DNA of 35,716 nt. Origin: Nocardioidaceae bacterium (GTDB lineage Bacteria > Actinomycetota > Actinomycetes > Propionibacteriales > Nocardioidaceae). Of this stretch, positions 1 to 35,716 are shown in pieces. A program made the position numbers and the translations under genes. The first letter of the stretch is position 1. Each line of letters starts with the position of its first letter. The stretch covers positions 1-35,716 of the forward strand of contig JAICWH010000022.1 of NCBI GenBank assembly GCA_025934895.1, given 5' to 3'. Under the pieces are notes generated by a model. The model was not told the DNA's origin, made no database searches, and worked only from the letters and a program-made list of their open reading frames with translations.

Positions 1-980
1 CCGGTCATCGCGAGGTCCTCCGTGCGGGCTTCCATGGCCTGCTGGTAGAGGCGTCCGGCGCGGTACGACGAGCGCACCAGTGGCCCGGACAGCACGCCGG
101 CGAAGCCGATCTCGGTGGCCTCGTCCTGGAGCTCGACGAACTCCTCCGGCCGGACCCACCGCTCGACCGGATGGTGTCGCAGGGAGGGCCGCAGGTACTG
201 GGTGATGGTGACCAGCTCGCAGCCGGCCACGTGCAGGTCGACCAGCGCCTGGGAGACCTCCTCGCGGGTCTCCCCCATCCCCAGGATCAGGTTCGACTTG
301 GTGACCAGGCCGAACTCGCGGGCCGCAGTCAGCACGCCGAGCGACCGGTCGTAACGGAACGCCGGCCGGATCCGCTTGAAGATCCGGGGCACCGTCTCCA
401 CGTTGTGCGCCAGCACCTCGGGGCGGGACTCGAACACCTCGCCCAGCAGGTCCGGCTCCCCGTTGAAGTCGGGGATCAGGTTCTCCACGCCGGTCCCCGG
501 GTTCAGCTCGTGGATCGCCCGCACCGTCTCCGCGTAGAGCCAGGCGCCGCCGTCGGGCAGGTCGTCGCGGGCCACCCCGGTGATCGTGGCGTAGCGCAGC
601 GCCATCGTCCGCACGCTCTCGGCCACCCGCCGCGGCTCGTCACGGTCCAGCGGCTCGGGCCGGCCGGTGTCGATCTGGCAGAAGTCGCAGCGCCGGGTGC
701 ACTGGTCACCTCCGATCAGGAACGTCGCCTCCCGGTCCTCCCAGCACTCGAAGATGTTCGGGCAGCCCGCCTCCTGGCACACCGTGTGCAGCCCCTCGGA
801 CTTCACCAGCCCCTGCAGCTCGCGATACTGCGGCCCCATCCTCGCCCGGGTCTTGATCCACTCCGGCTTCTTCTCGATCGGCGTCGCAGCGTTGCGAACC
901 TCCAGACGGAGCAGCCTGCGGCCCTCCGGAGCCGGCGCCGACGGCGCGCTCGACGAGGGCTGGGTGGGGGCTTGAGTCAC
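1..980 (-). CDS. lipA: Lipoyl synthase LipA (3' end cut by window edge)
   Basis: Radical-SAM enzyme that inserts two sulfurs into protein-bound octanoyl groups to make lipoyl cofactor for 2-oxoacid dehydrogenases and the glycine cleavage system, in the cytosol. About 326 residues are visible. The auxiliary cluster cysteines C68, C73 and C79 lie in [13 protein letters not shown], and the radical-SAM triad C94-x3-C98-x2-C101 lies in CTRRCDFC. The visible end, near [15 protein letters not shown], is close to the usual LipA C-terminus, so only a few codons are probably missing. The GTG start at 980 is preceded by a TAGAGT box 7 nt upstream, which suggests a leaderless mRNA. lipB lies just upstream on the same strand, so octanoyl transfer and sulfur insertion are encoded together. 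Identity is very secure; only the C-terminal end is unknown. Confidence 0.96.
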
Positions 981-987
981 GGGGGCC

Positions 988-993
988 ACTCTA
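988..993 (-). promoter_or_regulatory. Putative -10 box of lipA
   Basis: TAGAGT (minus strand) ends 7 nt before the GTG at 980, the spacing expected if transcription begins at the start codon. No recognisable -35 hexamer is seen. Inferred from the TANNNT pattern shared by many starts in this window. Confidence 0.5.
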
Positions 994-1030
994 CGCGGCG
1001 GCCCAGGGACGGCCCAACCGGTTGGGAGGC

Positions 1031-1759
1031 TCAGCGCGACGGTGTGACAAGGGTGATCCGGCGGCCGGGGTCGGGTTTGGCGGGGTAGTCCGGCGTCCTG
1101 TCGTAGGGCTCCCACGCGAGCAGCTCTCGCAGATGTCGTTCGGCGACCGGGGCCACCTCCTCGACCGTCACGTCGCGGCCCAGCTCGGCCGACAGACTGG
1201 TCACCCCGGCGTCAGTGATGCCGCAGGGCACGAAGCGGTCGTACCACGCGAGGTCGACGTCGCAGTTGAGCGCGAACCCGTGCATCGTCACCCCGTGGCT
1301 GACCCGGATCCCGATGGCTGCCACCTTGCGCTCGGGACGGCCGCCCGGGCGACCGTCCTCGGGGACCCAGACGCCGGTTCGCCCCGGCACGCGCGCGGTG
1401 GCCACGCCGAGCTCCGAGCAGATGTGGATCAGGGCCTCCTCCAGGCGCCGGACGTAGTCGACGACGTAGACGTGGCCGGGCAGCCGCACGACCGGGTAGC
1501 CGACCAGCTGGCCAGGGCCGTGGAAGGTGATCTTGCCGCCGCGGTCCACGTCGATCACCGGCACGTCGTCGTCGACGGGTCGCTCGTGCGGTTCCGTGCG
1601 CTTGCCGGCGGTGAAGACGGGCGGGTGCTCGACCATCAGCACGGTGTCCTCGCCGCCGGCCAGGACAGCCGCGTGCACCTCCCGCTGCAGGTCCCACGCG
1701 GCGACGTACTCGACGGCCGACCGGCCGAAGCCCAGGGTCCGGAAGCTCAGGTCAGCCAC
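1031..1759 (-). CDS. lipB: Octanoyltransferase LipB
   Basis: Transfers octanoate from acyl carrier protein to lipoyl-dependent domains, the step before LipA. From the GTG at 1759 the product is 242 residues, a normal LipB length. Visible family motifs are [12 protein letters not shown], the [18 protein letters not shown] block, and [21 protein letters not shown] with the catalytic lysine of the KVAAIG stretch; the conserved catalytic cysteine is in FVPCGI. A longer reading from a GTG at 1822 would add 21 poorly conserved residues. I prefer 1759 because conserved sequence begins directly after it and a TAGGCT box lies 7 nt upstream. The gene is 50 nt upstream of lipA on the same strand. Confidence 0.94.
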
Positions 1760-1766
1760 GCCGACG

Positions 1767-1772
1767 AGCCTA
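1767..1772 (-). promoter_or_regulatory. Putative -10 box of lipB
   Basis: TAGGCT (minus strand) ends 7 nt before the GTG at 1759 and supports both that start and a leaderless transcript. Inference from spacing only. Confidence 0.45.
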
Positions 1773-1853
1773 CGCCGAGGTCCTGAGTCGCCCGGTGGCC
1801 GGTGCCCCTGCCCCTCGGTCACCCTGCGGCCTGCCCTCCGTGGCGCAAACGTC

Positions 1854-1886
1854 CTACGCTCGGCTTAGGTCACGTACGCAGCGTAG
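1854..1886. promoter_or_regulatory. Inverted repeat in acyl-CoA dehydrogenase promoter region
   Basis: CTACGCT (1854-1860) and AGCGTAG (1880-1886) form a 7-bp dyad with a 19-nt spacer, 20 nt before the start of the dehydrogenase at 1906. The left arm overlaps TACGCT, a candidate -10 box. The position suits an operator for a TetR-type regulator of fatty-acid genes, but no regulator is identified and the dyad could be chance. Confidence 0.35.
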
Positions 1887-1905
1887 TAGGCGAAGGAGCC
1901 ACCCC

Positions 1906-3087
1906 ATGTCGATGTCGTCGTTCGAGCTGTCCTCGGAGCACGAGACCTTCCGCAAGAGCGTCCGGGAGTTCGCGCTCGCCGAGATCGCGCCGCACGCCGC
2001 TCGGTGGGACAAGGAGCACCACTTCCCGACCGACGTGGTGGCGCAGATGGGCGAGCTCGGGCTGATGGGCCTGAACGCTCCCGAGGAGTACGGCGGGATG
2101 GGCGACGACGGCGACTTCACCTCGCTCTGCGTGGCGATCGAGGAGATCGGCCGCGTCGACCAGTCCATGGGCATCACCCTGGAGGCGGCCGTGGGGCTGG
2201 GGATCAACCCGATCCTGACCTTCGGGACCGAGGACCAGAAGCGTCGGTGGCTACCCGACCTGGTCGCGGGGCGCTCGCTCGCCGGCTTCGGGCTCACCGA
2301 GCCGGGCGCCGGGTCCGACGCGGGCGCCACCCGCACCAAGGCGGATCTGGTCGACGGACAGTGGATCGTGAACGGCGCCAAGCAGTTCATCACCAACTCC
2401 GGGTCCTCGATCACCTCGCTGGTGACGGTGACCGCCCGCACCGGCACGAAGGACGACGGTCGCGCCGAGGTGAGCACGATCATCGTCCCCTCGGGCACAC
2501 CCGGCTTCACCGCCGAGCCGGCCTACGACAAGCTCGGCTGGCACGCCTCCGACACGCACCCGCTGACCTTCGTCGACGCCTGCGTGCCGGAGGACCATCT
2601 GCTCGGCCAGCGCGGCCGCGGCTTCGCCCAGTTCCTCGCCACCCTGGACGACGGCCGGGTGGCCATCGCCGCCCTGGCGGTCGGCTGCGTCCAGGCCTGC
2701 CTGGACATGTCGGTCGAGTACGCCGGCCAGCGGACCACCTTCGGCAGGCCGATCGGGGCCAAGCAGGGGGTGGCCTTCCAGGTCGCCGACCTCGAGGTGA
2801 TGCTGGAGGCGTCACGGATGCTGACCTACAAGGCGGCTGCGATGAAGGACGCCGGGCGCCCGATGAAGGAGTTCAAGCAGGCAGCCGCGATCGCGAAGCT
2901 CTACGCCACGGAGTCGGCGGTGAGCGCGACCCGGATCGCCACCCAGATCTTCGGTGGCTACGGCTTCATGGAGGAATACCCGGTGACGCGGTTCTACCGT
3001 GACGCCAAGGTGCTCGAGATCGGCGAGGGCACCTCCGAGGTGCAGCGGATGCTGATCGCCAGGGGGCGCGGGCTCCCGGTGGAGTGA
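1906..3087 (+). CDS. Acyl-CoA dehydrogenase
   Basis: FAD enzyme that makes the alpha,beta double bond in an acyl-CoA during beta-oxidation or branched-chain amino acid breakdown. The product is 393 residues, typical for the family. The substrate-binding signature GFGLTEPGAGSDAGATRTK is near residues 124-142. The C-terminal signature FGGYGFMEEYPVTRFYRDAK is followed by EIGEGTSE, which holds the catalytic glutamate of the short/medium-chain class. The ATG at 1906 is chosen because AAGGAG (1893-1898) stands 7 nt before it; an upstream in-frame extension to 1795 is not conserved. The gene stands alone, divergent from lipB and convergent with maf. Chain-length specificity cannot be read from sequence. 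Confidence 0.93.
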   Translation: MSMSSFELSSEHETFRKSVREFALAEIAPHAARWDKEHHFPTDVVAQMGELGLMGLNAPEEYGGMGDDGDFTSLCVAIEEIGRVDQSMGITLEAAVGLGINPILTFGTEDQKRRWLPDLVAGRSLAGFGLTEPGAGSDAGATRTKADLVDGQWIVNGAKQFITNSGSSITSLVTVTARTGTKDDGRAEVSTIIVPSGTPGFTAEPAYDKLGWHASDTHPLTFVDACVPEDHLLGQRGRGFAQFLATLDDGRVAIAALAVGCVQACLDMSVEYAGQRTTFGRPIGAKQGVAFQVADLEVMLEASRMLTYKAAAMKDAGRPMKEFKQAAAIAKLYATESAVSATRIATQIFGGYGFMEEYPVTRFYRDAKVLEIGEGTSEVQRMLIARGRGLPVE

Positions 3088-3157
3088 GGCCCGGGGGCAG
3101 CAGCGAACGCGGCGCCGGAGTGCCGGTCCGGAATAACGACCAAGGTCTCGACGCTGG

Positions 3158-3271
3158 GTGGGGATGGGCCGCGGACTGTCGCGTTTGCTCGGTGAGGCCG
3201 CGAAGATCCTCACCGTGGGTGGCGTGGCGTCCCTGGTGTCGTTGGTGATCTTCAACGGGCTGGTTCCGGGC
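3158..3271 (+). pseudogene. GtrA-family membrane protein, N-terminal remnant
   Basis: From GTG 3158 about 37 residues read like the start of a GtrA-type flippase: a short basic lead, then the first membrane segment AKILTVGGVASLVSLVIFNG. After roughly position 3271 the frame becomes Pro/Arg-rich, with no further membrane segments, whereas GtrA proteins have about four in 120-150 residues. The fragment overlaps the 3' end of maf on the opposite strand, which fits a deletion that removed the rest of the gene. Mycobacteria carry a GtrA gene (Rv3277) in this same syntenic block. A tiny functional one-helix protein is possible but less likely. The match is to a recalled family pattern, not an alignment. 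Confidence 0.5.
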
Positions 3272-3980
3272 CCTGCGCCGGTTCGTCATCCTCAGCCCCT
3301 CCGGCCTCGAGCGCCGGGCCCTGGCTGCTGCGCAACGTCGCTGACCCTCCCGCTCCGGTGGAGCGCGGCCACAGGCGGTGCCAGGCCACCCCCAGCTCGG
3401 CGAACATCTCCCGCAGCACAGGGAGGCTGAGGCCCACGACGTTGTGATGGTCGCCCTCGACGCCGGTCACATAGGGCCCCCCGAGGCCGTCGACGGTGAA
3501 GGCGCCGGCCACCTCGAGCGGCTCGCCGGTCGCGACGTAGGCCTCGATCTCCTCGTCGGCGAGCTCCGCGAAGTGCACGGTGGTCTCCACCGCACGCTCC
3601 ACCGCGGTGCCGGACCCCAGCTCGACGAGGCAGTGACCGGTGTGCAGCACCCCGGAGCCGCCGCGCATCCGCTGCCACCGGCGTACGGCGTCCGCAGCGT
3701 CGGCCGGCCTGCCGAGGATCTCACCGTCGAAGGCCAGCACCGAGTCGCAGCCGAGCACCCAGACCCGCAGCGGTGGCTCCTCCGGCCCCGGGTCGGCGCC
3801 CAGCTTCTCAACCACGGCGTGCGCCTTGCGGGCGGCCAGCCGGGACACGAGGAGGGCCGGGTCGCTCTCCCGGACCAGCGACTCGTCGACCCCGGAGACG
3901 ACGACGTCGGGGTGGATGCCGGCTGCTCGTAGGGTCGCCAGCCGGGCGGGGGACGCGGAGGCCAGCACGACACGGCTCAC
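3252..3980 (-). CDS. maf: Maf-family nucleoside triphosphate pyrophosphatase
   Basis: Hydrolyses non-canonical or modified NTPs to the monophosphate; family members are linked to house-cleaning and septum control. The product is 242 residues. The N-terminal VVLASASPARLATLRAAGI holds the SxSPRR-like substrate loop, GCDSVLAFDGEILGRPA carries the conserved acidic site, and GGSGVLHTGHCLV and EVAGAFTVDGLGG follow in the usual order. Recognisable Maf sequence ends near WHRLWP; the last 37 or so residues are low-complexity and run antisense into the GtrA remnant, so the C-terminus was probably extended by a deletion. The GTG start at 3980 has TAGGGT 8 nt upstream. In related actinobacteria maf follows accE; here a cassette separates them. 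Confidence 0.9.
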   Translation of the reverse strand: MSRVVLASASPARLATLRAAGIHPDVVVSGVDESLVRESDPALLVSRLAARKAHAVVEKLGADPGPEEPPLRVWVLGCDSVLAFDGEILGRPADAADAVRRWQRMRGGSGVLHTGHCLVELGSGTAVERAVETTVHFAELADEEIEAYVATGEPLEVAGAFTVDGLGGPYVTGVEGDHHNVVGLSLPVLREMFAELGVAWHRLWPRSTGAGGSATLRSSQGPALEAGGAEDDEPAQGPEPAR

Positions 3981-3988
3981 GCGGCGAG

Positions 3989-3994
3989 ACCCTA
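3989..3994 (-). promoter_or_regulatory. Putative -10 box of maf
   Basis: TAGGGT (minus strand) ends 8 nt before the GTG at 3980. Consistent with leaderless transcription of maf, divergent from the methyltransferase promoter in the same 88-nt gap. Confidence 0.45.
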
Positions 3995-4056
3995 CTGTGC
4001 GTACCGGAGCCGGGGCGCGATCGGCCGGAAAGTCGGGGCTCGCACGGTCGCCGGGT

Positions 4057-4062
4057 TAAGGT
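4057..4062 (+). promoter_or_regulatory. Putative -10 box of the methyltransferase cassette
   Basis: TAAGGT ends 6 nt before the GTG at 4069. It probably drives the four-gene cassette 4069-8966, whose later genes overlap the one before. Confidence 0.5.
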
Positions 4063-4068
4063 CCCTGG

Positions 4069-4836
4069 GTGAGCACTGTGAACCACGGCGGGTCGGCGTC
4101 GATCGCGGCGCCGGAGTACTGGTGGTACCGCGCGCGCGCCGACCTGCTGCAGACCGCCCTCGGCGGCTACGTCGGCGACGCCGCACGGGTGCTCGACGTC
4201 GGGAGTGCCGACGGCCCGAGCGTGGGGTGGCTGCACGGCACCGGACGGCACACCGCTCTCGACATCGACCCACGCGGCCTGGGACCCGGAGGGGTCTGCG
4301 GCTCGGCCCTGCGGCTGCCGTTCGCGAGCGGCTGCTTCGACGTCGTGGCTGCCTTCGACGTCCTCGAGCACTGCGAGCCGGAGGCCGTCGCCCTGGCCGA
4401 GCTGTCGCGGGTCCTCGCCCCGGGCGGGCGGCTGCTCCTGTCTGTGCCGGCCTACCGCTGGGCCTGGAGCGACTTCGACCAGCAGAACGGTCACCACCGG
4501 CGCTACACCCGCAGGCGGGCCGCCGCGGCGGTCCGGTCGGCCGGGCTGCAGGTCGAGCGGACGACGTACGCGTTCACCTCCGTGTTCCCCTTCTTCGCCG
4601 CGGAGCGGCTCCTGCGCAAGGCCCGCGACCGGGTTTGGCGGCGAGGGGCGAGGGCACCGGCCGACATCGTGAGTCTTCCCGAGGTGCCCGCACTGCTCGA
4701 GAGGGTTCTGGTCACACTCACGGAGCTGGACCGGAGCCTGCTGAGGTCGCGCGACCTGCCGTTCGGGTCCTCGGTGCTGCTGGCCGCCTGCAAGCCGGCC
4801 TCCCACGCCCTCAGGGGAGGGGCCGATGGCCGGTGA
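4069..4836 (+). CDS. Class I SAM-dependent methyltransferase
   Basis: Predicted small-molecule or sugar/lipid methyltransferase of the Methyltransf_11 type, 255 residues. Motif I is VLDVGSADG near residues 41-49, an acidic TALDID end of strand 2 follows, and FDVVAAFDVLEHC with VLAPGGRLLLSVPAY are the later core motifs. The pattern (EYWWYRARADLLQ lead, HHRRYTRR after the core) is common in methyltransferases next to polyprenyl-phosphate glycosyltransferases. It is the first gene of a run with overlapping junctions: the next gene starts 11 nt before its stop. The substrate is not visible; a cell-surface glycan or lipid-linked sugar is inferred from context only. Confidence 0.87.
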   Translation: MSTVNHGGSASIAAPEYWWYRARADLLQTALGGYVGDAARVLDVGSADGPSVGWLHGTGRHTALDIDPRGLGPGGVCGSALRLPFASGCFDVVAAFDVLEHCEPEAVALAELSRVLAPGGRLLLSVPAYRWAWSDFDQQNGHHRRYTRRRAAAAVRSAGLQVERTTYAFTSVFPFFAAERLLRKARDRVWRRGARAPADIVSLPEVPALLERVLVTLTELDRSLLRSRDLPFGSSVLLAACKPASHALRGGADGR

Positions 4837-5845
4837 ACCGGAGCAGCCGGCCCCCGCACCCCACCTCATCTCCGTGGTGGTCCCGGTGTACGCCGGTGAG
4901 CTGACCCTCCCGATGCTGCTCAAGGAGATCCTCGTGCTGACCCAAGAGTTCAGCACGTCGGCGGGCCACCTCGCCAAGATCGTCGAGGTGGTCCTGGTGC
5001 ACGACCACGGGCCGGACGACTCGGCGCGGGTGATCCGCGAGCTGGCGGCCGAGCACCCCGTCGTACGCCCGGTCTGGTTGAGCCGCAACTACGGCCAGCA
5101 CGCGGCCACGCTCGCCGGGATGGCGTCCGCGGGTGGCGAGTGGATCGTCACACTCGACGAGGACGGGCAGCACGACCCCGCCGACATCCCGGCCCTCTTG
5201 GACCGGGCGATGGAGCAGCAGGCCGGCGTCGTCTACGCCCGGCCGGTCAACGGCCGCCAGCACGGCTGGTTCCGCAACGCCGCCTCGTCTGCCTCCAAGC
5301 GGCTCGTCGACCTGCTGGTGGCCGAGGGGAACGTCCGTGCCTATCACAGCTACCGGCTGATGCTCGGCGAGGTCGGGCGGGGCGTCGCGGCGTACGCCGG
5401 TGTCGGGGTCTACCTCGACGTCGCGCTGGGTTGGGTGGCGGGCACCGCCGCGACCTGCCCGGTGACGCTGCGCGCCGAAGGCACCAGGCCCTCGGGCTAC
5501 CGGCTGAGCACCCTCCTCTCGCACTTCTGGCGGCTCGTGCTCACCAGCGGCACCCGGCTGCTGCGGTTGGTCGCCGTCCTCGGCGCCGTGCTGGCGCTCC
5601 TGGGTCTCGCCTTCGCGGTCTTCCTGGTCCTCAACAAGCTGTTCGGAGGCGCGATCCAGCCCGGGTGGACCTCGGTGATGGTCGTGGTGCTCGTCGGCAC
5701 CGGCGCCATGATGCTGACCCTCGGGATCATGGCCGAGTACCTCGGCGTCGCCGTCGACATGGCGATGGGCAAGCCGCTGTACCTGATCTCCGCCGACCCG
5801 CTCGCCGGTCCGCTCGGACGCCCACCTGCCGGACGGCGCCGATGA
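4826..5845 (+). CDS. GtrB/DPM1-like membrane glycosyltransferase (GT2)
   Basis: Predicted to load a sugar from an NDP-sugar onto polyprenyl phosphate at the inner face of the membrane. The GT-A domain occupies about residues 14-240, with ISVVVPVYAGE at the start, a WLSRNYGQHAATLAGM block and the metal-binding LDEDGQHDPADIPALL. Two C-terminal hydrophobic segments (about 246-272 and 283-307) give the GtrB topology. Length is 339 residues. It overlaps the methyltransferase by 11 nt and the epimerase by 4 nt. With the YfhO-like protein downstream and the GtrA remnant beyond maf, it recalls a three-part GtrA/GtrB/Gtr glycan-modifying system. The sugar is unknown. Confidence 0.9.
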   Translation: MAGEPEQPAPAPHLISVVVPVYAGELTLPMLLKEILVLTQEFSTSAGHLAKIVEVVLVHDHGPDDSARVIRELAAEHPVVRPVWLSRNYGQHAATLAGMASAGGEWIVTLDEDGQHDPADIPALLDRAMEQQAGVVYARPVNGRQHGWFRNAASSASKRLVDLLVAEGNVRAYHSYRLMLGEVGRGVAAYAGVGVYLDVALGWVAGTAATCPVTLRAEGTRPSGYRLSTLLSHFWRLVLTSGTRLLRLVAVLGAVLALLGLAFAVFLVLNKLFGGAIQPGWTSVMVVVLVGTGAMMLTLGIMAEYLGVAVDMAMGKPLYLISADPLAGPLGRPPAGRRR

Positions 5846-6804
5846 GCACGCCAGCGGGACCCCCGACCTGGGTGCTGGGCGCACGCGGCCTGCTCGGCAG
5901 CCACGTCGTCGCCTCGCTGCGTCGCCAGCCGGGTGCGGTGCTCACCACCCCGGTGCCCTGGGGCGCCGGGGCGCGCACCCGCGCAGCCCTCACCGACGGA
6001 GTACGGCGGCTGGAGGCGGCGGCCCGCGGGGGACCCTGGCAGGTCGCCTGGTGCGCGGGTGCCGGGGTGGTGGCGACCACGGCGGAGGCCATGGAGGAGG
6101 AGCAGGCATCGCTGCAGTGGCTGCTCCAGGAGATCGCGGACCGGCCACCGCTGGCCGGCCGCGGCTCGATGTTCCTGGCGTCGTCGGCCGGCGGCGTCTA
6201 CGCCGGCTCCCCCCAGCCCCCGCCCTTCACCGAGACGTCCACCACGGGCGCCCTGGTCGCCTACGGTCGGGCCAAGCTGGACATGGAGGAGGAGGTCGCG
6301 CGGTTCGCCGACGCGACGGGTACAGCGGCGCTCGTCGGTCGGATCGCCAACCTCTACGGCCCGGGCCAGAACCTCAGCAAGCCCCAGGGCCTGGTCTCGC
6401 AGCTCAGCCGGGCCCACCTGACCGGGCAGCCGGTCCCGATCTACGTGTCGCTGGACACGATGCGGGACTACGTCTACGCCGCGGACGTCGGTGACCTCGT
6501 CGCGACGGGCCTGCACGCGTTGCGGTCCCGGGTGGCGCGCCAGCCGACCGCCGTCGTGGTCAAGGTGATCGCCACCGGAGCCAGCCTGACCATCGGGTCG
6601 CTGATCGCCCACTCGACCCGGCACCACCGGGCCCGCCCGCGGGTCCTCGTCAAGGCGCCCGACGAGCGGTCGGGACAGATCCGGGACCTGCGGCTGCGCT
6701 CGGAGGTGTGGCCCGCGCTCGACAGCCATCTGCGCACCCCGCTGCTGGTGGGGATGGCCCGCACCGCCGCGGACGTGGCTGCCCAGCTCAGGTCGAGTCG
6801 GTGA
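5842..6804 (+). CDS. NAD-dependent epimerase/dehydratase (extended SDR)
   Basis: Short-chain dehydrogenase fold acting on nucleotide sugars; 320 residues from the ATG at 5842, which overlaps the preceding stop (ATGA). The Rossmann glycine motif GARGLLGSH is at residues 11-19. The strand preceding the catalytic site is MFLASSAGGVYAG with the catalytic Ser, and YGRAKLDME supplies the YxxxK pair. RIANLYGPGQNLSKPQG and TMRDYVYAADVGD are typical later epimerase motifs. It likely prepares or modifies the sugar used by the neighbouring glycosyltransferase. The reaction (4-epimerase, dehydratase or reductase) cannot be chosen from sequence. Confidence 0.87.
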   Translation: MSTPAGPPTWVLGARGLLGSHVVASLRRQPGAVLTTPVPWGAGARTRAALTDGVRRLEAAARGGPWQVAWCAGAGVVATTAEAMEEEQASLQWLLQEIADRPPLAGRGSMFLASSAGGVYAGSPQPPPFTETSTTGALVAYGRAKLDMEEEVARFADATGTAALVGRIANLYGPGQNLSKPQGLVSQLSRAHLTGQPVPIYVSLDTMRDYVYAADVGDLVATGLHALRSRVARQPTAVVVKVIATGASLTIGSLIAHSTRHHRARPRVLVKAPDERSGQIRDLRLRSEVWPALDSHLRTPLLVGMARTAADVAAQLRSSR

Positions 6805-8966
6805 CCTCGAGGCGTCCCCCTGCCGTCTCGCGCTGGGCGCTCGCCGTCGTTCCCACCGTGCTGCTCCCGCTCCTGCTGCTGGTGGTGCGCAACCACCGCT
6901 ACCTGTTCTACGGCGACACCCAGGCGGCGTACCTGGGGTGGCAGTACCATCTCGGCGAGCAGCTGAGGCTGGGCCACTGGCCGCTGCTTGACCCGCACGC
7001 GTGGCAGGCCGGGAACTTCGTCGCCGAGGGGCAGGCGGGGCTGTACAGCCCCCTGACGATGACGGTCGGGCTGCTCTCCACGGTGGTCGGCAACGTGCTG
7101 GTGTTCACCGCTCTGACCAAGATCGTGCTCGCCTGTGCCGGCTCGCTCGGGGTCTACGCGCTGGCGCGCTCCTACGGTGCCGCCGGCCCGCTCGCCTACG
7201 TCGCGGCCGTCGCGGCCCCGCTCGGCGGGATGACGCAGTACCTCGACCTGCCCACCTGGCTCGCCGGCCTGACCATCTGGGCGCTGCTGCCGTGGGCGTG
7301 GTGGGCCCTGCGCAGGATGATGCGCGCGGAGCGGGCCGGCCCTTTCCCGGCCCTCGCGCTGGGCTACCTGCTGGTCACGGTGGGCTACGTCTACGGCACC
7401 ATCATGCTGATCGTCGTACTGGGCGCCTGCCTGCTGGACTGCGCGCTCACCCGGAACCGGCGCGGGGCGCTGCGGGTGTTCGGTGTCGGGGTGCTGTGCG
7501 GGCTGGTCGCCGTCGCGGTGTACCTTCCCGGTGTCCTCACGTCCCCGGTGACCATCCGCGGGTCCGGCATCGCGCTGAGGGGCAAGTTCGACTCCGACCC
7601 GGTCGCGCTGTTCACCTCGCTCCTGCCGACCACGGCCGTGCCGGGAACGACGTTGCACGTGCTGCCCTACGACTACGCCGTGTGGTTCCTGCCCGTGCTG
7701 CTCTGGCTGGACCCGGCTCGGCTGCGCCGGGGATGGCGCCCGGTCGCCGGCCTGGTGACGGTGACGGTCCTGGTCGCCCTCGAGGTGGTGGGCCCGGCGC
7801 AAGTCGGGCCGCTGCGGTGGCCGCTGCGCCTGCAGCCCTTCCTGGTGATGGGCCTGGTGGTGCTGTGTGCCGTCTGCCTGAGCCGGTACGCCGTCCGTCG
7901 GCCCTCGCGGGACAGGCTGCTGGCGAGCCTCCTCTGGGTGGCGCTGGCCGGTGTCCTCGCCCTCGCCCGGTTCTTCGCGGGGGCCACCGAAATCGCGGTG
8001 GGAGCGGTCCTCGTCGCAGCGGGGCTGGCCGCGCTGTGGCTGGTGGCACGGCTCCCGGGCCGGCGGGCCGAGGCGGGGGCCGCGGTCGCCGTGGCGTTCA
8101 CGCTCGGGCTGACGGTGCTGCAGCACGCCTACTTCCCCGTGCCGCCGTCCCCGGAGCGGCACCTTCCCGCCCACGCCGCGGACTACCGCACGCAGCTGCG
8201 CACGGCGCGAGGCGACGTGATGGTGCTCGGCAACGTCGCGTCCCTCGTGCAGTCGGATCCCTCGTCGGTCTCCGACCTGCTGGACGGGTCGGCGTGGTAC
8301 CTCAACCCGCACCGGGTCCAGAACACCTACACCACGATCGGCTTCCGCCGGTTCCGGGACCGCTACCCCTACGAGTACGACGGCTCCGTGCACACCGGGG
8401 TGCTCGACACGCTGTTCACCCGGGAGCCGACGACCGGGCGCCTGCGGGTCGACCTGCTCTCGGTCAGTACCCTGGTGCTGGTCCGCGCCGACTTCCCGGC
8501 TCGTCGCCTGGGCCGGCCACCGCCGGGATGGCGGGTCACCGCCGCGACGCGGTACGCGGTCACGTGGGTGCGGCAGCGACCCGTCCCCGCCGCCGGCGCT
8601 CCGGTGTGGACCTCGGCCGGGACATCGGTCTCGCCGGTCTCCGTGAGCGACCGAGCCACCCGCTTCGCCGTCCACTCCGTCCCCCCGCGCGGCGGCCGGG
8701 TGGTGCTCGGTGCGCTCGCGTGGCCGGGTTACCGGACCGACACGGGATCGCTGGGTGCCCCGGTCGACGGCTACCTGGTGAGCGTCGATCTACCCGCCGA
8801 CGCCTCCGGCAGGACGGTCACCGTGCGGTTCTCGCCACCGGGGTGGCCGGTCGAGGTTGCGGCCTGGTGGCTGGCCTTCGCCGTTGGGTTGGGGTGGTGC
8901 GTGCTGGCGGGTCGCCCGCCGATTACCAGGGGATGCAGGATGTTTGGCGCTCCCCATCGGCCGTGA
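6801..8966 (+). CDS. YfhO-like multi-pass membrane protein, probable GT-C glycosyltransferase
   Basis: Integral membrane protein of 721 residues starting at the GTG at 6801, which overlaps the previous stop (GTGA). About twelve hydrophobic segments span residues 10-480. After the first helix comes a conserved extracytoplasmic loop, FYGDTQAAYLGWQYHLGE then GHWPLLDPHAWQAG and GLYSPL, as in YfhO proteins, where an acidic residue is thought to be catalytic. The C-terminal soluble region ends with TVTVRFSPPGW plus a last helix, again YfhO-like. It probably moves a sugar from polyprenyl phosphate to a wall glycan outside the membrane. The last 16 or so residues (from [11 protein letters not shown]) and the stop codon are encoded by an inserted inverted-repeat element, so the native C-terminus was altered. 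Confidence 0.82.
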   Translation: MTSRRPPAVSRWALAVVPTVLLPLLLLVVRNHRYLFYGDTQAAYLGWQYHLGEQLRLGHWPLLDPHAWQAGNFVAEGQAGLYSPLTMTVGLLSTVVGNVLVFTALTKIVLACAGSLGVYALARSYGAAGPLAYVAAVAAPLGGMTQYLDLPTWLAGLTIWALLPWAWWALRRMMRAERAGPFPALALGYLLVTVGYVYGTIMLIVVLGACLLDCALTRNRRGALRVFGVGVLCGLVAVAVYLPGVLTSPVTIRGSGIALRGKFDSDPVALFTSLLPTTAVPGTTLHVLPYDYAVWFLPVLLWLDPARLRRGWRPVAGLVTVTVLVALEVVGPAQVGPLRWPLRLQPFLVMGLVVLCAVCLSRYAVRRPSRDRLLASLLWVALAGVLALARFFAGATEIAVGAVLVAAGLAALWLVARLPGRRAEAGAAVAVAFTLGLTVLQHAYFPVPPSPERHLPAHAADYRTQLRTARGDVMVLGNVASLVQSDPSSVSDLLDGSAWYLNPHRVQNTYTTIGFRRFRDRYPYEYDGSVHTGVLDTLFTREPTTGRLRVDLLSVSTLVLVRADFPARRLGRPPPGWRVTAATRYAVTWVRQRPVPAAGAPVWTSAGTSVSPVSVSDRATRFAVHSVPPRGGRVVLGALAWPGYRTDTGSLGAPVDGYLVSVDLPADASGRTVTVRFSPPGWPVEVAAWWLAFAVGLGWCVLAGRPPITRGCRMFGAPHRP

Positions 8967-9007
8967 CCCGTGGGGAGCGCCAAGGTGCCTGCATCCCCTG
9001 GTAATCG
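8920..9007. repeat. Inverted-repeat element A (REP/MITE-like hairpin)
   Basis: Arms 8920-8956 and 8971-9007 (37 nt each) are reverse complements except for a 4-nt internal mismatch, around a 14-nt loop. The outer part of each arm is CGATTACCAGGGGATGCAGG and the inner part TTGGCGCTCCCCA. The element lies between convergent genes (YfhO-like and accE) and the stop of the former, TGA 8964-8966, is in the loop. It shares its terminus and core with element B at 15178-15396. No transposase is present. It could act as a bidirectional terminator; no U-tract follows. Confidence 0.85.
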
Positions 9008-9020
9008 GCAGCCGGCCCGG

Positions 9021-9256
9021 TCACCACCCCGGCAGCCCGCTGGCCCGCCAGGCCCCAGGTCCCGGCACCGGAGACACGCCGTGCACCAGCCGCCGCGGGG
9101 CGGCCCACTCCGGTACGACGCGGGGACCGGGCCGTGCGTCAGCGGCGGATCTGGCGGCCACCGCCTGGAGCGCGGCGACCAGCGCGGCCACCTCCTCCGT
9201 CGAGGCGTCCCCTCGGATGACGAGCATCGGGGGAGGAGCGCCGTCGTCCGGCCCGG

Positions 9257-9260
<4 letters not shown>
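9021..9260 (-). CDS. accE: Acyl-CoA carboxylase epsilon subunit AccE
   Basis: Small subunit (79 residues) found only in actinobacterial acyl-CoA carboxylases, where it bridges alpha and beta subunits. After a short lead, [20 protein letters not shown] is the typical epsilon-subunit start; the C-terminal half carries a [10 protein letters not shown] segment common in the family. The GTG start at 9260 overlaps the stop of pccB (GTGA), so translation is likely coupled. In mycobacteria accE5 is followed by maf; here element A and the four-gene cassette lie between. Too short for motif certainty alone, but position and sequence agree. Confidence 0.9.
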
Positions 9261-10903
<1,643 letters not shown>

Positions 10904-10954
10904 GGTGGCTCGCCTCCTGCACGGTCGCTTCCTGGGCCCGGCTGCGTCAATCTA

Positions 10955-11749
10955 GTGCCTGTGCCCGCCCAGCGACCCGCCCGCCCGCCCGTCGACGCCA
11001 CGGCCCCGGTGCCCGGGTGGCGGCTCGAGGTGCTGCCCACGTCGCCGTCCACCAACGAGCACGTCAGGCTTCGTGCCCTCCACGGCGAGCCGCCCGGACT
11101 GGTCGTGGTCGCCGAGCACCAGACCTCCGGGCGCGGCCGGCTGGACCGCTCCTGGGTCACCCCGCCCCGCGCGGCGCTGACGTTCTCCCTCATGGTCGCC
11201 CCCGAGGGCGTGCCACTGGCCCGGTGGTCCTGGCTGCCGCTGCTCAGCGGCCTCGCGGTGGTCGAAGGCGTACGCCGCGCCGCCGGCCTGGCCACCACCC
11301 TCAAGTGGCCCAACGACGTGCTGGTCGGCGACGACAAGGTCGCCGGGATCCTCGTCGAGCGGGTGGAGCGACCGGCCGGGGCCATCGCCGTCGTAGGTGT
11401 CGGCATCAACGTGTCCTCGACCCGCGAGGAGCTGCCGGTCCCGACGGCCACCTCGCTGGAGCTGGCCGGTGCGACCTCAGTGGACCGGACGGCGCTGCTG
11501 GTCGGCACGCTCGGGGCCTTCAGCCGCCTGTACGACGGATGGCTCGGCGCCGCGGGACGAGGACTGCGCCCGTCGTACGTCGCCGCCTGCTCGACCCTCG
11601 GCAGGCGCGTGCGCGTGGAGCTGCCCACCGGGGGATCGCTGACCGGGCAGGCGGTCGGGATCGACGACAGCGGGCGGCTCGAGGTGGACGACGGCAGCGG
11701 GGTGCGGGTCCTCGGAGCGGGGGACGTCGTCCACGTGAGCCCGGTCTGA
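10955..11749 (+). CDS. birA: Biotin-[acetyl-CoA-carboxylase] ligase BirA
   Basis: Makes biotinyl-AMP and attaches biotin to carboxyl-carrier domains, serving the acyl-CoA carboxylase encoded next door. 264 residues from the GTG at 10955 (a second in-frame GTG is at 10961). There is no N-terminal DNA-binding domain, so this is a monofunctional class I ligase. Motifs: STNEHVR, then the biotinyl-AMP loop TSGRGRLDRSWVTP (the GRGR family motif), LKWPNDVLV, KVAGILVE and VVGVGINV. The C-terminal SH3-like domain spans about residues 210-264. Only 51 nt separate it from the divergent pccB start, and no clear Shine-Dalgarno sequence is seen. The same pair (birA/accD5) is divergent in mycobacteria. Confidence 0.95.
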   Translation: MPVPAQRPARPPVDATAPVPGWRLEVLPTSPSTNEHVRLRALHGEPPGLVVVAEHQTSGRGRLDRSWVTPPRAALTFSLMVAPEGVPLARWSWLPLLSGLAVVEGVRRAAGLATTLKWPNDVLVGDDKVAGILVERVERPAGAIAVVGVGINVSSTREELPVPTATSLELAGATSVDRTALLVGTLGAFSRLYDGWLGAAGRGLRPSYVAACSTLGRRVRVELPTGGSLTGQAVGIDDSGRLEVDDGSGVRVLGAGDVVHVSPV

Positions 11750-11788
11750 GTCGACCCGGTGGGGGGTGTCGCGTGGCATGATGCGGCG

Positions 11789-11939
11789 GTGGCGATCTCC
11801 GGGAGGCTGCTCAGCGGAGGGGAGCACGTCGTGGTCTCGCTGCGCACGCGCGGCAAGGCCCGGCTGGTGCCCGCGGCGCAGCGACCTGCTGGACAGCCAC
11901 GACGGCCGTGGGGAGCGCAGGGACGATGACCGGACCTGA
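11789..11939 (+). pseudogene. PH-domain (bPH2) membrane protein, internally deleted remnant
   Basis: Two ends of a gene appear joined. From GTG 11789 the first 27 or so codons read VAISGRLLSGGEHVVVSLRT and onward, like the start of actinobacterial PH-domain membrane proteins. Near 11877 the likely frame shifts, and RSDLLDSHDGRGERRDDDRT, ending at TGA 11937-11939, reads like the tail of such a protein and overlaps the cyclase start. The membrane segments and PH domain that should lie between are absent. In mycobacteria the PH-domain gene (Rv3278c) sits between birA and purK, the same place. A CATGAT box 6 nt before the GTG may be its old promoter. Read in a single frame it gives a 46-residue peptide without family features. 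Confidence 0.5.
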
Positions 11940-12912
11940 GCAGGGCTTCACCCGCCAGGACCTCGAGAAGGCGATCCTCGGCGACTCGCCGCAGCTGACC
12001 AGCGACGCGGTGGCGGAGGCGGCCGGAGTGCCCCTGGAGCAGGCACGTCGTCTGTGGCGGGCGCTGGGCTTCCCCGAGGCGGGCGACGCCGCGGCGTTCA
12101 CCGACAGCGACCGGGTCGCGCTCGCCACCATCGTGCGGGCCGTCGACATCGGTGCCATCGACTTCGACACCGCCGTCCGGCTGACTCGGGCGGTCGGCCA
12201 GACGATGGCCCGGCTGGCCGACTGGCAGGTGGCCACGCTGTCCGCGCGCGTCGAACAGCTCGAGGCCGGCCCGGAGGCCACCGGCAGCCGGATCGGCAGT
12301 GCGCTCCGGCTGACCGAGCAGGTGGGCATCCCCTTCGAGGAGCTGTTGGTCTACTGCTGGCGGCGGCACCTCGCGCAGGCCGTTGCCCGGGTGGAGGCGC
12401 TCGGCGCCAGCGAGTCCGACCTGCACACCACCCAGGTCACCGTCGGGTTCGCGGACATCGTGCGCTTCACCGCGCTGTCCAACGAGCTCGACGAGGACCG
12501 GATCGGCGACCTCGTGGAGATCTTCGAGTCGCGCTGTGCCGACGTGGTCGCGGCCAGCTCCGGGCGGGTGATCAAGACGCTCGGGGACTCGGTGCTGTTC
12601 GTCTGCGAGGATCCGGCCCGCGCGATGGACATCGCGCTGAGCATCATCGATGTCATCGGGCACGACATCCGGCTGCCCGACGTACGCATCGGCCTGGCGA
12701 CCGGGTCGGTGATCATGCAGCTCGGCGACGTGTTCGGGCCGCCGGTGAACATGGCCGCCCGGTTGACGGGGGTGGCGCGCCGCAACCGGGTGATCACCGA
12801 CCGCACCACCGCCGACCTGCTCCCGGTCGGACAGTTCCACTCCCGGTTGTTGCCGGCCCGTCCGCTGCGAGGCTTCGGGGTCGTCGAGCCGGTCGCCGTA
12901 CGCCGGCACTGA
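11926..12912 (+). CDS. Class III adenylate/guanylate cyclase with N-terminal regulatory domain
   Basis: Predicted to make cAMP (possibly cGMP) in the cytosol; 328 residues. Residues 1-150 are helical and resemble the adenylate-cyclase regulatory domain of mycobacterial Rv1264, which inhibits the catalytic half and senses pH. The catalytic domain begins with QVTVGFADIVRFT, metal ligand D177; the second metal ligand is D221 in KTLGDSVLF. The transition-state pair N275 and R279 is in PPVNMAARL, so it should be active as a homodimer. I chose ATG 11926; an upstream GTG at 11908 is possible. The start overlaps the tail of the PH-domain remnant, implying the two were once co-transcribed. No membrane segment or signal peptide is seen. 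Confidence 0.9.
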   Translation: MTGPEQGFTRQDLEKAILGDSPQLTSDAVAEAAGVPLEQARRLWRALGFPEAGDAAAFTDSDRVALATIVRAVDIGAIDFDTAVRLTRAVGQTMARLADWQVATLSARVEQLEAGPEATGSRIGSALRLTEQVGIPFEELLVYCWRRHLAQAVARVEALGASESDLHTTQVTVGFADIVRFTALSNELDEDRIGDLVEIFESRCADVVAASSGRVIKTLGDSVLFVCEDPARAMDIALSIIDVIGHDIRLPDVRIGLATGSVIMQLGDVFGPPVNMAARLTGVARRNRVITDRTTADLLPVGQFHSRLLPARPLRGFGVVEPVAVRRH

Positions 12913-12963
12913 GTGGGGATCGGTGCCACACTGCGTCGCGGCTGGCACGGGGGTCGCTCCGCG

Positions 12964-12996
12964 CCACAATGACTAACCACGGCGTAGTCATTGTGG
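12964..12996. promoter_or_regulatory. Perfect 12-bp inverted repeat upstream of winged-helix gene
   Basis: CCACAATGACTA (12964-12975), a 9-nt spacer and TAGTCATTGTGG (12985-12996) form a perfect dyad, notably AT-rich for this window. It is 52 nt after the cyclase stop and centred about 71 nt before the winged-helix start at 13051. It could be a binding site for a dimeric regulator or an RNA hairpin ending the cyclase transcript; there is no U-tract after it. A TAATCT hexamer directly follows (12999-13004). Confidence 0.6.
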
Positions 12997-13038
12997 GCTA
13001 ATCTCGGGGAAGGGCTCCCGCTGTCCAAAATGTCTCAT

Positions 13039-13044
13039 TACGAT
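13039..13044 (+). promoter_or_regulatory. Putative -10 box of the winged-helix gene
   Basis: TACGAT ends 6 nt before the ATG at 13051, arguing for that start and a leaderless mRNA. The palindrome at 12964-12996 would lie around -55 to -87 relative to the inferred transcription start. Confidence 0.45.
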
Positions 13045-13050
13045 CGAGCC

Positions 13051-13395
13051 ATGATCAGTGTGCAAGGGGTGGAGCTGGACGCCGACGCGCGGCGGGTCTG
13101 GCGCGACGGCATCGAGATTCGGATGTCCAACAAGGAGTTCGACCTGCTGCATGCGCTGATCAGCCGGGCGGGCGAGATCGTGACGCGCGAGGAGCTGATG
13201 CGCGACGTCTGGCAGACCAACTTCTGGACCTCGGCGAAGACCATCGACGTGCACCTCGGCTGGGTTCGCAAGAAGCTCGGCGACGACACCCGCCGACCGA
13301 TGCTCATCTCCACCGTTCGGGGACGTGGGCTGCGCTTCGAGGAGTCGGCTCCTGTCTACGCAGAGCTGCCCGAGGAGGTCCAGTCCGCGTCCTGA
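13051..13395 (+). CDS. Stand-alone OmpR/PhoB-type winged-helix DNA-binding protein
   Basis: Predicted transcription regulator of 114 residues consisting almost only of the C-terminal effector domain of an OmpR-type response regulator. Residues 1-17 give the antiparallel sheet, and MSNKEFDLLHALISRAGEIV and TREELMRDVW the first helices. TIDVHLGWVRKKLG is the recognition helix, and ISTVRGRGLRFE the C-terminal hairpin. There is no receiver domain or phospho-acceptor Asp, and no kinase nearby. The ATG at 13051 is chosen because a TACGAT box lies 6 nt upstream and conserved sequence begins at ISVQGVEL; ATG 13030 is an alternative. It lies between a cyclase gene and purK, 37 nt from the latter. Its targets are unknown; the palindrome upstream is a candidate. 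Confidence 0.88.
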   Translation: MISVQGVELDADARRVWRDGIEIRMSNKEFDLLHALISRAGEIVTREELMRDVWQTNFWTSAKTIDVHLGWVRKKLGDDTRRPMLISTVRGRGLRFEESAPVYAELPEEVQSAS

Positions 13396-13420
13396 CGTTC
13401 TCCTGGCCCGGGGTGCTGGT

Positions 13421-13426
13421 TACGCT
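13421..13426 (+). promoter_or_regulatory. Putative -10 box of purK
   Basis: TACGCT ends 6 nt before the GTG at 13433. It suggests purKE has its own promoter with a leaderless start although the regulator gene ends only 37 nt before. Confidence 0.5.
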
Positions 13427-13432
13427 CGGTCG

Positions 13433-14647
13433 GTGACCGCCCTCGCCCCCGTGCCCGATTTCGCGCCCGCGCCGGTGGGCGCGGCGACCCTGGCGGTCAT
13501 CGGTGGAGGCCAGCTCGCCAGGATGATGGCGCAGGCTGCTGTGGGGCTCGGCGTGCCGATCCGGCTGCTGGCCGAGGGGCCCGACGTGGCCGCGGCCCAG
13601 GTCGTCCCACGGACCGTGGTCGGCGACTACCGCGACCTCGACACCCTGCGCGCCGTCGCCCAGGGATGCGCCGCGGTCACGTTCGACCACGAGCACGTCC
13701 CGACCGAGCACCTGCGCGCCCTGGCCCGGGAGGGGCACCCCTGCCACCCGGGACCCGACGCCCTGGTGCACGCCCAGGACAAGGGGGTGATGCGGGCCCG
13801 GCTCGACGAGCTCGACGTGCCCAGCCCCCGCCACCGCCTGGTCGCCAGCCCCGCCGACGTGGGCGACTTCGCGGCGTCGGTGGACGGGTTCCCGGTGGTG
13901 CTCAAGACCACCCGTGGCGGCTACGACGGCAAGGGGGTGTGGGTGGCTCACTCCGAGCCGGCGTGCGTGGCGGCCTTCGAGGCAGCCGCAGCGGCCGGCG
14001 TCGGGATCCTCGCCGAGGAGCGGGTCGACTTCCGGCGTGAGCTCGCCGCACTGGTGGCCCGCTCGCCTTCGGGCCAGGTGGCGGCCTATCCCGTCGTCGA
14101 GTCGGTGCAGGTCGACGGGATCTGCTCCGAGGTCACCGCACCCGCGCCGGACCTCGACCCGTCGCTGGCGGTCGCGGCGCAGCGGATCGCGATGCAGGTG
14201 GCCGCGGCACTGGAGGTGACCGGCATCCTCGCGGTCGAGCTCTTCGAGACCCGCGACGGGCGGGTGCTGGTCAACGAGCTCGCGATGCGCCCGCACAACA
14301 CGGGGCACTGGAGCATCGACGGTGCTGTGACCGGCCAGTTCGAGAACCATCTGCGCGCGGTGCTCGACCTGCCGCTCGGCGCTCCCGACCCCCGGGCCCG
14401 GTGGACCGTGATGGTCAACATCCTGGGCGGGGATCACGGCGAGCTGTCGCAGGACCTGTACGCCGGCTACCCGCACGTCTTCGCCCGCGACCCGCGGCTC
14501 AAGGTGCACCTCTACGGCAAGTCCGTGGTGCCCGGTCGCAAGGTCGGCCACGTCACGGCGTACGGCGAGGACCTGGCCGACGTACGAGCGCGGGCCCGGC
14601 ACGCCGCCGGCTGGTTCCGCGGCGACCTGGGCGAGGAGAGCGAGTGA
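13433..14647 (+). CDS. purK: 5-(carboxyamino)imidazole ribonucleotide synthase PurK
   Basis: ATP-grasp enzyme that carboxylates aminoimidazole ribonucleotide to N5-CAIR in purine synthesis. 404 residues from the GTG at 13433. The N-terminal domain has [26 protein letters not shown] follows. The ATP-grasp core shows [48 protein letters not shown]-type metal-binding residues (as VELFET then [18 protein letters not shown]) and [15 protein letters not shown]. All expected regions are present. It overlaps purE by 4 nt (GTGA), so the two consecutive steps are translationally coupled, as in most actinobacteria. Confidence 0.97.
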
Positions 14648-15165
14648 GCTCGACGAGCGGACCGGTCGTCGGGATCGTGATGGGGTCGGACTCCGACTGG
14701 CCGACGATGAAGGCCGCGGGAGAGGCGCTCAAGGAGTTCGGCGTGCCGTTCGAGGCCGACGTCGTCTCCGCGCACCGGATGCCCGAGGAGATGCTCGCCT
14801 ACGGCCGTGCCGCCGCCGCTCGCGGCCTCCGGGTCGTCATCGCCGGCGCCGGAGGAGCCGCGCATCTCCCCGGCATGCTCGCCGCCGTGACGCCGCTGCC
14901 GGTGATCGGCGTGCCGGTCGCGCTGCGGCACCTCGACGGGCTCGACTCGCTGCTCTCGATCGTGCAGATGCCGGCCGGCGTCCCGGTCGCGACGGTTGCC
15001 GTCGGAAACGCCCGGAACGCCGGGCTGCTCGCCGTACGCATCCTGGCGGCTGGTGACGAGGCGCTGCGGGCGAAGATGGTCGACTTCCAGGCCGCCCTGC
15101 GCGACACCGCCCGCGACAAGGGCCGGGTCGTGCGGGGAGAGGTGTCGCCGCGGGTCGGCTGCTGA
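14644..15165 (+). CDS. purE: N5-carboxyaminoimidazole ribonucleotide mutase PurE (class I)
   Basis: Converts N5-CAIR to CAIR, the step after PurK. 173 residues. The signatures are [15 protein letters not shown] at the N-terminus (substrate phosphate loop), [12 protein letters not shown] with the catalytic His region, and [17 protein letters not shown], followed by [24 protein letters not shown]-type core sequence. These define a class I PurE that needs PurK. The GTG start at 14644 overlaps the purK stop. Element B begins 12 nt after its stop codon and probably closes the transcript. Confidence 0.97.
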
Positions 15166-15177
15166 GGGGGCTGCCCG

Positions 15178-15396
15178 TTTACCAGGGGATGCAGGGAGTT
15201 TGCGGCCGCCAGCCGCTCTCCCCACGGCAGTTGGTGCGGTGTGCGGGACTCCCCACGGCGGTCGGCCCTGATGCCGGCGCTCCCCATGGCGTTTACCGAC
15301 TCCCCATGGCGTTTACCGACTCCCCATGGCGTTCTGGCACTTCCCATGGGGCGTACGCCATGGGGGGCGCCAAACATCCTGCATCCCCTGGTAAAC
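15178..15396. repeat. Inverted-repeat element B with internal tandem repeats
   Basis: Ends are a perfect 19-bp inverted repeat: GTTTACCAGGGGATGCAGG (15178-15196) and its complement (15378-15396). Inside, a CTCCCCAYGGC motif recurs at 15218, 15249, 15280, 15300 and 15320, with a degenerate copy at 15340; spacings are 31, 31, 20, 20 and 20 nt. Two of the 20-bp units (15280-15299, 15300-15319) are identical. An inner stem pairs GGCGCTCCCCATGGCG (from 15277) with the complement ending at 15372. The right end matches the left arm of element A over about 36 bp. It fills the gap between convergent purE and prolyl oligopeptidase genes. No protein-coding potential is credible. Confidence 0.85.
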
Positions 15397-15442
15397 AGCG
15401 GGGCGGGGGCGAGCGCCGCCCCGAGCACCGAGCCCTCCGTCC

Positions 15443-17536
15443 TCAGCCGGGTGGCTCGAGGCCGGTGTGCTCGGCGGCGAAGGCGAGCAGGTCGGCGGTC
15501 TCCCGGGCGATGACAGAGCTGGGCTTGCCGACACCGTGGCCGGTCGAGGTCTCGATCCGCGCGAGGACCGGGGCGTCGGCGGCCTGGGCGTGCTGGAGTG
15601 CCGAGGTGAACTTGAAGCTGTGCGCCGGGACGACGCGGTCGTCGTGGTCCCCGGTGAGCACCAGGGTCGCGGGGTACGACGTGCCGGGCACCACGTTGTG
15701 CAGCGGCGAGTAGCCGAGCAGCACCTTGAACATGGCGGGGTCCTCCGGGTCCCCGTAGTCGGGCACCCAGGCGGCGCCGATCGTGAACCGGTGGAACCGC
15801 AGCATGTCCAGGACCCCGACCGCCGGGAGGGCGACCGCGGCCAGGTCGGGGTGCTGGGTCAGGACCGCGCCCACCAGGAGGCCACCGTTGCTGCCGCCGT
15901 GCAGTGCGAGCTGCCGGTGGGTGGTGACGCCCGAGGCGAACAGGTCCTCGGCGACGGCCACGAAGTCGTCGAACACGTTCTGCTTGCGCGCGAGCCGTCC
16001 GGCCTCGTGCCAGGCGGTGCCGAACTCGCCGCCCCCGCGGAGGTTGGCGATCACCAGGACCCCCCCGGCGGCCAGCCAGCCGACGAACGCCGGCCGGTAG
16101 GACGCGAGCACGGAGACGCCGAAGCCGCCGTAGCCCCACAGCAGGGTGGGCCGCGGGGCGTCGCCGGACAGGTCCGCACGGCGGACCAGGAAGTAGGGCA
16201 CCTCGGTGCCGTCGGCGCTGGTGGTGCGCCTGCGGTCGATGGACACCGTGGGCGGACGCCAGGACGTGTCACCCGCCGGGGCGAGGTCCAGCTCCTCGAG
16301 GACGCCACTGCCGAGGTCGAGCCGGAAGGACACGACGGGCCGGGTGAGCGAGGACATCCCCAGGAACACCTCGGCGTCGCCGACGTCGCCGTGCACGGCG
16401 ACCAGAGCCCCACCCGGTACGTCGACCTGGCGCGCGTCCCCGGCCAGGGTGCACCGGCTGACCCGGGGCGAGGCGTCGACCAGGTGCACCACGAGCAGCT
16501 CGTCGCCGACCGCCTCGACGCGCTCGATGAGGTGCTCGGACTCGGGGACCACGTCGACCAGCTCGAGCGCCCCGGTGGCGGCGAAGGCGTCCAGGTCGAG
16601 CCGGACCACGCGGCGCAGCGGTGCTTCGAGGTCGGTGAGGAGGTAGAGGTCGCTGCCGTTGCTGCGCACGAGCTCGAAGCCGGCGCGGGGCTCGTCGACC
16701 ACCTTCAGGGGAGAGCCGAGCGTCGCGGCCCCGGACGTGGTGTTGACCGGGTAGACCCACAACCGGTTCTTCTCGGAGGTCCCGTCGGTGATACTGACGG
16801 CCAGCCAGCACCCGTCGTGGGAGAGCCGGGGGGTGCTGATCAGCTGTGGCTCGTCGGGGAACTCCAGGACGAGCTCGTCGGTCTCCTGCGACTCCCCGAC
16901 GTAGTGCCGGCACAGCCGCCCGCCGGGCAGCGCACCCGCCTCCGTGCCCACGCCGTCACCGGTGCTGGGGAAGTGCAGGTAGACGTAGGAGGAGTGGTCC
17001 GGCAGCCAGGTCGCCTCACTGAACTTCACCTTCGACACCACGTCGTCGACCTCGCGCCCGGAGCCCAGGTCCAGCAGCCGGATGCTGGCCCAGTCGCTCC
17101 CGCCGTCGCTGACCAGGTAGGCCAGCCACCGGCCGTCCCGGCTCGCGTGGTAGCCGGCCAGCGAGGACGTCCCGTCCTCGGAGAACGTGTTCGGGTCGAT
17201 CAGCAGACGGCTGCCGTGGGTCAGCTCCGCGAGCGTGTCCCCCACGAACAGGAGGTCCTGCTGCTGGGTGCCGTCGTTGCGGGTGACGACGTAGCGGCGG
17301 CCCACCCTGTCCGGGGTGCCGGAGCGTGGTCGCTCGACCGCCGCCCGCATCGTGTCCAGGAACCACCGGTGGGAGGGGAGCGCGTCCAGGTGGGAACGGG
17401 TCAGCCGGTTCTGCTCGGCGACCCAGGCACGCGTCTCCTCGGAGTCGGGGTCCTCGAGCCAGCGGTAGGGGTCGTCGACCTGCCGGCCGTGCAGGGTCTC
17501 AGTCGTGCTGTCGCGTCTGGTGGCAGGGAACCTCAT
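15443..17536 (-). CDS. Prolyl oligopeptidase family serine peptidase (S9A)
   Basis: Cytosolic peptidase predicted to cut proline-containing oligopeptides; 697 residues, normal for S9A. No signal peptide. The N-terminal DDPYRWLED motif and a beta-propeller (about residues 70-430) precede the alpha/beta-hydrolase domain, with [11 protein letters not shown] and [15 protein letters not shown]. The catalytic Ser is S549 in HGGSNGG, the Asp lies in [13 protein letters not shown] and the His is H667 in STGHGVGK. The ATG at 17536 overlaps the stop of the CoA-binding gene (ATGA), so the two are co-transcribed. It ends 47 nt from element B, facing purE. Confidence 0.95.
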
Positions 17537-17958
17537 CGCTCCCACTCGGTGCGCGGCCACTCGATCTTCGGACAGGTGTCCATCACCATCGGCACCCCCG
17601 CCGCCGTCGTGCGCTCGAAGGCCGCCTCGTCGACCACGCCGAGCTGGAACCAGACGCCCTTCGCGCCCACGGCGACCGCCTCGTCGGCGAACTGGCCCGC
17701 GGCCTCCGAGCGGCGGAAGACGTCGACCACGTCGATGTCGAACGGCACGTCGGCGAGGGTTGCGTACCCCTGCTCCCCTAGCACCGTGGGCGCGTCCGGG
17801 TGGATCGGGACGATGCGCTTGTCGTGGCCCTGGAGGAACTCCGCGATCCGGAACGCGGTGCGGTGCGGGTTGCCGGACAGCCCCACGACGGCCCAGGTCT
17901 TGCTCTCCTCGAGCATGCGGCGGATGTTGTCCCTGTCGAGCCACGGTGTCGTTGCCAT
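17533..17958 (-). CDS. CoA-binding domain protein (YccU-like)
   Basis: Small cytosolic Rossmann-fold protein of the CoA_binding_2 family, 141 residues, function not established. Motifs are WAVVGLSGNPHRTAFRIAEF (nucleotide-binding loop) at about residues 22-41, VPIHPDAPTVLGEQGYATLADVP-type core, and GAKGVWFQLGVVDEAA followed by MDTCPKIEW, where the conserved cysteine of the family is visible. TAATCT stands 7 nt before the ATG. Its stop overlaps the prolyl oligopeptidase start. Divergent from the acyl-CoA dehydrogenase at 18036. Confidence 0.92.
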   Translation of the reverse strand: MATTPWLDRDNIRRMLEESKTWAVVGLSGNPHRTAFRIAEFLQGHDKRIVPIHPDAPTVLGEQGYATLADVPFDIDVVDVFRRSEAAGQFADEAVAVGAKGVWFQLGVVDEAAFERTTAAGVPMVMDTCPKIEWPRTEWER

Positions 17959-17965
17959 ACGACGG

Positions 17966-17971
17966 AGATTA
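17966..17971 (-). promoter_or_regulatory. Putative -10 box of the CoA-binding protein gene
   Basis: TAATCT (minus strand) ends 7 nt before the ATG at 17958; probably drives the CoA-binding and prolyl oligopeptidase genes together. Confidence 0.5.
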
Positions 17972-18023
17972 CAAGCCTCCGCAGCCGCCCCGGCGACGCC
18001 GGCCGCGACCGGTCGAGCGGCCG

Positions 18024-18029
18024 TAGGAT
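18024..18029 (+). promoter_or_regulatory. Putative -10 box of the FadE25-like gene
   Basis: TAGGAT ends 6 nt before the ATG at 18036, with no Shine-Dalgarno sequence in between; a leaderless start is likely. Confidence 0.5.
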
Positions 18030-18035
18030 CGGCTC

Positions 18036-19202
18036 ATGACCGACTACCCGATGTATGCGCCGTCCGAGGAGCACCTCGCGATCCGGGAGGCGGTCCGGGC
18101 CGTCTGCGACGCCAAGGTCGCGCCGTACGCCGCGGAGGTCGACGAGGCGAGCAGCTTCCCCCAGCAGGCCTACGACGCACTGGTGGCAGCCGACTTCGCC
18201 GCCCCCCACATCGGCGAGGAGTACGGCGGAGCCGGAGCCGACGCACTCGCCACCTGCATCGTCATCGAGGAGGTGGCCCGGGCCTGTGCGTCCTCCTCGC
18301 TGATCCCCGCGGTCAACAAGCTCGGGACGATGCCGGTGATCCTCGCCGGGTCGGAGGACCTGAAGAAGCGGTACCTCTCCCAGGTCGCGGCCGGCGCCGG
18401 GATGTTCTCCTACTGCCTCTCGGAGCCGGAGGCCGGCTCCGACGCCGCGGCGATGCGGACCAGGGCGGTCCGCGACGGCGACGACTACGTCCTCAACGGC
18501 GTCAAGAGATGGATCACCAACGCCGGGGTGTCGCAGTTCTACACGGTGTTCGCGGTCACCGACCCCGACCGACGCGCCGGCATCTCCGCGTTCGTCGTGG
18601 AGAAGGACGACCCGGGTGTCTCCTTCGGCGCGCCGGAGAAGAAGCTCGGCATCAAGGGGTCGCCGACCCGGGAGGTCTACCTCGACAACGTGCGGATCTC
18701 GGCCGAGCGGATGATCGGCGAGGAGCACACCGGCTTCGCGACGGCGATGCGGACGCTGGACCACACCCGCGTGACCATCGCCGCTCAGGCGGTGGGCATC
18801 GCGCAGGGGGCCCTGGACCACGCGCTCGGCTACGCCAAGGAGCGGCGCCAGTTCGGCAAGCCGATCGCGGACTTCCAGGGACTGCAGTTCATGCTCGCCG
18901 ACATGGGCATGAAGGTGGAGGCCGCCCGCCAGCTCACCTACGCCGCGGCGGGCCGCTCCCAGCGCAACGACCAGGACCTGACGTTCTTCGGCGCCGCAGC
19001 GAAGTGCTTCGCCTCCGACACGGCCATGGCGGTCACCGTGGACGCGGTGCAGGTCCTGGGCGGCTACGGCTACACCCGCGACTATCCGGTGGAGCGGATG
19101 CTGCGCGACGCCAAGATCACCCAGATCTACGAGGGCACCAACCAGGTCCAGCGGATCGTGATGGCCCGCCAGCTCCTCGCCGGGATCCAGTCCGACCTCT
19201 GA
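18036..19202 (+). CDS. Acyl-CoA dehydrogenase, FadE25-like
   Basis: FAD-dependent acyl-CoA dehydrogenase, 388 residues, closely resembling mycobacterial FadE25 (Rv3274c), which also neighbours purE/purK. Shared stretches include [54 protein letters not shown] (substrate signature), [18 protein letters not shown] and the C-terminal [20 protein letters not shown] followed by [12 protein letters not shown], in which the Glu is the catalytic base. The substrate is not determined; short or branched acyl-CoA is plausible. It differs clearly from the dehydrogenase at 1906, so the two are not a recent duplication. Confidence 0.95.
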
Positions 19203-19283
19203 CCGGGGCGTCCCACCCTGCGTAGCACCCGACGCCTCGGCCGGCCGGCGATTGCCCGGGCACCGTTCGGGGCAGGAGGAGCC

Positions 19284-20390
19284 ATGGCCGTGCGCACCGT
19301 GGGTGTCGAGGAGGAGCTGATGCTCGTCGACCCGGACACCTTCCACCTCGCGCCGGTCGCCGCGTCGGCGGTCCGAGCAGCCCGCGCCACCCGCAGCACC
19401 CGCGCCGACGAGGCCGACGTGCAGCCGGAGCTGTTCGACCAGCAGCTCGAGACCGCCACCCCGCCCTGCCGCAGCGCCGAGGATCTGCTCGCCGGCATCC
19501 GCTCCGGGCGCCGGACGGCGGAGGAGTCCGCGACGGCGGCAGGGGTCCGCGCCGTGGCGGTGGCGACGCCCGTCCTGCAGGAGGAAGAGCCGGACTTCAC
19601 CCAGGCGCCCCGCTATCAGAGGATCGGTGCCGACTACGGCGAGCTGGCCCGCCAGGCCCTGGTCTGCGCCACCCACGTGCACGTCGAGGTCGCCGACGAG
19701 GACGAGGGCGTGCGGGTGATCGACCGGATCCGCCCGTGGCTGCCGTTGCTGCTCGCGCTGAGCGCCAACTCGCCGTACTGGGAGGGCCGCGACACCGGGC
19801 ATGCCAGCTGGCGCTCACAGGTGTGGAGCCGGTGGCCCACCGCCGGCAGCGGCCAGCCGTTCGGTGACGTGGCGACCTACCGCTCGGTGGCGTCGTCGAT
19901 GATCGGCTGGGGCGGCGCGCTCGACACCGGGATGCTGTACTTCGACGTGCGGCTCTCCGAGCAGTTCCCCACCGTCGAGGTGCGGACCGCAGACGTGACC
20001 ACCGACGTCGAGGACGTGGTCCTGCTCACGCTCCTGACGCGCGCACTGGTCGCCACTGCCGCCGAGGACCAGGAGGCACCGACGTGGCGGGCCGACCTCC
20101 TGCGGGTGGCCGGATGGCGCGCCGCCAGGTTCGGTCTGGCCGCCGACCTGGTGCACCCGCACAAGGCTCGGCTCGCGCCGGTCCGCGAGGTCTTCGACGC
20201 GGCCGTGCGACACGTCCGACCGGCACTGGAGGAGGCAGGCGACCTGGAGCGGGTGACGGAGTCCTTCGCGCGGCTGAGCGCCCGCGGCACCGGCGCCACC
20301 CGGCAGCGCAGCGTCTTCGAGGCGACGGGCGACCTGCGTGCCGTCGTGGCGGACCTCGCCGAGCGCACCGAGGCCTCCTGGTCGGACTGA
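19284..20390 (+). CDS. Carboxylate-amine ligase, GCS2/YbdK family (glutamate-cysteine ligase-like)
   Basis: Predicted ATP-dependent ligase joining glutamate to an amine, of the glutamate-cysteine ligase type 2 group; 368 residues. The N-terminal VGVEEELMLVDPDTFHL is the family hallmark, followed by ELFDQQLETATPPCRSAEDL, VCATHVHVEVAD, LLALSANSPYWEGRDTGHAS and PTVEVRTADVTTDVED, the conserved metal and substrate blocks. AGGAGG stands 4 nt before the ATG at 19284. Actinobacteria use such enzymes for gamma-glutamylcysteine (for example in ergothioneine synthesis), but no other thiol-pathway gene is nearby, so the substrate is open. Confidence 0.92.
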   Translation: MAVRTVGVEEELMLVDPDTFHLAPVAASAVRAARATRSTRADEADVQPELFDQQLETATPPCRSAEDLLAGIRSGRRTAEESATAAGVRAVAVATPVLQEEEPDFTQAPRYQRIGADYGELARQALVCATHVHVEVADEDEGVRVIDRIRPWLPLLLALSANSPYWEGRDTGHASWRSQVWSRWPTAGSGQPFGDVATYRSVASSMIGWGGALDTGMLYFDVRLSEQFPTVEVRTADVTTDVEDVVLLTLLTRALVATAAEDQEAPTWRADLLRVAGWRAARFGLAADLVHPHKARLAPVREVFDAAVRHVRPALEEAGDLERVTESFARLSARGTGATRQRSVFEATGDLRAVVADLAERTEASWSD

Positions 20391-20404
20391 GCCGCCGCTG
20401 CACC

Positions 20405-20420
20405 CACCGGCGACCCGGTG
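20405..20420. terminator. Weak hairpin between convergent genes
   Basis: CACCGG-CGAC-CCGGTG forms a 6-bp GC stem with a 4-nt loop in the 78-nt gap between the GCS2 ligase and enoyl-CoA hydratase stops. No U-tract on either side, so termination is only a guess from position. Confidence 0.25.
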
Positions 20421-20468
20421 GACACCGACACGGACGGCCTGATCGCAGCACGGAGAGGCACCCGTCCC

Positions 20469-21362
20469 TCAGTCCTGCCAGGGGTAGAACGGCGGCATGT
20501 CCGTCGTCCGCCCGGTGAACCTCGGCTCGCGCTTCTCCCGGAACGCCGCAACACCCTCCTTGCCGTCGCCGATGCTCGTGAAGAACATCGCCAGCGAGTC
20601 GACGCGGTGCGCCTCGAGCGGGTGCCGCTGGGCGCTGTTGCGCCACATCATCTGCCGGGCAAGGGCGGTCGCCACCGGTGAGCGGTTGCGGGTGAAGCGG
20701 TGAGCCAGATCACGTGCCGCGTCGAGCAGCTCCCCCGGTGGGTGCACCGAGCGGACCAGGCCGCCCTCGTGGGCCTCGGCGGCGGTCAGGATGTCGGCGG
20801 AGTAGACCCACTCCAGAGCGCGGCTGATGCCCACGATCCGCGGCAGGAACCAGGAGGAGCAGGCCTCCGGGACGATCCCGAGCCGTCCGAAAACGAAGCC
20901 GATGCGAGCCGCCTCGGAGGCCAGCCGGACGTCCATCGGAAGGGTCATCGTGGCGCCGATGCCGACGGCCGCGCCGTTGATGGCGCCGATCACCGGCTTG
21001 CTGCACCGGAACACCGCGAGTGACACCAGGCCGCCGGTGTCCCGCACTCCGGCGAGGATCTCGGGGTCCTCGAGGCGGCTGCGCATGTCGTCGTTCGTGG
21101 GTCGCATCGACTCGTCGAGGCCGAAGACGTTGCCGTCCGCGGACAGGTCCATGCCCGCGCAGAAGGCGCGCCCGCGGCCGGTCACCACGACCGCCGCGAC
21201 GCCGTCGTCCCGGTCGGCGCGCTCGAAGGCGCGCACCAGCTCCTCGGCCATCGTCAGCGTGAACGAGTTGAGCTGGTCGGGACGGTCGAGGGTCAGGGTC
21301 AGGATGCGGTCCTCCACCGAGTAGTCCAGGGTGCGGTAGTCACCCACCGACGGGTCAGCCAC
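20469..21362 (-). CDS. Enoyl-CoA hydratase/isomerase (crotonase family)
   Basis: Crotonase-fold enzyme of 297 residues, probably hydrating enoyl-CoA esters in beta-oxidation. LTLDRPDQLNSFTLTMAEEL opens the domain; GRAFCAGMDLS is the first oxyanion-hole segment and INGAAVGIGATMTLPMDVRL the second. The pair of catalytic glutamates of classical hydratases is only partly evident: FVFGRLGIVPEACSSWFLPR carries the second acidic residue, whereas the first position is less clear, so an isomerase or other crotonase reaction remains possible. The GTG start at 21362 overlaps the LCP stop by 8 nt, an odd pairing of a lipid enzyme with a wall ligase in one transcript. Confidence 0.88.
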   Translation of the reverse strand: MADPSVGDYRTLDYSVEDRILTLTLDRPDQLNSFTLTMAEELVRAFERADRDDGVAAVVVTGRGRAFCAGMDLSADGNVFGLDESMRPTNDDMRSRLEDPEILAGVRDTGGLVSLAVFRCSKPVIGAINGAAVGIGATMTLPMDVRLASEAARIGFVFGRLGIVPEACSSWFLPRIVGISRALEWVYSADILTAAEAHEGGLVRSVHPPGELLDAARDLAHRFTRNRSPVATALARQMMWRNSAQRHPLEAHRVDSLAMFFTSIGDGKEGVAAFREKREPRFTGRTTDMPPFYPWQD

Positions 21363-22578
21363 CGGCCAGCCCGCTCGCCCGGCACAGGTTCCTGGTCACG
21401 TCCTGGGTCCGGTCCTCCTTGATCAGCGCGAACAGCTTCTTCGAGCGCACCGGGTCCCAGTGCACGGCGAGGTCGGAGATCGGCACGCCGCAGGTCAGCC
21501 CGCTGGTGCCGTTCACCCGGGTCATGGCGTAGGTGAACCGGGCGGTCGAGAGCAGGCTGGTGTCCGTGCCCACCTTCACCGCGTGCGCGCCCGCCATCGC
21601 GAGACGGTAGTAGCGCACCGGGTTGACGACCGTCCACGGGGAGGCGGCCTTTGCGCCGACCGCGCTGACCACCTGGCGCTGGTGCTCCGCCCGGGCGATG
21701 TCGCCGAGACCCGAGGTGTGCCTCGAGCGGGCGTAGCCGAGCGCGACCCGGCCGTCCACGTCCTGGCAGCCCTTCTTGATGTCGAGGTTCGCGAGCCGGT
21801 CCCGCATCGCGTGCTTGGGGCAGATGCGGATGCCGCCGACGGCGTCGACCACGTCGACGAACCCGGCGAACCCGACCTGGACGTAGTCGTCGACGCGGAT
21901 GCCGGTGTTCGCCTCGATGGTCCGCACCAGCAGCTGCGGGCCGCCGTACGCGTAGGCGGCGTTGATCTTGGTGGTCCCGTGCCCCGGGACCGGAACGATC
22001 GAGTCCCGCGGGATCGACATCAGCAGGTCGGGTCCGGCCCCGGTGTGCAGCAGCATGATGGTGTCGGTGCGCTGCCCGGCCGCGCTGCCGGTGCCCAGCC
22101 GCCGCTTCTGAGCGGCGCTCAGCCCCTGCCGGCTGTCGCTCCCGACGAGCAGGTACGTCGTGCCCTTCTGTGGCGCCGGACGACCGCCGCTCGGCGTGGC
22201 GTCCACCTTGTCCACGGACCGCCAGGCAAGCACGGGTACGACGACCAGGAACACCAGCCACAGCACGACCAGGTAGAGCAGCCAGCGCAGTCGGAAGCGG
22301 GGCCGTCTTCTGCCACCGCCGCCGAGGGGACCCCGCCGCGGGGCCTGGGGTGGGGCCTTGGGTGGAGCCTGGTGCGACGGCGGCCCCGGGACCCGGCCGG
22401 ACGGGGGCGCAGGCACCTGGTAGGGGCCGCCCGAGGATGGCCGGTCGACCACAGGCAGCCGCTGGGTGGGCTCCGGGTCCACGGGGCTGCCGGTCGACGC
22501 CGGCCCCCGGGAGCCGTAGAGCCAGTCGAAGTCTGGTCCTTCGCGGCCGTCCGGGTCCTGCGAGGGGCGGTCTGCCAT
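21355..22578 (-). CDS. LCP (LytR-CpsA-Psr) family wall-polymer transferase
   Basis: Predicted to move a polymer from its lipid carrier onto peptidoglycan outside the membrane. 407 residues: a Pro/Gly-rich cytosolic tail (1-92), one membrane helix (about 99-119) and an extracytoplasmic LCP domain. Visible motifs are YLLVGSDSRQG, GQRTDTIMLLHT, LLMSIPRDSIVPVPGHG and KINAAYAYGG, with GYARSRHT later; the conserved arginines that bind the pyrophosphate are present (RTD, IPRDS, ARSR). It is divergent from a second LCP gene next to the galactan genes, which suggests it attaches that polymer. TAGCGT lies 6 nt before its ATG. Confidence 0.93.
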   Translation of the reverse strand: MADRPSQDPDGREGPDFDWLYGSRGPASTGSPVDPEPTQRLPVVDRPSSGGPYQVPAPPSGRVPGPPSHQAPPKAPPQAPRRGPLGGGGRRRPRFRLRWLLYLVVLWLVFLVVVPVLAWRSVDKVDATPSGGRPAPQKGTTYLLVGSDSRQGLSAAQKRRLGTGSAAGQRTDTIMLLHTGAGPDLLMSIPRDSIVPVPGHGTTKINAAYAYGGPQLLVRTIEANTGIRVDDYVQVGFAGFVDVVDAVGGIRICPKHAMRDRLANLDIKKGCQDVDGRVALGYARSRHTSGLGDIARAEHQRQVVSAVGAKAASPWTVVNPVRYYRLAMAGAHAVKVGTDTSLLSTARFTYAMTRVNGTSGLTCGVPISDLAVHWDPVRSKKLFALIKEDRTQDVTRNLCRASGLAGG

Positions 22579-22584
22579 GCGCAG

Positions 22585-22590
22585 ACGCTA
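22585..22590 (-). promoter_or_regulatory. Putative -10 box of the reverse LCP gene
   Basis: TAGCGT (minus strand) ends 6 nt before the ATG at 22578, a leaderless layout. The rest of the 123-nt divergent gap also holds GATACT (about 22669-22674), a possible -10 for the forward LCP gene. Confidence 0.45.
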
Positions 22591-22701
22591 CCCTGCCGCC
22601 CCAGGCCGGCCCGGGCGAGACCTTCGGCGCGCCGCGGCCGGTGTGACTGATGGGGTTGGTGATACTGGACCGTCGCCAGCCAGCAGTCGAAAGGCTCACG
22701 C

Positions 22702-24144
22702 ATGCCACCCGCTTCCTCCCCCGGGGTCGGCGCCGACGCAGCCTCCCGCGTCCGGTTCCGTCGCGCAGTGACCCTGCTGGTGATGACGCTCCTGCTGCCC
22801 GGCTCCGCACAGCTGGCGGCGGGTCGTCGCGGTGTCGGCAGGCTCGCGGTTCGGGTGGCCCTCGGGGTGCTGGGCGGTCTCGTGCTGCTGGTGGTGTTCG
22901 GCCTGGTCTGGCACGGGGTCGTCTACTGGCTGGTCAGCAGCACCCTGGCGCTGACCGTGCTGCGGCTTCTGCTGTGTGCCCTGGCGGTGGGCTGGGCGCT
23001 GCTGTTCCTGGATGCCTGGCGGCTCGGGCAGCCGCTGGAGCTGCGGCAGAAGCAGCGGCTGGCGGTGGTGGCACTGAACGGGGTGCTCTGCTTCGCGGTG
23101 GCCGGCACGTTGCTGTTCGCCTCGCACATGGTCGCGGTCCAGAAGGGCTTCATCACCGCGATGTTCGGCAACGGAGCGGTCTCCGGGGCGCACGACGGCC
23201 GCTACAACGTGCTGCTGCTGGGCGGGGACTCGGGTGCGGACCGGTGGGGGATGCGCCCGGACAGCCTCACGGTGGCCAGCATCGACGCCCGGACCGGCAG
23301 GACAGTGCTGTTCGGGCTGCCCCGCAACATGACCGGCTTCCCCTTCCCCCACGGGTCGGTGATGGCAGGGCGGTTCCCCGCGACGTACGACTGCTCGACC
23401 TGCGAGCTCAACAGCCTCGCCACCTGGGCCCGGGACCACCAGAGCCTGTTCAAGGGCGATCCGAACCCCGGCGTCGAGGCGACGACCGAGGGCGTCGAGG
23501 GCATCACCGGGCTGAAGGTCAACTACTACGCGATGGTCAACCTGCAGGGCTTCCGGGACATGGTCCAGGCGGTCGGTGGGCTCACGCTCAACGTCCGCGA
23601 CCGGATCCCCATCGGCGGCGTCGGCGGTCCGGTGACCGGCCACCTGGAGCCGGGCGTGCAGCGCCTCAACGGCTTCCAGACGCTGTGGTTCGCCCGGTCC
23701 CGGGAGAGCGCCGACGACTACTCGCGGATGGCGCGCCAGAAGTGCGTGATGAACGCCATGCTGCAACAGCTCTCTCCGTCCACCGTGGTGCTCAAGTTCG
23801 AGCGGATCGCCCGGGCGAGCGAGAAGCTGGTGACCACCGACCTGCCCGCCTCGGAGCTCGGCAGGTTCGTCGAGCTGGCGATGAAGGCCCGCTCCCAGCC
23901 GGTGCGGACGGTCTCGTTCGTCCCGCCGGCGATCAGCACCTCGCATCCCGACGTCGCGAAGATCCGCTCCATGGTCAGGTCGGCTCTCGACCGCTCGGTG
24001 GGCAAGGGGCCGAAGGCGCCTGCCGGTGCGGCACACCGCAAGGGGTTCTCCCCGGCCAGGAAGCAGACCGTGGGGGGCTCGGTCGGCAACATGCAGGACG
24101 GCTACGCCGCCAACGCCTCGAGCGACCTGTCGAGCGCCTGCTGA
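22702..24144 (+). CDS. LCP family protein with multi-helix N-terminus
   Basis: Second predicted lipid-to-peptidoglycan polymer transferase, 480 residues. About four hydrophobic segments occupy residues 20-150, unlike the single helix usual for LCP proteins. The LCP domain starts near RYNVLLLGGDSGADRWGMRPDSLT, then FGLPRNMTGFPFP, and a Cys pair in YDCSTCELNS. WFARSRESADDYSRMARQK is the late Arg-rich motif. A GAAAGG sequence 7-8 nt before the ATG could be the ribosome site. It heads the forward run that continues with the galactosyltransferase, glf, glfT2-like and exporter genes, so a role in anchoring their product is likely. Which of the two LCP proteins does this cannot be told. Confidence 0.92.
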   Translation: MPPASSPGVGADAASRVRFRRAVTLLVMTLLLPGSAQLAAGRRGVGRLAVRVALGVLGGLVLLVVFGLVWHGVVYWLVSSTLALTVLRLLLCALAVGWALLFLDAWRLGQPLELRQKQRLAVVALNGVLCFAVAGTLLFASHMVAVQKGFITAMFGNGAVSGAHDGRYNVLLLGGDSGADRWGMRPDSLTVASIDARTGRTVLFGLPRNMTGFPFPHGSVMAGRFPATYDCSTCELNSLATWARDHQSLFKGDPNPGVEATTEGVEGITGLKVNYYAMVNLQGFRDMVQAVGGLTLNVRDRIPIGGVGGPVTGHLEPGVQRLNGFQTLWFARSRESADDYSRMARQKCVMNAMLQQLSPSTVVLKFERIARASEKLVTTDLPASELGRFVELAMKARSQPVRTVSFVPPAISTSHPDVAKIRSMVRSALDRSVGKGPKAPAGAAHRKGFSPARKQTVGGSVGNMQDGYAANASSDLSSAC

Positions 24145-24172
24145 GCAACCGGTGCCACCGGCGCCGGCACGG

Positions 24173-24178
24173 TACGGT
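24173..24178 (+). promoter_or_regulatory. Putative -10 box of the double glycosyltransferase gene
   Basis: TACGGT ends 7 nt before the GTG at 24186. It favours that GTG over the in-frame GTG at 24177, which would overlap the box. Confidence 0.45.
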
Positions 24179-24185
24179 GCCCCCC

Positions 24186-25982
24186 GTGCCTCCACTCGCC
24201 GACGTCTGCGCCGTGGTGGTCACCTGGAACCGTCGCCGGCTCCTGGTGGAGGCGCTCGCGGCCCTGGAGGGCCAGACCCTGCCGCCCCGCCGGATCGTGG
24301 TCGTCGACAACGCCAGCACCGACGGGACGAGCGAGCTGCTGCGCACCGACTACCGGCACCTCGAGGTGGTCTCGCTGCGCTCCAACACCGGAGGGGCCGG
24401 AGGGTTCGCGGCAGGCATCGAGAGGGCGCTGACCTTCGACCCCGAGCTCGTCTGGCTGCTCGACGACGACACCGTCGCGACCCCGACCGCCGCCGAGCGG
24501 CTGGTCACCGCCTGGTCGTCGTACGGCGCCGGCGAGCTGCCACGCCCGGCCTTGCTCGCCAGCCGGGTGGTCTGGACCGACGGCCGCGACCACCCGATGA
24601 ACACCCCACGGGTCAAGCCGGGCGTGTCGTCGGCCGAGCGCGCCGCCGCCGCCGCGGTCGGCGCGGTGCCGATCCGCTCGGCGTCCTTCGTCTCGGTCAT
24701 GTGCGACGCCTCGGTGGTCCGCGACCGGGGCCTGCCGGTGGCCGACTACTTCTTGTGGAACGACGACTTCGAGTACTCGACCCGGCTGATCCGCTCGCGG
24801 GTGGGCCTGGCCGTCCCGGCCAGCGTCGTGGTCCACAAGACCTCGACCTTCGGCTCGACGGATGTGGACCCAGGCGAGCGGTTCGTCCTGGAGGTCCGCA
24901 ACAAGGTCTGGCTGTTCACCCGCAGCCGTGGCCTCGGGCCGGTCGAGAAGCTGGTCTACGGCGGCTCGACGCTGCGCCGCTGGGCCCGCACCATCGCCCG
25001 CTCGCGTGACCGTCGCACGCTGCTCCTCGGTCTCCGCACCGGACTGGCCGCGGGCCTGCGGACCCGTCCTCGGACCAACGGCGAGGTGCTCACCGCCGCC
25101 GGCTGGTCGCCGCACGACGGCCACCCCGGCGGTGGGCCCGGTGCCCGCGCGGAGCCGTTCTCGCTGCTGATCGCGGTCTGGCGTGGCGACGACCCCGCGT
25201 TCCTGCGTGACGCGTTCGTCTCGAGCGTGCAGGAGCAGACCCGGCGCCCCGCCCAGGTGGTGCTCGTCCAGGACGGTCAGGTGCCCGAGCCGTTGGCGGA
25301 GGAGATCGCCCGCCTGGTGGCCACCAGCCCGGTGCCGGTCGACCACGTCGTGATGGCGGACAACCTGGGGCTGGGCCCGGCCTTGGACCGGGGGCTGGCC
25401 GCGTGCCACCACGAGATCGTGGCCCGGATGGACGCCGACGACGTCAGCCTCCCGGTCCGCTTCGAGAGGCAGCTGCCGATGATCGAGGCGGGCGCGGACA
25501 TCGTCGGCAGTGGGCTGCTCGAGTTCGGGTCCTCGGTGGACCAGGTGGTGGGCCGTCGCACGCCTCCGACCGACCCCGACGAGATCCGCCGGGTGATGCG
25601 GTTCCGGGACCCGTTCAACCACCCGACGGTGGTCTACCGCCGCAGCGCCGTGCAGGCGGCGGGCGGCTACACCGACATGGCGCTGATGGAGGACTACCTG
25701 CTCTTCGCCCGCATGGTGGACAGCGGAGCGCGACCGGCGAACCTCGCCGAGCCGCTGGTCCGCTACCGGGTGGGGGCCGGTGCCTACGCCCGCCGGGGCG
25801 GCCGGCAGCTGCTCCGCTCCGAGCTCGCGGTGCAACGCCGCTTCCACGAGCTGGGGATCACCACGCGCCCGCAGTACGTGCGCAACGTGGTCGTCCGCGG
25901 GGGGTACCGTCTCGTGCCCGTGGGGCTGCGACGGCTCGCCTATCGCGCCCTGATCGCCAACCGCGGCGGCACCGGCCGATAG
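24186..25982 (+). CDS. Two-domain glycosyltransferase: GlfT1-like GT2 fused to a second GT2
   Basis: One 598-residue polypeptide with two GT-A domains. Domain 1 (about 4-290) resembles mycobacterial galactofuranosyltransferase GlfT1: VCAVVVTWNRRRLL, IVVVDNASTDGT, NTGGAGGFAAGIERAL, WLLDDDT (metal motif) and FLWNDDFEYSTRL. Domain 2 (about 320-590) is of another GT2 branch (AmsE/EpsE-like): SLLIAVWRGDDPAFL, QVVLVQDG, NLGLGPALDRGLA, IVARMDADDVSLPVRFERQL and MALMEDYLLFARM. Both have DDD/DAD metal sites, so both could be active. No membrane segments. Start GTG 24186, after a TACGGT box. glf and a GlfT2-like gene follow, so domain 1 probably starts a galactofuranose chain; the job and sugar of domain 2 are unknown. 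Confidence 0.88.
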   Translation: MPPLADVCAVVVTWNRRRLLVEALAALEGQTLPPRRIVVVDNASTDGTSELLRTDYRHLEVVSLRSNTGGAGGFAAGIERALTFDPELVWLLDDDTVATPTAAERLVTAWSSYGAGELPRPALLASRVVWTDGRDHPMNTPRVKPGVSSAERAAAAAVGAVPIRSASFVSVMCDASVVRDRGLPVADYFLWNDDFEYSTRLIRSRVGLAVPASVVVHKTSTFGSTDVDPGERFVLEVRNKVWLFTRSRGLGPVEKLVYGGSTLRRWARTIARSRDRRTLLLGLRTGLAAGLRTRPRTNGEVLTAAGWSPHDGHPGGGPGARAEPFSLLIAVWRGDDPAFLRDAFVSSVQEQTRRPAQVVLVQDGQVPEPLAEEIARLVATSPVPVDHVVMADNLGLGPALDRGLAACHHEIVARMDADDVSLPVRFERQLPMIEAGADIVGSGLLEFGSSVDQVVGRRTPPTDPDEIRRVMRFRDPFNHPTVVYRRSAVQAAGGYTDMALMEDYLLFARMVDSGARPANLAEPLVRYRVGAGAYARRGGRQLLRSELAVQRRFHELGITTRPQYVRNVVVRGGYRLVPVGLRRLAYRALIANRGGTGR

Positions 25983-26015
25983 ACTCCGGTGTTGCCCTGC
26001 GGACAGGAGTGGTGA

Positions 26016-29193
<3,178 letters not shown>

Positions 29194-29197
<4 letters not shown>

Positions 29198-30132
29198 CCA
29201 CGCACCCTGATCCCGTACGCATCGAACCCGTGCTGCAACCGGCGCCCGACCTCGCGCCGCCGTTCTCCAAGGGCGGCCTGATCGAGGTCTTCCGCCGCCG
29301 CTACCTGCTCAAGCTGCTGGTGCAGAAGGAGGTTCGCTCCCGCTACCAGGGCTCCCTGCTCGGCGTGATGTGGTCCTACATCCAGCCGATGGTGCGGTTC
29401 TGCATGTACTACTTCGTGATCGGGCTGGTGCTGGGCCTGCACAAGTCGTTCCCGAACTTCGCGATCCACATGTTCTCCGCGATCGTCGCGATGCACTTCT
29501 TCACGGAGACGTTCTCCTCAGGCACGCGCTCGGTCGTGAAGAACAAGTCCATCGTCCGCAAGATGCCGATGCCGCGTGAGATGTTCCCGGTCGCCTCGGT
29601 GATCGTGTCGGCCGTCAACACCTTCCCCCAGCTGGCGATCCTGTTCGTCGCCTCCGTGGTCGCGGGCTGGAGGCCGGACGTGGTCGGCGTGCTGGCCGCC
29701 TTCCTCGGGCTCGCGATCGTCACGGTGCTCGGCACCGCGCTCGCGCTGCTGTTCGCCGGTCTCAACGTGTTCTTCCGGGACTTCCAGAACATCGTGTCCA
29801 CGTTCATGGTGCTGACCACCTGGATCGTGCCGATGATCTACCCGTTCGAGAAGGTCGCCACCAGTGGCCTGGGGCACAACCACGTCTTCTACAGCATCTA
29901 CATGTCCGACCCGCTGACGATCGCGGTGGTGCTGATGCAACGCGCCTTCTGGATTCCCACGGCGCTCGGCAAGGACGGCTTCCCCGACCAGCTCGGCGAT
30001 GTCGGCTTCCCCTACCTGCCCCACAACTACATGGAGCTCGGGCTGCTGATGCTGGGCGTCTCCTGCATCATCCTGGTGCTCTGCCAGATGGTGTTCCGGC
30101 GCCTCGAGGGCAAGTTCGCGGAGCGCCTGTGA
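29194..30132 (+). CDS. ABC-2 type polysaccharide export permease (Wzm-like)
   Basis: Membrane subunit of an ABC exporter for a lipid-linked polysaccharide; 312 residues with six predicted membrane helices starting near residue 62. The N-terminal VQKEVRSRYQGSLLGVMWSYIQPM is the amphipathic entry and first-helix region typical of Wzm/TagG permeases; FFRDFQNIVSTFMVLTTWIVPMIYP is the conserved later block. GTG 29194 overlaps the GlfT2-like stop (GTGA) and AGGAGGAG lies about 6 nt upstream. In mycobacteria Wzm/Wzt export galactan, and its position here directly after Galf genes supports the same cargo. Confidence 0.93.
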
Positions 30133-30163
30133 TGCGGCAGCGCCCGACGAAGGAGGCCCGGGG

Positions 30164-30958
30164 ATGACGGTCTCGGTCCAGGTGGAGCACGCCACCAAGC
30201 AGTTCACCCTGCGCTACCACCGCACGATCAAGCAGATCACGATCGCGGCGATGCGCAGGCAGAAGATCAGCGACACCTTCAAGGCGGTCGACGACGTCTC
30301 CTTCACGGTCCAGCAGGGTGAGTCGATCGGGCTGATGGGGCTCAACGGCTCCGGCAAGAGCACGCTGCTCAAGCTGGTCAGCGGGGTGATGAAGCCGGAC
30401 TCGGGGTCGGTGCTGACCCGGGGCCGGATCGCGGGACTGATCGCCACCGGGGCGGGCTTCCACCCCCAGCTCAGCGGACGCGACAACGTCTACCTCAACG
30501 CTGCGATCCTCGGGATGACCGAGGCGGAGACCAAGCGCAAGTTCGACCAGATCGTCGACTTCGCGGACATCGGCAGGTTCCTCGACACCCCGGTGGGGCA
30601 CTACTCCTCGGGGATGTTCTCCCGCCTCGGGTTCGCGGTGGCCGTGCACACCGAGTCGGACATCTTCCTGGTCGACGAGGTGCTCGCGGTGGGCGACAAG
30701 CCGTTCAAGCGCAAGTGCATGGCCCGGATGCAGGAGATCCGTGACGAGGGCCGCACGATGCTCTACGTCAGCCACGCCGCCGCCTCCGTGCGGCAGATGT
30801 GCGACCGGGTGCTGGTGCTCGAGAAGGGCGTGCTCGGATTCGACGGGCCGGTCGACGAGGGCATCCGATACCTGCACTACGACGACGCCGACACCGACGA
30901 GAAGCCCACTGACGTCGTCGACGACACCGAGGACGAGGTGCTCGGCGCGGACGTCTGA
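30164..30958 (+). CDS. ABC exporter ATPase (Wzt-like)
   Basis: ATP-binding subunit partnering the permease 31 nt upstream; 264 residues. Walker A is GLNGSGKS with K65, the signature is YSSGMFSRLGFAVA and Walker B is DIFLVDEVLAVGD, followed by the H-loop in LYVSHAA. TFKAVDDVSFTVQQGESIGL and RGRIAGLIATGAGFHPQLSGRDN are typical polysaccharide-exporter sequence. It lacks the C-terminal carbohydrate-binding domain of many Wzt proteins, like the mycobacterial galactan exporter, which fits export that does not read a chain-end cap. AAGGAGG lies 7 nt before the ATG at 30164. A palindrome 11 nt after the stop may end the transcript. Confidence 0.95.
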   Translation: MTVSVQVEHATKQFTLRYHRTIKQITIAAMRRQKISDTFKAVDDVSFTVQQGESIGLMGLNGSGKSTLLKLVSGVMKPDSGSVLTRGRIAGLIATGAGFHPQLSGRDNVYLNAAILGMTEAETKRKFDQIVDFADIGRFLDTPVGHYSSGMFSRLGFAVAVHTESDIFLVDEVLAVGDKPFKRKCMARMQEIRDEGRTMLYVSHAAASVRQMCDRVLVLEKGVLGFDGPVDEGIRYLHYDDADTDEKPTDVVDDTEDEVLGADV

Positions 30959-30969
30959 TCGGGGACCAC

Positions 30970-30987
30970 CGCCTTGCCGGCAAGGCG
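30970..30987. terminator. Perfect palindrome after wzt-like gene
   Basis: CGCCTTGCCGGCAAGGCG is an 18-nt perfect palindrome 11 nt downstream of the exporter ATPase stop. As RNA it would fold with a tight loop; it is followed by AATTACAGG and not a U-run, so it may be a weak terminator or a dimer-binding site. Confidence 0.4.
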
Positions 30988-31028
30988 AATTACAGGTCTG
31001 TTCTTATCGTGAACCACTTGCCGCCGGC

Positions 31029-31061
31029 TGTGACGGGTGTGACATTTGGGTTTCGTGTGAA
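31029..31061 (+). promoter_or_regulatory. TGTGAC direct repeats upstream of the amidase
   Basis: TGTGAC occurs at 31029-31034 and 31038-31043, and TGTGAA at 31056-31061, 27-59 nt before the amidase ATG. The 9-nt spacing suits a tandem-binding regulator. No factor is identified. Confidence 0.3.
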
Positions 31062-31087
31062 CACCTGCCCAGGGGAGCGCCTCGCGT

Positions 31088-33181
31088 ATGGCCCAGAACA
31101 GAAGCCGGTTCGTGCTCCTGTGTCAGCAGACCCTGGCGTTCGGCGTGGTCGTCGCGATCGCCGCCCCGGCCGCGAACCTGGTGACCCTCGAGATCGTCGC
31201 GCCACCGCAGCCCCGGACCGAGGCACGGGCGCAGCCGACCGGAGGTGCCGCCGGCACCGTCTCGGTGGTCGCCTCGCGGCCGGTGCGGCCGCAGGTCAGA
31301 AGGGTGCCGCTGCGCGGCGTGAGCAAGGCCGGTCTGCGTGCCCTCGGCGGCCGTGGGGTCGCGGCCGCCCGACTGACGTCCGCGAGCACCGGCCGGTCAG
31401 CCGGTGGGTCGGGGGCGGACCGGCTCACGGCGCTGTCCGCGCCGCAGCCCGTGCACGGGCTGGCCACGGTGGGGGTGACCTGGGCGCACGGGGTGCAGGT
31501 CCCCGACCGGGCGATCACCATCTCGGTGCGCACCCAGCGCAGCGGGACCTGGTCCGCGTGGACCGGGGTGCCCTACCACGAGGACGAGGGCCCGGACCCC
31601 ACGAGCGCGGAGGGCGGGGCCGCCGCGCCGGGCACCGACCCTGTCTACGTCGGTGCCGTGGACGACGTACAGGTCAAGGCGCTCACCGACACGGGCACCG
31701 CACCCGCCGGGATGAAGCTGTCCCTGGTCGACCCCGGTCGCCAGGTGGCTGCGCGCGCCGAGCAGCCGGCCATCGACACCGGCCGGCTGAGCCTCTCGGC
31801 CACGACCTCCACCGAGGCGTCGCGGGCTGCGGCACGGGTCACCGCCAAGCCACGGATCTTCTCGCGGGCCCAGTGGGGAGCCGACGAGCGGATGCGGGAG
31901 CGCTCGGCGCTGCACTACGGGGAGGTGCACGGCGGGTTCGTGCACCACACGGTGAACGCGAACGGCTACACCGCCGCCCAGGTCCCGGCGATCATCCGCG
32001 GCATCTACGCCTACCACACCCAGTCGCGCGGCTGGTCCGACATCGGCTACAACTTCCTGGTCGACCGCTTCGGGCGGATCTGGGAGGGCCGGTACGGCGG
32101 CGTGACCCGTCCCGTCGTGGGCGCGCACACGCTGGGCTACAACGACGACGCGTTCGCGATGTCGGCGATCGGCAACTACGACATCGCCCAGCCGTCCCCG
32201 GCGATGGTCGACGCGTTCGGTCGGCTGTTCGCGTGGAAGCTCAGCCTGCACGGCGTGTTCGCATCCTCGCGACGGCAGTGGATCTCCAGGCGCTACCTGC
32301 CGGCGATCGACGGCCACCGCGACGTCGGTCAGACCGCCTGCCCCGGGCGTTACCTCTACGCCCAGATCCCGACGATCCGGGCTCGCGCCGCGCGCTACCA
32401 GCGCTCCTTCGCGCCTCGGGTCCGGACCACCCGGGTAGCGGGCAGCAGCCGTCCGGTGATCGTCGCCCGCGACCGGCGGACCAGGCAGGTCTGGCTCGTC
32501 TCGACCCGGCCGGACGGGACCGCCGGGCGGATCCGCAACACCGGCACCAGGTTCCCGCACGCGAACCTCGTGCTGAACGCGGGGGACTGGGACGGCGACG
32601 GGCGCGGCGACCTGATCACCCGCTCGGCCAGGACGGGGCTGCTCAACCTCTACCGGGGCGCCGCGGGCGGACAGCTGCGCGCTCCGGTGCTGATGAGCAG
32701 GACCAGCTTCGGGCGCGACCGACTGCTGGCCGCCGTCGGTGACATGACCGGGGACGGGCGCCCGGACCTGATGGGTCAGCCCGTGGGTGGTGCGATGCGG
32801 ATCTTTCCGGGCAACGGGGCCACGGGCTTTCACGGCGGGTACGTCGCCCACTCGGCGATCAGTGCCATCTCCCAGCTCGGCGTCGGGTTCTACAACGGGG
32901 ACGGGTCGCCGGACTCTGTGCTGCGGCGCAGTGACGGGACGCTGGTGCTCTACCCGGGCAACGGCCCCGGCGGGCTGACCGGAGGGACGCGGATCGGCTC
33001 TGCCGGCCGCAACTACGACTGGGTGGTCTCCGTGGGGGACATCACCGGCGACCGTCGCCCGGATCTGGTGGCTCGGGCAGCGGTGACCCATCGGATGTGG
33101 CTGCTGCCCGGGTCGCGGGACGGGTTCGTCTCGCGCCGGTCCTTCCGCACGGGCATGGGCCGGTTCGACCTGTTCGGGTAG
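31088..33181 (+). CDS. Secreted PGRP/N-acetylmuramoyl-L-alanine amidase with FG-GAP repeats
   Basis: Predicted exported peptidoglycan amidase, 697 residues. A hydrophobic segment at about 10-36 is a signal or anchor. Residues 60-255 form an Ala/Thr-rich region with a WAHGVQVPDRAITISVRTQR beta domain. The PGRP/amidase_2 domain starts at PRIFSRAQWGAD; zinc ligands appear to be H286 (in FVHHTVN), H410 (GHRDVGQ) and C418 (TACPG). The C-terminal part (about 435-697) has four FG-GAP/VCBS-like repeats: GDWDGDGRGDL, GDMTGDGRPDL, FYNGDGSPD and GDITGDRRPDL, probably a propeller binding wall glycan. AGGGGAGCG precedes the ATG. It lies 129 nt after the exporter genes. Function as wall hydrolase or sensor is inferred. 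Confidence 0.93.
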   Translation: MAQNRSRFVLLCQQTLAFGVVVAIAAPAANLVTLEIVAPPQPRTEARAQPTGGAAGTVSVVASRPVRPQVRRVPLRGVSKAGLRALGGRGVAAARLTSASTGRSAGGSGADRLTALSAPQPVHGLATVGVTWAHGVQVPDRAITISVRTQRSGTWSAWTGVPYHEDEGPDPTSAEGGAAAPGTDPVYVGAVDDVQVKALTDTGTAPAGMKLSLVDPGRQVAARAEQPAIDTGRLSLSATTSTEASRAAARVTAKPRIFSRAQWGADERMRERSALHYGEVHGGFVHHTVNANGYTAAQVPAIIRGIYAYHTQSRGWSDIGYNFLVDRFGRIWEGRYGGVTRPVVGAHTLGYNDDAFAMSAIGNYDIAQPSPAMVDAFGRLFAWKLSLHGVFASSRRQWISRRYLPAIDGHRDVGQTACPGRYLYAQIPTIRARAARYQRSFAPRVRTTRVAGSSRPVIVARDRRTRQVWLVSTRPDGTAGRIRNTGTRFPHANLVLNAGDWDGDGRGDLITRSARTGLLNLYRGAAGGQLRAPVLMSRTSFGRDRLLAAVGDMTGDGRPDLMGQPVGGAMRIFPGNGATGFHGGYVAHSAISAISQLGVGFYNGDGSPDSVLRRSDGTLVLYPGNGPGGLTGGTRIGSAGRNYDWVVSVGDITGDRRPDLVARAAVTHRMWLLPGSRDGFVSRRSFRTGMGRFDLFG

Positions 33182-33199
33182 ACCCCGGACACCGTGCCG

Positions 33200-33298
33200 C
33201 CTGCGGACGCGCCGGGTCGGCGGGTTCCGGGCCTGCGGATGCGCCGGGTCGGCGGGTTCCGGGCCTGCGGACGCGCCGGGTCGGCGGGCGTCAGGCCC
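33200..33298. repeat. 32-bp tandem repeat and hairpin between convergent genes
   Basis: Units at 33200-33231, 33232-33263 and 33264-33288 (partial) start CCTGCGGACGCGCCGGGTCG; the first two differ at one base. Each can fold as CGCCG-GGT-CGGCG. The last unit extends this into a larger stem, GGGCCTG (33261-33267) with CAGGCCC (33292-33298), which includes the stop codon of the reverse gene. It fills the whole gap between the amidase and TIGR03089 genes and may terminate both. Confidence 0.85.
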
Positions 33299-34067
33299 GC
33301 AGCTCGTCGGTGGCCCGCTCCTGCTGCGCCCGGGCCGCCCAGCGGCCCTCATCGGGGTGCCGGACCCACACCGTGCCGGCGTCCAGCTGCACCGGGGCCA
33401 GCAAGGTGGCGGCTCCGGACCGGCCGACGGGGTTGACGTCGGTGACCAACCGACCGCCCGGGGAGACGACCGCCGAGTGCGCGGCCTCGCTGAGCAGCTC
33501 GGCCTGGGTCAGTGAGCCGCCCCGGTCGTGCCATGCGGCATCGTCGGGTCCGGGCGGGTCGTCGGCGGCGAAGGCGTCCGGTTGGGCGAGGACCACGGCG
33601 CCGTAGTCGGTGACGCCCGTCGGCAGCGCCTCGGTGAAGCGGGCCCCGAGCGGCCACAGGGACAGTGCCAGCACGGGCACCCGGTCGGCCCCCGGGGCGT
33701 AGCGCCGCACCGCCTCGGGACCACACACCACCAGGTCGCAGCCCTCGGCCAGACCCGGGTCGTCGGTCACGCTCAGCCCCACGGACCACGCCGCGCCCAG
33801 CCACACCGCCCCCAGCCAGTGCGTCGGCAGGTCGAGGAGCACCGCGCCGCCCCGGGTCAGGTCGAGCTCGTCCTGCGCGAGCCCGGCTGTCTTGGCGACC
33901 CAGTTGGCGTACGTCGCCACCGACAGCTCCACCCGCTCACCGGTGCTGTCGTCGTAGAAGGTGACGAGCGGCCGGCTCGGTGCCGTCCGCACAAGCGCGG
34001 ACAGCGCGACAGGGAAGGACAGGGCGCCGGCCCTCGGCTCGGGTGTGGATCTCCCAGGGGTGCGCAT
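33291..34067 (-). CDS. TIGR03089 family protein
   Basis: Actinobacterial protein of unknown function, 258 residues, matching the TIGR03089 pattern: FPVALSALVRTAPSRPLVTFYDD, ATYANWVAKTAGLAQDELDL, GAVLLDLPTHWLGAVWLGAAW and a Asp-rich middle. The start resembles the N-terminal subdomain of AMP-binding (acyl-adenylating) enzymes, but the ATP-binding P-loop and the C-terminal half are missing, so adenylation activity is unlikely. In mycobacteria the counterpart (Rv3268) also sits beside LCP and mannose-1-phosphate guanylyltransferase genes, hinting at a cell-envelope role. TAGCAT lies 6 nt before the ATG. Confidence 0.87.
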   Translation of the reverse strand: MRTPGRSTPEPRAGALSFPVALSALVRTAPSRPLVTFYDDSTGERVELSVATYANWVAKTAGLAQDELDLTRGGAVLLDLPTHWLGAVWLGAAWSVGLSVTDDPGLAEGCDLVVCGPEAVRRYAPGADRVPVLALSLWPLGARFTEALPTGVTDYGAVVLAQPDAFAADDPPGPDDAAWHDRGGSLTQAELLSEAAHSAVVSPGGRLVTDVNPVGRSGAATLLAPVQLDAGTVWVRHPDEGRWAARAQQERATDELRA

Positions 34068-34073
34068 GGCGGC

Positions 34074-34079
34074 ATGCTA
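34074..34079 (-). promoter_or_regulatory. Putative -10 box of the TIGR03089 gene
   Basis: TAGCAT (minus strand) ends 6 nt before the ATG at 34067, a leaderless layout within the 33-nt divergent gap. Confidence 0.45.
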
Positions 34080-34100
34080 CGGAGTGAGAGGATGCCGCCC

Positions 34101-35198
34101 ATGTCCGAGTCGCTCACCACGGTCCCCGTCAAGGCCGTCATCGTCGCGGGCGGGTTCGGAACCCGGCTGCTGCCGCTGACGACCAACCGCCCCAAGCACC
34201 TGCTCGAGGTCGGCGGGGTGCCGTTCCTCGAGCACCAGATCAGCCGGCTCGCGGCGGCGGGGGTCGCACACGTGGTGGTGGCCACCTCCTACCGCGCGGA
34301 GCTGTTCGAGCCGGTCCTCGGCGACGGGGGCCGCTGGGGCATCCGGGTGGACTACGTGCAGGAGGCCGCGCCGCTCGGCACCGCCGGTGCGATCCGCAAC
34401 GTGGCCGCTGCCCTCGGCGACGACCCCGAGGGCGCGGTGGTCGTGCTCAACGGTGACGTGCTGTCCGGTCACGACCTGCCCGCCCAGCTGCGCGACTTCG
34501 CGACCCCGCGCGAGGGACGCCCGGTCGACGTGTCCCTGCACCTGGTGGAGGTCGCGGACGCCCGCGCGTTCGGCTGTGTCCCCACCGACGGCTCCGGCCG
34601 GGTGACCGGCTTCACCGAGAAGTCCGAGCAGCCGGTGACCAACCAGGTCAACGCCGGCTGCTACGTGTTCCGGCGACGGGTGGTCGACGCGATCCCCGAG
34701 GGCCGGGTCGTCTCCGTGGAGCGGGAGACGTTCCCCGCGCTGGTGCGTGAGGGTGCGCTTGTGGTCGGGTACGTCGAGAACGCCTACTGGCGCGACGTGG
34801 GGACCCCGACCGCGCTGGTCGCGGCGTCCCGGGACCTCGTCCTGGGGACGGCCACCAGCCCCGCCGTGCCCGCCGGGGACCAACGGGCCCGGATCGACGA
34901 CGAGGCGATCGTGGACGTGACCGCCCGGGTCGACGGCGGGTCCGTGGTCGCCCGCGACGCCACCGTCGGCAAGGCCGCCGTGGTCACGGGCAGCGTGCTG
35001 ATGCCGGGCGCCGCCGTCGAAGCCGAGGCGGTGATCGTCGACTCGGTGCTCGGCCCCCGGGCCCGCGTCGGACGGGCCGTCCGCCTCGCGGGGGTGACGG
35101 TCGGCGACGACGCCGTCCTCGACCCAGGGGCGGTCCTCGAGCCGGGCCGGCGGGTGGATTGCGGCGCCGTCGTGGCGGCTAGTGGAGCACCGAGCTGA
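34101..35198 (+). CDS. NDP-sugar pyrophosphorylase (mannose-1-phosphate guanylyltransferase-like)
   Basis: Nucleotidyltransferase making an NDP-sugar, 365 residues. The GT-A-like domain opens with AVIVAGGFGTRLLPLTTNRPKHLLEVGG (signature GGFGTRL with the catalytic Arg and PKHLL Lys). It continues with EAAPLGTAGAIRN, VVLNGDVLSG (metal Asp), GFTEKSEQP and NAYWRDVGTP. Residues 260-365 form a left-handed beta-helix of hexapeptide type. This is the layout of actinobacterial ManB/Rv3264c-type GDP-mannose enzymes, but glucose-1-phosphate uses cannot be excluded. ATG 34101 is preferred because GAGAGG lies 9 nt upstream; ATG 34092 would touch it. Its 3' end overlaps the VTT gene by 20 nt, tail to tail. 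Confidence 0.9.
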   Translation: MSESLTTVPVKAVIVAGGFGTRLLPLTTNRPKHLLEVGGVPFLEHQISRLAAAGVAHVVVATSYRAELFEPVLGDGGRWGIRVDYVQEAAPLGTAGAIRNVAAALGDDPEGAVVVLNGDVLSGHDLPAQLRDFATPREGRPVDVSLHLVEVADARAFGCVPTDGSGRVTGFTEKSEQPVTNQVNAGCYVFRRRVVDAIPEGRVVSVERETFPALVREGALVVGYVENAYWRDVGTPTALVAASRDLVLGTATSPAVPAGDQRARIDDEAIVDVTARVDGGSVVARDATVGKAAVVTGSVLMPGAAVEAEAVIVDSVLGPRARVGRAVRLAGVTVGDDAVLDPGAVLEPGRRVDCGAVVAASGAPS

Positions 35199-35658
35199 GC
35201 CACTCGGCGCCGCCCAGCACCGCGGCGAAGCGCAGCCACCGACCCAGCAGCCCGAGCCCGAGGAAGAGCAGCAGCCCGGTGCGCAGCTGACCGGCCAGAA
35301 CGGCGACGATGGCGAACGGCGGGAACCCGCTCGAGGCGGAGACGAAGACCAGGAGCCCGGTCAGCACCGGGCGTTGCTGGGTCCGGGTCCGCCACGCGTC
35401 CAGACGGGCCCGCGCCTTGGGGGTCTCCACCCTGCGCCGCACCCAGCCCCAGCTCAACGCGTTCGCGCCGAGGTAGTACCACACCAGCTTGCCGACCATC
35501 TGACCCAGCGCGGCAGCGAAGGCCAGCGTCCACAGGCCTCCCACGTCGGCCACCGAGCCCCGCACGCCCAGGTAGGCCTCGATGTTGACCAGAGGCACGA
35601 GCGCAGACACGAACCCGACCCCCAGCAGGGCCAGGACGTCCCCCAGCAGACCCGACAC
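35179..35658 (-). CDS. VTT-domain (DedA/YqaA-like) small membrane protein
   Basis: Integral membrane protein of 159 residues with about four hydrophobic segments. The VTT/SNARE-associated pattern is visible: LVPLVNIEAYLGVRG near the start, an AALGQMVGKLVWYYLGANAL block with the conserved G-x-x-x-G and Lys, and SASSGFPPFAIVAVLAGQLR in the re-entrant-loop position. DedA-type proteins are linked to undecaprenyl-phosphate recycling and membrane homeostasis, which would suit a polymer-export region, but this short branch is uncharacterised. GTG 35658 follows the stop of an upstream gene by 8 nt, so it is the later gene of a reverse-strand pair. Confidence 0.87.
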   Translation of the reverse strand: MSGLLGDVLALLGVGFVSALVPLVNIEAYLGVRGSVADVGGLWTLAFAAALGQMVGKLVWYYLGANALSWGWVRRRVETPKARARLDAWRTRTQQRPVLTGLLVFVSASSGFPPFAIVAVLAGQLRTGLLLFLGLGLLGRWLRFAAVLGGAEWLSSVLH

Positions 35659-35666
35659 CGCAGCGG

Positions 35667-35716
35667 CTAGGCCGCCTGCGGTTCGGGGGAGTCGCTGTAG
35701 GGGTAGTCCCGGGTGA
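35667..35716 (-). CDS. C-terminal end of an unidentified gene (cut by window edge)
   Basis: On the reverse strand the last 50 nt read TRDYPYSDSPEPQAA followed by TAG (35669-35667), with G or C in nearly every third codon position, unlike the other frames. It ends 8 nt before the VTT gene start and is probably co-transcribed with it. Too short to identify. Confidence 0.5.
   Translation of the reverse strand, partial: TRDYPYSDSPEPQAA

Follow-up and report, generated by a model that had tools for sequence, protein, structure and literature searches.

The window, a stretch of 35,716 nucleotides from a Nocardioidaceae bacterium, encodes a single protein with two different GT2 glycosyltransferase domains, here called N and C, directly upstream of genes for galactofuran synthesis. 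We consider this protein to be a two-step priming enzyme for the wall galactan made by GlfT2, in which C would add galactopyranose (Galp) and N the first galactofuranose (Galf), and give this reading a probability of roughly 0.55. Which donor and acceptor each domain would use, and which sugar would come first, we infer from homology and gene context. The unit of biology is the pair of N and C, and the fusion is a recurrent packaging of that conserved pair.

The fused frame and its operon

The genes and domains of the window are listed in Table 1. The observed gene order is LCP, fusion, Glf, GlfT2, Wzm and Wzt, followed by an amidase and a ManC-type gene, and the last four bases of glf are also the first four of glfT2. 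Judged by the families encoded, the operon appears to direct the synthesis and export of a galactofuran that becomes bound to peptidoglycan. Among the matches listed, the order LCP-N-C-Glf was found in 29 of 36 loci from Nocardioides, Nocardioidaceae and Propionibacteriales, and the other seven (L032, L036, L049, L079, L088, L090, and L103) are cut by contig ends.

Table 1. Positions in the window of the fused gene, its domains and motifs, and the other genes discussed
Feature	Position	Strand	Details
Second LCP-family protein, divergent	21355..22578	-	PF03816 146.6 bits
LCP-family glycopolymer transferase, directly upstream of the fusion	22702..24144	+	PF03816 75.7 bits
Fused two-domain GT2 glycosyltransferase	24186..25982	+	598 aa, GTG start, TAG stop
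N domain, GlfT1-clan galactofuranosyltransferase-like GT-A	24186..25100	+	residues 1-305
Metal motif DDD of N	24462..24470	+	residues 93-95; invariant in 44 fused sequences
Linker between domains	25101..25151	+	about 17 residues, disordered in the model
C domain, WbbD/AmsE/EpsE-type GT2	25152..25979	+	residues 323-598; WbbD profile match
DxDD motif (DADD) of C	25431..25442	+	residues 416-419
Glf, UDP-galactopyranose mutase	26016..27188	+	TIGR00031 330.7 bits, over cut-off
GlfT2, polymerising galactofuranosyltransferase	27185..29197	+	PF19320 and PF17994, both over cut-offs
Wzm-type ABC-2 permease (galactan export, predicted)	29194..30132	+	PF01061 43.3 bits; NF050109 43.2 bits, below cut-off
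Wzt/TagH-type ABC ATPase	30164..30958	+	PF00005 78.6 bits; NF050108 152.8 bits, below cut-off
N-acetylmuramoyl-L-alanine amidase with FG-GAP repeats	31088..33181	+	PF01510, PF13517
ManC-type mannose-1-phosphate guanylyltransferase	34128..35198	+	NF052502 407 bits, cut-off 440; start chosen by homology

A mechanical list of open reading frames gives a longer frame here (22650-25982, 1110 aa), whose beginning runs over the LCP gene, encoded in a different frame, and which we therefore rejected as a single gene. Translation of the fusion could begin equally well at an in-frame GTG at 24177. The Pfam family Glycos_transf_2 (PF00535) matched both halves when they were scanned apart, with 62.2 bits for 24186-25115 and 54.3 bits for 25146-25982. 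Only GT2-type families were found in the fusion with Pfam, and GT111 (DUF4422) and GT8 were absent, as were Glft2_N and GlfT2_domain3, both of which are present in the neighboring GlfT2. Metal-motif aspartates 93-95 (DDD) and 416, 418, and 419 (DxDD) are invariant in 44 of 44 aligned fused sequences, namely that of the window and those of 43 relatives. The AlphaFold2 model of the fusion, from 44 fused sequences, consists of two GT-A domains (mean pLDDT 88.6, pTM 0.71) with poor order at the domain joint, residues 313-318. An earlier sequence-only reading had described a 598-residue frame holding two GT-A domains of different GT2 branches, each with its own metal motif, and had proposed structure prediction as a check; both the frame, with DDD at 93-95 and DADD at 416-419, and the predicted structure bear this description out. 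It had also raised the concern of a sequencing error hiding a stop between the domains, of which we saw no sign. Measured along the gene in 22 steps of 50 codons, third-codon GC stayed within 0.86-1.00 and did not change abruptly where the domains join, so that no hidden frameshift is seen.

Homologies of the two domains

The best NCBIfam match of N is the GlfT1 model NF050113, at 72.0 bits for the N half and 75.4 bits for the whole protein, far under the curated cut-off of 330, and for this reason N was not filed as GlfT1. In profile-profile comparisons, N scored 213 with GlfT1, 87 with GlfT2, 77 with a WbbL-type protein, and 54 with C. Scores of 245 and 224 were obtained against two GlfT1-like neighbors of Glf in other Nocardioidaceae (G012, G145, G182), and a score of 198 against a third GlfT1-like kind, X15. 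On these profile scores, N is a member of the GlfT1 clan. The description of the first half as GlfT1-like was thus right as to kinship, and overstated if taken as membership of the curated family.

N and GlfT1 have in common a GT2 fold and a setting beside Glf, GlfT2, Wzm and Wzt, and N, GlfT1, and GlfT2 all have GGxGG, DDD, the first D of the third motif, and RN. DDD is also kept in the aligned N1, N2 and X15 rows. N differs from GlfT1 in that it is only 28% identical in the profile alignment, has DD where GlfT1 has DE in the third motif, is fused to a second glycosyltransferase, and probably has an acceptor sugar other than rhamnose. His217 is invariant in N and absent from the GlfT1 and GlfT2 alignment rows. 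The best single-domain fold match listed for N is Nocardia GlfT2 (9nj0; Z 22.4, rmsd 3.0, 271 residues aligned). N was considered as a polymerase and rejected as such, GlfT2 being a separate gene.

The C domain resembles WbbD of E. coli O7 over its full length. The C profile matched WbbD with 215 bits (E 2e-63), spanning WbbD residues 7-272 of 275, while it scored below 10 bits with each of WbbL, GlfT1, GlfT2, and N; the second half is another GT2 branch, as had been claimed. BLASTP of C against WbbD gave 30% over 270 positions, and WbbD keeps 38 of the 46 residues that are invariant across 26 C domains, including the three aspartates of DxDD. The motifs DxDD, PFNHP, GGY, ED, and RRGG are shared. 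The annotation of WbbD (NC_017646.1) is UDP-Gal:alpha-D-GlcNAc-diphosphoundecaprenol beta-1,3-galactosyltransferase, and C is probably, by this homology, a GlcNAc-PP-prenyl galactosyltransferase. WbbD itself is a single-domain protein of Gram-negative O-antigen assembly, whereas C is joined to a Galf-transferase-like domain in a wall-galactan operon. We also considered C as a homolog of WbbL and rejected this; the C profile gave 4.8 bits with the WbbL-type protein of genome G269, compared with 32 bits for the N profile.

The wider WbbD/AmsE/EpsE group includes proteins of unknown or other specificity. C scored 129 bits with an AmsE-annotated plasmid gene, near the 142 bits of WbbD, and 155 bits with an AmsE-annotated gene of Parabacteroides. 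Among solved PDB chains, the best reached 39.5 bits with a like C profile, and the search for a sugar donor among PDB neighbors led nowhere, with matches to generic GT2 folds.

It is possible, though unlikely, that both domains act in the proposed way but that the sugar moved by C to GlcNAc-PP-prenyl is Glc, GlcNAc, or Man and not Galp, in which case the linker would still be rhamnose-free. The DxDD motif is described in section 15 of PMC4202792, according to which characterised DxDD GT2 enzymes move Gal or Glc. Against a narrow reading of C as a galactosyltransferase, DxDD is also present in a rhamnosyltransferase module of Klebsiella O7 (PMC11231755). EpsE, the best NCBIfam model for C (69.9 bits, weak against a cut-off of 450) and the sole match of E. 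coli WbbD at E up to 1e-10 (76.9 bits), names no donor. Downstream, at a distance of 8 kb in the window, there is a ManC gene, as there is in many related loci; however, ManC also adjoins the WbbL-type gene in G269 and so does not point to C. Against such a sugar stands the characterised relative, WbbD, which uses UDP-Gal. Glf, which adjoins the fusion, exchanges UDP-Galp and UDP-Galf, and this too counts in favor of Galp as the sugar added by C.

One gene or two among relatives

Related loci, all in named records, were taken as the best 80 of 189 matches, a set that leans to near relatives. Both domains were found in 75 of these loci, where they are fused in 43, encoded by adjacent genes in 22, and dispersed within about 8 kb in 10; this count leaves out four incomplete loci of 79 (L079, L088, L108, and L110) and L151, which has C and no N. 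The same pair is therefore two neighboring or nearby genes in 32 of the 75 loci, and the fusion itself carries little weight, contrary to the significance first attached to it. Close orthologs encoded as two genes had been named as a possible refutation, and such orthologs do occur outside the nearest genera. Within the genus, five of six congeners carry the full-length fusion and the sixth (G005) has the halves on two contigs.

Among the matches listed, the pair is fused in Nocardioides/Marmoricola, Geodermatophilaceae, Kineococcus, Micrococcaceae, Actinomycetaceae, a Tetrasphaera, and one of three Arsenicicoccus; it is split in other Nocardioidaceae, Leucobacter, the two remaining Arsenicicoccus, Jatrophihabitans, and Actinomadura. 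A tree was built from 88 pairs, which were left of 95 complete rows once repeats had been removed; on it, the fused state requires at least six changes, four of which are forced by well supported branches. The nearest relatives of the window's sequence on the tree are Nocardioidaceae, with Nocardioides jiangsuensis as the nearest named one. The genome from which the window comes is 3.9 Mb in 247 contigs.

In six of seven adjacent pairs examined, the second gene begins inside the end of the first, as with ATGGCTGA in L084 and L089; the seventh, from Leucobacter (L059), has a longer gap between the genes. With genes in related genera overlapping by a few bases, one indel would join or part them, which would fit a fusion produced by annotation or assembly of two genes. 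We regard such an artefact as extremely improbable and rejected it, given the steady third-position GC, the five fused congeners, and the 43 fused loci, which span several families and include named isolates and the single-contig genomes G003, G004, and G018.

Priming of the galactan and the linker sugar

To place N and C among the other galactan genes, we searched 236 genomes, sampled evenly across the class, for N, GlfT1 (E up to 1e-40), and GlfT2. N was found in 12 genomes (10 genera, 8 families), GlfT1 in 24 (22 over cut-off), and GlfT2 in 51. All 12 genomes with N have GlfT2 (weakly in G266) and none has GlfT1; among the 51 GlfT2 genomes, GlfT1 is present in 23 of the 39 that lack N and in none of the 12 that have it. 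By Fisher tests that ignore kinship, N is associated with GlfT2 (3e-9) and excludes GlfT1 inside the GlfT2 set (2e-4), while over all 236 genomes N versus GlfT1 is not significant (P 0.62). Of 39 nearer relatives, 17 carry the pair and 16 of these have GlfT2, which was not found in G020, a genome 85% complete. Neither N nor GlfT1 was found, at the limits used, in 16 GlfT2 genomes, and in those examined (G024, G127, G145, and G182) other GlfT1-like genes fill the place. C-like proteins without N occur in G145 and G268, at 41-42% identity. GlfT1 and WbbL are present in G261, which gave no GlfT2 match.

In mycobacteria, WbbL and GlfT1 are two separate genes and the linker contains rhamnose. As a WbbL-type query we used a protein chosen by gene order, between ManC and RmlD of G269, which we take to be WbbL; no NCBIfam model bears that name. 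The orthologue limit of E 1e-60 was set after seeing a gap between 2.5e-64 and 3.5e-33. WbbL orthologues were found in 53 of the 236 genomes: 21 of the 22 with GlfT1 over cut-off, none of the 12 with N, and 32 without GlfT1 over cut-off. For N versus WbbL, Fisher tests, again ignoring kinship, gave 1.5e-3 inside the GlfT2 set and P 0.07, not significant, over all 236 genomes. The WbbL/GlfT1 pattern rests on one family (f7) for 20 of the 22 genomes. The sole genome with GlfT1 over cut-off and no WbbL orthologue, G175, carries C (57% identity); its genes are arranged as Wzt-Wzm-GlfT2-Glf-C, and a divergent GlfT1 gene (370 bits) lies next to them. This swap, observed directly in the genome, indicates that GlfT1 can occupy the place of N, and that C is present where WbbL is absent. 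Two genomes with loosely matched GlfT1, G012 and G040, have neither WbbL nor C.

Rhamnose supply was evaluated through the RmlC family (PF00908). Of 22 genomes with both domains, 12 have this family and 10 lack it, the latter including G014 and G018, which are single-contig and 98-100% complete. It was also found in 21 of 30 genomes reached via named-strain loci and missing in 9, among them N. jiangsuensis, which has the fusion. Completeness was not given for this second set, in which L110 shows only N and L082 has a broken C, and the two sets seem to share two genomes (G010/G273 and G254/G295, judged by identical coordinates), both with RmlC. To our knowledge, bacteria make dTDP-L-rhamnose only by way of RmlC, and in the genomes that lack it the linker then cannot contain rhamnose; where RmlC is present, rhamnose may still be used. 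The window's own genome has two PF00908 genes, and the test is therefore silent there. The "different linker" suggested by the sequence-only reading is favored, as a hypothesis, by the WbbD, WbbL and RmlC comparisons.

In the pathway that we propose, a predicted WecA-type enzyme would make GlcNAc-PP-prenyl. On the cytoplasmic side, C would take UDP-Galp and add Gal to this lipid, as WbbD does in E. coli O7, and would stand in for the mycobacterial rhamnosyltransferase WbbL. N would then add the first Galf from UDP-Galf, in the place of GlfT1, with Glf, encoded by the next gene, making UDP-Galf from the same UDP-Gal. GlfT2 would extend the chain, Wzm-Wzt would export it, and an LCP enzyme would tie the galactan to peptidoglycan. 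The fusion may hold two early steps on one chain, though the chemistry would not need it. Like WbbL and GlfT1 in arabinogalactan synthesis, N and C would carry out two steps in succession, on prenyl-PP-GlcNAc, to start a galactan for GlfT2; they differ in that C bears no useful resemblance to the WbbL-type protein. As a point against the proposal, no contact between WbbL and GlfT1 was seen in a two-hybrid study of C. glutamicum (PMC4213368).

A later role for C is also conceivable, in which it acts after N or GlfT2 and decorates or caps the galactan, or in which N and C together make an alternating Galp-Galf stretch; we consider this quite unlikely. Dual-glycosyltransferase chains that make alternating polymers are known, and one of them, the chondroitin polymerase K4CP, is the best whole-chain fold match of the fusion (in a match list that covers mostly residues 318-585). 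K4CP and heparosan synthase likewise have two GT2-type GT-A domains per chain, but they polymerise a repeating disaccharide, and the whole chains of K4CP and the fusion superpose poorly (rmsd 14.8, 14% identity). WbbM joins Galf and Galp transferases, according to PMC12269835. In nine Nocardioidaceae loci (L037, L071, L084, L085, L089, L093, L094, L095, and L097) there is no GlfT2 between N, C, Glf, Wzm, and Wzt, and three from Actinomycetaceae (L061, L062, and L081) have these genes and a second GlfT1-like gene with no GlfT2 in reach at the locus. The idea that N and C polymerise alone in such clusters is weakened by the three such genomes searched (G007, G013, and G017), all of which have GlfT2 elsewhere. 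A polymer of alternating sugars, which the sequence-only reading had entertained, is unlikely because the operon has a gene of its own for the GlfT2 polymerase and GlfT2 accompanies N in 12 of 12 sampled genomes and the pair in 16 of 17 among relatives. An early role for C is also suggested by G175, which has C and no WbbL orthologue.

The nearest working parallel to the two-step priming is the Klebsiella O2a adapter, in which WbbO adds Galp to undPP-GlcNAc, as given in PMC11231755. Going by these sources, the likeness would extend to an ABC-exported Galf glycan, a Galp adapter on GlcNAc-PP-Und (proposed here for the pair), and, in WbbM, two glycosyltransferase modules per chain. WbbM differs in combining GT111 and GT8 and in polymerising, while the fusion has GT2 for both modules and would leave polymerisation to the separately encoded GlfT2. 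How GlfT1 chooses its first acceptor sugar is called unresolved in PMC11231755, and GlfT2 galactans are described as starting from a GlcNAc-Rha linker in PMC10951656 and PMC4213368. None of the literature matches listed, which cover structural work on wall polymers only in part, concerned a GlfT1 fusion, galactofuran in Nocardioides or Actinomadura, or a galactan linker of the WbbD type.

More broadly, it may be that many actinobacteria outside the mycobacterial group have a peptidoglycan-bound galactan primed on a rhamnose-free GlcNAc-Galp linker by a WbbD-type and GlfT1-type pair, which in several lineages would be one bifunctional enzyme using both ring forms of UDP-galactose. We hold this generalization tentatively, at somewhat short of even odds. 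If the linker is GlcNAc-Galp, the rhamnose step would be one solution among several. The N-C pairs would then serve as natural chimeras, and G175 as a natural mix of GlfT1 and C, for studying how Galf transferases choose their first acceptor. The pair would likewise be a candidate genome marker of galactan linkers that lack rhamnose, in lineages such as Nocardioides, Leucobacter, Psychromicrobium, and Actinomyces.

GlfT1-like genes in clusters with or without C

One cluster, at locus L151 in genome G175, combines GlfT1 with a gene of the C type and with Glf, GlfT2, Wzm and Wzt, and it is a natural mixture of both predicted priming systems. Its GlfT1 exceeds the curated cut-off, and the genome has neither N nor a WbbL orthologue. 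Genome G040 (loci L152 and L168) holds a GlfT1 relative at 245 bits together with Glf, GlfT2, Wzm and Wzt, while a WbbL orthologue, C and an RmlC match were all absent from that genome.

In Nocardioidaceae other than the window's, at L124 (G012), L164 (G182) and L167 (G145), two tandem GlfT1-like genes, N1 and N2, lie in the LCP-to-Glf interval, where they occupy the position of the N-C pair. A third GlfT1-like kind, X15, lies near Glf or GlfT2 in G015, G019, G024 and G127. At three loci from Actinomycetaceae, a second GlfT1-like gene lies 3' of N-C-Glf-Wzm-Wzt, with no GlfT2 within reach of the cluster.

Extra and broken copies of N and C

Genome G105 holds two N-C copies, one a split pair and the other fused-looking, the latter with one stop within the match. 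The C gene of Leucobacter coleopterorum is spread over two overlapping frames, which is a frameshift or sequencing error. At two Arsenicicoccus loci, a second C-like gene lies a few kb away from the N-C pair; at L083 it scores 79.7 bits against EpsE. Separately, in records of the E. coli B and BL21 type (matches H1-H15 and H27), IS1 interrupts the O7-cluster wbbD.

Genes around the cluster

The three genes to the left of the cluster are ordinary metabolic genes. An open frame of ~930-1080 codons containing a GT2 domain was found in 15 of 25 Nocardioidaceae genomes, for example downstream of the cluster in G001 and G017. It is also present in G011 and G016, both of which are without the N-C pair and without GlfT2.

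Coordinates of the features discussed
Feature	Location
Acyl-CoA dehydrogenase, left of cluster	window 18036-19202
Glutamate-cysteine ligase family 2 protein, left of cluster	window 19284-20390
Enoyl-CoA hydratase, left of cluster	window 20469-21362
Mixed GlfT1 and C cluster (L151)	G175:C8:582001-602000
Second GlfT1-like gene	L061:14258-14899
Second GlfT1-like gene	L062:14261-14899
Second GlfT1-like gene	L081:14232-15017
N-C copies in G105	G105:C7:2963-4450 and G105:C1:943169-944940
Two-frame C gene	L082:9000-9856
Second C-like gene, Arsenicicoccus	L083:12299-13171
Second C-like gene, Arsenicicoccus	L102:12365-13222
Large GT2 frame	G001:C13:211348
Large GT2 frame	G017:C3:77002
Large GT2 frame	G011:C7:161287
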